This document shows positions 1-64,000 of a stretch of DNA of 64,000 bases, piece by piece. The DNA is from Geobacter sp. SVR (GTDB lineage: Bacteria > Desulfobacterota > Desulfuromonadia > Geobacterales > Pseudopelobacteraceae). The stretch covers positions 4,308,501-4,372,500 of the forward strand of contig NZ_AP024469.1 in the NCBI RefSeq assembly GCF_016865365.1, given 5' to 3'. The translations under genes and the position numbers were made by a program. How positions within the stretch are numbered: position 1 is the first letter of the stretch; every line of letters starts with the position of its first letter. The notes beneath the pieces were generated by a model. It was not told where the DNA came from, did not search any database, and saw only the letters and a list, made by a program, of their open reading frames with translations.

Positions 1-101
1 CGCCCCTTCTCGGGATAGGCTTCCAGGGCATGGTCGATCATCTCCTGGGTTGATTCTTTGGTGATGCCTTCTACCGTCTTTATCTCTATGGTGTGTGACA
101 T
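1..101 (-). CDS. nifD: Nitrogenase MoFe protein alpha chain NifD (N-terminal fragment)
   Basis: Only the first 33 codons are inside the window; the gene runs off the left edge. The visible protein starts MSHTIEIKTVEG and reaches ALEAYPEKG, which fits the NifD N-terminal helix where an AYPEKA-like motif is usual. The ATG at 101 has an AAGGAG ribosome site seven bases upstream. It lies 92 bp downstream of nifH on the same strand, the standard nifH-nifD order. NifD carries the FeMo-cofactor and part of the P-cluster, but none of those residues are visible here. The call rests on the short match plus position. Confidence 0.8.
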   Translation of the reverse strand, partial: MSHTIEIKTVEGITKESTQEMIDHALEAYPEKG

Positions 102-126
102 GGGTCAGCTCCTTATAATCATTAGA

Positions 127-1187
<1,061 letters not shown>

Positions 1188-1195
1188 CTGCAGTT

Positions 1196-1212
1196 CTGCA
1201 TCGCCCATGCCA
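1196..1212 (-). promoter_or_regulatory. Sigma-54 promoter of nifH
   Basis: TGGCATGGGCGATGCAG on the minus strand has GG and GC exactly ten bases apart and fits the -24/-12 consensus. The predicted start is near 1187. An activator site should lie in 1213-1450, but I cannot name one. Confidence 0.85.
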
Positions 1213-1574
1213 AAAACATAATATGCTGACAAATAGCGCACTTAACAACAAGACCGACAAGAAGAGCTACCGGGACACCGGAAGGATGCCGTAAAAATAG
1301 GCAGCAATGCCCGGCTGCATCCCGCACCAACTCCGCGATAATGAGTATTTCCGCAGCAATCCGGTCCGAGGCGGTCTCAGGCAGCTCTGCGCCAAGCAGA
1401 GCTGCCATTTCGGCTGAAGTGGCCAGCCCTGGCACGCTGGCTGAAAACTGCCTTCAGAATGGCTTTTTTTATTCGGTTGTGAGGTGGGTATGATACTGAT
1501 CGAAATAGTGGCAGATATCCCAGACGGTATCGCCGATGGCTGCATATGCCACCCGTAGCTAAAGGAAGCGCTTC
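1213..1574. other. Non-coding region upstream of the nifH promoter
   Basis: I see no convincing gene here. An open frame (1184-1435, minus) runs through the nifH sigma-54 promoter and is taken as chance. A small GCC-TTCAGAAT-GGC hairpin followed by seven T ends near 1470 on the plus strand, but there is no gene for it to terminate. The stretch probably holds the activator sites of the nifH promoter. Confidence 0.4.
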
Positions 1575-1823
1575 TCAGGGAGCGGCCGAGTGATCCGGCC
1601 CGTCCGAAAGACGGCCCCTGGTGCATGAAAAGCCGTCCGCGAGCCACCGGCGGTAACGGCAGGTGAAACAGCTCCGCTCGCTGTCGCAGCAGTCCTCGTC
1701 GTCATCGTCGATAGAGTAGTCGGGACACTTTCCGGCGAGCAGCGCTGCGGCAAGGAGATCGCCGGCATTCGCGACGTCGCCGCGAAAAGAGATGCCGTCG
1801 CCGTTGTTCACCACATGCAGCAT
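1575..1823 (-). CDS. Small cysteine-rich hypothetical protein
   Basis: This is an 82-aa product of unknown function. It has an acidic run (IDDDDEDCCDSE, about residues 38-49), then a CFTC pair and a further cysteine in the stretch FTCRYRRWLADGFSCT. The cysteine spacing could suit a metal site, but no family is recognised. The ATG at 1823 has GAGG eight bases upstream. It lies downstream of the lipoprotein gene at 1849 on the same strand, with only 25 bp between, so it may be the last gene of that operon. An overlapping minus frame exists, but this one has the more protein-like composition and the ribosome site. Confidence 0.45.
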   Translation of the reverse strand: MLHVVNNGDGISFRGDVANAGDLLAAALLAGKCPDYSIDDDDEDCCDSERSCFTCRYRRWLADGFSCTRGRLSDGPDHSAAP

Positions 1824-1848
1824 GGACGTGTCCTCGAAAACAAGAGCA

Positions 1849-2316
1849 CTACTGAAGCGTGACGCTCAGGATGACCACGCTGAGACCGGGAACCGCTGCA
1901 CCATGGATATCGACCACGCTCGCGCCGTCGGCAATGCCGAAGGTGCCGGCCGGCACGGAGGTCCCGGAGACGACATGGTAATTCAGCGTGGCGAACTCAC
2001 CGGCCTGGATGCCGGTAGCGTTGATCAGGCCCAGGGACACGTCGGCTGCATCATCGACATTCGGCACCAGGGTGGAGCCGGCCCCGGCACCTGTTACCGC
2101 GACCTCGTCGGTGGCGAGTGAAAGTCCACTCGACGGGTTCGCAAGCACATGGGCGAATACCCCGCCGATTCTAGTGTCAGCCGGGAGGGTCCCGCTGGTT
2201 GCCACCTTGACCACTGCCGTGGTGACTCCCCCTGCACCGCTCCCTCCCCCCCCGCAGCCGGAGATGATTGCAGCCCACAGGCACAGCACCAGTGCTGAAA
2301 CGTTGAGTGTTTTCAT
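1849..2316 (-). CDS. Lipoprotein with cohesin-like domain
   Basis: This is a 155-aa predicted lipoprotein. The N-terminus MKTLNVSALVLCLWAAIISGC ends in a lipobox (IISGC) followed by a Gly/Ser linker, so it should be anchored to the envelope. The remaining ~125 residues resemble the C-terminal domain of the lipoprotein at 10609-11820; both share a TTAxVxLxT start, a central AGEFAT segment and a late VPG strand. This strand pattern resembles cohesin modules. It follows a dockerin-ended protein by 11 bp, which suggests it is that protein's surface partner. The ATG at 2316 has AAGGAG eight bases upstream; the longer frame start at 2334 is not supported. The cohesin assignment is by eye and needs a profile search. 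Confidence 0.65.
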   Translation of the reverse strand: MKTLNVSALVLCLWAAIISGCGGGGSGAGGVTTAVVKVATSGTLPADTRIGGVFAHVLANPSSGLSLATDEVAVTGAGAGSTLVPNVDDAADVSLGLINATGIQAGEFATLNYHVVSGTSVPAGTFGIADGASVVDIHGAAVPGLSVVILSVTLQ

Positions 2317-2327
2317 ATGGCTTCTCC

Positions 2328-4133
2328 TTACCATTTCTGCAGCCCCACCACCTTCTTCAGGATCGCCAATGCGTCGCTGATGTCGATAACACCGTCCGGA
2401 GCCGGCACACCGTTCACCAGAGGAGCCACGTCGGCATTCAGCAAATGGACGGAAGTGACCTCCTCCAGACCGACGGCAATCCGCAGGGCCAGGAGGGGAT
2501 CGCCGATGTCCAGCGTGCCGTCGCCGTTACAGTCACCGCTCGGGTAGGGGGTCGTGCTCCTGATAATGTTGCGCTGCACCGTGGCCTTGTTGCCCCTCTG
2601 GTCCGTGGCGGTGACGCTGACGGCATAGGTCTTGTTCGCGGGCAGGGCGATATCCTGGCTGAAACTGCCGTCAGCGGCGAGTGTCGGCGAATACGTCCGG
2701 CCCTCGATCGCAACTACTACGGTTGCGCTGGTAGTGGCGTTGGTGACGGTTCCCCTGATGACGATATTGTCCGCGGTTGTCCTGATGTCCTGGGCCGGCT
2801 CCGTCACCGACAGGGTCGGCACAACGGTATCGGCGAAGATGCTCCGCTTGACGCTGGTGCTGTTGCCGGCCTGATCAACGGCGGAGATCTCGATGGTATT
2901 CAGGCCGGGGGCCAGATTGACCGTCACTTCGAAGTCCGTGCCGCTGATGTGGGCGTTGGCGGTCGGCCCGTTGTTGACCGAAGCGGTGACGAGCACGGCC
3001 AGGGTGTCGGCCACGCTGCCGGTGATTTTTACGGAATTCGTATTGACGATGCTGTTGTCGGCCGGAAGGGCGATGGTCAGCGCCGGCGCCGTCTGGTCCA
3101 GGGTGATGGTCCGCGTGTCGCTGGTCTGGCTGCCGTCCATGCCGGTTGCCACGGTCTGTATGGTGTTTGCGCCGGCAGCGAGCGTCAGCGCATGGCTGAA
3201 GGTCCCGTCGGAATTGACAGCCACGCCGGCGCCGTTGATCGTGAGGCTGGCGACCCCGGAGCCGTCCGTAACCGTGCCCGTTACATTGAGGGTCGGGTTG
3301 TTGGTGATGGCCCCGTTGGAGAGGGTGGAAAGGGTCAGAACCGGTCCGGCCGGAGGTGCGAGCGCCTCGGCGGTGATCATGAGATAGGGAGGCGTGCCTT
3401 TGGTGTTGGTGTTGAACAGGTAGCCGACATCATTGTCCGCGGCACGGCCGAGCAGCGTCACCTTGCCGGCTTTTATGGCGTTCACGAGCTCCGGCGTCAC
3501 GTTCAGGTGATAGGTGACGTACTGATTCTGAAGATCGGCGGTTGCTGGCCAGTAAAAGGTCCCCACCGGGGTGTAACTGGTGGAACCGAGAAAGGTCTGC
3601 AACCCGTTCCAGGTCAGGGAGGGGATGGCCGGGTTGGCGGCAAGCACGTTGAACGTGAAATATCCGGGGGCAACCGTGTTGAAGTCCGGGTTGTTGGGCT
3701 GCACCCCCGTGGTGGCGTAATTGGAACTCAGGCTGATGCCGACCGAGGTGATGGCCCAATTATCGGTGCCGTACTGCGCGTCGAAGGCCGCCACGACATT
3801 GATGCCGTTGACGAGGCCGTTCTGGCCGTTCGTGGAATCCGCTGCCGTAGCGAAGCTGAAAACGGTCTCCATGGTGCGGGCGCTCTTGCCCACACCCGGG
3901 TCATCCCGAAAGACCGAAATCATCATGCCCCCCTTGGGATAGAAAGCGGTATCGGCATAGGGAGTGCCCAACTGATTCGAGTTGGCCTGGGTGCCGGACA
4001 CGACATAGGTATCAAAGTCCGTTGCCAGGGGACCAAGAGTAGTGGCTGCAGAGGCCGGACCGATCACCCCCGGCAGCAGGAGCAGGGCGAGTACAACGGT
4101 CCCCATGGTTCTAAAAAACGAAACTGGTTTCAT
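2328..4133 (-). CDS. Secreted multi-domain protein with C-terminal dockerin
   Basis: The 601-aa product has a signal peptide ending PASA-ATT near residue 30. Residues ~30-255 form a domain also found in the 2642-aa protein (12007-19935). Three bacterial Ig-like repeats follow at ~261-524. Residues ~530-601 are a type I dockerin-like pair of EF-hands. The first loop, DCNGDGTLDIGD, has all calcium ligand positions. The second has an inserted NGVPAP stretch before DGVIDISDAL and is followed by the KKVVGLQ helix. It is probably exported and held by the cohesin-like lipoprotein encoded 11 bp downstream (inference). The ATG at 4133 has an AAAGGG site; the upstream in-frame start at 4169 lacks one. 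Confidence 0.75.
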   Translation of the reverse strand: MKPVSFFRTMGTVVLALLLLPGVIGPASAATTLGPLATDFDTYVVSGTQANSNQLGTPYADTAFYPKGGMMISVFRDDPGVGKSARTMETVFSFATAADSTNGQNGLVNGINVVAAFDAQYGTDNWAITSVGISLSSNYATTGVQPNNPDFNTVAPGYFTFNVLAANPAIPSLTWNGLQTFLGSTSYTPVGTFYWPATADLQNQYVTYHLNVTPELVNAIKAGKVTLLGRAADNDVGYLFNTNTKGTPPYLMITAEALAPPAGPVLTLSTLSNGAITNNPTLNVTGTVTDGSGVASLTINGAGVAVNSDGTFSHALTLAAGANTIQTVATGMDGSQTSDTRTITLDQTAPALTIALPADNSIVNTNSVKITGSVADTLAVLVTASVNNGPTANAHISGTDFEVTVNLAPGLNTIEISAVDQAGNSTSVKRSIFADTVVPTLSVTEPAQDIRTTADNIVIRGTVTNATTSATVVVAIEGRTYSPTLAADGSFSQDIALPANKTYAVSVTATDQRGNKATVQRNIIRSTTPYPSGDCNGDGTLDIGDPLLALRIAVGLEEVTSVHLLNADVAPLVNGVPAPDGVIDISDALAILKKVVGLQKW

Positions 4134-4220
4134 GGTACCCTTTCTTAACGGAACGAACGGTCTCCACAAGGGAATCGGCCATTACATGCCGCCCCGGCAG
4201 ATACAAGCTGCGCTTTGAAG

Positions 4221-4320
4221 TCCCTCTTTGGAAAAAGGGCCCAAAGGGCCTAAAGGGGGATTTGTCGTTGGGGCGGCACCGGAAATCCCCCCCTGCCCCC
4301 CTTTTTCAAAGGGGGGAGAG
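4221..4320. repeat. MITE-like inverted repeat
   Basis: Two arms, 4221-4263 and 4283-4318, are imperfect reverse complements. Each contains a CCCTTT/AAAGGG core and a GGGGGATTT or AAATCCCCC end, and about 20 bp separate them. There is no transposase. The length and G/C-run composition resemble small non-autonomous palindromic elements common in delta-proteobacterial intergenic DNA. Confidence 0.65.
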
Positions 4321-4351
4321 AGCGTGTGCGGCGTGGTATGAACCGCATGAT

Positions 4352-5086
4352 TCAATAGTCCTTGAAGATCTTCCGGTCGCACGCCTTCCAGGCCGCACCA
4401 GGTCCGGTGGCGGGAACCACCAGCAGGACGGCCCTGCCACCTGTCAGCACCGGCTTCACCCACTCTCCCACGCAGACTGTCTCGTCATCGGCCAATACCG
4501 CTCCCTCAATAGTCTGGACACCATCGATTCCGGTGGCGCATATCTCCCTGACCGTTGCCGTGCCGTTGTCGGAGGGGATACGGAACTTCCCCTTGAACCT
4601 GCCGTCGTTGCCGGAAAGGCGGAGACCGGCGCCGGCCAGAGCGCCGATCACCCCCTGACCGGTGCCGCCATGCTCGGACAGGTGCACGCCCAGGGCGGCC
4701 GCGGTCCCATAGGCCTCGTCCTTGGAGATGACCGTGGTCTTTGCCTTGTAGCCGTACGTAATGAGCAGGTCGGGCCGGGCCAGCCGTTCCGGGAGCAGGA
4801 TGCACAGTCCCGGGTCGGAACCGGCCGCACTTTCCGTGGCCAACATCAAACAGCAGTAGCCCGTAACCGTAGCCAGCATCTCCTCAACGATCTCGGCCGG
4901 GAAACACATGGCACTGTTGTGGGAGGTATAGGGGATGTCCGGGTGGAGGAGCAGTTGGTGCCTGGTTACCGCTCCGCAGTTCCCCCAGCCGCGCGCAGCG
5001 ATTCCGGCAGCGATCAGTTCGGCGATTTCTCCGGTTCCCCGGCTGTCGATGTTGTCGGTGTCGTCGATGGAGATGAGAATGTGCAT
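4352..5086 (-). CDS. IDDTD-motif protein, TiaS-like
   Basis: The 244-aa product begins MHILISIDDTDNIDSRGTGE. The IDDTD motif is typical of the ferredoxin-like domain of archaeal TiaS, which makes agmatinyl-cytidine in tRNA-Ile2. The rest has a Gly-rich SEHGGTGQGVIGALAGAG segment, but the usual TiaS zinc ribbon and OB domain are absent given the short length. A TiaS reaction is therefore not claimed; a nucleotide-binding role is possible. It starts 8 bp after the stop of the fibronectin lipoprotein gene and has GAGG upstream, so it is probably co-transcribed. The much longer open frame that reads through the preceding gene is an artefact. Confidence 0.55.
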   Translation of the reverse strand: MHILISIDDTDNIDSRGTGEIAELIAAGIAARGWGNCGAVTRHQLLLHPDIPYTSHNSAMCFPAEIVEEMLATVTGYCCLMLATESAAGSDPGLCILLPERLARPDLLITYGYKAKTTVISKDEAYGTAAALGVHLSEHGGTGQGVIGALAGAGLRLSGNDGRFKGKFRIPSDNGTATVREICATGIDGVQTIEGAVLADDETVCVGEWVKPVLTGGRAVLLVVPATGPGAAWKACDRKIFKDY

Positions 5087-5094
5087 GGCGTGCC

Positions 5095-6858
5095 TCACTT
5101 CAACCCGATGATCATGCTGTGCCCGAAGGAGTCGGTCCTGGTCATCACCACCAGGTCCCGGTTGTAGGACAGGGTGGCATGCTCGTTGTAGTATGACGTG
5201 CTCATGGGGGTCAGGGACGAGGTCAGGTTCCACCAGGTATAGACGGAGAAGTACGGCTGACCATTGGCGTCGAAGTAACGGGAATGGGCGTCCACCGGGC
5301 CGGTATCGGGAGAGACGAAGTTGGCGAAGGTGGTCCAGGTATGGGCGTCGCTGCCCACGTCCGGGTAGTAGGCCAGGGTGAAGGCATCCGCGCTGGCGGC
5401 TGCCCCGGTGCTGTCGCGGTATTCGGGGAACGTGGTCGCCCCGGAGTTCGTGATGCTCATCTTTCCGTAGGCCCACGCGGCCCGGGAAACGCCGCCGGTG
5501 TCCTTCGCGGCCCCGAGCTTGTGAAACAGGTAGGTTCCGGCCAAGTCGTCCAGGGTATAGATGGGCATGGCCTGGTCGGTGGGTTTGAAATTGAACTGCA
5601 GAACCCTGAGGTAGTACTGATCCGGGGTAATTGTACCGCTTTTCACCTCTTTCTTCGTTGCAACCCCTACAATGACCGTTTTGTCGTCGGTCATTCTGCC
5701 GGTGAAGATCACATTCCGTTTCGCGTCTTTTCTGGCGGCAGGCTCGGCGTAACTGTCGTATTCCTTCACCAGTCCGTCCGGCTGCACCCCGAAACAGGTC
5801 ACTTTCCACATCAGATCCCACATAGGGGTCATCTTGTAGGTCGGTGTACTGTAGTCCCAGTAGATGATGTCCTTGATACTGCCGATGCCGTCGGGAAAGA
5901 GATTGCCCGGCCCGGTGAGCGATGCATCGGGAGTCCAGAACTGGGCCTGTTGTCCTACCCGGGCGTTGCTGTATTCCCATTCCAGGCTGGCACCGCTGTT
6001 CAGGGCGTGCCAGGCATACCGGGTCGGCCCGTTGCCGGCCAGTTCGGGATAGTGGGGATTCTGGTTGCCGGTGCCGCTCACGTCCCAGACGTCGTAGTCG
6101 TCGGTATCCCTTTTTTTCTGGAAGATGGTGATGGCCCGGGAGCCGTCCACGGCATAGGTCCAACTGGCGAGCAGCATGTTCTTCCTCGACCCCATGATGC
6201 CATGGAAGTCTACCCAGGCACCGGCACCGGACATGGTCAGGCTTTTATCCTGCCGCATGGCCATGGTCACGTTGTCTGGTGGCGTCATGGCGGTTGCGGT
6301 GTCGTCCGCGGAGTTGTAATGATCGCTGTCCAGGAATTCGCCGAAGGTAACCGCACCGTCGACGTCGATGGCCACAGTGCCCCGCTCCCATTTGGCGGTC
6401 GGGCCGGAGACCAGGGTGTGGAAATACCAGGTGCCGGTCAGGTCTGCCTGGGATCTCGGTCTCGGTGTAGCAACCACCTGGATCGATGCTTCGCTCTCTC
6501 CGTTGCGGTTCAGCGCGGTGACCATGAAATAGTAGGGGACACCGTTGGTCAGCCCGTTAATGACATACGAGCTCCGGTCGACATTGATTTTGGTCGAATT
6601 GGTTTTGGTTATTGCGCTGGTATTGGTCGCCGCCACGTAATAGACGTTGTAGTTGGTAGCAACATAGCTGCCATCGGGAGTTTTCCAGGACAAGGTGACC
6701 AGCCCGTCCCCCTGCGTTGCCGTCAGCGAGGCGACTTTTCCCGGTATGCCCGGGTCATAGCGCCAGGCATCTCCGCCGGCCGCCGAGCAGCCGCACAGGA
6801 AGGAACCGACGATAATCAGCACGAAGGAGAGCAGGTATGTATGGACGCGTGGCAACAA
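5095..6858 (-). CDS. Fibronectin type III lipoprotein
   Basis: This is a 587-aa lipoprotein of unknown binding target. The signal sequence ends in the lipobox FLCGC (Cys23). A fibronectin type III domain spans ~38-133 and ends with the TNGVPYYFMVTA strand typical of the fold. Two related domains follow, starting near 139 (LTGTWYFHTLVSG) and near 441 (LAGTYLFHKLG). Each has a downstream TFxE(F/Y)xDS segment, which suggests an internal duplication. It lies downstream of the TonB receptor and upstream of the TiaS-like gene on the same strand. A surface or periplasmic adhesion or scaffold role is inference only. Confidence 0.65.
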   Translation of the reverse strand: MLPRVHTYLLSFVLIIVGSFLCGCSAAGGDAWRYDPGIPGKVASLTATQGDGLVTLSWKTPDGSYVATNYNVYYVAATNTSAITKTNSTKINVDRSSYVINGLTNGVPYYFMVTALNRNGESEASIQVVATPRPRSQADLTGTWYFHTLVSGPTAKWERGTVAIDVDGAVTFGEFLDSDHYNSADDTATAMTPPDNVTMAMRQDKSLTMSGAGAWVDFHGIMGSRKNMLLASWTYAVDGSRAITIFQKKRDTDDYDVWDVSGTGNQNPHYPELAGNGPTRYAWHALNSGASLEWEYSNARVGQQAQFWTPDASLTGPGNLFPDGIGSIKDIIYWDYSTPTYKMTPMWDLMWKVTCFGVQPDGLVKEYDSYAEPAARKDAKRNVIFTGRMTDDKTVIVGVATKKEVKSGTITPDQYYLRVLQFNFKPTDQAMPIYTLDDLAGTYLFHKLGAAKDTGGVSRAAWAYGKMSITNSGATTFPEYRDSTGAAASADAFTLAYYPDVGSDAHTWTTFANFVSPDTGPVDAHSRYFDANGQPYFSVYTWWNLTSSLTPMSTSYYNEHATLSYNRDLVVMTRTDSFGHSMIIGLK

Positions 6859-6896
6859 CGACAGTTCCTCCTATGATGTAAAGGTTATTGCCCCCC

Positions 6897-7016
6897 GGGT
6901 TGCTCAAAAATAGTCAGATCGGCGCACCCGCAGAGAGCCCTGCGGAGGCGTAGCAGCGCTACACCGCACAAGGGGCGAACGAGGACGGCGTCGAGATGGC
7001 TGTTTTTCAGCAACCC
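6897..7016. repeat. Dispersed ~120-bp structured repeat, copy A
   Basis: This sequence recurs in the same orientation at 51744-51864. The ends are complementary (GGGTTGCTCAAAAA and TTTTTCAGCAACCC), and the middle contains the palindromic GCGTAGCAGCGCTAC core. Base changes between copies in the outer stem are compensatory. It begins one base after the stop codon of the TonB receptor gene when read on the minus strand. Confidence 0.8.
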
Positions 7017-7017
7017 G

Positions 7018-9144
7018 TCACAACCCGAAGCGGTACTCGAACCCACCGTAGACGAACCTGCCCGGCCTCGGAATGCCGTAGGTATCTTCGTAATCCTTGT
7101 CCAGGATGTTATCGGCGCCGATGTACACGGTAGCCCTGTCCTTGAACAGCTTCTGGCTCAATTTGACGTTCGCCACGGCATAATCACCCATATACGTCTT
7201 CCAGAAAACCTGCTCAGGTAACTGGGTGTTGCCCGACGGTTTCGTATAGACGGCCGAGTGGGCGACATACACGACCGATACGAAGGGGGTCAGACCGAAA
7301 TCGAAGTCGTATTTGCCGGTCAACACCAGCTTGTGCAGCGGGACATACTGCACGTCATCCCGGGATGAGAGAGAAGAATCCTTTGACACGTTCAGCGTAT
7401 AGTTCAGCTTCATCTGCACATTCTTCAGGAAAGCGGTTTCCAATGAGGTCTCGAAGCCGTAAAAGCTGTACAGGGAAAAGTTCACGTTATATGGCACGAA
7501 CCCTTCGGCTTGAGTCAGCCCGGATTGTTTCAACCCGATGAAATTGTGGAGATCGCTGTAAAAGCCGTTGATCTTGAAGAAACTCTTCCCGGGAAGCTTC
7601 TGCTCGACGCCGAGCTGATAGTGATAGACAATCTCGGGGTCCAGGGTCGGGTTGTTGGTGGGGCGCATGTACAATTCGCTCATGGTTGGAAAACGGACGT
7701 TCCTCATGAAAGCAGCCTTGAGCCTGGTGTCACGATACAGATCATAGTACAGGCTGCCGGAAAGACTGAATTCTTCGAGTGTCTTGTCTTCCCGTATCTG
7801 CCAGTGATGGCCGTATCCGACCGCGAAACCGATGTTCTTTCCCAGAGGCACCTCGTATTCGAGGGTTACCGAGCAGAGGAAAACGTCGTGTTCGTCCGCA
7901 ACCGGGAACAGCTTGTACGGGGGGCTTCCGGCGCCCGAGCCCGGAGTATTCTGATAGACATAACCGCCCGGTTTTTTTTCGCCGGAGGCGGTCCAGGTAT
8001 CCCACCCTCCCAAAAGCCCCACAGTGACAGTCCCCGCCGCGCCGAAATCGTATTTGGGCTGCAGGGATACCCCCCTCTTCTCGCCGGTGTTTCTCAGGCG
8101 GTAGGAACCGGCAACATCCTCATGATCGAAGGAATTGTAGTTTTCATCGTCATAGCGGTTGTTGTCCTGGGCGATCCGGTTGTAATAGATGCGCGACGGG
8201 ATATCCAGAACGGCGCTGGGGGCATAATCCGCGGCAAGTTGCAACAGAAATCCCTGGTAATTGTCGACCCGTGCGTATTGTGGCGTGGGGGCGTAGGGAT
8301 CGAAGGTGTTATTGATTGCGCTGGCCGGTTTTCCGTATCCCCCTTCGACAAAGTTGCCGGTCAGGGCAAAATGCAGATCGCTGTGCGGGGTGTACCCGAG
8401 GTTCAGGAAGACGTTGTTTCTGGTGTTGTCGCTGTTCTTGCGGTATCCGGAGTTTTCCAGGGATTCTACCGTATGGGTTTTACTGTTGTACTCCGTGCGG
8501 GTAGTCACTGGTCTGGCCAAGGGAAAGTTGTCCCGGTGATAGGCGCTGCCGCTCAGAAAAAAGTCGAATTTCCCGTCTCTGCCGGAAAGGCTGGTCCTGG
8601 CCAGGTAGGGGGCACCGTCACCGGACTCGAAGCCGACGGTCCCGTTCAACCCCGGCTTGCCCTTTTTCGTGATGATGTTGATGACACCGCCGAGCCCGCC
8701 CGTACCGTAGAGAACCGAACTCGCCCCAGTGGTCACCTTGATTTTTTCTATGCTGTCCACCGGAATGCTCGATGGATCGAACTGTTGGTCAAAGGCCGAG
8801 TTAATCGGCACGCCATCCAGCAGCACCAGTATATCCCGCGCCTTGAAGCCCCTGATTTCGACACGGGGTACGCCGTCGGCGCCCAGCTTGACATTGACGT
8901 CCGACAACAGCACCAGGGCCTCGTCCACGGTTCGGGCGCTGGAATTCCTGATCTGTTCGGCGCTGATCACATGCACGGTTTCGCCGGCCTCGATGGGAGT
9001 CATGGACGGGGCCGTCACGCTGACCTCCCCCAGGCTGAAGATATCCTCGCTCTGATCTTCGTGGGTTCCCATGGCAAAGAGCGGCGATGCCATGAGCGAT
9101 AGAACCAGCAATAGCTGCGCGGAAAAAAGTATCGTGTATTTCAT
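7018..9144 (-). CDS. TonB-dependent outer-membrane receptor
   Basis: The 708-aa outer-membrane receptor has a signal peptide (about residues 1-24, cleaved after LFA). A TonB-box-like segment, GEVSVTAPS, is followed by the plug domain (~45-165) with the usual RGF, LDGVPIN and YGTGGLGGVINIITKKG motifs. A long beta-barrel then ends in GGFEYRFGL. It should import a ligand across the outer membrane using TonB/ExbBD energy. A periplasmic binding protein gene lies 20 bp upstream and tonB lies at 21.3 kb. Tandem HxH metal motifs are not evident and the ligand cannot be read from sequence; siderophore, metal complex or cobinamide are all possible. Confidence 0.9.
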   Translation of the reverse strand: MKYTILFSAQLLLVLSLMASPLFAMGTHEDQSEDIFSLGEVSVTAPSMTPIEAGETVHVISAEQIRNSSARTVDEALVLLSDVNVKLGADGVPRVEIRGFKARDILVLLDGVPINSAFDQQFDPSSIPVDSIEKIKVTTGASSVLYGTGGLGGVINIITKKGKPGLNGTVGFESGDGAPYLARTSLSGRDGKFDFFLSGSAYHRDNFPLARPVTTRTEYNSKTHTVESLENSGYRKNSDNTRNNVFLNLGYTPHSDLHFALTGNFVEGGYGKPASAINNTFDPYAPTPQYARVDNYQGFLLQLAADYAPSAVLDIPSRIYYNRIAQDNNRYDDENYNSFDHEDVAGSYRLRNTGEKRGVSLQPKYDFGAAGTVTVGLLGGWDTWTASGEKKPGGYVYQNTPGSGAGSPPYKLFPVADEHDVFLCSVTLEYEVPLGKNIGFAVGYGHHWQIREDKTLEEFSLSGSLYYDLYRDTRLKAAFMRNVRFPTMSELYMRPTNNPTLDPEIVYHYQLGVEQKLPGKSFFKINGFYSDLHNFIGLKQSGLTQAEGFVPYNVNFSLYSFYGFETSLETAFLKNVQMKLNYTLNVSKDSSLSSRDDVQYVPLHKLVLTGKYDFDFGLTPFVSVVYVAHSAVYTKPSGNTQLPEQVFWKTYMGDYAVANVKLSQKLFKDRATVYIGADNILDKDYEDTYGIPRPGRFVYGGFEYRFGL

Positions 9145-9164
9145 TGCGACTCCGCTCGATTAGC

Positions 9165-10184
9165 TCACTTGTTCAGGATCGCGCGGAGTTCGGCATCGCT
9201 CGGGTTGACGTCAAAGAACAGGCGATAAAACGCCCTGGTTTCGGCCGCGATGGCAGTGGCGGATTGGGGATAGAGGACCCCGGCCAGCCATTTGGCCCCC
9301 AGCAGCCGCAGGAATGAGGGGGGGCGGTCCATCCAGTCGAAAGGGGTGTCCGGTATCAGGTAGACCCGGTGGTTGCGTACCGCCCGGACCCCGGCCCAGC
9401 GGGGGTCCTTGTAGATATTGGCGAAAAACGAGTCGTCCTGGGCGATGATTACTTCCGGGTCGTAGGCAATGACCTGCTCCAGGGAGACCTTGTCTTTCCC
9501 TTGCCGGTTATCGGACTCCTTGCGGTGCACGTTCCTGCCCCCTGCCAGAACTACCGCTTCCCCATGGACCGAATTGGATGAAACCGTGGTCAGCCCGTCG
9601 ATCTCTTCCGCGAAATACACGGAAACCCGCTTGTTCTCGGGAATCCTGGCGGCAGCGGTTTCCAGTTTCTTCAGCTCGCTCCTGAAATATGCAGCAAGCT
9701 TTTTCCCCCGCTCCTCCTTGCCCAGCAACGTGCCCAGAAATTCGTAGGCAGCAGGATAATCGGACATCTTGTCCAGCTTCACGTAAGCGCTGGGAATCCC
9801 GGCCGAGGCGAGTATCTGCTCGACGCGCGGATTTAAGGCCCCTGAACGCGGCGGCCAAGCTATGGCGACATCCGGCCTGACCATCATGAGGGTTTCCGGG
9901 CTGAAGTTCCTGCCCGGCCCCCCAAAGCCGCCGACTACCGGAAGCTTCATGGTTCCGGGTCGCAGGAACTTCTGCAATTTTCCGTCAGGTGGGGTATTCA
10001 GTCCCGCCAGCAGCGAAGGGTCAATGGTGTACACCATCCAGGTAACCGGCGGGGATGCGCCCACCACCTTGGCAACGCGGCCGGGGAGCGAAACGCTGCG
10101 CCCGTACATGTCGGTGACCTGCGCCGCCTCGGCGTTGGTCAGGAACAACAGCGCCGATAATAAAATAACTACAAACCGCTGCAT
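9165..10184 (-). CDS. Periplasmic metal-complex binding protein (class III ABC type)
   Basis: The 339-aa product has a clear signal peptide (MQRFVVILLSALLFLTNAEA). The fold is that of the BtuF/FepB/MolA family: an early DMYGRSVSLP strand, SPETLMMVRPDVAIAW, and a long central helix. Near the C-terminus the segment PFDWMDRPPSFLRLLG is followed by KWLAGVLYP, a pattern seen in binding proteins for oxyanions and metal complexes. It is probably the periplasmic receiver for the TonB receptor encoded 20 bp downstream. No ABC permease or ATPase for it is in the window. The ligand is unknown. Confidence 0.8.
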   Translation of the reverse strand: MQRFVVILLSALLFLTNAEAAQVTDMYGRSVSLPGRVAKVVGASPPVTWMVYTIDPSLLAGLNTPPDGKLQKFLRPGTMKLPVVGGFGGPGRNFSPETLMMVRPDVAIAWPPRSGALNPRVEQILASAGIPSAYVKLDKMSDYPAAYEFLGTLLGKEERGKKLAAYFRSELKKLETAAARIPENKRVSVYFAEEIDGLTTVSSNSVHGEAVVLAGGRNVHRKESDNRQGKDKVSLEQVIAYDPEVIIAQDDSFFANIYKDPRWAGVRAVRNHRVYLIPDTPFDWMDRPPSFLRLLGAKWLAGVLYPQSATAIAAETRAFYRLFFDVNPSDAELRAILNK

Positions 10185-10196
10185 GATTTCCTCCTC

Positions 10197-10607
10197 TTAA
10201 TCGACTCTACGCCCATGCAGGATGGACCAATGGCGGAGTGAACCGGGCATGTTGCTGCCGATCCCCCCCAGTGCCAGTATGACGGTGAGCAGCGGCGCCG
10301 CCAGTTCCTGCCTGGCATGGAGCACGCCGATCAGGGCGACATGGACCGCCGCCATCAGGCCGCGTCCCTGGTAGGGCCAGTGCCGGGACTGGTACACTCC
10401 GAGGAGGATCAGGGCAATGCCGGAGGCGATGGCCCAATTGTGCCAGGTCATGAAATTCGGCACCGGAACCGCCAGAACCGCTCCGCCGAACAGTATGGCC
10501 GTGATCCCGATATGGCAGGTCCGTACCAGGGCGCCCGCTGCCTTGGCATACCCGGAACGCCGCTTGGTTTCGTCCCGTTTTTCAGTGTCCCCCTCCTTGT
10601 GTCCCAT
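10197..10607 (-). CDS. Small integral membrane protein
   Basis: This 136-aa protein has a charged N-terminus (residues 1-22) followed by about four hydrophobic segments, including HIGITAILFGGAVLAVPV and WAIASGIALILLGVYQ. No family is recognised. It lies one base after the stop of the lipoprotein gene at 10609 and 12 bp before the binding-protein gene, so all three are probably one transcript leading into the TonB receptor. It could be a channel or a transporter accessory. No catalytic motif is visible. Confidence 0.6.
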   Translation of the reverse strand: MGHKEGDTEKRDETKRRSGYAKAAGALVRTCHIGITAILFGGAVLAVPVPNFMTWHNWAIASGIALILLGVYQSRHWPYQGRGLMAAVHVALIGVLHARQELAAPLLTVILALGGIGSNMPGSLRHWSILHGRRVD

Positions 10608-10608
10608 C

Positions 10609-11820
10609 TTATTGCGTCACCACCGCACTGATCGTTACCCCCGGAACAACGGTACCGGATTCGTCAACAGCCTTGAGATTCGAGAAGGCATCAGGCGTGA
10701 ACGAGACGCTGCTGATGGTCACGCCCGGCGCAACGTTGCAGATGATGGTGGCGAACTCCCCGGCGGGAAAGCCCGCCACGCTGACCAGGGCCAGGGCGAG
10801 CCGGGCAGTGGCGGTGTCGGTCGGGGCGTCATACCGGGCCGCCAGGGTGGAGCCGGCAGGGACCACGCCCGTGGCGCTGACCAGGCCCGCCAAGGGTGTC
10901 AGACCGGAGGAGCCGTCGGAGCTTGCGGCCCTGACCGTGACACCGGCCGGAAGAGCCAGGGTCACCTGGATGCCGTTCAATGCGGTTGCGCTCCCCTGGG
11001 TACTCAGCCTGACGGTTGCCGTGGTGGCCCCCACACCGGCGAGACCCGTGGATGACGCATCGGTGACGCCGGTCTTGTTCTTCTCCGTGTCGGACACGAA
11101 GGTCTGCAATGCCGCTTGAAAGCCGGCAGCAGTCGAGCCTTCCAGCCAGGCGCCGCTGCCGGAACCGGTAATGGCACCTGACACCTGGCTTACCACCGTT
11201 GCCAGGTCCTGGCCGTTGTCCTTCATCATCTGGGATACGGCAGCCAGGGCCAGGGAGTACTCCTTCTGTGCAGTGGAGGCCGTGGCCGAGGCGGTGCTGG
11301 TCACATCCACCGGCCTGGTGGCCACGATGTCCGCAACATGGAAGACAGTGGCCACCAGCGCATTGGAGGCCCCGATCGAGGCGACGGTGATTTTGCTGGT
11401 TGCCGTATCCGTGGCCTTCCTGACGGCGATCTCCGTCAGGGGGGTGATGGCGACCTGCACGTTGCCCGAGGCGTTTTGTACCGCGGCTCGCAAGGGAGCG
11501 TTCTCCGACACCTGCATGGCCGTACCGGTCGCCTCGTCGGTGTAACTGCCGCTCGCCTCGGTGAGGACCGGACCGGCATAGCCTCCGATGGCGGCGGTAT
11601 AGCTGCCGTCCGCATTGATGCTCACGGTATTCAGCAGGGTCCCTTTGCTACCGTCGCTGTTCAGGGCATATACCTTGACCGTGCCGCCGGTAAAGATCCC
11701 CTTGGAGGCCACGCCGCTCACGGTCGTTGTGCCGCCGCTGCCATTGCTGCCGCCGCCGCAGCCGGAGAGGGCCAACAGGCCCAGCGACAAAATGAAGGTC
11801 AAGAGATATCCGGTTTTCAT
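10609..11820 (-). CDS. Lipoprotein with C-terminal cohesin-like domain
   Basis: The 403-aa predicted lipoprotein has the signal sequence MKTGYLLTFILSLGLLALSGC and lipobox LSGC, then a Gly/Ser linker. Residues ~33-110 look like a carboxypeptidase-regulatory or Ig-type domain (VSGVASKGIFTGGTVKVYAL). A helical middle follows (~120-255). Residues ~265-403 form a domain homologous to the 155-aa lipoprotein at 1849, with shared TTATVRLST, PAGEFAT and VPGV segments. It lies just downstream of the 2642-aa protein that ends in a dockerin-like repeat, repeating the dockerin-then-cohesin gene order seen at 1.8-4.1 kb. The cohesin call is by eye. Confidence 0.65.
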   Translation of the reverse strand: MKTGYLLTFILSLGLLALSGCGGGSNGSGGTTTVSGVASKGIFTGGTVKVYALNSDGSKGTLLNTVSINADGSYTAAIGGYAGPVLTEASGSYTDEATGTAMQVSENAPLRAAVQNASGNVQVAITPLTEIAVRKATDTATSKITVASIGASNALVATVFHVADIVATRPVDVTSTASATASTAQKEYSLALAAVSQMMKDNGQDLATVVSQVSGAITGSGSGAWLEGSTAAGFQAALQTFVSDTEKNKTGVTDASSTGLAGVGATTATVRLSTQGSATALNGIQVTLALPAGVTVRAASSDGSSGLTPLAGLVSATGVVPAGSTLAARYDAPTDTATARLALALVSVAGFPAGEFATIICNVAPGVTISSVSFTPDAFSNLKAVDESGTVVPGVTISAVVTQ

Positions 11821-12006
11821 CGTGTTTCTCCTTTTGGAATCAGTGGAGTCCGTTAGTTTTTATTTGCTTCCCCAAAACCCATTTCCCTAACCGAGAGGTG
11901 TCGGGGGACGCTCCGCCCCCGCCCCCTTCCCTTAGGCCATCCAGACCCGTCGAGGAGGGGAACCGCTGGGTTGGAATTGTCCTGTTGTCGCGGCATCCGA
12001 CTCGTA

Positions 12007-15000
12007 CTACCAGCTCGCCAGCCCCACGACCCTGCGGAGCAGGGCGATCGCGTCGCTGATGTCGATGACGCCGTCCGCGTGCGGTGCACCGTTCACCAAC
12101 GGCCCCACGTCCAGTGCATCATCGTCCGGGGTCCGGGCCACGAGCCCCACGGCGATCTGCAGGGCGCGCAGGGGATCGGTAATGGAGAGCGGCCTGAAGA
12201 TGATGTTGCGCTGGACCGTGGAGGTATTACCGGCAAAATCGGTGGCAGTAACGGTAATGGCGTATGTCTTGCCGGCCGTGAAGGTCAAGGTCTGCTGGAA
12301 GGCGCCGTTGACGACGCTTGGAGATGGGGACACGGACACGCCGTCTATCTTGATATCGACGGATGTTATGCCCGTGTCCTGGTCGGACACGGTCCCGCTC
12401 AACAGGTATCCGCTCACGGCGGTGGTTATGTCGCCGGACGGATCGGTGATGGCCAGCGACGGGGCGGTACTGTCGAAGATTACCGTGCGCGTGATCGTAG
12501 AGCTGTTTTTTGTGCCGTCATTTACAAGGTCGGTTGCCTTGACCTCTATCGTGTTCAGGCCAGGCACGAGGATGGCCTGATAACTGAAGGTCGCGCTGTT
12601 GCCGCTCATGATTGCCGCTTGGAATTCACCGTTCCCTATCCTTATTTCCACGGTGCCGGGTTCGCTGAGCGTGCCGGCTATGGTGACGGTCTGCTGAGAG
12701 GTATAGCTCCCTCCGGCAGGTGTCGGATCGCTGAGGGTGATTATCGGCGCCGCCTGGTCGTAGATGGTGCTTCTGCTGTCTGTTGTCTGATTTCCGGCCG
12801 AATCGGTTGCAATCACGGTGATAGTGTTGGCGCCGGAGGTAAGGGGCACAGCGGTATTGAAGGCACCGCTGACCGCATCCGGTGTGACTGCCGACCCGTT
12901 TACCGTCAGGCTCTGGATGCCGTTGGCATCGCTGGCGGTACCGGTGATGGTGAGGGTGTTGTTGCTGGTGATCGTGCCGTCGGCCAGAGTGGTTACCGTC
13001 AGGGTTGGCGCGATGTTGTCCACCGTAAATGGTGCACTGGCCGCTGACGGCTGCGCAGTTATCGCGCCGCCGCCGGCTGTGGCGGTTCCTGCGGCAATGG
13101 TGATGCCGAGGGTACCGTCTCCGGTAATGTTGCCGATGGATATCGTGCGGCTGGTCGTTCCGCTGCCACTGACCGCTACCTGGCCGTTGGCCGTGCCGCT
13201 CTTGATAAGGGTGATATTGTTGGCAGCCAACGTGATGTTTTCTGCCCCGCCATAGCTCACACTATAGGTTACCGTAGTGTCTGATTTCACCGTGGTCGCG
13301 GATGGTACCCCAATGACCGGTGTCAGCAACCAAGGCGTGACGCTGTTTGATGCGGCCGAAGCGGCGCCGCTGCCAGCCGCGTTGGCTGCAACAACGGTGA
13401 AGGTGTAGGCGGTGCCGTTGGTCAGGCCGGTGACGGTAATCGGGCTGGCTGTTCCGCTGGCGGTTATAGCGCCGGGAGAGGATGTCACCGTATAGCCGGT
13501 GATGACGCTGCCGCCGTTGGAAGCCGGAACCGTGAAGGTCACGGTCGCTTGGCTGTTGCCCGGAACAGCGGTAACGCCTGTCGGTGTGCCGGGGGTTGTA
13601 AAAGCAACGGGGATGACGCTGTTCGACGCGACGGACGCAGCTCCGCTGCCGACTGTGTTGGCGGCGGTAACGGTGAAGGTATAGGCGGTGCCGTTGGTCA
13701 GGCCGGTAATGGTATGAGTGGTGCCCGTGGTCCCGGCAGCGCTGTCTACGCCACCTGCCGGGTTGGAGGTGACGGTGTAGCCGGTGATGGTGCTGCCGCC
13801 GTTGGATACCGGCGGCATGAAGGTCACAGCCGCCTGGCCGTTGCTCGCCACGGCGGTAACGCCGGTCGGCGCACCGGGGGCGGAAATGGCGTTGGCGGTG
13901 ATGGCGATTTGCGGAGCAAGCCTGTTGGAGGTATTAAAGACGTAGCCGACCTTGTCATCCGCCGCGACGCCCAGCAGCGTCAGCTTGCCGGAAAGGAGTG
14001 CGGCGGTGAGGGTGTCATTGACCGTCAGGTTGTAGGACGTCTGCGGCTCTGCACTGGTATTGTTGGTGCCGGGCCCGGTCGCATTCCACTGGAACGTCCC
14101 TACGGGTGTGGCGGTGGTCGTGGGGAGGTATGCCTGAAGCGTGTTCCAGGTTGTCGTGGAGATATCCGGGTTGCCGCCCAACAGTTTGAACGTGAACTGC
14201 CCGGAAGCGACCTTGTTGAAATCCGGATTGTTGGGCTGAATGCCTTCTTCGGTCCAGTTGGAGGCCAGGGCAATGCTGGCTGAGGAAATATACCAGTTGC
14301 CCGCGCCATACTTGCTGTTGAAGGCTACTTTGATATCGGCGCCGATTATATCGGTACTGCCGTTGGCGGGTGCATAGGTGCCTCCCCTGCCTGTTTTATC
14401 AGTGGCCGTATTGAAGCTGAACAATGAATCCATAGTGCGCGGGTTCGAGTAGTACGTAGTAGCTGCCGGCGCCGAAATCATCATGGCGCCTTTGCTGTAA
14501 AAGCTCGTATCGGCATAGCTGGAGCCCGTTGTGTTCGAAGGTCCGTCGCTGCCTGATATCACGTAGGTTTGATAATCCGAAAAAAGAGTGACCGTTGTCG
14601 GTGTTGCAGGGACAGCGGGGATGACGCTGTTGGACGGGTCGGAAGCGGCGCCGGGGCCTGCCGCGTTGGCGGCGGTGACGGTGAAGGTATAGGCGGTGCC
14701 GTTGGTCAGGCCGGTGATGGTACGGGTAGTGGCGGTGGATCCAGGGTTGCTGTCTATGCCGCCTACTGGATTGGAGACCACGGTATAGCCGGTAATGGCG
14801 CTGCCTCCGTTGGAGGAGGGAGCGGTGAAGCTCACCGTAGCCTGTGTGTAGCCGGGAATGGCGGTGACCCCCGTGGGTGCACCGGGTACGGTATGAGGAG
14901 TCACGTTGTTCGACGCGGTAGAGGCAGCCCCGCTGCCGCCGGAGTTGGTGGCGGTGACGGTGAAGGTGTAGGGGGTGCCGTTGGTCAGGCCGGTGACGGT

Positions 15001-18000
15001 AATCGGGCTGGTAGTGCCGCTGGCGGTTATGGTGCCCGGAGTGGAAACTGCCGTATAGCCGGTGATGGCGCTGCCGCCGTTATTTGCGGGCGCCGTGAAG
15101 CTCACGGTGGCCTGGCTGTTGCCCGCCACGGCGGTAACCCCTGTGGGCGCACCGGGGCCGGAGCCCGGAATGACGCTGTTGGATGCGGCGGAAGCGGCAC
15201 CGCTACCGACCACGTTAGCGGCGGTGACGGTGAAGGTATAGGCCTGGCCGTTGGTCAGGCCGGTGATGGTGATAGGGCTGGCCGTGCCGCTGGCTGTCTT
15301 GTTGCCCGGAGAGGATGTCACCGTGTAGCCGGTGATGGCGCTGTTGCCGTTGGAGACCGGTGCGCTGAAGGTCACGGTCGCCTGGGAGTCGCCGAACGTG
15401 GCGGTGACGCCGGTCGGGGCACTGGGTACGAAGAGAGGCAGGGTGGGGGTAACGCTGTTGGATGTTGCGGCGGTACCGGTCCCGGTCGCATTGGTGGCGG
15501 TGACGGTAAAGATGTAGGCGGTGCCGTTGGTCAGGCCGGTGATGGTATGGTACAGGCTGGTGGAGCCGGCGGCGATGTCCACCCCGCCCGCCGGACTGGA
15601 GGTGACGGTGTAGCCGGTGATGGAGCTGCCGCCGTTGGAGGAGGGAGCCGTGAAGGTCACGGTCGCCTGGCCGTTGCCCGCCACGGCGGTGACGCCGGCG
15701 GGTGCGCCGGGCACAGTGAAGGACGCGGCGGGCGTGACAAGGTTTGACTGGGCGGATGTGGCGCTGGTCCCGAGCGCATTGGTGGCGGTGACGGTAAAGG
15801 TATAGCCGGTGCCGTTGGTCAGACCGGTAACGGTATGGGTGGTGGCGGTGGAGCCGGCATTACTGTCGGTAGTACCGGTCGAGGGAGACGCGATGACCGT
15901 ATAGCCGACAATGCCGCCGCCGTCGGATGCGGGCGGCGTGAAGGTTACAGTTGCCTGGCCGTTGCCGGCCACGGCGGTCACCCCGCTGGGGGCGCCGGGA
16001 ATCGTGACTGCGCCGCTGACCGCGTAGGTGCCGAGGTCGCTAACGGTGAAACTGGCATAGGTGCCGTCATAGACCAGATCATTGGCCGCGTACCGCGACC
16101 AGGTTGAGGTTGTGCCGTTATACTTCCAGACCGTAAGATCTGACTGGCTGCGGCCTGAGCCGACGGAGAGCGAAAGATAGACCGGGTCGCCGGGGGTATA
16201 ACCGCTGCTGGTGAAGTCCCAGCCGCTGAGCACCGGTTTGCTGATGATATTTTGCAGCGCGGTCTGTTCCGTCCCGCTGATGGCAGTCGCGCCAAAGGTC
16301 AGGTTGGTGGCGGATGCTGCGGCCTGGAAGGCCGCGCCGACCGACGTGCCGCTGACCGCATCGCTGACCAGCACGCGCTGGGTCTGCGCCAGATCGAAGG
16401 TCGTGGCGATGCCTGCATCAGTCGTTGCTGCCGAGGATACGGTTACGCTGTGGGCGGTGGAGTCATACTTCCCCCCCAGGGCCTGAAATGTGCCGGTATG
16501 TGTCACATTAGGCGTGACCGTGGTGTAGGTGATGGTCGTGTTCCAGGTGGTGGCGGAGATGGGGGTGTAGGCGCCGTTGGCCGCTGCCGGGCCTGCAACC
16601 ATGCGGATAACGCCGTAATTGGTCATTGCGCCGGTGCCGCCGCCAACGGTGAGCGTGCCGGCTACGTCGGTGGTCAGGACCGAGGTGCTGTTGATGGTGA
16701 CGGGCGTTGCTGCCGTGACAGTCCCGCCGTTGCCGATGGTGAGCCTGCCGATGCCATTCACCGACTTGTTGCTGTTCTGGATGGAGCCGAGGGAGAGGGT
16801 ACCGCTGTTTTCCCACTTCGAGCCGGCGCCGGCAACAGTGACGATATTCTTGTCGTTGTTGTTACTGGAGCCGACAGTGCCGGCACCGGTATTCTTGACG
16901 TATCCGCCGTTGGTGATGCTGAGCGAGCCGGCGCCGTACAGGCCGCCGACGGCGAGGGTGCCGTTGCTGAGCCACTGCGAGGGCGTTGTTATGCCATTGA
17001 CGATGGATGCGCCATCGACAGAGGCCGCACCGGAGTTGTTGATAGTTGCGTTGGTATTGCTGACATACCCGCCGTTGCTGATCTTGAGTGCCCCATTGAA
17101 CGTCCCGGTAGCACTGCTACTGCTGCCGATGGCAAGGGTACTGCTGTTCTCCCACTTCGAACCGGCGCCGTTGACGCTGACGCTGCCGGCGGAGCCGTTG
17201 CTGTTGCTGATGACCGCTGTGGTGTTTTTGACGTACCCGCCGTTGGTGACGGTGAGCGTTCCGTTGCCGGACGAGCCGATGGTGAGGGCGCCGCTGCTCT
17301 CCCACGTGGAGGGGGTTGTTGTGCCGTTGACGGTGGCTGTCCCGTCGACGGTGACACTGCCGGTGGAGCCGGCGCTGCTGGCGACAATGCCGGAGGTGGT
17401 GCTTTTGACGTATCCGCCGTTCGTGATGCTGAGTGCGCCGGTACCGGAACTGCCTGTGTTCAGGGTAGTGTTGGTCCAGCGCGAATTTGCCCCGTCAACG
17501 GTTGCCGTGCCGTTTGATCCGGCATTGTAGCCGAGATAGCCGGTGGAAGACGCAATGGTGGCGCCGCCCGAGATGTTCAGGGTGCCTGCACCGAGGTAGC
17601 CGACACCGAGTTCTTTGGTGCTGCTCTGGGTCAGGTTTGTTGTAACGCCGTTCATTGCAAAGGTTTGATTGGCGCCGTGGGAGGCATCGAAGACAAGATT
17701 CGTATCGGCGACGATACCGGAGGTATTGATCGTGCCGCTGCCGGACAGTTGCGACGAAGAAGCAAAGAGTGATCCGGTGGTGAGCGTGCCGCCGCCGGTG
17801 AAGTCGACGGTGCTGTTGCTTAGAATGGTCGTTGCGCCCGTGACGGACACCAGCCCGCCGTTGGTGATGTTGAGTTTTCCGCCTCCTAAATAGTTGCCGA
17901 CGCTGAGGCTGGTGCTGTTGACCCACTGCGAGGGGGTTGTTGTACCGTTGGCGGTGGATGATCCGTCCACGGTGACTGTGCCTTTGGAGCCGATAGTGCC

Positions 18001-19935
18001 GACCGTGTTGCTGACGTATCCGCCGTTCAGTATGCCGAGCGAACCGGTACCGATGGTGCCGACGTTCAGGGTGCCGCTATTGGTCCACTTGGAATTTGCG
18101 CCGGTAACGGTTGCCATACCGGTGCTGCTGGTATTGTTGCTGCCGAGAATGCCGCTGGCGGATGCAACGGTGACGCCGCCCGAGATGTTCAGGGTACCCG
18201 TGCCGAGATACCCGACGCCAAGCGGGTTGGTGGCGGACTGGTTCAGATTGTAGACTATGCCGTTTTGCGCAAAGGCTTGACTGACGCCGTGAGAGGCGTC
18301 GAAGGCGAGATTCACATCGCCGATGATACCGGAAGTATTGATGGTACCGCTACCCGACACCTGCGACGGTGTGGCATAGAGCATCGCGGTGGTGAGGGTG
18401 CCGCCGTTGGTGCCGAAATTGATCCTGCCGTAGGTGCCGACGGTCGTTGCCCCTGTGACGGTGACCGCCGAGCCGTTGGTTATGTTCAGTGTGCCGGTGC
18501 CGGAAGTAGCGCCGATGTTGAGAGTGCCGCTGGTATTCCATGCCGAGCCGGAACCGTCGACGGTGACCGTGCCACTGGAACCGGCCATGTAGCCGATCGT
18601 GGCGTTGGTATTGCTGACGGATGCACCGTTGGCGATGCTGAGCGTCCCGGCACCGTAATTCCCCACGTTCAGGACGCTGCTGTTGGCCCAGCTCGAGCCG
18701 GTGCCGTTGACGGTCATGGTCCCGGTGGAACCGGCGTTGTAGCCGAGATAGCCGTAGGAGGCGGTGCTGACCTTGCCTCCGTTGGTAATGGCGAGCGACC
18801 CGGCTCCATTATATCCCACGTATAATTCGGCGCTGTCGGTCCACGTCGAGCCGGCACCGCTGACGGTCGCCGTGCCGTTGGAGCCGGCCAGGTAGCCGAG
18901 GTAGCCAATCTTGGATGTAGCGGTGGCGCCCCCTGCAATGTTCAGGTTTCCCGTACCGAGGTATCCGGCACCGAGCGGGTTGGTGGCGAGCAGACTCAGG
19001 TTATAGGCGACATTGTTTTTCGTAATCGTTTGCGTGGCGCCGTGGGAGGCGTCAAAAGTCAAGTCCAGGTCACTGACGATGCCGCTGGCATTGATCGTGC
19101 CGGTACCCGATATTAGTGACGGTGAAGCATACAGTGTACCGGTGGTGAGGCTGCCGCCGTTGGTACCGAAATCTATCTTGCCGGTGGCGTAGACGGTCGT
19201 TGTTCCCGTGCCGGTGGCGACCGTCGAGCCGTTGGTTATGTTCAGCGTTCCGGTACTCCCCCCTGCACTGCCTATGTTCAGGGCATTGCTGGTGCTGGTA
19301 AGAGTCCAGGCCGAGCCTGAGCCGTCTACGGTAATGGTGCCGCTGGAACCGGCAGCGTTGCCAAGGGTGGAATTTGTACTCGTAACGGCTGCGCTGTTGG
19401 TGATTGCGAGCATCCCGGTGCCGGAACTGCCTACGGTAAGGCCGCCTGAGGTCCATTTCGAACTGCTGCCGTCAACGCTGACCATGCCGCTGGAACCTGC
19501 AGCGCTGCCAAGGGTGGAGCTTGTGCCGGTAACGGCTGCACCGTTGGTGATTGTGAGCGTCCCGGTGCCGGAATTGCCTACGGTAAGGCTGCTGTTGGTC
19601 CACTTCGAACCGGTGCCGTCAACGGTGACGGTTCCTGTTTTACCGGCCGAGACCCCGAGAGAAGCTGAACTATTTGTAACGGCGCTTCCTCCGTTGATAC
19701 TCAAGGAGCCATCGCCCGTGTTGTACCCGATGAAAACGCTTTGACCGGTCCAGGTGCTTGGGTCGGTGGCGGGGGAGATGTCGCCGCTATAGGGTGTGGC
19801 CGCCTGGGCGGCGGGCGCACAAGAGAGCGCCACCGCCGCAAGCGGCAGCATGGCGGCCCCGATATGCCTCGACAATCCGGCCATGAACCGGCTCATCAGG
19901 CTTTGCCTGCTATGGTGCGAGCTTCTTGTCGACAT
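12007..19935 (-). CDS. Giant secreted repeat protein with dockerin-like C-terminus
   Basis: This is a 2642-aa exported protein with a long signal region cleaved near PAAQA-ATP (about residue 46). Residues ~50-1240 are tandem T5SS/PEP-CTERM-associated repeats of the type GTVTVDGxGSxW...LxVGxxGxGTLxITNGxxV, which likely form a beta-solenoid. Five fibronectin III domains follow (~1310-1772), then a domain shared with the 601-aa protein (~1778-2017), two more fibronectin domains (to ~2197), Ig-like repeats (to ~2573) and a dockerin-like end (~2582-2642). The second EF-hand (DGVIDISDAI) is intact, but the first has lost its DxNxDG loop. The start at 19935 has AGGGGG upstream. Adhesion or matrix function is inferred. 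Confidence 0.8.
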   Translation of the reverse strand: MSTRSSHHSRQSLMSRFMAGLSRHIGAAMLPLAAVALSCAPAAQAATPYSGDISPATDPSTWTGQSVFIGYNTGDGSLSINGGSAVTNSSASLGVSAGKTGTVTVDGTGSKWTNSSLTVGNSGTGTLTITNGAAVTGTSSTLGSAAGSSGMVSVDGSSSKWTSGGLTVGSSGTGMLAITNSAAVTSTNSTLGNAAGSSGTITVDGSGSAWTLTSTSNALNIGSAGGSTGTLNITNGSTVATGTGTTTVYATGKIDFGTNGGSLTTGTLYASPSLISGTGTINASGIVSDLDLTFDASHGATQTITKNNVAYNLSLLATNPLGAGYLGTGNLNIAGGATATSKIGYLGYLAGSNGTATVSGAGSTWTDSAELYVGYNGAGSLAITNGGKVSTASYGYLGYNAGSTGTMTVNGTGSSWANSSVLNVGNYGAGTLSIANGASVSNTNATIGYMAGSSGTVTVDGSGSAWNTSGTLNIGATSGTGTLNITNGSAVTVTGATTVGTYGRINFGTNGGTLTTAMLYATPSQVSGSGTINTSGIIGDVNLAFDASHGVSQAFAQNGIVYNLNQSATNPLGVGYLGTGTLNISGGVTVASASGILGSNNTSSTGMATVTGANSKWTNSGTLNVGTIGTGSLGILNGGYVSNTVGTIGSKGTVTVDGSSTANGTTTPSQWVNSTSLSVGNYLGGGKLNITNGGLVSVTGATTILSNSTVDFTGGGTLTTGSLFASSSQLSGSGTINTSGIVADTNLVFDASHGANQTFAMNGVTTNLTQSSTKELGVGYLGAGTLNISGGATIASSTGYLGYNAGSNGTATVDGANSRWTNTTLNTGSSGTGALSITNGGYVKSTTSGIVASSAGSTGSVTVDGTATVNGTTTPSTWESSGALTIGSSGNGTLTVTNGGYVKNTTAVISNSNGSAGSVSVNGAGSKWENSSTLAIGSSSSATGTFNGALKISNGGYVSNTNATINNSGAASVDGASIVNGITTPSQWLSNGTLAVGGLYGAGSLSITNGGYVKNTGAGTVGSSNNNDKNIVTVAGAGSKWENSGTLSLGSIQNSNKSVNGIGRLTIGNGGTVTAATPVTINSTSVLTTDVAGTLTVGGGTGAMTNYGVIRMVAGPAAANGAYTPISATTWNTTITYTTVTPNVTHTGTFQALGGKYDSTAHSVTVSSAATTDAGIATTFDLAQTQRVLVSDAVSGTSVGAAFQAAASATNLTFGATAISGTEQTALQNIISKPVLSGWDFTSSGYTPGDPVYLSLSVGSGRSQSDLTVWKYNGTTSTWSRYAANDLVYDGTYASFTVSDLGTYAVSGAVTIPGAPSGVTAVAGNGQATVTFTPPASDGGGIVGYTVIASPSTGTTDSNAGSTATTHTVTGLTNGTGYTFTVTATNALGTSATSAQSNLVTPAASFTVPGAPAGVTAVAGNGQATVTFTAPSSNGGSSITGYTVTSSPAGGVDIAAGSTSLYHTITGLTNGTAYIFTVTATNATGTGTAATSNSVTPTLPLFVPSAPTGVTATFGDSQATVTFSAPVSNGNSAITGYTVTSSPGNKTASGTASPITITGLTNGQAYTFTVTAANVVGSGAASAASNSVIPGSGPGAPTGVTAVAGNSQATVSFTAPANNGGSAITGYTAVSTPGTITASGTTSPITVTGLTNGTPYTFTVTATNSGGSGAASTASNNVTPHTVPGAPTGVTAIPGYTQATVSFTAPSSNGGSAITGYTVVSNPVGGIDSNPGSTATTRTITGLTNGTAYTFTVTAANAAGPGAASDPSNSVIPAVPATPTTVTLFSDYQTYVISGSDGPSNTTGSSYADTSFYSKGAMMISAPAATTYYSNPRTMDSLFSFNTATDKTGRGGTYAPANGSTDIIGADIKVAFNSKYGAGNWYISSASIALASNWTEEGIQPNNPDFNKVASGQFTFKLLGGNPDISTTTWNTLQAYLPTTTATPVGTFQWNATGPGTNNTSAEPQTSYNLTVNDTLTAALLSGKLTLLGVAADDKVGYVFNTSNRLAPQIAITANAISAPGAPTGVTAVASNGQAAVTFMPPVSNGGSTITGYTVTSNPAGGVDSAAGTTGTTHTITGLTNGTAYTFTVTAANTVGSGAASVASNSVIPVAFTTPGTPTGVTAVPGNSQATVTFTVPASNGGSVITGYTVTSSPGAITASGTASPITVTGLTNGTAYTFTVVAANAAGSGAASAASNSVTPWLLTPVIGVPSATTVKSDTTVTYSVSYGGAENITLAANNITLIKSGTANGQVAVSGSGTTSRTISIGNITGDGTLGITIAAGTATAGGGAITAQPSAASAPFTVDNIAPTLTVTTLADGTITSNNTLTITGTASDANGIQSLTVNGSAVTPDAVSGAFNTAVPLTSGANTITVIATDSAGNQTTDSRSTIYDQAAPIITLSDPTPAGGSYTSQQTVTIAGTLSEPGTVEIRIGNGEFQAAIMSGNSATFSYQAILVPGLNTIEVKATDLVNDGTKNSSTITRTVIFDSTAPSLAITDPSGDITTAVSGYLLSGTVSDQDTGITSVDIKIDGVSVSPSPSVVNGAFQQTLTFTAGKTYAITVTATDFAGNTSTVQRNIIFRPLSITDPLRALQIAVGLVARTPDDDALDVGPLVNGAPHADGVIDISDAIALLRRVVGLASW

Positions 19936-19972
19936 CTTTTAAGCCCCCTGATTTATAAGTTTCATTTTGCAT

Positions 19973-20001
19973 GTTTCTGCAGTTTGTTAACCAGACGCTA
20001 C
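19973..20001 (-). repeat. 29-bp repeat, copy 1 (upstream of giant gene)
   Basis: On the minus strand this 29-mer starts GTAGCGTCTGGTTA and ends TGCAGAAAC. It matches 20885-20913 on the plus strand at 26 of 29 positions, so the two copies are inverted around the gene at 20018-20839. It lies 38-66 bp upstream of the 2642-aa gene start. Confidence 0.8.
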
Positions 20002-20017
20002 TCCGGTTCATTGATTG

Positions 20018-20839
20018 TTACGGTGTGCTGTAGACATCAAAGCTCAGGGTCGGAAGGGTAGTTCCGCCCCCCGTAAAGATGGTCAATCCGAGGCTTGAGT
20101 TAGTGGGATCGGCCGCCATCAGATAGAGCGAGACGTTATCATTGGCTCCCCCGTTCGTAGCGCCGGTAATATCGCTCACGAAGCTGGAAGCCAGGTCAAG
20201 GTCGTAGCTGATGACCGCCTGCTTGTACCCGGTTTTGTCGGTGACCCAGGCGGGAGTGCTACAGTCGCTGTAGGTGCCTGTATAACCGCTGCCGCCATAT
20301 ATGTAGTGGGTATCCCAGGGGTAGGTGATCGCACTGCTGGTGAGCAGGTCATAGCTGGCCCAGCCGCTGAACCCCGATGTCGATGACGCGTAGACCGGAG
20401 CGGGAGTGGTTTGTGTCCAGGCGTCGTTGCTGACCCAGTAAATATTGAAATCGCCGGTGCCCCCATTAAAGCGGGTATTGTTGGCGTAGAGGGTGTACTG
20501 GAAGGTCAGTTTCGGGTTCTGGATAGTCCAGTTGCCGGCTCCGTAAGTGCTGTTCAGCGCAGCCACCGTCGAGCCGACGTTGAATTTGAGGGTGACGTTG
20601 GCGGCCAAAGCCTGGTTGTGGTTCATGTTGTAACCGTCCTCACCCTGGAGCCCCGACGCGCCGCCCGACCAGGTGGACGTATCGCTCATGATCATGCAGG
20701 TGGTTGAGGTGCCTGAGTGATTGCCACCCGCGCTGACTGCAAAACTTTCCGACGTCAGGTATGTGCCGCCATATGCAATCGAGGCCATGGAAACGACAAC
20801 GGCAGACATTGCTGCAAACAGCAAAAAGCGTTTTCTCAT
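20018..20839 (-). CDS. Secreted protein of the shared beta-domain family
   Basis: The 273-aa protein has the signal peptide MRKRFLLFAAMSAVVVSMA, cleaved near AYG. The body resembles the ~230-aa domain inside the 601-aa and 2642-aa proteins. Common features are an early CMIMSDT-type strand, a YGAGNW segment, a middle with a mature strand set and a late LYLMAADPTN strand. It has no anchor, Ig or dockerin domain. It may be a free-standing version of that domain. The ATG at 20839 has AAAGGA eight bases upstream; the open frame extends further 5' but without a start. It is flanked by inverted 29-bp repeats. The function is unknown. Confidence 0.65.
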   Translation of the reverse strand: MRKRFLLFAAMSAVVVSMASIAYGGTYLTSESFAVSAGGNHSGTSTTCMIMSDTSTWSGGASGLQGEDGYNMNHNQALAANVTLKFNVGSTVAALNSTYGAGNWTIQNPKLTFQYTLYANNTRFNGGTGDFNIYWVSNDAWTQTTPAPVYASSTSGFSGWASYDLLTSSAITYPWDTHYIYGGSGYTGTYSDCSTPAWVTDKTGYKQAVISYDLDLASSFVSDITGATNGGANDNVSLYLMAADPTNSSLGLTIFTGGGTTLPTLSFDVYSTP

Positions 20840-20884
20840 TGGTAGTATCCTTTCATTGCGGACATTTTTTTTGATTCGTGCTCT

Positions 20885-20913
20885 GTAGCGTCTGGTTAGT
20901 AAAGTGCAGAAAC
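20885..20913 (+). repeat. 29-bp repeat, copy 2 (inverted relative to copy 1)
   Basis: This copy lies 46-74 bp upstream of the start of the 273-aa secreted protein. The three differences from copy 1 fall in the middle of the repeat. It is either one end of a cassette or a regulator site in the opposite orientation. Confidence 0.8.
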
Positions 20914-21150
20914 CGAGGACTCTAAGATTGAATCGTGTGCATACAGTTGAGCGCGACCCCTTCCGTAGGCTTGGCATGGTGCCACACGGCGGACGCCTGG
21001 TTATATATCCACATATATAACGATAGATACGTGACAGCCGACCTATAACCGGCGCTATAAACCACCAAAGAATCAAGATGGATCGATATATAGTTTTATA
21101 TATAACGATGGGCGCATTATGTCGCACCTGACGTATAATGTACCGATGGG
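20914..21150. other. AT-rich non-coding region with two palindromes
   Basis: No gene is seen. Two palindromes share a TATATAACGAT half: GTTATATAT-CCAC-ATATATAAC at 21000-21021, and a longer imperfect one at 21082-21109. A further IR, TGGCATGGTGCCA, lies at 20971-20983. The AT content contrasts sharply with the GC-rich surroundings. This may be the upstream control region of the secreted-protein gene at 20018. Confidence 0.6.
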
Positions 21151-21327
21151 TTAAAGAGTTCCGTTCTGCTCCCGGAGGTGCCCATCCAGGCTGCCCGGGC
21201 CAGAGCGCTGCGCCGGTGACCCGTCCCAGAAACGTGACGCGGCCTGTACCGCAAACCCTGAAGCGGCCACCCTGAAACAGGCTCCGTACAACACCTCCAG
21301 CAGGCCTGCGGGATTACTCCAGGACAT
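21151..21327 (-). CDS. Possible 58-aa protein overlapping the end of tonB
   Basis: A short frame starts at ATG 21327, inside the last codons of tonB, and ends at 21153-21151. The product begins MSWSNPAGLLEVLYGACF and has an amphipathic start and a polar C-terminus. A weak GGTGG precedes the ATG. The 14-bp overlap with tonB would allow translational coupling. No family is recognised and it could be chance; it is listed because it fills an otherwise empty stretch after tonB. Confidence 0.25.
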   Translation of the reverse strand: MSWSNPAGLLEVLYGACFRVAASGFAVQAASRFWDGSPAQRSGPGSLDGHLREQNGTL

Positions 21328-22081
21328 AATCCACCGGGATCATGAGCCGCGCACTTACCGGCGGTGGGGGAAACGGCGCGGCCCGGCCCACGGTTTCCAA
21401 TGCATCGCTGTCCAGCAGGGGGCGCATGCTGCTGCGGGCCACCCGCAGTTCGGAGATGCTGCCGTCCGGCAGCACCTGGAACGACACGACCACCCTCCCG
21501 CTCCACCCCATGCGGAGCGCCTGACGGGGGTAGCGCAGTTCCCTGGCGACCAAATCCCGGATGTAGGCAAAATGCTCCTTCAGGTAGTGTCTCTGCAGAG
21601 TTTCCGCCGTTTTAGTTCCGCCGGCCCCGTTACCCACGAATTGAACCGTTGCCGTTGGCGAGGCCGCATTGCCCCGCTCAGACGCAGCAGTTCCGGCTTG
21701 AACGGCCGGTCCGAGCGCTCCGCCGGCCACCGGCTGAGACGGTGACGGCGGAACCGCAACTGGAGATGGAGACGGAACCGGGGCTGCCGGCGATGGCGGC
21801 GTTACTGTGGCGGCCGGTCCAATCGTTCCCGCTGTCCGCGATTCCGAGCGAAACACCCTCGGGTTCGACCCTGATGGCGGTGGAGCCTGTCGTTGCCCGG
21901 TTCCTCCCATTGCCCCGGGGGCCAGGGTCAGATCAATTACCGGCAGCTGCCGGGTTTCAGGCCGCTGGAGCATCAGCCCTGCCGCTATCCCTGCCGCGGC
22001 ACAATGGATCAGCAGCGAGCCGCACAGCGCTCCGGCACCGTGCGTGGCTTCAGTCCTGCGACTTTTAGGACGGATGCGCAT
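21314..22081 (-). CDS. tonB: TonB energy-transducing protein
   Basis: The 255-aa TonB-family protein has an N-terminal membrane anchor (GSLLIHCAAAGIAAGLML, ~21-38) and a long Pro-rich periplasmic linker (~60-150, with PPSPAAPVPSPSP). The TonB C-terminal domain spans ~165-255 (YPRQALRMGWSGRVVVSF, LPDGSISELRVARSS, ending VDYVLE). It transmits proton-motive force from ExbBD to outer-membrane receptors such as the one at 7.0 kb. The exbB and exbD genes are not in the window. Its promoter region is a nif-type sigma-54 promoter plus terminator leader, identical in key parts to nifH, so it is predicted to be expressed during nitrogen fixation. Confidence 0.9.
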   Translation of the reverse strand: MRIRPKSRRTEATHGAGALCGSLLIHCAAAGIAAGLMLQRPETRQLPVIDLTLAPGAMGGTGQRQAPPPSGSNPRVFRSESRTAGTIGPAATVTPPSPAAPVPSPSPVAVPPSPSQPVAGGALGPAVQAGTAASERGNAASPTATVQFVGNGAGGTKTAETLQRHYLKEHFAYIRDLVARELRYPRQALRMGWSGRVVVSFQVLPDGSISELRVARSSMRPLLDSDALETVGRAAPFPPPPVSARLMIPVDYVLE

Positions 22082-22285
22082 CGATGCTCACTTCCCGCCA
22101 CGGGCTTCTTTCTTCTGCCGCACCGTCTCACTCCCACTCGTGCGACTGCTTGTCATGGAGCCGTCGACTGGGGTTCTTCCTTCATATCTCTTTTATGCGG
22201 CCTTTTCAGGCAACCCGTGGCCGCAGCAGGGTCAACCGGGTCCGGGGTGAATGGGTATCCCATCCCGCCGAGTGGCCAGGACAAC

Positions 22286-22321
22286 AAAAAAAGCGCCCCC
22301 ATGGCTGTGAATGGCGGCGCC
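22286..22321 (-). terminator. Intrinsic terminator in the tonB leader
   Basis: The minus-strand stem GCGCC-GCCAT pairs with ATGGG-GGCGC across a TCACAGCC loop and is followed by seven T. Confidence 0.85.
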
Positions 22322-22356
22322 TTTGCCAGAACTCTCTGGAGAGTATCTATAGTATC
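22286..22356 (-). promoter_or_regulatory. Antitermination leader upstream of tonB
   Basis: The hairpin GGC-AAAGGC-GCC (22316-22327) and the following terminator share the same core as the nifH leader over more than 25 bases. An upstream hairpin ACTC-TCCAGA-GAGT parallels the ACTC/GAGT stem of nifH. The tonB ATG is about 205 bp further downstream; the only frames in between are too short to call. Confidence 0.8.
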
Positions 22357-22366
22357 GCCAGCATAA

Positions 22367-22382
22367 TGCATTGGCCATGCCA
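22367..22382 (-). promoter_or_regulatory. Sigma-54 promoter upstream of tonB
   Basis: TGGCATGGCCAATGCA has exact GG-N10-GC spacing and shares TGGCATGG with the nifH promoter. The predicted start is near 22356. Confidence 0.85.
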
Positions 22383-22545
22383 AATGCATAAAACAGCCGA
22401 AATCAGGCTCTTGGATGCCGTAGAAAGGCAGATCGCGGATCTTACGTGCAGCATCTGCCCATATTCTGTGCAACGAGTTCCGTTAGAGATGGCATGGCAG
22501 AAAAGTCATGAAGGGAGGAGGAGACAGGAAGAAGGGGGAGAATAT

Positions 22546-23823
22546 CTAAAGCCTGACCAGGTGTACTGCGCAGGATATGCACGGGTCATAGGCACGCACC
22601 AACTGTTCGAGGGAGGCTGTTAATTCCCGCCCATCCGCACCCTCCATCTGGCAGGCCAGGGCGAGCAGGTCCCGTTCCATGGCAGCCTGATTGATGGCGG
22701 TGGGAGTGATGACATCGGCTTCGGTGCAGATCCCCCTGCTGTCGAATCCGTAGCTGTGGATCAGAACTCCGCGCGGCGCTTCTATGGCGGCACTTCCCTG
22801 CCCCCTGCCGATGGCGAATGTGGCCGGTTCCTCGCGGCTGAAGCCGGCTTCCAGCAGGGTGTCGACAACCTCAAGGGAACGCTCCACCGCCAGGATCAGC
22901 TCAAGAGCCTGGGCCAGGTTGTTGGCGCGGATATCGCCGCCGGACAGCACGGGGCGGAACTCGCTGAAGGCGGCGGCAGCCGTGGTCGAAAGGCGCAGGC
23001 CGAGATTGAGCCGGGCCAGTGCCCCCACGGTGGGGGCTTCACCGTCGATCAGCACCGTCTTGGCATTGCCGCTTTCCGGCAACCGTTCCGACAGGGCCGT
23101 CCTATAGGAATCGGCCGGGATCCTGCGCCCGTTCCCCATGACCAACCCCTCGCCAAAGAAAGGTACAGTATCCGGCTTAAGGGCGAGATAGCGCGGAGCC
23201 GGAAGTACGCCCCCCCCTGCCTGGGGAAGGGCCGCGAACAGCCTCAAGGCCGCATGCGCCTCGGGCAGTGCGGATTGCAGCGCCTCTTTCAACATCAACA
23301 GCCCTTCCCGGTTCACCGGTTTTCCCATACCCCCCGGGATCAGGGTTACCGGATGGATCAGCCTGCCACCCACCGTTTCCTGGATCAGGTTGCCGACCCT
23401 CTTGATCCGCAGCCCCATTTTCAGTTCCTCCGGGGCCTTGTCCGCCAGGCCGGAGAGGCCGGCAACCCTGAAACAGTCGGGGAGCACCAGGCAGAAGAGA
23501 TGCATGGCATGGCTCTGGATGTGCCCGCCATACAGAATCAGTTCCCGGAAGAGCCTGGTCTGCTCGCTTGTCGGGGCATTCATGGACTTTTCGATGGCCT
23601 GCAGGGCGCAGATGCGGTGTACGGTGGAGCAGAGGGAGCAGATGCGGCAGATGATCTCCGGCACCTCGACATGGCTTTTGCCGGTGAGCAGCGACTCGAA
23701 GAAACGGGGGGATTCGAAGAGCGAGAGACTGACCCGGCTCACCTTCCCGCCGTCCAGGGAAACCGTGATGCGGCCGTGCCCTTCCACGCGGGTGATCGGT
23801 TTTATCTCAACTGCGCTGCTCAT
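22546..23823 (-). CDS. hydA: NiFe hydrogenase large (alpha) subunit
   Basis: The 425-aa large subunit of a cytoplasmic NiFe hydrogenase has the proximal nickel motif RICSLCSTVH (near residue 60) and the distal motif DPCISCAVH near the C-terminus. A tail of only four residues (LVRL) follows the final His, where the maturation protease normally cuts. The usual glycine in RxCGxC is replaced by serine. The start at 23823 (MSSAVEIKPITRVEG) has GGAG upstream and overlaps the small-subunit gene by 17 bp. It is the last gene of a beta-gamma-delta-alpha operon, the gene order of archaeal sulfhydrogenases (group 3b), which couple H2 to NAD(P)H. Confidence 0.9.
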   Translation of the reverse strand: MSSAVEIKPITRVEGHGRITVSLDGGKVSRVSLSLFESPRFFESLLTGKSHVEVPEIICRICSLCSTVHRICALQAIEKSMNAPTSEQTRLFRELILYGGHIQSHAMHLFCLVLPDCFRVAGLSGLADKAPEELKMGLRIKRVGNLIQETVGGRLIHPVTLIPGGMGKPVNREGLLMLKEALQSALPEAHAALRLFAALPQAGGGVLPAPRYLALKPDTVPFFGEGLVMGNGRRIPADSYRTALSERLPESGNAKTVLIDGEAPTVGALARLNLGLRLSTTAAAAFSEFRPVLSGGDIRANNLAQALELILAVERSLEVVDTLLEAGFSREEPATFAIGRGQGSAAIEAPRGVLIHSYGFDSRGICTEADVITPTAINQAAMERDLLALACQMEGADGRELTASLEQLVRAYDPCISCAVHLVRL

Positions 23824-24562
23824 AATTCCACTCCGGGTAAAAGCGTTGCATGCGGCTGACAATTTCATCCCTGCCAAAGCCCTTTTCCAGCAGCAGTTCT
23901 ACCTGGGCAGCAACATTGGCCTCGACCACCGGTCCGCGGCACCCCTCGCACGAGATCCCCACCGTCGGGCAGCGGGCATTGCAACCGGCCTGAATCAACG
24001 GCCCCAGGCACATCTCGTCACGCTCGATCAGCAAACAGAGGTTTTCCCGGATGCGGCACTCGGTGCAAACCGGGCAGGAAGGGAATACCGGGAAGGTTCC
24101 CCGCCTGAGGGAGGCCAGGGTCGCCACAAGCTCCCCTTTTTCAGGGGGGCAGCCGGTAATGGCGAAATCGACTTTGACAAAATGGTGGAAAGGCTGCGGA
24201 TTGAACGTTTTCAGGGCATCTCCCGCTGGGCCGTAAACCGCCGCGGCCAGGTCCCGCCTCGACTCGTGGTTCTTCATGGCTGCGATGCCCCCCCATAGGG
24301 CGCAGGTGCCGAAGGCCACCAGGAGGCGGCTGCAGTTGCGCAAACGGATCAGCGTTTCCAGATCTTCGGGAGTGGAAACGGCCCCTTCCACGAAGGCCAC
24401 GTCGATCGGACCGGCAATCGTGCGCTCCGTATGTCCTATGGGAAAGTACTCGATGCTGAAATGCCGCACGATCTCCAGCAACTCCTCTTCGCAGTTCAGA
24501 AGCGTCAGCTGGCATCCGGAGCAGGCGGTCAGCCCGGCTATGGCGATGGCCGGTTTGCTCAT
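23807..24562 (-). CDS. hydD: NiFe hydrogenase small (delta) subunit
   Basis: The 251-aa small subunit begins MSKPAIAIAGLTACSGCQLT. Its CSGCQ pair and the later GTCALWGG, GCPPEKGEL and C-rich segment (SCPVCTECRIRENLC) supply iron-sulfur ligands. There is no Tat signal, which agrees with a cytoplasmic enzyme. Its ATG overlaps the gamma-subunit stop as ATGA, and its own 3' end overlaps the large-subunit start by 17 bp, so the four genes are tightly coupled. It relays electrons from the NiFe site to the flavin subunit. Confidence 0.9.
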   Translation of the reverse strand: MSKPAIAIAGLTACSGCQLTLLNCEEELLEIVRHFSIEYFPIGHTERTIAGPIDVAFVEGAVSTPEDLETLIRLRNCSRLLVAFGTCALWGGIAAMKNHESRRDLAAAVYGPAGDALKTFNPQPFHHFVKVDFAITGCPPEKGELVATLASLRRGTFPVFPSCPVCTECRIRENLCLLIERDEMCLGPLIQAGCNARCPTVGISCEGCRGPVVEANVAAQVELLLEKGFGRDEIVSRMQRFYPEWNYEQRS

Positions 24563-25407
24563 AGAGCCCCCTTGATCCCTGCGAGGTCGCTGTAGCGGAA
24601 AACCGGCCCGTCGCTGCAGCAGAAGAGGTCCCCCACAGCGCAATGGCAGCAGAGCCCCACACCGCACTTCATTCTGCGCTCCAGCGAAAGAAAGATGCGC
24701 TCGGCCGGGATGCCCAGCCCCTGCAGCTCATCGATCAGGCAGCGGTAGAGCGGCGGGGGACCGCACACGGCGGCAACGGTGCCTGCCGCAGCGAAATTGA
24801 TCCCCTTCAGCAGGGTCGGCAGAAGCCCCGTATTGCAGATCAGGCCCTCGGGGGGCTGATCGCTGGCAAAATCCACCGTCAGAAAGAGATGCATGTCCCG
24901 CCGTCCGGACAGTTCGGCCAGTTCCTCCTTGAACAGGATTGCCGCCGGTTCCCGGGCGCCGTACATCAGGGCGATTTCGCCGAATTCCCCCCGGCGTACG
25001 AGGATGGTGTGCAGCAGCGAACGCAGTGGAGCGATGCCGAGACCGCCGGCCAGCAGCAGGATATTCCGCCCCCCCCACTCGGACAGCGGGAAGCCGTTGC
25101 CGTACGGTCCACGGATACCCACCCGTTCGCCGGGTACGAGACGATGCAGCATGGTGGTCACATGTCCCACCCCCCTGACGCATACCTCCAGCATGCCGTC
25201 GCCTCGCTGGGCCCCGGCCAGGGAAATAGGGGCTTCACCTGCACCAGGAACCGAGAGCTGGACAAACTGCCCCGGATTGAAGCGAAAACGGGCATGGTCA
25301 TCGTTCTCCGGACGCAGGCGGTAAAAGACGGTGTCCGGCGACAGCGGACGCCGTTCGTCGATGACGGCCGGGAAAGGGACTATGTCGGCATCAGCTCTCT
25401 GTTGCAT
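24559..25407 (-). CDS. hydG: Hydrogenase gamma subunit (FAD/NAD(P)-binding)
   Basis: The 282-aa protein is of the ferredoxin-NADP reductase fold. The FAD-binding part has FNPGQFVQLSVPG (~43-55) and the nucleotide part has LLAGGLGIAPLRSLL (~117-131) and VCGPPPLY. A [2Fe-2S] site at the C-terminus is formed by CGVGLCCHC with a later CC. This is the standard diaphorase-like subunit of group 3b hydrogenases and of dihydroorotate-dehydrogenase-type electron-transfer proteins. Operon context settles the role. It overlaps the beta gene by 17 bp. Confidence 0.9.
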   Translation of the reverse strand: MQQRADADIVPFPAVIDERRPLSPDTVFYRLRPENDDHARFRFNPGQFVQLSVPGAGEAPISLAGAQRGDGMLEVCVRGVGHVTTMLHRLVPGERVGIRGPYGNGFPLSEWGGRNILLLAGGLGIAPLRSLLHTILVRRGEFGEIALMYGAREPAAILFKEELAELSGRRDMHLFLTVDFASDQPPEGLICNTGLLPTLLKGINFAAAGTVAAVCGPPPLYRCLIDELQGLGIPAERIFLSLERRMKCGVGLCCHCAVGDLFCCSDGPVFRYSDLAGIKGAL

Positions 25408-26386
25408 TCTCTGATTCCCCGAACAGTTCCAGAAGATCGATCTTCACCGGACACACCTCGCGGCAGCGCCCGCAGCCGACGCAGGAGAGCATCCCCCGTG
25501 TGGGCCCGAACCCCAGATATTTGTGGCGGTAACGATAATGGAAGCGCTCCAGGCGGCTCTTGCGGAAATTGACGCCGCCTGCTACCTCGCCGTGGGTCTT
25601 GAAGAGGCAGTTGTCCCATTCGCGTATTCTCCGGGCGGTTTTTCCATCCAGGGCGCCCTGCTCGCGGATATCGAAGCAGTAACAGGTCGGACAGCAGAGG
25701 GAGCAGGCGCCGCAGGAGAGGCAGAGGCCGGCGAACTTTTCCCACAGCGGGCTTTTTTCAAACATTTCGCCGCGGGCCGTGGCCTGACGGATGGTTTCCG
25801 CCGCACCGCAGGTTCGCTCCGCCGCCGGGAGAGCGTCGCCTTTTGTCAGACAGGGGGCCAGCTTATCCAGGATGGCCCGTCCTTTGGGGCTCCAGGCCCG
25901 CACGTCGAATCCGGCGGCACCGGAATGCATGAACAGATCGCAGCCCCGTATCCCGTCTGCTGCCGGCTCGCCGCAAAAGCAATATTCGTCCGGTTCGCAG
26001 GAAAGACCGATCAGCGTCAGTGCCTGACGCCTGGCCCGGTACAGGGGGTCGGCCGCATATCCCAGAAAGACCCGGTCAAGATAGGCGATCCCCTGCAAGT
26101 CACAGGGGTGCAGCCCCAGTAGCACGATTTCGGGACAGGCTGGTGAAGGCGATTCGAATCCGCGCTCCGGATCGAAGATAAGAATGGTTTCGCGTGGGGG
26201 AAGCAGGTACTTTTTAGGGGGGATCAGGGTGCGGCGATAATAAAGACGCAGGTCCGTGACAGTAGTGATCGTTCCGAAGGCCGGCACTCTGCTGTCAGTC
26301 AGGAGCGGACCATGCACCTGGCCAAAGGAGGCGAGAATTTCCAGGAACTCAGGCAGCAGATCGTGCTTGAGAAAATTCGTTTCCAT
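25391..26386 (-). CDS. hydB: Hydrogenase beta subunit (4Fe-4S electron transfer)
   Basis: This is the 331-aa iron-sulfur subunit. Two ferredoxin-type cluster motifs lie near residues ~215-235 (CLSCGACSLCCPTCYC) and ~305-320 (CVGCGRCREVCPVK). Another Cys-rich patch, CEPDEYCFCGEP, is at ~130. It resembles the HydB/AsrA family that links the NiFe subunits with the flavin subunit. The start at 26386 is chosen because GGAGG lies six bases before it. It is the first gene of the operon, with a sigma-70-like promoter just upstream. Confidence 0.88.
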   Translation of the reverse strand: METNFLKHDLLPEFLEILASFGQVHGPLLTDSRVPAFGTITTVTDLRLYYRRTLIPPKKYLLPPRETILIFDPERGFESPSPACPEIVLLGLHPCDLQGIAYLDRVFLGYAADPLYRARRQALTLIGLSCEPDEYCFCGEPAADGIRGCDLFMHSGAAGFDVRAWSPKGRAILDKLAPCLTKGDALPAAERTCGAAETIRQATARGEMFEKSPLWEKFAGLCLSCGACSLCCPTCYCFDIREQGALDGKTARRIREWDNCLFKTHGEVAGGVNFRKSRLERFHYRYRHKYLGFGPTRGMLSCVGCGRCREVCPVKIDLLELFGESENATES

Positions 26387-26412
26387 CGGTTCCTCCGCAT
26401 GAAGGCCGATCA

Positions 26413-26440
26413 ATCATAGCAGGAAGAACGATCTACGCAA
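26413..26440 (-). promoter_or_regulatory. Sigma-70-like promoter of the hydrogenase operon
   Basis: On the minus strand TTGCGT (-35) and TATGAT (-10) are 16 bases apart, about 27 bp before the hydB start. No sigma-54 site is seen here. Confidence 0.5.
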
Positions 26441-26538
26441 AGCATTGGCGCTCTCCCGGGTATGAATTTCTCAATCAATCTTCCATGAAAGAGGGCCGGC
26501 GGATCGAGAAGCGACCCTGGCCGGCCCATTCCGAAAGA

Positions 26539-26850
26539 TCAGCTGAATCCCGCCTCTTTCCAGGCATCTATTCCCCCTTCCAGTGCCGAAACATTGCGAT
26601 AACCTTTTCCCGCGAATTCCTCTGCCCGACCGGCAGACGTGTGTTCCTGCGGTCATTTGCAGTAGAAGATCAGCTCCTGGTCTTTGGATATGCCGGGAAG
26701 CCTGGCAGTGAGTTCGCCCAGAGTGAGGGCGCCTTCCAAACGCATCCGTTCGCACATGTCTTCGCTGTCGTAGGCACAGATGAAGAGCGCCTGGCCTGCC
26801 TGCACCCTGTTCTGCGCTTCCTGTGGTTTTATCCTTCTGGCCTCGGCCAT
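26539..26850 (-). CDS. Rhodanese-like selenoprotein (in-frame UGA)
   Basis: The frame opens at ATG 26850 (GGAG seven bases upstream) and gives 65 residues ending DQELIFYCK. It then meets TGA at 26655-26653 and continues in the same frame for 37 more residues (PQEHTSAGRAEEFAGKGYRN...GGIDAWKEAGFS) to a second TGA. Both halves together make one 103-aa single-domain rhodanese, with the UGA in the active-site loop two residues after Cys64. A hairpin with a GGTCG loop follows the UGA by 21 nt, fitting a bacterial SECIS. Reading UGA as selenocysteine is therefore more likely than a broken gene. The probable role is sulfur or selenium transfer. It lies between nifV and the hydrogenase operon. Confidence 0.82.
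26610..26655 (-). promoter_or_regulatory. Candidate bacterial SECIS element
   Basis: Directly after the UGA, the RNA can pair CCGC (26652-26649) with GCGG (26613-26610) as a lower stem. TCTGCC pairs with GGCAGA as a six-bp upper stem closing a GGTCG loop (26631-26627). A GGU in the apical loop and a UGA-to-loop distance of 21 nt are typical of bacterial SECIS hairpins. Confidence 0.7.
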
Positions 26851-26975
26851 CCTCTTCTCCTTTCGCTCCGTTTTCGGCCTGCTCGCGCCTGAATCCGCGA
26901 CAGGCACTGCCGGAATCTCCGGCAGAACCGGAGCCGCTGCTCTTTCCATAGGCAGCGGTTTTTCTTCGCGAAAGT

Positions 26976-27023
26976 CCCCCTGCCGCGAATGTCACGGATG
27001 GGGTTACGGAATGCGGCAGGGGG
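26976..27023. repeat. Perfect-arm inverted repeat downstream of nifV
   Basis: CCCCCTGCCGC at the left and GCGGCAGGGGG at the right are exact complements around a ~26-bp centre. There is no T-run on either side, so it is a stabilising hairpin or a weak terminator between nifV and the rhodanese gene. Confidence 0.6.
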
Positions 27024-27085
27024 GGTACAGGTTCAGGTATACGTAAAGAGTAACAGAGATATGGGAGGGCGCCAGTGCAGAGGGA

Positions 27086-28228
27086 TCAGGCTGCTTTCTT
27101 CGTATCGTACAACTTGAGCAGCTGGCTGTTGTTGAGCGGACGGCGGGTCTGCTGGGCGATCCGTCTGACCTTATCCATCAGGCTGACCGCTTCGGCGCGG
27201 CTGATGGCGATGCCGATCTCCTTATAGCGGCTGATCAGTCCGCTGGCCCCGGAGTGTTTGCCCACCACGATCTGACGGGTCAGTCCCACCTCGGCCGGAT
27301 CGAACCCCTCGTAGTTCTTCGGGTCCTTGATGACCCCGTCGGCATGCAGCCCCGATTCATGGGCGAACACCCGCTCCCCTACCACCGCTTTCCAGGCCGG
27401 CAGCGGGCGGTGTGAGGCCTTGGCCACCAGCAGGGACAGCTCGCGGAAGCGATGCGTATCAATGCCGGTATCGATACCGCTGGCATATTTGAGCCCCATA
27501 ACCACCTCTTCCAGAGCGGCATTACCGGCCCGCTCCCCCAGGCCGTTGACCGTGGTGTTGACAAAGGACGCTCCGGCGCGGATTCCGGCGATAGCATTGG
27601 CAGTGGCCATGCCCAGATCATTATGGGTATGCACCTCGATCGGCAGCTCGGGTACCGTCTCTCGCAGGGCCGCCACCTTTTCGTAGGTGATGAAGGGGTC
27701 AAGGATGCCGAGGGTATCGCAGAAACGGAAACGGTCCCCCCCCATGGAGGCGGTGATCCGCATCAGCTCCACCAGAAACGGCAGATCTGCCCGGCTGGCA
27801 TCCTCCCCCCCCACCGAGACGTACAGTCCGTGATCCTTGGCAAAACCGAGAGCGGTCTTGAGCTGCTCCATGACCCAGGCGCGCGACTTGTGGAGCTTGT
27901 TCCGGATCATGATATCCGAGACCGACAGCGAGATATCCACAGCTGTGACGCCGCTGCCGATGCTGGCCCGGATATCCTCGATCGTGGCGCGGTTCCAGGT
28001 GATCAGGCGCGCGTTCAGCCCGAGATCCACCAGGTCCTTGACGCTCTCCTGCTCCTCTCTGCCCATGGCCGGGATGCCACATTCCAACTCCTGCACTCCG
28101 ATCGCGTCCAGCATTCGCGCAATGGCACGCTTGTCGCGCCGCGAAAAAACCACTCCAGCGGTCTGCTCGCCATCCCGCAGGGTGGTGTCGTCGATGATGA
28201 TACCGCTTCCGACATGCTGTTCTTTCAT
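27086..28228 (-). CDS. nifV: Homocitrate synthase NifV
   Basis: The 380-aa enzyme condenses acetyl-CoA with 2-oxoglutarate to homocitrate, the organic ligand of the FeMo-cofactor. Diagnostic segments are DDTTLRDGEQTAGVVFS near the N-terminus, the metal-binding HTHNDLGMATAN (~205) and GLGERAGNAALEEV. The isopropylmalate synthase regulatory domain is absent, as expected for NifV. The start at 28228 has GGAGG six bases upstream; the longer frame would read through the leader terminator. Expression is through a nif-type leader. Homocitrate synthase of lysine synthesis is a less likely alternative given the nif context. Confidence 0.93.
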   Translation of the reverse strand: MKEQHVGSGIIIDDTTLRDGEQTAGVVFSRRDKRAIARMLDAIGVQELECGIPAMGREEQESVKDLVDLGLNARLITWNRATIEDIRASIGSGVTAVDISLSVSDIMIRNKLHKSRAWVMEQLKTALGFAKDHGLYVSVGGEDASRADLPFLVELMRITASMGGDRFRFCDTLGILDPFITYEKVAALRETVPELPIEVHTHNDLGMATANAIAGIRAGASFVNTTVNGLGERAGNAALEEVVMGLKYASGIDTGIDTHRFRELSLLVAKASHRPLPAWKAVVGERVFAHESGLHADGVIKDPKNYEGFDPAEVGLTRQIVVGKHSGASGLISRYKEIGIAISRAEAVSLMDKVRRIAQQTRRPLNNSQLLKLYDTKKAA

Positions 28229-28242
28229 GCTGACCTCCAAAG

Positions 28243-28278
28243 AAAAAGGCGCTGCCTTCGCGTGCGAATGGCGGCGCC
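28243..28278 (-). terminator. Intrinsic terminator in the nifV leader
   Basis: The minus-strand stem GGCGC-C-GCC pairs with GGC-A-GCGCC and is followed by TTTTTCTTT. It lies 15 bp before the nifV start codon, leaving room only for the ribosome site. Confidence 0.8.
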
Positions 28279-28294
28279 TTTGCCGGTTCCTGAA
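28243..28294 (-). promoter_or_regulatory. nifV antitermination leader (ANTAR-type)
   Basis: The hairpin GGC-AAAGGC-GCC (28273-28284) is identical to the nifH one, and its 3' arm is shared with the terminator. The leader is shorter than in nifH, and the first stem is only a weak GG/CC pair around TTCAGGAA. If the promoter at 28305 is right, transcripts begin almost at this stem. Confidence 0.7.
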
Positions 28295-28304
28295 GCCTTG
28301 CTCT

Positions 28305-28320
28305 TGCACGCTGCGTACCG
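28305..28320 (-). promoter_or_regulatory. Sigma-54 promoter of nifV
   Basis: CGGTACGCAGCGTGCA has GG-N10-GC spacing and keeps ACG and TGCA of the consensus. It is weaker than the nifH and nifB sites. Confidence 0.65.
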
Positions 28321-28707
28321 AGTCAGCATTGGCAGTGTTTTCAGATAGTTACGCAAGAGACCTGAACGGACAACAATACAGCTGGTTAAAAAATAGGCGT
28401 TTTGTCCGGTACAGAAGAAAACGAATGACAGGGGGATGGTTATTGAATGAAATGGTGTGATGTCGCTGGACAGACGGTTGATCAATGTCCAACAAGTAAA
28501 ATCATTGTTTCTCGGGCCATTAGCTGCTAGATTGAGCCGCCGAAGACTAAACCGACCATTTTATCGGCGAAATCCCCGACACCATGATGCAGATCACCGG
28601 GTAGTGCCCTGGTGATAACCAGTCCGCACAGCTGCGTTGTAACACGCGAGGAACTGCAGCAGCCGGCCCGCAGTTCAGATTGCAGGCTCAGGATTTCCGG
28701 AGCAGCC
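28321..28707. other. Intergenic region between divergent nifV and histidine kinase genes
   Basis: About 390 bp with no convincing gene. On the plus strand a GG-N10-GC match near 28514 (GGGCCATTAGCTGC) is a weak sigma-54 candidate for the kinase gene. No strong sigma-70 site is evident. Confidence 0.35.
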
Positions 28708-29877
28708 ATGGCACACGCATATGCACCACTGAAGAGGGCCCGTTCCACCGGGTATGACCTTCACCACGAATACCGGCTGATCGATCAGATCGGGTACGTG
28801 ACCACACTGATGGATGCAATTCCCTCATCGGCCATGATCCTGAACGAACACCGGCAGATCCTGGCCGTCAACCGGTACCTGCTTCGGGCATTCGACATTG
28901 GCGACCCCGCCGCACTCCTCGGTCGCCGCCCAGGTGAGGCACTGGACTGCATCTACCACAAGGATGGCCCGGACGGCTGCGGAACAGGCCGGAACTGTTG
29001 CGTCTGCGGCACCCTGCTGACTATTCTTTCCCGCCAGGAGACCGACCAGCAGGCATCCGGCGAATGCAGACTGACGCTGGGTAACGACCGCGGCACCGCC
29101 CTCGATCTGGAAGCCACCGCCAGCCCCTTGAGGGTAGAGGGAAGAAACTTCACCATCATAATTTTGAGGGATATCAGCGTTGAAAAGCGGCAGCAGGTCA
29201 TGGAACGGATCTTTTTCCACGATATCATCAACACCGCCGGTGGTATTCGCGGGCTGGCGGCGCTGCTGCTGGAAGAGCAGGAGATAAAAGGCGAAATCAC
29301 CCCTGACTATCCGGCGCTGATGGTCTCTCTCACGGACAATCTGATCGACGAAATCAAGCACCAGCGCAGGCTTCTCGCTGCTGAACGGGGGGATTTCAAA
29401 CCGGTTCAGGAAGGGGTCGAGCTGGGAGAACTGTTGCGGGAGGTATGCACACTGTACGCATACCATGAGCGTGTGCCCGGCAGGATAATCGATCTCAAGG
29501 AATGCCCCCCCTGCAGGGTGCGGACCGATCCCACCGTGCTGCGGCGCATCGTGGGCAACATGCTTTTGAATGCGCTGGAGGCGAGCGACAGGGGCATGAC
29601 CGTGGAAGTCGCGTTCGAACAGAACGGCACGACCGTCAGGATTGCCGTGACCAATCCGGGAGAGATTCCTGTACAGGTGCAACTGCAGATTTTCCAGCGT
29701 TCTTTCAGCAGCAAAGGCACGCCAGGGCGGGGAATCGGCACCTACAGCATGAAACTGTTCGGCGAGCGCTATCTGGGAGGACAGGTCGGTTTCACCTCCC
29801 GCAACGGATTGACGACCTTCTTTATCGTCCTACCGACCGGCAACGGCAACGCCGCATCCTTATCCCCCTCATTCTGA
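28708..29877 (+). CDS. PAS-domain sensor histidine kinase with Cys-rich sensor loop
   Basis: This 389-aa soluble kinase has an N-terminal PAS domain (~30-155) whose loop has five cysteines at 81, 91, 97, 98 and 100, which suggests a metal or redox centre. The phospho-acceptor His171 lies in FFHDIINTAGGI. The ATP-binding domain has NMLLNALEAS (N box) and a GRGIGTYSMKLF glycine box. No membrane segments are seen. The start at 28708 has GGAG upstream. It is divergent from nifV and 34 bp upstream of the CheD-like gene. It is a candidate partner of the ANTAR regulator at 33.5 kb, but the hybrid kinase beside that regulator is another. Confidence 0.85.
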   Translation: MAHAYAPLKRARSTGYDLHHEYRLIDQIGYVTTLMDAIPSSAMILNEHRQILAVNRYLLRAFDIGDPAALLGRRPGEALDCIYHKDGPDGCGTGRNCCVCGTLLTILSRQETDQQASGECRLTLGNDRGTALDLEATASPLRVEGRNFTIIILRDISVEKRQQVMERIFFHDIINTAGGIRGLAALLLEEQEIKGEITPDYPALMVSLTDNLIDEIKHQRRLLAAERGDFKPVQEGVELGELLREVCTLYAYHERVPGRIIDLKECPPCRVRTDPTVLRRIVGNMLLNALEASDRGMTVEVAFEQNGTTVRIAVTNPGEIPVQVQLQIFQRSFSSKGTPGRGIGTYSMKLFGERYLGGQVGFTSRNGLTTFFIVLPTGNGNAASLSPSF

Positions 29878-29911
29878 ACGGACCGCAGAACCGCTCCCGC
29901 ACGGCCATCAC

Positions 29912-30565
29912 ATGAGAATCGAAACCTATCAACAGTGTGAACGCGTGACCATCGAACCCGGCGAGTACTACTCCACCGGAAACATGGGGGTCATCTCCAC
30001 CCTGCTCGGCTCATGCATAGCGGCATGCCTGTACGACCCGAGAAACAGGCTGATCGGCATGAATCACTTCATGCTCAGCCACAGCCGCTATTCCCGGAGT
30101 TTGCCGATCCATGTTTCCGAGGCCGGCCGATACGGCATACATGCCATGGACCTCCTGATCAACGACATGATGACCAAAGGAACCAGCCGCCGCTTCCTGC
30201 GCGCCAAAATTTTCGGCGGTGCGACGATCATGCAGCGCCAAGTAGAAAGCAGCAACTTTTTTTGCGTAGGCCAGGTCAATTGCGATTTTATCCGTGCCTA
30301 TCTGGACAATGAAAAAATCCCCATCGATGCCGAAGACCTGGGTGGGGACTTCGGTCGGGTAATCCACTTCTCCAACGGAGATTTTGCCGTTCACCGGCGA
30401 AAAATAGGAAGGGCGCCCAGCATCAAACTCGCCCGGCGCGACCGGGAATGCTGGCAGGAGGCGATCGAGAGGCAACAGCATGAGGTACCGCTGATAGATA
30501 TCTGGCAACCGGATCAGCCGCAACTGCCCAAGGTGGCCAATCCGTACAGCATCTCCGGCCGGTAG
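29912..30565 (+). CDS. cheD: CheD-like chemoreceptor glutamine deamidase
   Basis: The 217-aa CheD-family protein deamidates or demethylates glutamine side chains on chemoreceptors. The catalytic region LLGSCIAACLYDP (Cys at ~35) and the histidine in IGMNHFML (~52) are both present, as is the FGGATIM segment. It is longer than usual (CheD is commonly ~160 aa) by a C-terminal tail after ~165. No chemotaxis genes are adjacent; it follows the PAS kinase and probably shares its transcript. A role in modifying a non-chemotaxis receptor cannot be excluded. Its last 52 bp overlap the acetyltransferase gene on the other strand. Confidence 0.85.
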   Translation: MRIETYQQCERVTIEPGEYYSTGNMGVISTLLGSCIAACLYDPRNRLIGMNHFMLSHSRYSRSLPIHVSEAGRYGIHAMDLLINDMMTKGTSRRFLRAKIFGGATIMQRQVESSNFFCVGQVNCDFIRAYLDNEKIPIDAEDLGGDFGRVIHFSNGDFAVHRRKIGRAPSIKLARRDRECWQEAIERQQHEVPLIDIWQPDQPQLPKVANPYSISGR

Positions 30566-31341
30566 TCCGGCATCTGTCCCGCGAACATCAATTCGTTGGT
30601 TCCGGTGACCCCCATGCCCGTACTGCCGAAGATGCGCTTTGCCGCGCGGTTGGAGGCCGGGGCGTCCAAATAGACCTTCTGCCCCCCGGGTATCGCATGC
30701 AGGCCCTGCTCCAGGAGACTTTCCGCAGCAGCATCGTTCAGGGCGGCGAATGGCCCGCACTGAACGGCAGGGCCACAGGGCTGCAACACCGCAAATCCCG
30801 ATGGATTCCGAATCAGCCTGCCGCGCCCGATCGTGGCCTGCAACAGCCCGCACCGCTGATCTCCCCACACTCCTGAATCGATACTGCCCACCTCGGCCGG
30901 CACGTGAACCTCGCCCACGGCTTCCACGTCGGCGCCGCTCCCCTGCCGGCCGCTTCCGTCCCAGCGGACGATGGTGTCGATCGCCCTGAATCCATGCTTC
31001 TCATACATCGGTTTGCCCATATTCGAGGCAGTCAGCCAGATCGTCCCGACGCCGGCTTTCTTCAGAGCCTCCATGGCAGCCACAAACAGGGTCCTGCCGA
31101 CTCCGCGGCCGCGGCAGCTGCTGTCCACGATCAGATTGCCGATCCAGCCGCTGCTCTGATGCCTGAGGGTCGTAACGAAACCGCAGGCGGCACCCGATGC
31201 ATCGCGGGCGGAGAAGCAGCCTGCCGGGGAGGCGGACAGCAGAAAATCCACTTCCCATGCCTCGGCCACCCATCGTTCGACAGCGGCCAACTCCAGGAAG
31301 CGCTCGCCATCCTCCTTGCGGAACGGCTCGATGGTCGTCAT
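30514..31341 (-). CDS. GNAT N-acetyltransferase with YitH-like C-terminal domain
   Basis: The 275-aa protein has an N-terminal GNAT domain whose acetyl-CoA motif is seen in LIVDSSCRGRGVGRTLF (~73-89), followed by the ASNMGKPMYEKHGF segment. The second half (~140-275) resembles the C-terminal domain of YitH-type acetyltransferases (IRNPSGFAVLQPC..., YLDAPASNRAAKRIFGSTG). Its ATG overlaps the nifB stop as ATGA, so it is translated with nifB. The substrate is unknown; linkage to nifB hints at a role around nitrogenase cofactor assembly or its control. It converges with cheD, overlapping by 52 bp. Confidence 0.85.
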   Translation of the reverse strand: MTTIEPFRKEDGERFLELAAVERWVAEAWEVDFLLSASPAGCFSARDASGAACGFVTTLRHQSSGWIGNLIVDSSCRGRGVGRTLFVAAMEALKKAGVGTIWLTASNMGKPMYEKHGFRAIDTIVRWDGSGRQGSGADVEAVGEVHVPAEVGSIDSGVWGDQRCGLLQATIGRGRLIRNPSGFAVLQPCGPAVQCGPFAALNDAAAESLLEQGLHAIPGGQKVYLDAPASNRAAKRIFGSTGMGVTGTNELMFAGQMPDYRPEMLYGLATLGSCG

Positions 31342-32213
31342 CGCGTGCCGTCCGGCACTGCGCAGGCCGACTCTCCCACCGTCACATCCTGGCCGATCAG
31401 CCCGATCGCATCGGCGCGGCACTGTTTGCAGTGGGCGAACTGGCCGATGATCCCTTCGTTGGCCTTTCTGACCTCCGCCAGGCGTGCCTCGGAAGGGGGC
31501 ACGATGTGGGACAGCTCCGCTTGGGGGATGAGCGGCATGATGTTCATCACAAAGGCCCCCAGTTCCTTGACCCGCGCGGCTATCAAGGGGATCTGGGCGT
31601 CGTTGACGCCGGGCACCAGCACGGTGTTGACCTTGATGGTCAGCCCCAGTTCTCCGGCCCGCCTGAGCCCCTCGAACTGATTGTCGATCAGTATCCGGGC
31701 GCCTTCCACGCCGCGGTACTGTCGGCCGTGATAACTGATGTGCCGGTAGATCTGCGCCCCCACTTCCGGATCCACGGCATTGATGGTGACAGTCAGGCTG
31801 TGCAGCCCCAGCTCAAACAGCCGGTCGATCGATTCCGGCAGCAGCAGGCCGTTGGTGCTCATGCACAGCATCAGGTGCGGGAATTCCTCCTTCACCAGCC
31901 GAAACGTCTCGAAGGTCTCTTCGTTGGCCAAGGGATCGCCGGGGCCGGCAATGCCGACCACTTTGATGATCGGCCCTACTACAGGGCTGGCCATCACCTC
32001 GCGCACCTTTACGATCGCTTCCTGCGGCGTCAGCAGACGGCTGGTCACGCCGGGGCGCGACTCGTTGGCGCAGTCGTGCTTGCGGGTGCAGTAACCGCAC
32101 TTGATGTTGCAACGCGGCGCCACTGCCAGATGCATGCGGCCGTTCTTGTGGTGGTTGCCGCCAAAGCAGGGATGCCCCTGGATCTTACTCTTCATTTCAC
32201 ATGCCGTTGCCAT
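31338..32213 (-). CDS. nifB: Nitrogenase cofactor biosynthesis radical-SAM protein NifB
   Basis: This 291-aa radical-SAM enzyme makes NifB-co, the 8Fe-9S-C precursor of the FeMo-cofactor. The SAM-cluster cysteines are C35, C39 and C42 in PRCNIKCGYCTRKHDC. The preceding IQGHPCFGG and NGRMHLAVAP are family features, as are the GIAGPGDPLAN and MSTNGLLLP segments. It lacks the C-terminal NifX-like domain of many proteobacterial NifB proteins; this short form is common in anaerobes. The ATG at 32213 has GGGAG nine bases upstream. A TTG at 32234 is the only alternative. It is expressed through a terminator leader and is followed by a GNAT gene. Confidence 0.96.
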   Translation of the reverse strand: MATACEMKSKIQGHPCFGGNHHKNGRMHLAVAPRCNIKCGYCTRKHDCANESRPGVTSRLLTPQEAIVKVREVMASPVVGPIIKVVGIAGPGDPLANEETFETFRLVKEEFPHLMLCMSTNGLLLPESIDRLFELGLHSLTVTINAVDPEVGAQIYRHISYHGRQYRGVEGARILIDNQFEGLRRAGELGLTIKVNTVLVPGVNDAQIPLIAARVKELGAFVMNIMPLIPQAELSHIVPPSEARLAEVRKANEGIIGQFAHCKQCRADAIGLIGQDVTVGESACAVPDGTR

Positions 32214-32237
32214 GATATTCGCTCCCTTCTTCAAACG

Positions 32238-32267
32238 AAAAACGCCCGCGGAATGATTCCGCGGGCG
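32238..32267 (-). terminator. Intrinsic terminator in the nifB leader
   Basis: This is a perfect 11-bp GC-rich stem (CGCCCGCGGAA / TTCCGCGGGCG) with a three-base loop, followed by TTTTTCG. It lies about 25 bp before the nifB ATG. Confidence 0.9.
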
Positions 32268-32317
32268 CCGTTGCCGTGCAAACGATCAGATTGTGCATGT
32301 ACTGGTCCTGCTCCTGG
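32238..32317 (-). promoter_or_regulatory. nifB antitermination leader (ANTAR-type variant)
   Basis: Here the hairpin is GGC-AACGGC-GCC (32264-32275). The hexaloop differs from nifH at one base but keeps A1 and G4, and its 3' arm again overlaps the terminator. A preceding TGCA...TGCA stem-loop may be the first hairpin. The leader is longer than that of nifV. Confidence 0.75.
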
Positions 32318-32327
32318 AATTCTGTAA

Positions 32328-32343
32328 GGCACAGACCGTGCCA
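32328..32343 (-). promoter_or_regulatory. Sigma-54 promoter of nifB
   Basis: TGGCACGGTCTGTGCC matches the TGGCACG-N4-(T)TGC consensus with exact spacing. The predicted start is near 32317. Confidence 0.88.
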
Positions 32344-32521
32344 GCCTTGACATGTGCCCGTCAAAGCCCCGAATCATCGGCATTCGCGGCCGGCGCTGCC
32401 GGGCTTCGGAGGTAGCGGTGCCCTTTGCCGTGACCAATTCTGCATATTTTCTTTGCATATCGCCTGATGCCGCCGCCCGGCTGCAGGACAAAGCCCTGCA
32501 TCGGACACATGCCGGGACAAC

Positions 32522-32537
32522 TGGATTGCATCTTGCA
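32522..32537 (+). promoter_or_regulatory. Sigma-54 promoter of draG
   Basis: TGGATTGCATCTTGCA has GG-N10-GC spacing and a perfect TTGCA -12 box. It lies 45 bp before the draG start codon and no terminator leader follows. The 180 bp between it and the divergent nifB promoter hold no gene. Confidence 0.75.
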
Positions 32538-32581
32538 ACCAAGGGTTCCGCTGCAGTTTTTTACTGGGGGAGACCCAAGAC

Positions 32582-33487
32582 ATGTTCAACCACTACAACC
32601 GCGACGACCTGTTCAGTCACGCCCGCGCCGCCTTCATCGGCATGGCTGTCGGCGATGCGCTGGGCGCTACCGTAGAGTTCATGACAGCTCCGGAAATCCG
32701 GGCCAAATATGGAGTATTCAAAGAGATCACCGGCGGCGGATGGCTGCGGCTGAAACCGGGCCAGGTAACCGACGACACCGAGATGGCGCTCTGCATCGCC
32801 CGTGCGATCGTGCGCAATCAGTGCTGGTCGCTGGAAACCATTGCCGGCAACTTTGCCTCATGGCTCAAATCGCGTCCTGTCGATTGCGGCGACACCTGCC
32901 GCAAGGGCATTCGCTCCTTTATGCTGAACGGCACGCTGGAGGTGCCGCCCAACGAATGGGACGCCGGCAACGGGGCTGCCATGCGCCTGCTGCCGACAGC
33001 CCTGTTCTCGCTGCCCGACGAGCAGCTGCTCAAAAAGTACGCATTGGAACAGGCGCATATCACCCACAACAATGTCGTTTCGGATGCGGCCTGCATCTGC
33101 CTCGGAAAAATGCTGCACATGGCGCTGTGCGGAGCGACCAAAAACCAGCTGCGGCGAGAAGTCGGCGGCTTTGTGGCGCGTTTCCCCACCTTCGAATTCG
33201 AGCCATACCGCGGCTTGGCCACAGGCTATGTAGTGGATACCTTACAGACGGTCTTCCACTGGTTTTTCAAGGGAAGCGATTTCGAGGAATGCCTGGTGGG
33301 AACGGTAAATCAGGGGGGGGATGCCGATACGACCGGCGCCATATGCGGCATGTTGGCCGGCGCCTACTACGGCATGGAAAGCATTCCGCGGCGCTGGTTG
33401 AAACGGATGGACAAGCAGGTGATCGCCGAGATCGAGACACTCACCGAACATCTGGTTTCAGCCAGCCCCGCGGGGCAAGCAGGGTAA
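32582..33487 (+). CDS. draG: ADP-ribosyl-[dinitrogenase reductase] hydrolase DraG
   Basis: The 301-aa ADP-ribosylglycohydrolase is predicted to remove ADP-ribose from NifH (Arg99) and so reactivate nitrogenase. The manganese-binding motifs are visible: FIGMAVGDALGATVEF near the N-terminus, VTDDTEMAL (~62-70), a middle WDAGNGAAMRLLP, and NQGGDADTTGAICGMLAGA near the C-terminus. The start has GGGGGAG nine bases upstream. The partner ADP-ribosyltransferase DraT is not in the window. It is divergent from nifB and convergent with the ANTAR regulator, separated from the latter by one terminator hairpin. Confidence 0.9.
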   Translation: MFNHYNRDDLFSHARAAFIGMAVGDALGATVEFMTAPEIRAKYGVFKEITGGGWLRLKPGQVTDDTEMALCIARAIVRNQCWSLETIAGNFASWLKSRPVDCGDTCRKGIRSFMLNGTLEVPPNEWDAGNGAAMRLLPTALFSLPDEQLLKKYALEQAHITHNNVVSDAACICLGKMLHMALCGATKNQLRREVGGFVARFPTFEFEPYRGLATGYVVDTLQTVFHWFFKGSDFEECLVGTVNQGGDADTTGAICGMLAGAYYGMESIPRRWLKRMDKQVIAEIETLTEHLVSASPAGQAG

Positions 33488-33520
33488 GGTTCAGGTTGAG
33501 ATTTTTTCTCAACCTGAACC
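33488..33520. terminator. Bidirectional terminator between draG and the ANTAR regulator
   Basis: A perfect 14-bp palindrome (GGTTCAGGTTGAGA / TCTCAACCTGAACC) around TTTT fills exactly the space between the two convergent stop codons. It belongs to the AGGTT-rich hairpins also seen at 127-197 and 40300-40394. Confidence 0.75.
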
Positions 33521-34084
33521 TCAACCTGCCTTTAAAATGCCGTCTGCTACCTGCCTCAGGCTTTTGCGCTTGTCCATGGCCATCTTCTGCATGACCCGGT
33601 ACGCTTCCGATTCCGACAGGCTCTCCGCATGCATCAATGCTCCCTTTGCCTTTTCGATGACCTTGCGGTTTTCAATGGTTTCCTTGAGATCCTCGATTTT
33701 TTCCTTGAGCCCTTCCACCTGTTCCGTATGGGCCACAGCGATTTCGATTGCAGGCAGCAGGTCCTGCTGGCGTATCGGTTTGGTTAAAAAAGCGGCAATT
33801 CCGTTCTCAGCCGCCCGCTTTACGCTCTGGGGATCATAGCAGTTGGTCAGGAGCAGTACAGGGACCTTCAGTTTTTTGCGGATCTCGGCTGCAGCAGTTA
33901 TGCCGTCCATTTTCGGCATGGCGACATCCAGCACCACCATGTCAGGAAAGGCTGCCAGGGCCATTTCCACGCAGCTTTGACCATCTCCGCACTCCAGCAC
34001 TTCGTCGAATCCCATCTCAGTCAGCATGGCCTTCAGGTTCATCCTGATAACAGGCTCATCGTCACAGATCAGTATCGTTTTCAT
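33521..34084 (-). CDS. gnfR: ANTAR-domain response regulator (nitrogen-fixation antiterminator)
   Basis: The 187-aa regulator has an N-terminal receiver (residues 1-120; DD at 8-9, phospho-acceptor Asp53 in VVLDVAMPKMDG, Lys in LTKPI). It continues through a coiled coil into an ANTAR RNA-binding domain (~125-185, with IEKAKGALMHAESLSESEAYRVMQKMA). ANTAR proteins bind paired hexaloop hairpins and prevent termination. In Geobacter sulfurreducens such a regulator, GnfR, controls a subset of nif genes this way. The four matching leaders in this window make this its likely counterpart. It has its own sigma-54 promoter. The ATG at 34084 has GGGGAG upstream; the longer frame crosses the promoter. 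Confidence 0.9.
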   Translation of the reverse strand: MKTILICDDEPVIRMNLKAMLTEMGFDEVLECGDGQSCVEMALAAFPDMVVLDVAMPKMDGITAAAEIRKKLKVPVLLLTNCYDPQSVKRAAENGIAAFLTKPIRQQDLLPAIEIAVAHTEQVEGLKEKIEDLKETIENRKVIEKAKGALMHAESLSESEAYRVMQKMAMDKRKSLRQVADGILKAG

Positions 34085-34118
34085 AGACTCCCCTTCTTGC
34101 TTGGTGTGATCAGGTTCA

Positions 34119-34134
34119 AGCATCAGACATGCCA
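34119..34134 (-). promoter_or_regulatory. Sigma-54 promoter of the ANTAR regulator
   Basis: TGGCATGTCTGATGCT has exact GG-N10-GC spacing, about 35 bp before the start codon, with no terminator leader. This agrees with activation by the master nitrogen-fixation regulator reported for Geobacter. Confidence 0.8.
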
Positions 34135-34181
34135 AACCGTCCCCAAAAGGCCTAACCTCAAAAAAATTTGCCCTGGCCGAG

Positions 34182-34209
34182 TTGCGCACACAAAAAAGTT
34201 AATTATAAT
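34182..34209 (+). promoter_or_regulatory. Sigma-70 promoter of the hybrid histidine kinase
   Basis: TTGCGC and a perfect TATAAT are 16 bases apart on the plus strand, 41 bp before the kinase start. Confidence 0.65.
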
Positions 34210-34249
34210 TTATGAGATATTTGGCGGCCAACCGAATCGAGGTGTGTAA

Positions 34250-36880
34250 ATGCCAGAGATGCTTTCCGCTTCAGAAACGGCTTCTTCCCCTGAATTGACC
34301 GACTTCGCAGAGTACGGCAGGATCCCAAACCGGTCGAAAAGACGTTTTCCGACACTGCAACACTGTGCCGCACTTCCTGCATCCGACCGGGAAACCGCCC
34401 AATTGAAGCTTGATTTTTGTGCAGCGCCTGCGCCTCCGCGGGAAGCGTCTGTGGACGAATCGATATTCCGTGCCATCTTCGACCACTGCGGGGATGCAAA
34501 CTTCCTCCTCGACCTCAGCGGCAATGTCCTGGAGGTGAACCGGGAGAGCTGCAACCGTTACGGCTATCCCCGCGACGAATTCCTGCGCATGACCATTCAT
34601 CAGATCGATTCACTGGACGAGGGGGTGGACATCCCCCTGAAGCTGGCCCTGCTGATGCAGCAAGGGCAGGCGCTCTTCGACACCGTACACCTTGCCAGCA
34701 ACGGCAGGAGGATTCCCACCGAAGTGAATGCCCGGCTGATCGTGCTGGGCTCCCGGCAATTCATCGCCTGCACCTGCCATGACCTCTCCAAACGCAGCAG
34801 AGCCTCCAGAAAACTCTCCATCTCGCACGGCCGTTACCGCCAGATTGCCAACCTGAGCTCGGACTATTTCTACTCCTGCATCCGCAAGAAAGACCACCCC
34901 TACCGTATCGAATGGATCGGCGGCGCCGTGGAAACCATCACCGCCTATGCAAAAAGGGAGCTGTTCGCGAAAGGTTCATGGCTGACACTGGTTCATGAGG
35001 AGGACGCGGGGCGGGTCACGGATCTCCTGCACGGCATGGCTGCGGGGGACAGCCAGAGCATGGAGTACCGCCTGGTGACAAAATCGGGCAGCATACGCTG
35101 GATCAGCAGCACCTGCCGCTGCGAAGTCGGCGACGCGTCCGGGGAACTGCGGCTTTTCGGCACTTCACAGGATATTACCCTCTACAAAAAGATCGCCGCG
35201 AAGAGGCACATGCAGCAGAGGTGGCAGGATGCCCTGCTCAAGCTCTATCGCCTGACCGAAGAAACCTGCGAGGCCATTCTTGATTTCGGTCTGGAGGAAG
35301 CGCTCAGCCTGACCGGAAGCGAGATCGGCTACATCTGCTTTTACGACGAGGAATGCGAGCTCTTTACCCTCCACTCCTGGTCCTCGTCCGTCATGCAGCA
35401 ATGCGCGATCCAGGAAAAGCTGACCACCTATCCCCTGGACCATACCGGTCTGTGGGGAGAGGCGGTCCGGCAGCGCCGGGCAATGATCACCAACGACTAC
35501 TCCTCCAGCCCCTGCAAAAAAGGGTTTCCCCAGGGGCATGTGCCGCTGGTGCGGCATATGAACCTGCCGATTTTCCGTGGCAACCGGATCGTGGCGGTGA
35601 TCGGAGTCGCCAACAAAGCAGAGGATTATGGCGAAGACGAGGTTAAACAGCTCGGGCTGTTCATGGACGGCATCTGGAACGTGATCGAACGGCACCGGGC
35701 CGAGGAACAGCTGGCCCGCGCCAAAGAGGCTGCCGAAGCCGCCAACCTGGCCAAGACCGAATTTTTGACCGTCATGAGCCATGAAATCCGTACTCCCATG
35801 AACGGCATCATCGGCCTGACCCAGCTGTTAAGCAGCACCAATCCCAGCGATGAGCAGAAGGAATACCTGCAGGACATCAAGACCTCCACCGACAGTCTTC
35901 TGCAGATCATCAACGACATGCTCGATCTTTCTCGGATCGAGGCGGGCCGGTTCGAACTGGATCGCACCGAATTTCCGCTGAAGATCATGCTGAATGAGGC
36001 TCTCAAGCCTCTGCTGGTGCGGATCCAGTCCAAGGGGCTGACCTTCTCGCTGGACATCGGCGACGACGTGCCCGAACATGTGTCAGGGGACCAGTTGCGC
36101 CTGAAGCAGATCATCATCAACCTGGTCGGCAATGCCCTCAAGTTCACCGAATGCGGAGGCATCGCCCTGGAGGTCCGCCTCGAATCCCGTGACAAGCACC
36201 AGGCACTGCTTCATTTCGCGGTCACCGACACCGGCATCGGCATTCCGCCGGAGGCTCATGACAGGGTCTTTGCCCCCTTCACCCAGGCCGATCCGTCCAC
36301 CACCAGAAAATACGGCGGCACCGGTCTCGGGCTGAGTATTTCGCGGCGGCTTGTCGAACACATGGGGGGCAGGATCTGGGTGGAGAGCGAGCCGGGCAAT
36401 GGCAGCGCCTTCCATTTCACGGCACAGTTCGGGCTGGTGATCAGAAAGGCCGAGAAAAAACCGCGGCCGGTGGCCGAGCAGAGGAGTCTGCTGACGTGGG
36501 AGGGGCGTTCGCTGCACATCCTGCTGGCAGAGGATCACGATATCAACCGTAACCTGACCGTGGCTATTCTGAAAAGGCTGGGGCATTCGGTGACGGCGGC
36601 GGAAAACGGCAGGATTGCACTGGAAAACTGGGGGCAGGAACGTTTCGATATCATCCTGATGGATGTGGAAATGCCGGAGATGGATGGGTGGCAGACAACC
36701 AACCGGATCAGGGAGACGGAAAAACCGGGGGAGGCCCATGTGCCGATCATTGCCCTTACCGCCCACGCCATCAAAGGCAATCGGGAGAGCCTGCTGCAAT
36801 CGGGCTTTGACGGATATGTCTCGAAACCGATCAATTTCGAGGAGCTGTGCACCGAGATCAAGCGGCTGGTAGCCGCCTGA
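34250..36880 (+). CDS. Hybrid sensor histidine kinase (PAS-PAS-GAF-HisKA-HATPase-REC)
   Basis: The 876-aa cytoplasmic hybrid kinase has two PAS domains (~70-180 and ~195-320), a GAF domain (~330-490) with several cysteines, then a HisKA domain (MSHEIRTPMNGIIGL, ~511). The ATPase domain carries NLVGNALKF, DTGIGIPPE and GGTGLGLSIS. A C-terminal receiver (~755-876) has the acceptor Asp in IILMDVEMPEMDG. There are no membrane segments. The start has GAGGTG six bases upstream. It is divergent from the ANTAR regulator with a shared 165-bp control region, so it may feed phosphate to it, though a hybrid kinase would normally need a phosphotransfer protein. Confidence 0.9.
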   Translation: MPEMLSASETASSPELTDFAEYGRIPNRSKRRFPTLQHCAALPASDRETAQLKLDFCAAPAPPREASVDESIFRAIFDHCGDANFLLDLSGNVLEVNRESCNRYGYPRDEFLRMTIHQIDSLDEGVDIPLKLALLMQQGQALFDTVHLASNGRRIPTEVNARLIVLGSRQFIACTCHDLSKRSRASRKLSISHGRYRQIANLSSDYFYSCIRKKDHPYRIEWIGGAVETITAYAKRELFAKGSWLTLVHEEDAGRVTDLLHGMAAGDSQSMEYRLVTKSGSIRWISSTCRCEVGDASGELRLFGTSQDITLYKKIAAKRHMQQRWQDALLKLYRLTEETCEAILDFGLEEALSLTGSEIGYICFYDEECELFTLHSWSSSVMQQCAIQEKLTTYPLDHTGLWGEAVRQRRAMITNDYSSSPCKKGFPQGHVPLVRHMNLPIFRGNRIVAVIGVANKAEDYGEDEVKQLGLFMDGIWNVIERHRAEEQLARAKEAAEAANLAKTEFLTVMSHEIRTPMNGIIGLTQLLSSTNPSDEQKEYLQDIKTSTDSLLQIINDMLDLSRIEAGRFELDRTEFPLKIMLNEALKPLLVRIQSKGLTFSLDIGDDVPEHVSGDQLRLKQIIINLVGNALKFTECGGIALEVRLESRDKHQALLHFAVTDTGIGIPPEAHDRVFAPFTQADPSTTRKYGGTGLGLSISRRLVEHMGGRIWVESEPGNGSAFHFTAQFGLVIRKAEKKPRPVAEQRSLLTWEGRSLHILLAEDHDINRNLTVAILKRLGHSVTAAENGRIALENWGQERFDIILMDVEMPEMDGWQTTNRIRETEKPGEAHVPIIALTAHAIKGNRESLLQSGFDGYVSKPINFEELCTEIKRLVAA

Positions 36881-36897
36881 TCCCGGTCCGGCACACG

Positions 36898-38889
36898 TCA
36901 GCGCAATACCGCCTCCGCCAGCACTTCGGCCACATCGCGCACCCGTACTCCTTCTCCCTTCACATCCTTGAGGCCATCTTCGAACATGGTCATGCAGTAA
37001 GGGCATGACACGCAGATGGTGTCCGGCTTCTCCTGCAGCGCTTCACGCACCCGCGTCAGGTTGATGCGTTCCCCGCTGTGTTCTTCCATCCACATCCGTC
37101 CACCGCCGGCTCCGCAGCAGAAGGCCTTGTTGCGATTGCGCTCCATTTCGGCGGGGGCGGAGCCGGTGGCTGCCTCGATCACCTCCCGGGGGGCATCGTA
37201 AACGTCGTTGTGCCGTCCCAAGTAGCAGGAATCGTGGAACACGGTGGTGCCGAACTCGGCCGTAGCCTTGTCCAGCTTCAGCCTGCCCTCCTGCACCAGA
37301 CTGCCCAGCAGTTGGGAGTGGTGCACCACCTCCAACTCCAGTCCGTACTGGCGGTAATCGTTCTTGAGGGTTGAAAAGCAGTGCGGACACTGCACGATGA
37401 CCTTCTTGACGCCGCGCTCCCTGAACAGGGCCACGTTCTCCCTGGCCATCCGGTCGAACACGTATTCATTGCCCAATCGTCTCAGACTGTCACCGCAGCA
37501 TTTCTCGTCCTTGCCCAGAATGCCCCAGGAGATCCCGGCCTTGTCCAGCAGCTGCGCCAGCGCCACGGTGACATGCTTGTTGCGGGAATCGAAGGAGCCG
37601 GCACAGCCGACGTAGAACAGGTACTCGCAGTCCTTGTCAAAGGTTTTGACATCCATCTGCGCGCACCACTTGGTGCGCTCCGAGGGGGCGATGCCCCAGG
37701 GATTGCTGCGTCCTTCCATGTTTTCGAACAGGTTGAGCAGCTCTTCCGGAAACTGCGCTTCGGTCTGCACCAGATAACGCCGCATTTCGACGATTTTGGG
37801 CATCTGCTCGATAAAGACCGGACAGGCTTCCATGCAGGCGCCGCAGGTGGTGCAGGCCCAGATGGCTTCCTCGCAGCAGTGTTCCTCACCCCCCTCGCCG
37901 ATCAGCGTCTGACGGGGCTTCTGCCCCTGCTTCAGCAGCGGTCCGTTTTCCAGCAGGTTGTTCTTGATGTCGTGGATAATGCCGCGCGGATTAAGCGGTT
38001 TGCCGGTCAGGCCGGCCGGGCAGACATTCTGGCACCGTCCGCACTCGGTGCAGGCAAACGTATCCAGCAGGTCTTTCCAGGTAAAGCGGTCGACCCGGTC
38101 GATCCCGAAACTGTTGCCCAACGCGAATTCCTCGCGCGGCTGCGTGTTTGGCCTGTCCAGCCGCCGGAAAAAGCAGTTGGGGATGGCGGTGAGGATATGC
38201 ATGTGCTTGCTGTTGGGCAGGTAGCTGATGAAGATAAGCAAAGCCAGGGCATGCAGCCACCAGGCAGCACCGTGGATCGGCTCAAGCAGCGTCTGCGGCA
38301 GCAGGCCGGCCACCAGGGCCGAAACAGGCATGACCTTTCCTGCGCCGGCAATGAAGGCAGCCGGATCGGTGGAACGGTACATGACCGCAGCCAGTTCCGA
38401 GCCGTTCATGAGGAAGTAGGCGCACATCAGCAGGGCGATCAGGGTCAGGATCACGAAGGCTTCCGCAGTACGCGCCTGAGGAAAGGGGGGCGACATGACC
38501 CGGCGTATGGCCGCGATCACGACAGCGGTCAGGGCCAGCGCGGAAGCGATATCGATCATGAAGGCCAGCGGCACGTACAGTGCGTACGGCAGCCTGATCA
38601 GCTTGATGCTGTGGGGGAAAAGGCCGTTCAGGATGAACTCGCCATTGGCGACGAGCAGGATCAGAAACGACCAGAAAATGACGACATGATTGATGCCGAA
38701 GGGCTTGGCAAGCACCCGCTTCTGGCCAAAGGCATACACCAGCATTTCACGCACGCGCTGACCGACGTTGTCGAAACGTGCTTCGGGCCGGCCGAGGGCG
38801 AGCAGGCTGAACCGGCGCCAGCATCCCCAGGCAAAGATGGAAAGTGAGGCTGCAAGGAGTAGTGCGAATATGATTGGGCTGGGTATCAT
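36898..38889 (-). CDS. Membrane iron-sulfur oxidoreductase of the ETF:quinone type
   Basis: The 663-aa protein has about five or six N-terminal membrane segments (to ~250). Two ferredoxin-type clusters follow (CTECGRCQNVCPAG ~280 and CTTCGACMEACPVF ~350). Two CCG domains of the heterodisulfide-reductase D type follow, with CCGDSLRRLG and CCGAGGGRMWME. This architecture is found next to etfAB in many anaerobes, where it is thought to pass electrons from ETF to menaquinone during acyl-CoA oxidation. Here etfA lies 70 bp upstream on the same strand, followed further up by etfB, so they are probably one operon. Confidence 0.88.
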   Translation of the reverse strand: MIPSPIIFALLLAASLSIFAWGCWRRFSLLALGRPEARFDNVGQRVREMLVYAFGQKRVLAKPFGINHVVIFWSFLILLVANGEFILNGLFPHSIKLIRLPYALYVPLAFMIDIASALALTAVVIAAIRRVMSPPFPQARTAEAFVILTLIALLMCAYFLMNGSELAAVMYRSTDPAAFIAGAGKVMPVSALVAGLLPQTLLEPIHGAAWWLHALALLIFISYLPNSKHMHILTAIPNCFFRRLDRPNTQPREEFALGNSFGIDRVDRFTWKDLLDTFACTECGRCQNVCPAGLTGKPLNPRGIIHDIKNNLLENGPLLKQGQKPRQTLIGEGGEEHCCEEAIWACTTCGACMEACPVFIEQMPKIVEMRRYLVQTEAQFPEELLNLFENMEGRSNPWGIAPSERTKWCAQMDVKTFDKDCEYLFYVGCAGSFDSRNKHVTVALAQLLDKAGISWGILGKDEKCCGDSLRRLGNEYVFDRMARENVALFRERGVKKVIVQCPHCFSTLKNDYRQYGLELEVVHHSQLLGSLVQEGRLKLDKATAEFGTTVFHDSCYLGRHNDVYDAPREVIEAATGSAPAEMERNRNKAFCCGAGGGRMWMEEHSGERINLTRVREALQEKPDTICVSCPYCMTMFEDGLKDVKGEGVRVRDVAEVLAEAVLR

Positions 38890-38959
38890 GGAAACCTCAT
38901 GTAATGTACCGGGAGAGCTCAGGACGAAAGTTTCTCTGGGCCCTCCGTGACCTCGATGG

Positions 38960-40288
38960 TTACGGTGTCTTCTGCTGTTGTTTCAGTGCTCGGATGTGTG
39001 CAGTAATGGCCGGCACCACCTGGAACAGGTCGCCGACGATACCATAGGTGGCGACCTCGAAGATCGGCGCCTGACGGTCGCGGTTGATGGCGATCACCAT
39101 ATCCGAATCCTGCATGCCCACCAGGTGCTGGATGGCACCGGAGATGCCGCAGGCAATGTAGATTTTGGGGCGCACCGTTTTTCCGGTCTGTCCCACCTGG
39201 CGGTCGGTCGGCATCCAGCCGGCATCCACCGCACTGCGCGAGGCCCCTACCACCCCGCCGAGCTCGTCGGCCAGCTCCTGCAGAATCGAGAAGTTCTCCG
39301 GGGACATCATGCCGCGCCCCCCTGAAACAATGAACTCCGCTCCGGTGATATCCACCTGGCTCTTGCCGTGGCTGTCGCGGATGATGTCGATCACCTTGGC
39401 GAGTACGCTCTCCTCCGGAACGGTGAACGATTCGCGGACAATGGTTCCCTCGGCCCCCTCCTTGCGCTCCGGCATGGGCATGACGTTCGGCCGCACGGTT
39501 GCCATCTGCGGACGGAACTTGTCGCACATGATGGTAGCCATGATGTTGCCGCCAAAGGCGGGCCGGGTTTGCATCAGATTGCGTTTTGTATCGATGGAGA
39601 GGCCGGTGCAGTCGGCGGTCAGCCCGGTCGCAACCTTGGTGGCCACGGCTCCGGCCAGATCGCGCCCCATGCCGGTTGCCCCCATCAGGATCACTTCGGG
39701 CTTGTGTTTCTCGATCAGGTGGCAGCAGGCCTCCAGATAGGCATCGGTACGGTAGTGCCGATAGACCGGCGCATCCAGCAGATAGGCCTTGGTCGCACCA
39801 TGACAGAATGACTCCCGGCAGAGATGCTCCACATTTTCGCCGATCACCATTGCGGAGAGTTCGACGCCCAATTTGTCAGCCAGTTCCCGGCCGACTCCGA
39901 GCAGTTCCCAGGAGACTTTTGCCGGCTCTCCCTCGGTCTGCTCGATGAAGACCCATACGCCGCGATACAGGGCCAGCTTGGCTGCCAGGGCAACAGCTTC
40001 CGGATCGGGCTCCTCCTCAACCGGCGCTGCCGAGGCAGACAATTCAGCCAGAATCTTCTGCTCCTCGGGGGTAAAGTACATCTCCAGTGCGGTCGCCGGG
40101 CAGATCTTGACGCATTTCTGGCATCCGATGCATTTGGAGGCATCGATGATCGGCTCGCCCGCATCGTTCATTTCCACGCAGTTGACGGGACAGACACTCT
40201 GGCAGCGGGCCCCGCAGGCGATACAGGCCCCGGCGATCAGTTGCGCCACGCCGCGCGGTTTTTTGGGCTTTGTTTTAAGATCGGTCAT
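38960..40288 (-). CDS. etfA: Electron transfer flavoprotein alpha subunit with N-terminal ferredoxin
   Basis: This 442-aa EtfA carries an extra N-terminal 2[4Fe-4S] ferredoxin domain (CIACGARCQSVCPVNC ~22-37 and CIGCQKCVKICPA ~53-65). The ETF alpha body follows (~105-440), with the FAD-binding VSGGRGMMSPENF, GASRSAVDAGW and YIACGISGAIQHLVGM segments near the C-terminus. It pairs with EtfB (40398) to accept electrons from acyl-CoA dehydrogenases; the ferredoxin domain could link to the FeS membrane protein downstream. Ferredoxin-fused EtfA is common in anaerobic butyrate- and fatty-acid-oxidising bacteria. Confidence 0.95.
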   Translation of the reverse strand: MTDLKTKPKKPRGVAQLIAGACIACGARCQSVCPVNCVEMNDAGEPIIDASKCIGCQKCVKICPATALEMYFTPEEQKILAELSASAAPVEEEPDPEAVALAAKLALYRGVWVFIEQTEGEPAKVSWELLGVGRELADKLGVELSAMVIGENVEHLCRESFCHGATKAYLLDAPVYRHYRTDAYLEACCHLIEKHKPEVILMGATGMGRDLAGAVATKVATGLTADCTGLSIDTKRNLMQTRPAFGGNIMATIMCDKFRPQMATVRPNVMPMPERKEGAEGTIVRESFTVPEESVLAKVIDIIRDSHGKSQVDITGAEFIVSGGRGMMSPENFSILQELADELGGVVGASRSAVDAGWMPTDRQVGQTGKTVRPKIYIACGISGAIQHLVGMQDSDMVIAINRDRQAPIFEVATYGIVGDLFQVVPAITAHIRALKQQQKTP

Positions 40289-40299
40289 GGAACGTCCTT

Positions 40300-40394
40300 C
40301 AGGTTAAGGTTGAGATTAAGGTTGAATCCGGGCTGAAGCAGAAAATTTTTCTCCACCTCAACCGGCGAGCGCAGCGAACGAAAACCTTAACCTG
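40300..40394. repeat. Inverted repeat between etfB and etfA
   Basis: CAGGTTAAGGTT at the left end is complementary to AACCTTAACCTG at the right end. Inside are further AAGGTTGA and CTCAACC segments. It is the same hairpin family as 127-197 and 33488-33520 and fills the whole gap between the two genes. Confidence 0.6.
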
Positions 40395-40397
40395 CTT

Positions 40398-41213
40398 TCA
40401 CAACGGCAGCATATCCTTGGCCAGCAGCTTTTCGATCAGGAGCCGGGCGGTCCCCTGCGGGTCGGCATACCCGTCCCCCAGGATCTCTCCCTGCACCCGT
40501 TCGGGAGAAAAGATCTTGGAAACCCAGGTGGGAGAGCCTTTCAGGCCGATCTTCTGCTCATCCAGTTTGAGCACCTGGTTATTCCAGACCTCCACTTGGG
40601 CTTCGGCTGCCATCAGCCGCATCGGTACCTTGGGGTAGCGCGGCCGGTTCAGCTCGCGCACAACGGTCAACATGGCCGGCAAGGGAGCCTCGACTATTTC
40701 GTGGCGCCCTTCTAGCTTGCGGCTGACGCGGATCTTTTTGTTGACCGGGTCGAGCATTTCGATGCGGTCCACCAGGGTGAGCTGCTGATAGTTGAGCCGA
40801 CTGGCAATGCCGGGGCCGACCTGGGCAGTATCGCCATCGATGGTCTGCTTCCCGCACAGCACCAGGCCTACCTCATCCATCTCCGCGTTCAGCTTGCCGA
40901 TGGCAGCGGCCAGCACATTGCTGGTGGCCAGGGTGTCAGCTCCCCCGAAAACCCGGTCGGACAGCAGGATCGCTTTATCGACCCCCAGAGCCAGGGCCTT
41001 CTTCAAGGTGGCCTCGGCATTGGGGGGCCCCATGGAAATGGCTACCACGCCGCATCCGAAACGATCCTTGAGCCGCAGCGCCTCTTCCAGGGCGTGGGTA
41101 TCATATGGGTTGACGATAAAGGGAATCCCCTCCCGTACCAGGGTGTTGGTAACCGGGTCGATCTGGACCTGGGTGGTATCGGGCACTTGTTTGATGCAGG
41201 CAACAATGAGCAT
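40398..41213 (-). CDS. etfB: Electron transfer flavoprotein beta subunit
   Basis: The 271-aa EtfB begins MLIVACIKQVPDTTQVQID. The characteristic segments VNPYDTHALEEALRLKD (~35-51), LCGKQTIDGDTAQVGPGIA (~118-136) and VVRELNRPRYP are present. It forms the heterodimer with EtfA that holds FAD and shuttles electrons from acyl-CoA dehydrogenases. It is the first gene of the etfB-etfA-FeS protein operon, with GAGG seven bases before the ATG. A strong inverted repeat (AAGCCGGT...ACCGGCTT) lies upstream at 41353-41380. Confidence 0.95.
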   Translation of the reverse strand: MLIVACIKQVPDTTQVQIDPVTNTLVREGIPFIVNPYDTHALEEALRLKDRFGCGVVAISMGPPNAEATLKKALALGVDKAILLSDRVFGGADTLATSNVLAAAIGKLNAEMDEVGLVLCGKQTIDGDTAQVGPGIASRLNYQQLTLVDRIEMLDPVNKKIRVSRKLEGRHEIVEAPLPAMLTVVRELNRPRYPKVPMRLMAAEAQVEVWNNQVLKLDEQKIGLKGSPTWVSKIFSPERVQGEILGDGYADPQGTARLLIEKLLAKDMLPL

Positions 41214-43064
<1,851 letters not shown>

Positions 43065-43086
43065 GCTGCAACCATTTCGCCTGTCG

Positions 43087-43114
43087 AAAGCCCGGCTTTG
43101 GCCGGGCTTTTTTA
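43087..43114 (+). terminator. Terminator of gdhA
   Basis: AGCCCGGC-TTT-GGCCGGGCT is followed by TTTTT, 23 bp after the stop codon. Confidence 0.9.
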
Positions 43115-43418
43115 TGCCCGGCCGCATCTTTCCGTTCATTCCGCCATGCTGCGACACTATCCTACCATGGACATAGACCTGCCTTATTGACCGAAGTCAA
43201 ATACCTCGCGCATCCGCTCTCCACTCAGCCGCACCAACCGGTTCCGGCGCCGTCGAATGCCGCAAATTGCATCACTCTGCTGCATCCGTATGCAGCAATC
43301 GTTGATGAGCGCACCATCGTGTCAGGGGTGGTCAAGCTGGAGAGGTGCGCGACCGGACGCGGGCGTACGGTCGCTTCTGTGGCAGGAGACCGGCAGCCCC
43401 TACGGGCTGCCGACAGGG
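43115..43418. other. Intergenic region without a gene
   Basis: Both flanking genes end here. Apart from a GGCAGCCC-CTAC-GGGCTGCC hairpin at 43390-43411, just beyond the 3-hydroxybutyrate dehydrogenase stop (a possible terminator lacking a T-run), I see nothing. Confidence 0.5.
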
Positions 43419-44201
43419 TTACTGGGCAGTCCAGCCGCCGTCGATGGGCATTGCCGCACCGGTTATCTGGTCGGCAGCCGGGGAGCAGAGAAAGAGTGCC
43501 AGCTGCCCCAATTGCTCGATGGAGACAAACTGCCGCGAAGGCTGTTTTTCAGCCAGGAGATCGCGCCCCCCGGCCTCGATATCCACACCCAGAGTTTCGG
43601 CCCGGGCAATGATCTGGGGCTCGATCAGCTCCGTCCTGGTCCAGCCGGGACAGATGGCATTGCTGGTGATGCCGGAACCGGCGGTTTCCAGGGCAACCAC
43701 CTTGGTAAGACCGACCAGGCCATGCTTGGCCGAGACATAGGCCGCCTTGTTGGCAGATGCCACCAGGCCGTGCACCGAGGCGATGTTGATGATGCGCCCC
43801 CAGCCGTTGCGCTGCATGTACGGTATGGCATGGTGAATGGTGTAAAAGCTGGAGGAGAGGTTGATGGCGATGATGGCGGCCCAGCGTTCCGGGGGAAACT
43901 TCTCGACCGGCGCGGTATGCTGCACGCCGGCACAGTTCACGAGGATGTCGACGCTGCCGAAGGCGGCCGCGGCACTCTCCACCAGAGCGGCGATCTGGTC
44001 GGGACAGGTCATGTCGGCCCCGTGAAAGCGGGTTTCCGTTCCGTATTCGGATTCGATCTCCGAGCGCAGGACTTTGATCCGTTCCGGATCCCCCAGTCCG
44101 TTCAGCATGATCCGGCAGCCCTGGCCCGCCATGGCACGGGCAATGCCCAGCCCGATCCCGCTGGTGGAGCCGGTAATGAGTGCGGTTTTGCCCTTCAGCA
44201 T
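43419..44201 (-). CDS. bdhA: D-3-hydroxybutyrate dehydrogenase
   Basis: This 260-aa short-chain dehydrogenase interconverts 3-hydroxybutyrate and acetoacetate with NAD. The nucleotide motif TGSTSGIGLGIA is at 11-22. The NCAG segment is present, and the Ser-Tyr-Lys active site is seen in NIASVHGLVASANKAAYVSAKHGLVG. The HGLVAS and KAAYV pattern and the C-terminal QITGAAMPIDGGWTAQ are typical of the bacterial hydroxybutyrate enzyme. It lies downstream of thiolase and CoA-transferase genes, which fits a ketone-body route. The 187-bp gap to the thiolase gene holds nothing recognisable. AGGAGG precedes the ATG. Confidence 0.92.
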   Translation of the reverse strand: MLKGKTALITGSTSGIGLGIARAMAGQGCRIMLNGLGDPERIKVLRSEIESEYGTETRFHGADMTCPDQIAALVESAAAAFGSVDILVNCAGVQHTAPVEKFPPERWAAIIAINLSSSFYTIHHAIPYMQRNGWGRIINIASVHGLVASANKAAYVSAKHGLVGLTKVVALETAGSGITSNAICPGWTRTELIEPQIIARAETLGVDIEAGGRDLLAEKQPSRQFVSIEQLGQLALFLCSPAADQITGAAMPIDGGWTAQ

Positions 44202-44388
44202 CCCGTTCCTCCTTCTTGCATTCTCACATTCTGATATCCCGGAGCTGTGGCGCCGTACTGCCGGAGTGACTGAAAGAGCCGGGGCCCCAACGTCGCCGAA
44301 ATGCAGTCACTGTTGTATCGGTCGGCCCTCCGCCGAAATGCTCCAAACCGCCGGAAAAGCCTTTCAGGCGCTTCGGCTCCGGGATGTA

Positions 44389-45573
44389 TCACACATCCCG
44401 CTCCACGACCATGGCAATGCCCTGCCCGCCGCCGATGCAGAGCGCCGCCAGACCGCGCCTCTGGCCGCTGCGCTCCATTTCGTGCAGCAGCGTTACCAGC
44501 ACCCGTGCGCCGCTGGCCCCCACCGGATGCCCGAGCGCAATGGCACCGCCATTCACGTTCACCTTGCGGCTGTCCAGCCGCAACTCGCGGATTACCGCCA
44601 AAGACTGCACCGCAAACGCCTCATTGAGCTCCACCAGATCGACATCCTCAAGCGTCAGCCCGCTCTTGTTCAGCGCCCGGCGAATCGCCTCCACCGGCCC
44701 CATCCCCATGACCTGCGGATCCACCCCGGCCGTACCCCACCCGAGCACCCTGGCCAGGGGCCTGAACCCGGCACGCTGGGCAGCCCCGCGCCCCATCAGC
44801 AGGACAGCAGCGGCGCCATCGTTGATGCCCGATGAATTTCCGGCGGTAACGACGCCTTCCTCCCTGAAGGCCGGCCGCAATCCGGCCAGGGTTTCCATAG
44901 TGGTATCGCGGCGAGGATATTCATCCTCGGCCACCAGCACCGTCTCGCCGCGCTTTCCGGCGTGGGGCACCGGAACGATTTCACGGCGAAATATCCCTTC
45001 CTCAAGAGCCTTGGCCGCTTTCTGCTGGGACTGCAGTGAAAAGGCGTCGGCCTCTTCGCGCGAGATACGGTACCTGTCGGCAATGTTTTCCGCAGTGGTC
45101 CCCATGTGGATTCCATGGAAGGCATCCGTCAGTGCATCCTTGAGCAGCGTATCCTCAAGGACGCCGTTCCCCAGGCGATATCCGCTGCGCGCCTTTTCGA
45201 GCAGATAGGGGGCCCGGCTCATGCTCTCCATGCCGCCGGCCACGATCGTATCGGCCTCACCGGCGGCTATGGCCAATGCTCCCAGGGCAATGCTTTTCAG
45301 GCCGGAACCGCACAACTTGTTAACGGTGTAGGAGGGAACGTATTCGGGGATGCCGGCCCCGATTGCCGCCTGCCGGGCCGGATTCTGTCCGCACCCCGCC
45401 TGCAGTATCTGCCCCATGATCACCTCGTCGACCTGTTCCGCAGCGATGCCTCCCCGGCGGATCACCTCGGCAATGACGACCCGGCCGAGCTGGGAAGCCG
45501 GCACCGGGGCCAGCGAACCACCGAAAGAGCCGATTGGAGTGCGGGCTGCAGCAGCGATGACGACCTGACGCAT
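44389..45573 (-). CDS. atoB: Acetyl-CoA acetyltransferase (thiolase)
   Basis: The 394-aa thiolase cleaves acetoacetyl-CoA to two acetyl-CoA (or the reverse). The acyl-accepting cysteine is in TVNKLCGSGLKS (~88), the histidine in GGAIALGHPVGASGARV (~350) and the second cysteine in AALCIGGGQG (~380). NEAFAVQSLAV is also present. It follows the CoA-transferase genes by 14 bp, so acetoacetate can be activated and then split. Degradative use is more likely than polyhydroxybutyrate synthesis because no phaC or phaB is present. Confidence 0.95.
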   Translation of the reverse strand: MRQVVIAAAARTPIGSFGGSLAPVPASQLGRVVIAEVIRRGGIAAEQVDEVIMGQILQAGCGQNPARQAAIGAGIPEYVPSYTVNKLCGSGLKSIALGALAIAAGEADTIVAGGMESMSRAPYLLEKARSGYRLGNGVLEDTLLKDALTDAFHGIHMGTTAENIADRYRISREEADAFSLQSQQKAAKALEEGIFRREIVPVPHAGKRGETVLVAEDEYPRRDTTMETLAGLRPAFREEGVVTAGNSSGINDGAAAVLLMGRGAAQRAGFRPLARVLGWGTAGVDPQVMGMGPVEAIRRALNKSGLTLEDVDLVELNEAFAVQSLAVIRELRLDSRKVNVNGGAIALGHPVGASGARVLVTLLHEMERSGQRRGLAALCIGGGQGIAMVVERDV

Positions 45574-45587
45574 GGGAACACCCCCTT

Positions 45588-46229
45588 TCAGAGTGCGGCC
45601 GGCATGATCAGCTTCGGTTCGGTGCAGGCCTGGATATCGGCCGGGGTGTAGCCGGGGGCCACCTCAACCAGGCGCAGTCCTTCGGGGGTGACGTCCAGTA
45701 CGGCCCGGTCGGTTATGATCCGGTCGATCACCCCTCTGCCGGTCAGCGGCAGGCTGCAGCGGTTGAGAATCTTGGTTTCACCCTGCTTGTTGCAGTGCTC
45801 CATCAGCACCACGATCCGCTTGGCGCCGTGCACCAGATCCATGGCTCCCCCCATCCCTTTGACCATCTTGCCCGGGATCACCCAGTTGGCCAGGTCGCCC
45901 GACACGGAGGCCTCCATGCCCCCCAGTATGGCCAGGTCGATGTGGCCGCCGCGGATCATGGCGAACGACTCGGCACTGCTGAAGGTGCAGGAGCCGGTGA
46001 TCATGGTGATGGTTTCCTTGCCGGCGTTGATCAGGTCGGGGTCCAGCTCTTCTTCGCTCGGATAGGGGCCAATGCCGAGCAGGCCGTTTTCCGACTGGAG
46101 CACCACCCGCTTGCCCGACGGGATGTAGTTGGCGACCAGGGTTGGCATGCCGATGCCAAGGTTGACGTAATAGCCATCCTCTATCTCTTGAGCAGCCCGC
46201 TGGGCCATCTCCTCACGCGTCAAAGCCAT
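45588..46229 (-). CDS. scoB: 3-oxoacid CoA-transferase subunit B
   Basis: This 213-aa subunit carries the catalytic glutamate in [11 protein letters not shown] (~45-55). [28 protein letters not shown] and [18 protein letters not shown] follow in the normal order. With subunit A (46242) it moves CoA from succinyl-CoA or another acyl-CoA to acetoacetate. The two genes are 12 bp apart. The exact CoA donor (succinyl-CoA or acetyl-CoA) cannot be told from the sequence. Confidence 0.93.
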
Positions 46230-46241
46230 GGCTGTTCCTCC

Positions 46242-46934
46242 CTATTTTCTGACCGTCCGTCGCTCGATCCGTTTTTCGTAGCCGCTGCAGGCGATGATAC
46301 GCTGGACATAGACGCTGGGAGTATGCACCTGGTCCGGATCGATCTCCCCCGCTTCCACCAGTTCCTCCACCTCGGCGATCGTGATCCGCCCTGCGGAGGC
46401 CATCATGGGATTGAAGTTCCTGGCGGTCTTGCGGAACACCAGATTGCCGAACCGATCACCTTTCCAGGCCTTGATCAGGGCGAAGTCGGCCGTCAGTCCC
46501 AGCTCCAGCAGATACTCCTTGTCGCCGAAAATGCGGGTTTCGCGCCCCTCGGCGATGGGGGTGCCGACACCGGCCGGCGTATAGAAGGCCGGGATGCCGG
46601 CGCCGCCGGCCCGTATCCGTTCCGCCAGGGTGCCCTGGGGCACCAGTTCGACCTCCAGCTCCCCGGCCAGGTACTGGCGCTCGAACTCCTTATTCTCCCC
46701 GACATAGGAAGAGACCATTTTCCTGATCTGCCGGTTCTGCAGCAGAATACCGAGTCCCCACTCGTCCACGCCGCAGTTGTTGGAAATGACCGTCAGCTCG
46801 CGAGTCCCCTTCTCCCGGAGCCCCTGGATCAACTTTTCCGGAATGCCGACCAGGCCGAAGCCCCCTGCCATGATGCTGGCGCCATCATGGATACCCTCCA
46901 GCGCCTCCTGGATGCTTGCGCAGACGACTGCCAC
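46242..46934 (-). CDS. scoA: 3-oxoacid CoA-transferase subunit A
   Basis: This 230-aa subunit has the CoA-transferase family I signature [20 protein letters not shown] near the N-terminus. [15 protein letters not shown] and GKRETRIF-like segments follow, with [13 protein letters not shown] near ~170. The start is a GTG at 46934, with AGGAGG six bases upstream. It lies 45 bp downstream of the Liv-type permease gene livM on the same strand, so transport and CoA activation are probably co-expressed. Confidence 0.93.
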
Positions 46935-46979
46935 GTTCTACCTCCTGTGATTGTCCGTTACCCGCCCGTAATGCTCCGG

Positions 46980-47921
46980 TCACAACGACCGCTTCAGCAG
47001 CCTTCCCAATTCTCCGACAACACCCCTCCGGAATGAGAGCACGCAGACAACGAAGATGATGCCGATCACCACCATCACCCACGAACCGAGCGAGCTCAAC
47101 TGAGAATGCAGTGCGACAACCGTAAAGGCACCCACCAACGGCCCGAACACCGTCCCCAGCCCTCCCAGCAGGGTCATCAGCACCACCTCGCCGGAAGTAT
47201 GCCAATTGACGTCGGTCAGGGACGCCAATTGAAAGACTAGTCCTTTGGCAGCGCCGGCCATGCCCGCCAGGGCAGCCGAGATCACGAAGGCCAGCAGCTT
47301 GAAGCGTTCAACGCGATAGCCGAGTGAAACCGCCCGCGGCTCGTTTTCGCGGATCGCCTTCAGAACCTGGCCGAACGGGGAATGGATGGCGCGATAGACC
47401 ACCCAGAAGCCGAAACAGAACAGGCCGAAGATAAAGTAGTACAGATTCAGTTCCAGCGTTTTTCCGCCGATGCTGTAGCCGTGGTTCAGGTCGATCAGGC
47501 CGAGCAGCATGCCGCGCGGAATGTCCTGCAGGCCATCCTCGCCGCCGGTAAAGGGTGACTTGACCGCGACGAAATAGATGATCTGGGCCAGGGCCAGGGT
47601 GATCATGGCGAAATAGATCCCCTGGCGGCGAATGGCCAGGCTGCCGAAAAGGAAACCGAGCAGCGCGGCGAAAAGCGTCCCGATCAGGATACCGACCTCC
47701 GGGGTGACCCCGGCATATTTGACCAGGTAACCGGTGACATAGGCCGCGCCGCCGAAAAAGGCGGCGTGGCCGAAGGACAGCAGCCCGGCATAGCCGATCA
47801 GCAGGTTGAAGGCACAGGCAAAGAGCGCAAAGCACAGCAGTTTCATCAGAAAGATCGGATAGACGATAAAAGGGGCCACCAGGCCGAGGGCCACCAGCAC
47901 TGACCAGAGTGTCTTGTTCAT
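46980..47921 (-). CDS. livM: Branched-chain-type ABC transporter permease LivM
   Basis: The 313-aa inner-membrane permease has about eight to nine hydrophobic segments. The family motif YAGLLSFGHAAFFGGAAYVTGY is at ~44-65, and the EAA-like loop AIRENEPRAVSLGYRVERFK is at ~200-219. It forms the translocation pore with LivH (47932). The family carries leucine-type amino acids but also amides, urea and short organic acids. Given the CoA-transferase and hydroxybutyrate genes downstream, a C4 acid is a possible substrate (inference). Confidence 0.92.
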   Translation of the reverse strand: MNKTLWSVLVALGLVAPFIVYPIFLMKLLCFALFACAFNLLIGYAGLLSFGHAAFFGGAAYVTGYLVKYAGVTPEVGILIGTLFAALLGFLFGSLAIRRQGIYFAMITLALAQIIYFVAVKSPFTGGEDGLQDIPRGMLLGLIDLNHGYSIGGKTLELNLYYFIFGLFCFGFWVVYRAIHSPFGQVLKAIRENEPRAVSLGYRVERFKLLAFVISAALAGMAGAAKGLVFQLASLTDVNWHTSGEVVLMTLLGGLGTVFGPLVGAFTVVALHSQLSSLGSWVMVVIGIIFVVCVLSFRRGVVGELGRLLKRSL

Positions 47922-47931
47922 TTCGCGCCCC

Positions 47932-48837
47932 TCACTGCTCCCGGCCGAACAGGCCGGACGGTTTTACCAGCAATACTACCACCATCATGATAAAGATCAC
48001 CGTGCTGGATGCCGGGGGATAGATCACCTTGGTCAAGCCTTCCACCATGCCGAGCATCAGGCCGGTGAGAATCGAACCCATGATCGATCCCATGCCGCCG
48101 ATCACCACCACCGCAAACACGGTAATGATCATCTCGGCTCCCATTACCGGCGAAACGGAATAGATTGGCGCAGCCACGACTCCGGCCAGGGCGGCAATGG
48201 CCACTCCGTAGCCGTAGGTCAGGGTAATCATCAGGGGCACATTGATGCCGAAGGCCTGCACCAGCCGGGGATTCTCCGTACCGGCCCGCAGCCAGGAGCC
48301 GAGCTTGGTCCGCTCGATCACCAGCCAGGTGCTGAAGCAGACCACCAGCGCCACTGCAATGGACCAGAGCCGATAGGTGGGAAACATCATGAATCCCAGG
48401 TTGACCGCGCCGTTCAGGATCTCCGGTTTGCCCTCGTAAGGGGTCCCGGCCACGTTGTAGTAGTTGGTGAAGACCCCTTGCAGGATGAGCGCCACACCGA
48501 AAGTCAACAGCAGTCCATACAGGTGGTCGACCTTGTAGAGCCGACTGAGCATGGTCTTTTCGATCAGCATGCCCAGCAGGCCGACCACCAGGGGTGCCAC
48601 CACCAGTGCGGCCCAGTAGTTGAGGTGGAAATCCGGCATACCCATGAGCGTGCCCCATTCCGCATATCCCGACAGGGCCACGAAGGCTCCCAGCATGTAC
48701 AATGCGCCATGGGCGAAGTTGATGATGTTCAGCAGGCCGAAGATGACCGCCAGCCCCAGGCTGAGCACGGCATAGAAGGCACCGTTGTTCAGGCCGAGCA
48801 TCAGTTGCGACATAACGGTTTGGAAGGATATCTCCAT
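47932..48837 (-). CDS. livH: Branched-chain-type ABC transporter permease LivH
   Basis: The 301-aa permease has the LivH hallmark LGLAVIFGLLNIINFAHGALYMLGA (~27-51) and the loop GTENPRLVQAFGINVPL (~180-196). About eight membrane segments are evident. It precedes livM by 10 bp and follows livK by about 94 bp. Its role is to form half of the membrane channel. Confidence 0.93.
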   Translation of the reverse strand: MEISFQTVMSQLMLGLNNGAFYAVLSLGLAVIFGLLNIINFAHGALYMLGAFVALSGYAEWGTLMGMPDFHLNYWAALVVAPLVVGLLGMLIEKTMLSRLYKVDHLYGLLLTFGVALILQGVFTNYYNVAGTPYEGKPEILNGAVNLGFMMFPTYRLWSIAVALVVCFSTWLVIERTKLGSWLRAGTENPRLVQAFGINVPLMITLTYGYGVAIAALAGVVAAPIYSVSPVMGAEMIITVFAVVVIGGMGSIMGSILTGLMLGMVEGLTKVIYPPASSTVIFIMMVVVLLVKPSGLFGREQ

Positions 48838-48931
48838 GGTGATTCCTTATCCTTGAATCTGTGCTGCGTTCGGCCATGCAGGGGCGACCCCGTGACGATC
48901 GCCCCTGCTGCGGTTCATGCGGATGCCAGGC

Positions 48932-50149
48932 TTACTTCTTCACCTGCGAGCAGGTACTTTCGGAAAGCGGCATGAAGGCCTTGTCCCCCGGCACCGTCTT
49001 GACGATCCTGAGGATGTCCCAATCGGCCTTGGACTCGGACGGCTTCTTGACCTCCATCAGGTACATGTCGTGCACCATGCGGCCATCGGCCCGGATCTTG
49101 CCGTTCACGGCAAAAAAGTCGCTGATGTTGGTCGATTTGAGCTTGGCCATGACCGCATCGGGATCGTCGGTACCGGCCGCCTTGATCGCCTTGAGGTAGT
49201 TCATGGTGGCCGAGTAGGCACCGGCTTGATCCATGGTGGGCATGGCCTTATGCTTTTTGAAGAAACGCTGCGACCATTCTCGGGTGGCCTTGTCGCGGTC
49301 CCAGTAGAAGCCGGAGGCGAACTGCATGCCCTGGGCCGTTTTCAGCCCCAGGCTCTTGACGTCGGTGTCGAACACCAGCATCCCCACCACGGTCTGTCCT
49401 TTCTGGACGATGCCGAACTCGCCAGCCTGCTTGACGGCATTGGTGAAATCCCCCCCTGCATTGGCCAGCCCGATCACCTTGGCCCCTGAAGCCTGGGCCT
49501 GCAGCAGGTAGGAGGAGAAGTCCGAAGTGGAAAGCGGATGGCGCACTGAGCCGACCACCTTGCCTCCCAGCTTGTTCACGAAGCTGGTGGTGTTCTTCTC
49601 CAGGGAATGGCCGAAGGCATAATCGGCCGTGATGAAGAACCAGCTCTTCCCACCATGATTGACGACCTCACTTCCGGCCACATTGCCCAGGGCATAGTTG
49701 TCGTAGGCATAGTGGATGCCATAAGGGGTGCAATCCTTGTTGGTCAGGTCGGTGGAACCGGCGCCGGTGTTCATCGTAATGCGTTTCTTGTCCGCTCCGA
49801 CCTTCTGCACCGCCAGTGCGCAGGCCGAGTTCAACAGCCCGGTCACCATGTCGACCTTGCCGGTGTCGAACCACTCGCGGGCTTTGGTGGAAGCGATGTC
49901 AGCCTTGTTCTGGTGGTCAGCGGAGATCACTTCGATCGGTTTGCCCAGCACTTTGCCGCCGAAGTCGGCCACTGCCATTTCAACCGCCACCAGGGTCCCT
50001 TTGCCGCCGATGGCCGAATACACGCCCGACATGTCGGTCAATACGCCGATCTTGACCACCCCGTCTGAAATTCCCTTGCCGGCCGCCCCGGCCGATGCCG
50101 CCATGCCAAGTATTGCCGCACATGCTGTTGCCCTGATGCACCATTTCAT
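48932..50149 (-). CDS. livK: Branched-chain-type ABC transporter substrate-binding protein LivK
   Basis: The 405-aa periplasmic protein has the signal peptide MKWCIRATACAAILGMAASAGA. The mature part begins ISDGVVKIGVLTDMSGVYSAIGG, the usual type I binding-protein entry. It continues with NSACALAVQKVGADKKRITMNTGAGS and FFITADYAFGHSLEKNT. The middle and end (QGMQFASGFYWDRDKATREW, YLMEVKKPSESKADWD) match the group annotated broadly as branched-chain or short-chain acid binders. The substrate is not determined. The gene lies between livF and livH. Confidence 0.92.
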   Translation of the reverse strand: MKWCIRATACAAILGMAASAGAAGKGISDGVVKIGVLTDMSGVYSAIGGKGTLVAVEMAVADFGGKVLGKPIEVISADHQNKADIASTKAREWFDTGKVDMVTGLLNSACALAVQKVGADKKRITMNTGAGSTDLTNKDCTPYGIHYAYDNYALGNVAGSEVVNHGGKSWFFITADYAFGHSLEKNTTSFVNKLGGKVVGSVRHPLSTSDFSSYLLQAQASGAKVIGLANAGGDFTNAVKQAGEFGIVQKGQTVVGMLVFDTDVKSLGLKTAQGMQFASGFYWDRDKATREWSQRFFKKHKAMPTMDQAGAYSATMNYLKAIKAAGTDDPDAVMAKLKSTNISDFFAVNGKIRADGRMVHDMYLMEVKKPSESKADWDILRIVKTVPGDKAFMPLSESTCSQVKK

Positions 50150-50180
50150 AGCCTCTCCCCCTTCCGATTATGTGGTCTGC

Positions 50181-50912
50181 TTACACGCCGAGATACCTGT
50201 TGAGCCTGTCCCTGCTGCCTGCCAGTTCTTCCCTGGATATCACGTCGGCGATCGCGCCGTGCTCGATGATATAGTGCCGGTCCGCCAGATCGGCGGCGAA
50301 ATGAAAATTCTGCTCCACCAGAATGATCGTAAAACCGCGCTCTTTCAGCTGCCGCACCGTCCGCCCGATGGCCTGCACGATAACCGGTGCCAGCCCTTCG
50401 GTCACCTCGTCCAGAAGCAGCAGGTCCGCCCCGGTACGCAGAATCCTGGCCAAGGCAAGCATCTGCTGTTCGCCGCCGGAAAGGCGGGTGCCGATGCTTT
50501 TTCTGCGTTCCAGCAGATTGGGGAACATGTCGTAAATCTCGTCCATGCTCATGCCCCCCTGCTTGATGACCGGCGGCAGCAGCAGGTTTTCCTCCACATT
50601 CAGACTCGAAAAGATTCCGCGCTCCTCGGGGCAATAGCCGATGCCGAGGCGCGCGATGCGGTGGGTCTGCATTTTGATGGTCTCGTGCCCCTGTTTCATG
50701 ATCGAACCGCTGCGGCGCCCGACCAGCCCCATGATCGATTTCAGAATCGAGGTCTTGCCCGCACCATTGCGCCCCAGAAGCGTGACCAGTTCACCCCGTT
50801 TGACCGAGAGCGAGGCACCGTGCAGGATGTGCGATTCACCGTACCAGGCGTGCAGATCGGAAACCGCCAGCAATTCGTTCATGCCGGAACCACCCACGGC
50901 AATTTCACTCAT
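50181..50912 (-). CDS. livF: Branched-chain-type ABC transporter ATPase LivF
   Basis: The 243-aa ATPase has Walker A GRNGAGKTSILKSIMG, a signature loop RLSGGEQQMLALARIL and Walker B LLLLDEVTEGLAP. The ENLLLP and EERGIFSSLNVEENL segments are typical of LivF. The start at MSEIAVGG (50912) overlaps the livG stop by 8 bp; a second Met (MNELLAV) ten codons later is also possible. It drives the transporter with LivG. Confidence 0.92.
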   Translation of the reverse strand: MSEIAVGGSGMNELLAVSDLHAWYGESHILHGASLSVKRGELVTLLGRNGAGKTSILKSIMGLVGRRSGSIMKQGHETIKMQTHRIARLGIGYCPEERGIFSSLNVEENLLLPPVIKQGGMSMDEIYDMFPNLLERRKSIGTRLSGGEQQMLALARILRTGADLLLLDEVTEGLAPVIVQAIGRTVRQLKERGFTIILVEQNFHFAADLADRHYIIEHGAIADVISREELAGSRDRLNRYLGV

Positions 50913-51657
50913 GGCCGACCCCCATATAGGCTTCCATGACCCGGGAATCGGCGGAAACCTCGGCATAGGTGCCCTCTGCCAGAATGGAGCCGCGCTGCAG
51001 GACCGTGATGCGGTCAGCCAGGCTGGCCACCACCTGCAGGTTGTGTTCGACCATCAGGATGGTCCGGCCGACCGCTACCCGTCGCACCAGTTCCGTAATG
51101 CGGCCCACATCTTCCCCTCCCATGCCCTGGGTCGGCTCATCCAGCAGCATCAGCTCCGGCTCCAGCGCCAGAGTGGTCGCTATTTCCAATGCCCGCTTGC
51201 GGCCATAGGACAACTCCACGGCCGGCTCGTCGGCCGAGTTCTGGAGGCCGACCGCTTCCAGCAGCTCCATGGCCCGCTCGTTCAGATGATTCAGGCGGAC
51301 GGACGATTTCCAGAAGTGGTAGGAGGTGCCCAGGCTGCGTTGCAGGGCAACCTTCACGTTCTCACGGGGAGTCAGGTTGGGAAAAACCGCCGATATCTGG
51401 AAAGAACGCACGATGCCCCGCACAGCAATATCAGCCGGTTTCTCGCTCGTAATGTCGTTGCCATTGAAATGTATGCTGCCCGAGGTGGGGGTAATGAACT
51501 TGGTCAGCAGGTTGAACACGGTAGTCTTGCCGGCTCCGTTCGGTCCGATCAGGGCATGGATGTGGCCGCGCCCGATCTGCAGGTTGACCGCGGAAACAGC
51601 GCTGAACCCCTTGAATTCCTTGGAGAGGCTTCTGGTGGTGAGAATGCAGTCCGTCAT
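50905..51657 (-). CDS. livG: Branched-chain-type ABC transporter ATPase LivG
   Basis: The 250-aa ATPase has Walker A GPNGAGKTTVFNLLTKF, a degenerate signature region (ELSYGRKRALEIATTLA) and Walker B LMLLDEPTQGMGG, as in LivG. The FQISAVFPNLTPRENV segment is typical. The start at 51657 (MTDCILTTRSLS) is preferred over an upstream frame start. It is the first of the five transporter genes, but the universal stress gene lies just upstream on the same strand, separated only by a structured repeat. Confidence 0.92.
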   Translation of the reverse strand: MTDCILTTRSLSKEFKGFSAVSAVNLQIGRGHIHALIGPNGAGKTTVFNLLTKFITPTSGSIHFNGNDITSEKPADIAVRGIVRSFQISAVFPNLTPRENVKVALQRSLGTSYHFWKSSVRLNHLNERAMELLEAVGLQNSADEPAVELSYGRKRALEIATTLALEPELMLLDEPTQGMGGEDVGRITELVRRVAVGRTILMVEHNLQVVASLADRITVLQRGSILAEGTYAEVSADSRVMEAYMGVGHE

Positions 51658-51743
51658 GCACCGTACTCCTGAACCGGCCCAGGCCGGAGGCATGAATCAA
51701 GAGAATGTCTTGATCGCTTCATCTAAGAGATGTTGAAATTCTC

Positions 51744-51864
51744 AGGTTGTTCAAAAATGGGTAGATCGTCGCACCCGCAGGAAGCCCCGCGGAGGCGTAG
51801 CAGCGCTACGCCGCACAAGGTGACTGACGAGGACGGCGGCGAGATACCCATTTTTCAACAACCC
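51744..51864. repeat. Dispersed ~120-bp structured repeat, copy B
   Basis: This copy is about 80 percent identical to copy A at 6897-7016 and in the same orientation. The ends AGGTTGTTCAAAAATGGGTA and TACCCATTTTTCAACAACC are complementary over nearly their whole length. It starts one base after the stop codon of the universal stress gene when read on the minus strand. Confidence 0.8.
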
Positions 51865-51865
51865 T

Positions 51866-52660
51866 CTAATGCGACATCAGAACGGGAACGGTCATCTCCC
51901 GCAGGATCTGGCCCGCCACCTGCCCCAACCCGGATCCCCGGCGTGCTCCCGGAGAGTAGGCACCCATAACGAGCAGATCATAGCCACCTTCAGAGACCCG
52001 GTTCAGAAGGGTATCTGCCAGGGTGGCGGAGGTAACCGGGAACAGCTCGGTCCGGGCCTGGAGAGTATGCTGCCCGAGGTGTTCGCGGATATTTTCTCCA
52101 TAGTGCTGGTGCGATTCTTCCTCCGATGCGATGGTCAACAGCGTCACCTGCTCTGCCTGCCGCAGGATCGGCAAGGCGTCGTGCAGTGCACGGGCAGCTT
52201 CCCGACCGTTCTTCCAGGCCACCAGTACCCGCCGGCCGATCGTAGGGAAGGAGCCTGCCACAGGAACGATCAGTACCGGCCGGCCGCTCCGCACCACAAG
52301 CGGCTCCACGATAGCCGCGGTGCGAGCGACGCGAGGCGATTCCTGACTGACAATCACTACATCGCTGCAGTGAGCCCCTTTGATCATCAGCTCTGATTTC
52401 CCCACCCCCACCGCGCTGGATTCGATCCTGCGGCAGCCGCAGGGCACCGCGGCATTCCGAGCCTTTGCCATCAACAGCGCTGCGGCAGCCGCCACTTTTT
52501 CTTCGGCACGCAGATACCGGGGCTGGTAATAGCCATGGGTCACAATCGACAGACCATTCACCCGCGCCCCCTGTGCCTGTGCCACACTCAGGGCGACATC
52601 GATCCTGCGTTCACAGTGCGGCGAATCATCCAGATAGAGAAGAATGTCCTTAAAGCTCAT
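51866..52660 (-). CDS. Universal stress protein (two UspA domains)
   Basis: The 264-aa protein has two tandem UspA-like domains (~1-135 and ~142-264). The second carries the nucleotide-binding-type pattern MGAYSPGARRGSGLGQVAGQIL near the C-terminus. The first begins FKDILLYLDDSPHCERRIDVALSVA. The function of such proteins in stress or energy limitation is known only broadly. A sigma-54 promoter lies 27-52 bp upstream, and the liv operon follows on the same strand, so it may be the first gene of that transcript. Confidence 0.9.
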   Translation of the reverse strand: MSFKDILLYLDDSPHCERRIDVALSVAQAQGARVNGLSIVTHGYYQPRYLRAEEKVAAAAALLMAKARNAAVPCGCRRIESSAVGVGKSELMIKGAHCSDVVIVSQESPRVARTAAIVEPLVVRSGRPVLIVPVAGSFPTIGRRVLVAWKNGREAARALHDALPILRQAEQVTLLTIASEEESHQHYGENIREHLGQHTLQARTELFPVTSATLADTLLNRVSEGGYDLLVMGAYSPGARRGSGLGQVAGQILREMTVPVLMSH

Positions 52661-52696
52661 TGTCCCCTCAAAAATAAAACAAGTTTATACAATTCA

Positions 52697-52712
52697 AGCA
52701 ACTGTTATGCCA
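52697..52712 (-). promoter_or_regulatory. Sigma-54 promoter of the usp (and perhaps liv) operon
   Basis: TGGCATAACAGTTGCT has exact GG-N10-GC spacing and the full TTGC -12 box. The predicted start is near 52686. A sigma-54 activator gene ends 280 bp upstream on the same strand. Confidence 0.8.
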
Positions 52713-52990
52713 CCATACGTAACAAACAATTACAGACCACATTAAGTTTGTTTTTTTATTGATTTATTTAAGATTGAAATAGCAAAACACAGTAATGCTT
52801 AGTTCAGGTCAGGCGTATATTTTCCATAAAATTGGAAAGATTGATGGCAACTGCATTTGATTGGCACTGCCGGAGGGGAATTGGATGGAAGCTAACTATC
52901 TGTTTGAACGTTTAAAAAAGAGGCAGGCATTACTTTTCCCAAATATTGGAAAAAATTCCTATTTTTTGGAAAAGGCGGGAGAAATCTTGA
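52713..52990. other. AT-rich control region with TTTTCC/GGAAAA inverted repeats
   Basis: No gene is supported; a 50-codon frame from 52885 with a GGAGG site overlaps the activator gene end and is doubtful. Inverted TTTTCC...GGAAAA pairs at 52820-52838 and 52938-52975 could be activator sites for the sigma-54 promoter, and the second could be the terminator of the upstream activator gene. Confidence 0.4.
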
Positions 52991-54418
<1,428 letters not shown>

Positions 54419-54586
54419 CAGCTACCCCGTCTGCTGCCTGATTATGTCCTCGGTGGAATGGAGTATCTTGTACAGCCTCGCCCCGCCGAATGCAACTGAT
54501 TAGGTGGCATTCCGGCCATGCCGCAGGAAGAAAACGGAGAGCCGTTTCCGCTTGACGGTCGCGTTTCTACGGGCTACAACAACCCA

Positions 54587-56845
54587 ATGGACCTGCTAAA
54601 ACACTTGAACCCGCCCCAGAAAGAGGCGGTACTGTACGGCGAAGGGCCGCTGTTGATCCTGGCCGGCGCCGGCTCCGGCAAGACGCGCGTCATCACCAAC
54701 CGTATCGCCCACCTGATCCTCGAGCGCGGGGTACGCCCCTGGAATATCCTGGCTGTTACCTTTACCAACAAGGCTGCCAAAGAGATGGCCGAACGCGTCA
54801 GGAAACTGTCCAGCCATGGCGACCTGCCGCTGATAGCCACCTTCCACTCCGCCTGCGGCCGCATCCTGCGCAGGGAAATCCATCACCTGGGCTTTGATTC
54901 ATCCTTTGCCATTTACGACGACCGCGACTCGGAACGCCTGCTCAAGGATATCCTCAGGGAACTGGACCTGGACGAGAAGCGCTTCTCTCCCACTGCCGTC
55001 GGCGCGCGCATCGACGACTACAAGAATCGCGGCCTGTTCCCCGAAGAGATCGATCCGGTGGCGGCCGGCGACATTTACAATGCAAAGATCATCCAGATCT
55101 ATGCTGCCTACCAGGAGCGCCTGAGAAAGTGCAATGCACTGGATTTCGGGGACCTCCTGATCCAGACAGTACGGCTGCTGTCGGAATTCCCGGAGGTGCG
55201 CCGGTACTATCAGGAACGCTTCCAATGGATCCTGGTGGATGAGTATCAGGATACCAACCCGGTGCAGTACCACCTGATCCGCCTGCTGGCAGGGGAACGC
55301 CGGAACCTGTGCGTGGTAGGTGACGACGATCAGTCGATCTATTCCTGGCGAGGGGCCGATATTCGCAATATCCTGGAATTCGAAAAAGACTTTCCCGGGG
55401 TGAAGATCGTACGGCTCGAACAGAACTACCGTTCCACCGCCACAATTCTCAAGGCCGCCGGCGAGGTGGTCAAACAGAACTATGGCCGCAAAGGCAAAAC
55501 CCTCTGGACCGACAATCCGCAGGGAGATCCGGTCTGCTATCGGCGGGTCGAATCGGACCGGGAGGAGGCCCGCTTCGTCTGCCGTGAGATCGACCGACTG
55601 AGATCCCGCGGCATTCCGTTGGAGGAGATGGCGGTCTTCTACCGCACCAACGCCCAATCCCGCCAGATCGAGGAAGCCCTGGTTTCGGAGGCGTTGCCCT
55701 ACCACATCGTCGGCGGTGTCCGCTTCTATGCCAGGATGGAGATCAAGGATATCCTGGCCTATCTGCGTGTTCTGAACAATCCGGCGGACGAGGTGTCGCT
55801 GAAGCGGATCATCAATGTACCGGCCCGCGGCATAGGCGCCACAACGATCGATCGGATCGCCTACCAGGCCGCCGCCAATGGGAAGAGCTTCTATCAGGCC
55901 CTGCACGACGAGGACCTGGTCGGCCTGCTGGGATCTGTCCCGCGAAACAAGGTGACTACCTTTGCGGATATGATCGAACGCTTTCGCGCCATGCTTGACA
56001 CGCACAGCCTGCCGGAACTGGCCCAGACGGTGATGGCGGAGAGCGGCTATCTGGCCCGGCTGAAAGAGAGTCGTGACGAGGAGAGCGCCGAGCGGCTGGA
56101 AAACCTGGAGCAGTTGCTGACCGCCATGGAGGAATTCAGCGAGAAGAACCCCGAGGGGGGGCTGTCGGAATTTCTCGAGCAGGTAGCGCTGGTGTCGGAC
56201 CTGGAACAGGGGGAACAGGGCAAGCCGTCGGTGACGTTGATGACCCTGCATGCTGCCAAAGGGCTGGAATTCAAGGCGGTGTTCATGATCGGAATGGAAG
56301 AGCGGCTCTTTCCCCATGTCCGGACGCTGGATGATCTGGACGGCATGGAAGAGGAGCGCCGCCTCTGTTACGTTGGAATGACCCGTGCCAGGGAGCGCCT
56401 TTATCTCTTGAACGCCCGCCGGCGCTACCTGTTCGGCCAGGAGCAGTCCAACCCGCCGTCGCGTTTTCTGAGGGATATCCCGGCCGAATTACTGGATGAG
56501 GAGGACAGCGGGCTTCGAACCTACTCCGCTGCCACTCGCGTGCCCGGCGGCCGCCTGCAGACCGCATCCGCAGGGCAGCGCAACGAAAACCGTCAGAATG
56601 ACGGGATGCATAATCTGGCGGCGGCAGCCGCCTTCTCCGGCTCACGCGAGATAGAGGTGGTGCCCGAGCCCCCCGAGGAACAGGGGGGAGTCTACATCGG
56701 CATGCGGGTACGTCACGGCAAATTCGGACTCGGTACGGTCCGCAAGATCGAGGGGAGCGGCGACGCTCAAAAGGTCATCGTGTGGTTCAATTCGGCCGGG
56801 CCGAAAAAGCTCATGCTGCGCTTTGCCGGACTGGAGCGGGCATAA
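54587..56845 (+). CDS. pcrA: UvrD/PcrA-type DNA helicase
   Basis: This is a superfamily 1A 3'-5' helicase of about 752 aa. Motifs in order are LNPPQKEAV, AGAGSGKTRVITNRIA (motif I), TFTNKAAKEMAERV (Ia), VDEYQDTNPVQ (II), VGDDDQSIYSWRGAD (III), LEQNYRSTATI (IV), VTLMTLHAAKGLEF (V) and EERRLCYVGMTRARERLYL (VI). The C-terminus has the tudor-like YIGMRVRHGKFGLGTV region of PcrA/UvrD. The start at 54587 (MDLLKHLNPPQ) is chosen by homology, although its ribosome site is weak; an upstream ATG at 54518 is in frame. It acts in repair and replication restart. Confidence 0.93.
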   Translation: MDLLKHLNPPQKEAVLYGEGPLLILAGAGSGKTRVITNRIAHLILERGVRPWNILAVTFTNKAAKEMAERVRKLSSHGDLPLIATFHSACGRILRREIHHLGFDSSFAIYDDRDSERLLKDILRELDLDEKRFSPTAVGARIDDYKNRGLFPEEIDPVAAGDIYNAKIIQIYAAYQERLRKCNALDFGDLLIQTVRLLSEFPEVRRYYQERFQWILVDEYQDTNPVQYHLIRLLAGERRNLCVVGDDDQSIYSWRGADIRNILEFEKDFPGVKIVRLEQNYRSTATILKAAGEVVKQNYGRKGKTLWTDNPQGDPVCYRRVESDREEARFVCREIDRLRSRGIPLEEMAVFYRTNAQSRQIEEALVSEALPYHIVGGVRFYARMEIKDILAYLRVLNNPADEVSLKRIINVPARGIGATTIDRIAYQAAANGKSFYQALHDEDLVGLLGSVPRNKVTTFADMIERFRAMLDTHSLPELAQTVMAESGYLARLKESRDEESAERLENLEQLLTAMEEFSEKNPEGGLSEFLEQVALVSDLEQGEQGKPSVTLMTLHAAKGLEFKAVFMIGMEERLFPHVRTLDDLDGMEEERRLCYVGMTRARERLYLLNARRRYLFGQEQSNPPSRFLRDIPAELLDEEDSGLRTYSAATRVPGGRLQTASAGQRNENRQNDGMHNLAAAAAFSGSREIEVVPEPPEEQGGVYIGMRVRHGKFGLGTVRKIEGSGDAQKVIVWFNSAGPKKLMLRFAGLERA

Positions 56846-56855
56846 CGCGCTTACC

Positions 56856-58268
56856 TCAGTTTCCGAGCGATTTGAGCCGGTTGCTGATGGTCTGGCGGGT
56901 TACTCCCAGCATGGAGGCTGCCACCGCCTGACTGCCTCCGGAAACCTTCATGGCCTCCGTGATCAGGTAATTTTCGATCTCACGGAAGGTTGGGAGGCGT
57001 CCGAAGATGTTGTAGATCCCATTGCCGTCAGCGGGGAGCACGACCGTCGAAGACCGTGCGGGAGCAGCGTTGGTAATGCCGGGGAAACTCTCCAGTGAGA
57101 GCATGCCGTCATTATGACGCGCCACCGCGTCGAAGACACGTGCATGCAGTTCCCGGACATTGCCGGGAAAAGCGTATCCAACCAGAGCCGAGATCAGTTC
57201 GGGCGACGGAGTGGGTTTGCGCTTGTTGAAATGTCTCGCCGCCACTTCTATGAAGGTCGCCAGCAACAGGGGGATGTCCTCCGGCCGCTCGCGGAGCGCG
57301 GGAATATGGATCTGGTGGGTGCACAGACGATAGTAAAGATCGCGCCGGAAGCGCCCTTCCTTGATGCGGGCCTCCAGGTCGATGTTGGTGGCCAGCACGA
57401 TTCTGGCGGTGCTGGTTTTGAGCGTATCGGCGCCGACCGGGTAATACTCCCGTTCCTGCAAAAGCCGCAACAGCTTGACCTGTGACAGTTCGTTCAGGTC
57501 GCCGATCTCGTCCAGAAACAGCGTTCCTCCCCCTGCCTTGCTGACCAGCCCGTCCCGGAACTGGTCCGCGCCGGTGAAGGCTCCCTTTTTGTGTCCGAAG
57601 AGCGTATCCGAGAACATGGCGTCATCCAGCCCGGCCACGTTGACACTGACGAACTCCCCCCGTACCCCGCTGATGCGGTGGATCGAGCGTGCAAAAAGTT
57701 CCTTGCCCACGCCGGTCTCACCGGTGATCAGGACCGGTTGCGGCGAGCTGGCAACCACCTCCGCATATTGAAAGATCGACCGCATCTTCCTGCTGGTGGT
57801 CTTGATCTCCGCAAATGCCTCGGCATGCTCCAGGCGGTCGTTCAGAAGATAGTTCTTGAGCGAGGAGACCTCATGCAGAAGGTCGTCGAAATTGAGCGCA
57901 TTTTTGACCGCAGTGACCAGACGGTCCGGTTCGACCGGTTTCACGAGATAATCTATGGCCCCCGATTTCATGCACCTGACAGCGGTTTCCACCTCGCTGG
58001 CAGCGGTTTCCACGATTACGGGGATATGGGGATAGTCCCTGTGAATCAACGGCAGCAGTTCGGCGCCATTGACATGAGGCATCATCAGATCGAGCACGAC
58101 CAGTGAAATGTCATGCTGTTCGAGGAAGGGGAGCGTGGCACGGCTGTCCGAAAGAGTCAGCACCATACCGATGCCGGCATTCAGGAGCAGCATCCTGTTG
58201 AGTTCCAGCGCATGCGGATCGTCATCGATCAACAGCACGGAAAATTGGCCGTCAGGTGACACCTGCAT
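56856..58268 (-). CDS. NtrC-family response regulator (sigma-54 activator)
   Basis: The 470-aa regulator has a receiver (DDD at ~15, acceptor Asp in LVVLDLMMPHVNG, Lys in LVKPVEPD) and an AAA+ domain with Walker A GETGVGKE, the loop KGAFTGAD and Walker B GTLFLDEIG. A Fis-type helix-turn-helix follows (GGSQAVAASMLGVTRQTISNRLKSLG). A GTG at 58274 is possible; the ATG at 58268 has better AGGA spacing. It is downstream of a receiver protein and a histidine kinase on the same strand, probably one system. Its target promoters are unknown; the window's sigma-54 promoters are candidates. Confidence 0.93.
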   Translation of the reverse strand: MQVSPDGQFSVLLIDDDPHALELNRMLLLNAGIGMVLTLSDSRATLPFLEQHDISLVVLDLMMPHVNGAELLPLIHRDYPHIPVIVETAASEVETAVRCMKSGAIDYLVKPVEPDRLVTAVKNALNFDDLLHEVSSLKNYLLNDRLEHAEAFAEIKTTSRKMRSIFQYAEVVASSPQPVLITGETGVGKELFARSIHRISGVRGEFVSVNVAGLDDAMFSDTLFGHKKGAFTGADQFRDGLVSKAGGGTLFLDEIGDLNELSQVKLLRLLQEREYYPVGADTLKTSTARIVLATNIDLEARIKEGRFRRDLYYRLCTHQIHIPALRERPEDIPLLLATFIEVAARHFNKRKPTPSPELISALVGYAFPGNVRELHARVFDAVARHNDGMLSLESFPGITNAAPARSSTVVLPADGNGIYNIFGRLPTFREIENYLITEAMKVSGGSQAVAASMLGVTRQTISNRLKSLGN

Positions 58269-58355
58269 CAACACATCCTTGTCGTCGGCCGGCAGTACCG
58301 CCGTGACGCCGGAAAAATTTCAACTGTTAGTAGTGTACTGTCGTTCGGGATTATT

Positions 58356-58727
58356 TCAAGCAGCGGCAATCTCACGCAGCATGCCGATCAGCCCTGTCAC
58401 CTCGACCGGCTTGGTGATATGTCGAGTCAGCCCGACATCCTTGAGCTGTTCCGCAAGCCAGGCATCATCATGGGCGCTCATGAAGATGACGGAGGTCTCG
58501 GGCTGCTGGGCACGGATATCCCGCACCATCTCACCGCCATCCATCACCGGCATGGAAAAATCGGTAACCACTACGTCGGGCTGATGGCGACGGTACATTT
58601 CCAGCCCCTCCTGGCCGTCATGGGCCAGGTGCAGCTCCCTGACGTACAACCGCATCAGGTTTGCCATAATGGTACACGCCTGCAGATCATCGTCCACATA
58701 CAACACCGAAATATCAAGCCTGTTCAC
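58356..58727 (-). CDS. Single-domain response regulator
   Basis: The 123-aa protein is a receiver domain alone. DDD is at 12-14, the acceptor Asp in VVVTDFSMPVMDGG, and the lysine in ITKPVEVTG. No output domain is present, so it could act as a phosphate carrier between the adjacent kinase and the NtrC-type regulator or bind a partner. The start is a GTG at 58727 with GAGGGG upstream. It lies 62 bp after the kinase stop and 87 bp before the NtrC gene. Confidence 0.88.
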   Translation of the reverse strand: MNRLDISVLYVDDDLQACTIMANLMRLYVRELHLAHDGQEGLEMYRRHQPDVVVTDFSMPVMDGGEMVRDIRAQQPETSVIFMSAHDDAWLAEQLKDVGLTRHITKPVEVTGLIGMLREIAAA

Positions 58728-58789
58728 TTCACCAACCCCTCACAGAAATAAAAATTCGTCAAGTACATCATGAGTTGTTCTTATCGGTT

Positions 58790-59659
58790 TCATCGGTACG
58801 GCAGTCTGATTACAGCGGTGCTCCCCTGCCCGGGTTCGGACGACAGCGTCAGGGTCCCGCTGTTCCTTTGAATGATGAGACGGGAGACGAACAGGCCCAG
58901 ACCGGCACGGCCATTTTCCCGGTTGATGCTATAAAAGGGTTCGAAGACCCGGCCCAAGTGATACGGTGCAATCCCGCACCCCTGGTCCTCCACCCTGATC
59001 GCTATGTGCCCGGACGCTTCATCCCTGAAAGAGCTGACCATCACCATCCGCTCCCTGGCCGGCAGGGATTGCAGGGCATTGCAGACCAGGTTCGTGACGA
59101 CCTGGTGCAACAATCGACAATCAATGGCGAGCAGGGACAGGTTCTCGGACAACTCCAGCCTGAACTGCCGGGTATGCCGGGCAATTGTGCCTTTGAGCGC
59201 TTCTGCCACCGCCTTGATGACAGCATTCGGATCGCATCCGCCGGAATCCTTGACCACAGCGGCGGCATCGGACTTCAACTGGGTGGTGATACGACTGATA
59301 CGGCCGACATCTTCCGCAATCATCGCAATGATTTTCGGCATGCTGTCGAGGATACCTGCCAGCGGTACACCGGCACAACAGGCATCCGGGTGCTGTCCCT
59401 GATACTCCGACAGGAGCGGAGCGAGCCCCTTCCAGTAATCACCCAGCAGACGGGATGCGAGCAGAATATTATTGTTGGGATTATTGATTTCGTGGATGCA
59501 TCCGGAGAGCATGGCGCTGATCAGCCCCTGGCGATTGCAGCATATCAGCCCATCGCCGGCTCCTTCGGTCTCCAGATCCCATGAGCTGGCATCTTCACAC
59601 CCCATTTCACTACCTGCAATACCAGGTACCGGACCGTTCGAACCCCAGGCTTCTCCCAT
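58790..59659 (-). CDS. Sensor histidine kinase
   Basis: This soluble kinase is 289 aa. The dimerisation/phosphoacceptor motif is CIHEINNPNNNILL, a variant common in kinases of NtrB-like partners of sigma-54 activators. ATP-binding boxes are NLVCNALQSL, VEDQGCGIAP and GRAGLGLFVSRLI. No sensor domain is recognised before the His box, only ~50 residues. The start at 59659 has GGAGGAGGAGG upstream. It heads a kinase-receiver-NtrC gene set. The signal is unknown. Confidence 0.9.
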   Translation of the reverse strand: MGEAWGSNGPVPGIAGSEMGCEDASSWDLETEGAGDGLICCNRQGLISAMLSGCIHEINNPNNNILLASRLLGDYWKGLAPLLSEYQGQHPDACCAGVPLAGILDSMPKIIAMIAEDVGRISRITTQLKSDAAAVVKDSGGCDPNAVIKAVAEALKGTIARHTRQFRLELSENLSLLAIDCRLLHQVVTNLVCNALQSLPARERMVMVSSFRDEASGHIAIRVEDQGCGIAPYHLGRVFEPFYSINRENGRAGLGLFVSRLIIQRNSGTLTLSSEPGQGSTAVIRLPYR

Positions 59660-59735
59660 GGACTGCCTCCTCCTCCGGATACTGGGAAGATGCGGCCTTC
59701 CCATCACAGACTCGGCGTTGTTTAATAATCTACTA

Positions 59736-59763
59736 ACTATATCGCAGTCTGACTGCTTTGCAA
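59736..59763 (-). promoter_or_regulatory. Sigma-70-like promoter of the kinase operon
   Basis: TTGCAA and TATAGT are 16 bases apart on the minus strand, 77 bp before the kinase start. Confidence 0.5.
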
Positions 59764-59827
59764 GGAGCGGCGATAAAAAAGTCGAGCCGATCCTTGTCCG
59801 GAAACAGATGGGCCTATCAAGACGGCA

Positions 59828-61174
59828 TCAGTAGATGACATTGTGCAGATCGCGCCGCCGGTAGCGCCAGGCAAAGGCTGCAGCACGAGCATACCAGTCC
59901 ACCAGGAAGACTCCCCACACGACATACAGGGATAGATGCAGCCAGCCGGCTGCCACCCACGCGAGGGCGACCCGGATACCCCACATGGCTGCCAGTGTGA
60001 CAATGAAGACATAGAAGGTATCGCCGGTGCCCCGCAGGCTACCGGCATAGACAAAGGAGACCGCCAGCGGTATCTGCGCAAAGGCCACCAGCCGCAGAAA
60101 CACGCTCCCTTTCTCGATCACGGCAGGGTCATGGGTAAAGAGCGAGATCAGGAAGTGCGGTCCGCAGAGGAACACCAGTGCCATGATCGACATGACCACT
60201 ACGGCAAGACGCAGGGCTTCAGCATGGCTGATGCGGGCCCGCCTGATCTTGCCTGCCCCGAGCGACTGCCCCATCAGGGTTGCGGCGGCGATGCCCATGC
60301 CGGCGCCCGGCATGAATGAAAGTGACTCGATGGAAAGTCCGATCTGATGCGCTGCGTAGGCGCTCGTGCCATAGCCGATAATGAAACTTGAGTAGAATAT
60401 TTGCCCGCTCTGCTGGGCGATTCGCTCCAAGGCCACGGGCCAGCCAATGCGCCAGATCCTGGCGAATTGCTGAACGTCGGGGGAGCCAAGCACCAGGTAG
60501 CTTTTACGAAACGCCTGGATCAGCAGGTAGCTGCAGCCGACAAACTCCGAGCTGTTGATAGCGATAGCCGCCCCTTTGACCCCCATGGCCGGAATCCCTA
60601 ATGCACCGTATATCAGGGGCCAGGCCATGGCTACGTGCAGAATGTTGACCAGGATGATGGCCTCCATCGGGGTGCGGGTGTCACCGGCACCATGCATGAT
60701 GGCAGAAAGGATATTGAGTCCGGTTGTCCAGATCAGCCACAAAAACACCAGGCGGATGTAATCGGAGGCAAAGGCCTGAACATCAGGCGCAGCCCCCATC
60801 AAACGGGCGATGTCGCCTCCCCATACCGCTCCTCCAGCCGAGCAGGCCGCGGTCATCGCCAAGCAGGCCAGGCATGCGACAAACGCAGCGCGGCGGGCTT
60901 CCTCTTGCTTTCCGGCACCCCGCAGATGGGCGATTACCACCGTTGTACCGGTGGAGAGCCCCCAGAAAATCGTCATGGTGACGAACATCAGCAGCTGTCC
61001 GAGCCCCGTGGCTGCGATGGCCGCTGCTCCCAGACCGCCGGTGAGGAATATGTCGACGATCGAAACCAGGCGCTGGAACAGGGAAGAAAGCAACACCGGC
61101 AGAGAGAGGAGCAAAACGTCGCGCCGGATCGAAACCGGCTTGCGACGGCGATTTTTGGAGAAGGGAAACGGCAT
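59828..61174 (-). CDS. MATE family multidrug/cation efflux transporter
   Basis: The 448-aa inner-membrane protein has about twelve hydrophobic segments. Characteristic pieces are LPVLLSSLFQRLVSIVDIFLTGGLGAAAIAATGLG (start of the first repeat, described here in two parts: LPVLLSSLFQRL and VDIFLTGGLGAAAIAATG), GAGDTRTPM, and in the second half GMGIAAATLMGQSLGAGK. It exports cations or drugs in exchange for H+ or Na+. The start at 61174 (MPFPFSKNRRRK) is preferred. It lies between the kinase cluster and the flagellar genes without an obvious link to either. Confidence 0.9.
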   Translation of the reverse strand: MPFPFSKNRRRKPVSIRRDVLLLSLPVLLSSLFQRLVSIVDIFLTGGLGAAAIAATGLGQLLMFVTMTIFWGLSTGTTVVIAHLRGAGKQEEARRAAFVACLACLAMTAACSAGGAVWGGDIARLMGAAPDVQAFASDYIRLVFLWLIWTTGLNILSAIMHGAGDTRTPMEAIILVNILHVAMAWPLIYGALGIPAMGVKGAAIAINSSEFVGCSYLLIQAFRKSYLVLGSPDVQQFARIWRIGWPVALERIAQQSGQIFYSSFIIGYGTSAYAAHQIGLSIESLSFMPGAGMGIAAATLMGQSLGAGKIRRARISHAEALRLAVVVMSIMALVFLCGPHFLISLFTHDPAVIEKGSVFLRLVAFAQIPLAVSFVYAGSLRGTGDTFYVFIVTLAAMWGIRVALAWVAAGWLHLSLYVVWGVFLVDWYARAAAFAWRYRRRDLHNVIY

Positions 61175-61268
61175 GGGCTTGTATAAAGACAGAGGAAAGA
61201 AGTACGGGTGAGACTGGGACAGAGCGAAACCGTGCACCGGCCTCGCTCTGTGTAAAAGCAGGAATTTG

Positions 61269-62174
61269 CTAACTCAGATAATCAAGCAGCGAAAGCTGGG
61301 AAAGCTTCGCCGTAGCCGACAGGGAAGCATTGAATGCTGTCTGCTGCTGGCTCAGTTCAACGGCCAGTTTGGCGTAGTCCACATTCTGAGTGTTGCTGTA
61401 TATGGTGCTCAGAGTGTTTTTGTTGTTCTCATTCAGCGTGGACATGCTGTCGAGCCGCTGTACACGCGCAGCCACGTCAGTCTGAGCGTTGGTAACCTGC
61501 TGGGCACCGGCCTCCAGGGCCTTGGCCCCCGCCTGAATGGCGTCCACATCATTGCTGCCGATGGCAGCGATCAGATCGTCGAAGGCCTTGAGAATATTGG
61601 TGCTGCCATAGGGTTTCGAGGTTGCCGAGTCGGCAGTGAGGAGCTGATTTCCCGGAATGTTCATCTGCTGGATGCTGGAGGGAGCAATTTCTATTTTAAG
61701 AGCAGTCTCGTCACCCGAATAATAGGGCGCTGTGGAATTGAAAGGCGCTGTGGTACTTACGGCGCCGCCAAAGATATACTGACCGTTTATCTCCGTGTTG
61801 CCCATGTCGATCAGTTGCTGCTTCAGTGTCTTCAGCTGATCGATGGCTGTCTGGCGCGTAGTCTCGTCGCTTGTACCATTCGCTACATTGGAGACCTGCT
61901 TCTGGGCCAATTGTATGGTGCTGGACATGCCGTTCAGGGCCGTGCTGGTGACCTGCTGCCAGATGTTGGACTTCGTTATGTTGCTTTGGTACTGGTCACC
62001 CGCTTTGACTTTGTCACCAATGTCCAAGAGCAGTGCGGTATTGACCGGATCGTCACTGGGGCGGTTGATGTTGTATCCGGTGCCTATCAGTTCATTGAGC
62101 TTGTCCAGCTTGGCCCTACCCTGCTGGATGTTGTACAGCGAATTCTGCGAGGTTATGTTGGCAGTGATGCGCAT
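61269..62174 (-). CDS. flgL: Flagellar hook-filament junction protein FlgL (HAP3)
   Basis: The 301-aa hook-associated protein begins MRITANITSQNSLYNIQQG and has the flagellin-like N- and C-terminal coiled-coil regions (ending VDYAKLAVELSQQQTAFNASL...). It joins the hook-associated FlgK layer to the filament. The gene follows flgK by 14 bp. The variable middle (~100-220) contains the YIFGG segment common in FlgL. Confidence 0.95.
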   Translation of the reverse strand: MRITANITSQNSLYNIQQGRAKLDKLNELIGTGYNINRPSDDPVNTALLLDIGDKVKAGDQYQSNITKSNIWQQVTSTALNGMSSTIQLAQKQVSNVANGTSDETTRQTAIDQLKTLKQQLIDMGNTEINGQYIFGGAVSTTAPFNSTAPYYSGDETALKIEIAPSSIQQMNIPGNQLLTADSATSKPYGSTNILKAFDDLIAAIGSNDVDAIQAGAKALEAGAQQVTNAQTDVAARVQRLDSMSTLNENNKNTLSTIYSNTQNVDYAKLAVELSQQQTAFNASLSATAKLSQLSLLDYLS

Positions 62175-62188
62175 GGTGTCCTCTCCTG

Positions 62189-63574
62189 TTACCGTATCAT
62201 GGCAATGACCGTGTCCATCATCTCGGTCGCGGTGGTGATCAGCTTGGCCGAAGCCTGATAGGAACGCTGATATTTGACCAGATTGGTCAACTCCTCGTCC
62301 AACGAAACGCCGGAGTTTGATTCGCGCAACGTCATCAGTTGATTTGTGAAGGTGGTGTCCTGCGCTACGGTATTCTTGCTCGACTGTACGTCAAGCCCAA
62401 TTTGGCTGACCAGTCCATTGAAATAGCTACCGAACGTGGCAGTGCTTCCGGACATGATGTTCTTGTTCTGCAACTGTGCCAGGGCAAGGGCATTGCTGTT
62501 GTCGCCCGGCAGGGTGGCGCTGCCCGATGCCGCGATCTTGTCGACACCGGTGATGTCGGCAGTGTTCAGTGTAATGGTTGCGGCTGTAGTGCCGGTAAAG
62601 AAATCCTTTCCTGCATCGCCGTTCAGATCGTATCCGCTGTTGTGAGCTGCATTGACCTGTGTGGCGATTGCGTTTGCCAGCGCATCAACCTTGGCTTGAT
62701 AGCCGGGAATAATCGTATCGCGCAACGTCAGGGTCGCCCCCAACTGTCCGGTTGTCGGCGAAACCAGCGTAGCCGCTCCTCCCGGAGGGGTCACATTCAC
62801 ATCGTAAAGTCCCGTACTCGAATTGGTCGTCAATGAAAACGACCCGGCGGTGCCTCCCGTTACCAGCGCTGCGCCACCGTCCTTATAGTTTATATCGGTG
62901 GTTCCGTCGCTGTTTTCCGTATAGGTGATGCCGATCTGCTGCGACAGGTCCCGTATCAACTGATCCCGCTGATCGCGCATCTCATTGGCATTACCGCTCA
63001 CCAGTTCGGTGGTCTTTATCTGTTGATTGAGCTGGGCGATGTTCTTAAGAGTAGCGTTGATGCTGTCCGTCAACGGAACCAGCGAGTCGTTCTGGGTGGT
63101 AACGGCATTCGCCAGGGTCGTGTTGACCGCGTGGAAGTTGTCGGTCAGGATTTGAGCTCGGCTCATCACGTTCGTGCGCTCGGCGGATCCGGTAGGATTG
63201 AGGGTCAGGTCCTGCCAGGCCGAGAAAAAATTGGTAATAGCCGCACCCAATCCGTCATTGGTGACTTCATTGAAAGTCGGCTCGATTTGCTGCAAGACAT
63301 TCGATTTTGTCGTATCGTAACCAAGGGTGGTCTGGGCATTGACGAGCTGTTGCTGCAGGAGTCCGTCGTAATAGCGTTCCACCGTGGAAATTTTTACCCC
63401 CGTGCCCAAGGGAAAACCATTGGACGTAGTGGGGGGAGCGTTCTCCAGAATCACCCGCTGGCGGGAATAACCGGGCGTATTGACATTGGCGATGTTCTCG
63501 CCGGTCACCTCGGTGGCGATTTGATAGATTTTGAGACCGTTCTTGCCGATCTCCATGGCTGCACTAAGTCCCAT
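62189..63574 (-). CDS. flgK: Flagellar hook-associated protein FlgK (HAP1)
   Basis: The 461-aa protein has the FlgK N-terminal signature TEVTGENIANVNTPGYSRQR (~22-41). The C-terminal region is VSLDEELTNLVKYQRSYQA followed by ASAKLITTATEMMDTVIAMI. It caps the hook and carries the first junction to FlgL. The gene starts directly after the flgN stop (TGA-ATG, no gap) with GGGAGG upstream, so flgN, flgK and flgL form one operon. Confidence 0.97.
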   Translation of the reverse strand: MGLSAAMEIGKNGLKIYQIATEVTGENIANVNTPGYSRQRVILENAPPTTSNGFPLGTGVKISTVERYYDGLLQQQLVNAQTTLGYDTTKSNVLQQIEPTFNEVTNDGLGAAITNFFSAWQDLTLNPTGSAERTNVMSRAQILTDNFHAVNTTLANAVTTQNDSLVPLTDSINATLKNIAQLNQQIKTTELVSGNANEMRDQRDQLIRDLSQQIGITYTENSDGTTDINYKDGGAALVTGGTAGSFSLTTNSSTGLYDVNVTPPGGAATLVSPTTGQLGATLTLRDTIIPGYQAKVDALANAIATQVNAAHNSGYDLNGDAGKDFFTGTTAATITLNTADITGVDKIAASGSATLPGDNSNALALAQLQNKNIMSGSTATFGSYFNGLVSQIGLDVQSSKNTVAQDTTFTNQLMTLRESNSGVSLDEELTNLVKYQRSYQASAKLITTATEMMDTVIAMIR

Positions 63575-64000
63575 TCAGGCCTCCCTGTTGATCATCACCG
63601 ACCCGGTCGGCCGCTGCTGATAGCCGCCGGAAGCGCCGTAGATATTTGATTGATTGATCACGCGGGACAGAAGGTCCAGCGAATTTTTTACCGATGCTGC
63701 AAAACGCTCCGCGATTTCTCCGTTCATTGCCAAACGTTGCCTGATCCGTTCTGCCACCTGGTTCAGATCACGGTGCAGTCGCGGGATATCCTGGTTGCTC
63801 TTGACTGCTGCTGCAACCGCTCCCAACGTGGCGGTGGCGGATAGCCCTTCCCGGGCCGCAGCACTGCTGATTGCCTGGCGCAGTGAGACAGCGTGCTCTT
63901 TTATGCGCTGAGACAGTTCTTCCTTCAGGTCGTTTATCTCTGCCATGGCGTCCAGTTTCATATCGGCAAGCTCACGGCTTTCCCGCTCCAACAGCTCATG
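63575..64000 (-). CDS. flgN: Flagellar export chaperone FlgN-like protein (5' end outside window)
   Basis: The frame is open to the right edge of the window, so the start codon lies beyond 64000. The visible ~141 residues begin HELLERESRELADMKLD, are helical and charged, and then show the loop typical of FlgN (LKEELSQRIKEHAVSLRQ). FlgN delivers FlgK and FlgL to the export gate. The assignment rests on the helical pattern and on position directly before flgK. An internal TTG start at 63991 is not needed. Confidence 0.75.
   Translation of the reverse strand, partial: HELLERESRELADMKLDAMAEINDLKEELSQRIKEHAVSLRQAISSAAAREGLSATATLGAVAAAVKSNQDIPRLHRDLNQVAERIRQRLAMNGEIAERFAASVKNSLDLLSRVINQSNIYGASGGYQQRPTGSVMINREA

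Follow-up and report, generated by a model that had tools for sequence, protein, structure and literature searches.

Does the TGA at codon 66 of this short gene end a 65-residue protein, or is it read as selenocysteine (Sec) within a complete rhodanese? The window, by which we mean the whole 64,000-nucleotide stretch of Geobacter sp. SVR DNA that was analysed, carries the gene on its minus strand, running from 26850 to 26539. An earlier note on this DNA had located the interval 26539-26850 and the in-frame UGA at codon 66 correctly without stating the strand; read on the plus strand, the same interval is nonsense. Comparison with homologous genes makes it very probable that the window gene is a genuine selenoprotein gene, encoding a single-domain rhodanese in which UGA66 is read as Sec by means of a SECIS hairpin.

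The frame opens with an ATG at 26850-26848, directly preceded by AAAGGAG, and AAGGAG-type sites also lie ahead of nearly all homologues. Its terminal stop is a TGA too (26541-26539). With TGA66 taken as Sec, the product has 103 residues (MAEARRIKPQEAQNRVQAGQALFICAYDSEDMCERMRLEGALTLGELTARLPGISKDQELIFYCKUPQEHTSAGRAEEFAGKGYRNVSALEGGIDAWKEAGFS) and contains the active-site motif FYC-K-U (YC-x-U across the family) within the catalytic loop CKUPQEHTSA, so that the UGA lies, as had been proposed, two residues after the catalytic-type cysteine of codon 64. The Pfam Rhodanese model (PF00581) matches the readthrough product, with Cys put at position 66, at 33.4 bits against a gathering cut-off of 22.2, and the match covers residues 43-100, across the UGA. 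This bears out the earlier description of a 103-residue single-domain rhodanese with family homology on both sides of that codon. A single-sequence AlphaFold2 model (pLDDT 76.4, residues 30-37 poor) shows strands and helices alternating in rhodanese order, and Foldseek pairs it with GlpE (1gmx; E 3.6e-05, TM 0.78), YgaP and other rhodaneses. A standard frame call gives a truncated stub, and translation would stop after 65 residues if Sec were not inserted.

The length of the readthrough was considered as evidence and dropped. In a window-wide control, 138 of the 285 TGA-ended open reading frames of at least 65 codons could be read on for 37 codons or more, so extensions of this kind are common in so GC-rich a window. 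What exceeds chance here, judged by comparing sequences, is conservation across genomes rather than open readthrough. Coordinates are collected in Table 1.

Table 1. Features of the rhodanese locus and its neighbours, in window coordinates
Feature	Position	Strand	Basis or detail
Rhodanese-domain selenoprotein gene (predicted)	26539..26850	-	103 codons plus stop; TGA codon 66 read through
Selenocysteine codon UGA, Sec66 (predicted)	26653..26655	-	TGA in 67/68 distinct homologues
Catalytic-type Cys64 codon, TGC here	26659..26661	-	TGC/TGT in 66/68 members, TGA in 2
Cys25 codon, TGT	26776..26778	-	Cys in 68/68 members; where rhodaneses have the DVR-motif Asp
5' leader with Shine-Dalgarno-like AAAGGAG	26851..26875	-	Sequence
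Bacterial SECIS hairpin UCUGCC-GGUCG-GGCAGA (predicted)	26621..26637	-	Loop 21 nt after the UGA, inside the coding sequence
Terminator-like GC-rich hairpin GGGCCGGC...GCCGGCCC-UCUUU	26466..26536	-	Fold -29.6 kcal/mol
Upstream neighbour nifV (homocitrate synthase)	27086..28309	-	TIGR02660 532.6 bits, cut-off 462.9
Downstream group-3b-like sulfhydrogenase beta/gamma/delta/alpha genes	22546..26413	-	NCBIfam; Pfam NiFeSe_Hases
Sulfhydrogenase beta, gamma, delta and alpha, in order	25391-26413, 24559-25407, 23807-24667, 22546-23877	-	

Homologues were gathered from genome sets for the order, the class and the phylum, which overlap. Counted as members were distinct loci scoring above 100 bits, the fetched loci being read in six frames, and there are 68 of them; because the sequences are related, counts among them are not counts of independent events. 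The Sec codon is TGA in 67 members and TAA in one, and Cys occurs there in none, so the homologues that the earlier note had suggested examining for Cys or Sec carry the Sec codon, in frames that continue beyond it. Within the order, 33 of 141 genomes have a match to the gene, with TGA in all among the matches listed; profile searches found matches in 48 of 277 genomes at class level and in 37 of 395 at phylum level. A scan of a contig collection reached only three loci, the one relevant locus encoding an Acidobacteriales sister-type protein, also with TGA, and plasmid records yielded only distant matches below 60% identity. Median dN/dS is 0.31-0.32 after the UGA and 0.36 before it, which indicates that purifying selection continues downstream. 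That downstream part holds the conserved rhodanese residues EHTSAGRA and GY.NV.AL.GGV.AW.

Several loci depart from this pattern. The single TAA occurs in a second copy in one genome (L113, G274:C57:56645-56944), whose hairpin is intact and whose paralogue (L084/L128) has TGA at the Sec codon; it reflects either recent loss or an assembly error. The only Cys relative found, L114 (G322:C169:4191-4499), belongs to a sister type with the usual rhodanese DVR motif; it has the Cys codon TGT at the Sec position, and its hairpin stem is broken. Other irregularities are of a different kind. L053 (G121:C80:16276-16572) has an additional in-frame TAA 3' of the Sec codon and is either a decayed copy or an assembly error. 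At L108 (G353:C18:21643-21843) the frame breaks immediately 3' of the UGA, and the C-terminal part lies in another frame. L047, from an Acidobacteriales MAG (JAICLA010000044.1, 6001-6303), encodes a sister-type rhodanese with an in-frame TGA (YCTU) and a matching SECIS hairpin; the open frame is longer here, with 275 codons before the UGA, which lies close to the C-terminal end.

A search of the whole window with Rfam at gathering thresholds matched no family to the hairpin, and the SECIS element therefore had to be shown by comparison. Its stem, CUGCC-GGUCG-GGCAG, has 5 bp, with a sixth pair present in the window, and GGU stands in the loop. The 5-bp stem is intact in 64 of the 68 members, and in a 30-sequence alignment 100% of stem cells are paired. 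One stem pair in that alignment changes from U-A to C-G. The two covarying bases are the third bases of a Ser codon (TCT/TCC) and an Ala codon (GCA/GCG), and both changes are silent, so the protein sequence cannot account for the covariation. Codons +7 to +9 (GCC GGT CGG) are 99-100% identical among pairs that encode the same residue, where 24-31% would be expected; elsewhere in the gene the average is about 56-58%. In the sister family the outer stem pair has switched from C-G to G-C with pairing kept. The suggestion that a SECIS-like hairpin with GGU in its loop lies 21 nt downstream of the UGA is thus sustained by conservation and covariation.

The genome also holds the machinery that Sec insertion requires, for which the earlier note had named selA, selB, selC and selD. 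All four score above their curated cut-offs: selA at 602.8 bits, selB at 353.7 bits with the neighbouring stretch included, tRNA-Sec (selC) at 77.8 and selD, which has an in-frame TGA of its own, at 373. Elsewhere in this genome, and where the rhodanese gene itself ends, UGA is an ordinary stop. Across the order, selB is present in 122 of 141 genomes, and 32 of the 33 genomes that bear the rhodanese gene have selB, selC or both. In the one exception, G049, the gene is present with neither selB nor selC seen in an assembly that is 84% complete. Among near-complete genomes of the order that lack both selB and selC, the gene occurs in none of ten.

These observations bear on three other ways of reading the TGA. 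The frame is split, long extensions are common in this window, and L113 and L053 carry TAA codons, all of which would fit an ordinary rhodanese gene with a nonsense mutation, whether a pseudogene or a sequencing error. However, an identical TGA codon in nearly all members, drawn from many families, together with the low downstream dN/dS and a hairpin conserved at silent sites, is hard to reconcile with decay; that TGA is conserved throughout the phylum, with purifying selection downstream, already refutes this explanation, and we give it next to no probability. It is extremely improbable that the functional product is the 65-residue N-terminal piece, with the downstream part untranslated or a separate open reading frame. 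A bacterial ribosome that does not insert Sec would indeed end there, but the downstream codons evolve in the same frame, encode conserved rhodanese residues and fall within a Pfam match that crosses the UGA. The residue at position 66, predicted by comparison, could in principle come from near-cognate suppression or from recoding as Trp or Cys. We consider such non-Sec decoding highly improbable, given a complete Sec system, a SECIS-type hairpin at the canonical distance, a UGA placed within a C-x-U redox motif, and a closest Cys relative in which TGT goes together with a broken stem. Reading of UGA66 as Sec is the interpretation carried forward below.

In two members the catalytic-type codon is TGA as well. 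L103 (G446:C132:2735-3037) reads Y-U-S-U and L104 (G599:C53:8584-8886) reads Y-U-A-U; in each, a single SECIS hairpin would serve both UGAs, which stand six bases apart. They come from different genome families, lie apart in the tree, and are each known from a single assembly, where a sequencing error is possible. As far as these two assemblies can be trusted, they support exchange of Cys and Sec at the catalytic position. The term 'UxU' is absent from the main text of a 2026 review (PMC13188914). Such members would offer a handle on whether one SECIS can recode two UGAs that are six bases apart.

We propose the following model for the active site. SelB and tRNA-Sec would translate UGA66 as Sec, guided by the SECIS inside the coding sequence, so that the extended active-site loop would contain Cys64 and Sec66 as a C-x-U pair. 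A third residue, the invariant Cys25, would end the strand on which rhodaneses normally have the DVR Asp; it lies in a CAY-type motif in all 68 members. In the general rhodanese fold this strand is the one next to the strand that leads into the loop, and we infer from this topology that Cys25 is near Cys64 and Sec66. Cys64 may take up sulfane sulfur as a persulfide, and the Sec66 selenolate may then free the sulfur as sulfide, or reduce a disulfide, by way of a Cys64-Sec66 selenenyl sulfide. The pair could be reset by Cys25 or by an external thiol or thioredoxin. The natural role would be cytosolic handling of sulfane sulfur and thiol redox in anaerobes, untied to nifV or the hydrogenase. Sulfane-sulfur/thiol redox chemistry through Cys64 and Sec66 seems to us the most likely function, at roughly an even chance.

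A broader interpretation can be put forward only tentatively, and we think it somewhat doubtful: that these proteins are a rhodanese family of their own, obligately Sec-containing, whose redox centre consists of Cys25, Cys or Sec at 64 and Sec66, two lineages being double-Sec (U-x-U) with one SECIS for both UGAs. If true, such a family would carry out persulfide or selenenyl-sulfide reactions to which a Cys enzyme is poorly suited.

Two other roles were weighed against sulfane-sulfur/thiol redox handling. Ogasawara and co-workers reportedly proposed, in 2001, a selenium-loaded rhodanese as the selenium donor to SelD. The window protein might likewise serve selenium trafficking, as a perselenide carrier that gives reduced selenium to SelD, since rhodaneses are able to carry selenium and the genomes that bear the gene also hold the Sec system. 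This role is nonetheless unlikely: far more genomes of the order have selB than have the gene, and Sec synthesis therefore does not depend on it; a selenium donor that itself requires Sec would be circular; and a scan of ten window proteins around the gene found no sel genes. The protein could instead be a partner of its neighbours, providing sulfur for the nitrogenase cofactor alongside NifV or passing sulfane sulfur to the sulfhydrogenase. The genes share a strand, with gaps of 125 bp on the hydrogenase side and 235 bp on the nifV side, and the closest families of the hydrogenase are sulfhydrogenases; the best NCBIfam matches of its genes are ShyB, PRK08345/HydG, ShyD and ShyA, all under their curated cut-offs. 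Against a partnership, sulfhydrogenase genes were found beside none of about 40 relatives except for one weak gamma-subunit-like match (L119), and among the same relatives nifV was found near one only (L127), about 2.3 kb off. The terminator-like hairpin between the rhodanese and hydrogenase genes also suggests, from its sequence, a separate transcript end. This partnership, weakened by the lack of synteny, is very unlikely in our judgement.

Crude ORF calling around about 40 homologues gave no widely shared neighbour, and we dropped gene neighbourhood as a guide to function, as the neighbours are not regular around these relatives. Since neither nifV nor the hydrogenase is a regular neighbour, the position beside them is probably incidental. 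The earlier note had called the place between nifV and a NiFe hydrogenase operon unusual; unusual it is, but it is not informative, because the relatives sit elsewhere. In three genomes only (G006, G121 and G124; loci L052, L053 and L050/L151), a gene for a 64-residue ferredoxin lies directly 3' of the rhodanese gene, and it is possible that this ferredoxin is an electron partner in that lineage. Farther off in the window, at 12007-19935 on the minus strand, a 2642-residue open reading frame has glucodextranase-B-like domains as well as seven fibronectin type III stretches; it probably encodes a large protein that is secreted or sits at the surface.

As standard gene calling yields only a stub, many anaerobe genomes probably lack an annotation of the protein or carry a wrong one. 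In most families of selenoproteins, homologues with Cys are numerous (PMC1088965). The present family is Sec-only in the genomes searched, and is well suited to the question of what selenium can do that sulfur cannot.

How does the window protein compare with known systems? Thiosulfate sulfurtransferases of the GlpE type have a short catalytic loop. The loop of the window protein is longer, and neither a thiosulfate substrate nor a catalytic direction can therefore be assigned to it from the GlpE type. With GlpE and YgaP (PDB 1gmx, 2mrm) it shares fold, size and a catalytic Cys that ends the central strand, whereas those proteins are without Sec, have a shorter active-site loop and carry Asp in the DVR motif. 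The group 3b NiFe hydrogenase/sulfhydrogenase (ShyABCD/HydABGD) is a different protein that merely lies next to the gene in this genome, an arrangement not conserved among the relatives.

The closest resemblance is to the NF041203 'rhodanese-related (seleno)protein' (rhodanese_LYCAU), which has C-x-U in the same loop. A 2022 review lists COG0607 form 2 with the motif CxU and the example TKB26178.1 (PMC9312934), and in the 2026 review NF041203 appears as rhodanese form 3, again with that motif and example (PMC13188914). The other forms in the latter (1, 2, 4 and 5; UxxS, UxxG, UxxG and TsoB UxxxxU) also place Sec within the active-site region of a rhodanese domain, but their motifs are listed Sec first and lack the CxU spacing of the window protein. 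All 22 members scanned match the NF041203 model, and one DVR-type relative tested passes its cut-off of 115 at 118.6 bits. The window protein, at 57 bits, falls below the cut-off, as do two divergent members at 47 and 45 bits, these matches being confined to the C-terminal half. The DVR-type relatives share the SECIS position and architecture with the clade, in which Cys25 replaces the DVR Asp. The tree sets the clade apart as a separate group from seven of these relatives with branch support of 100/99; it rests on few columns, so that its inner forks are unsure. TKB26178.1, the example in both reviews, may itself belong to the clade. The earlier remark that the family is not new thus holds for the CxU rhodanese type (NF041203, form 3), which was already known and of which the clade is a variant outside the current NF041203 cut-off.
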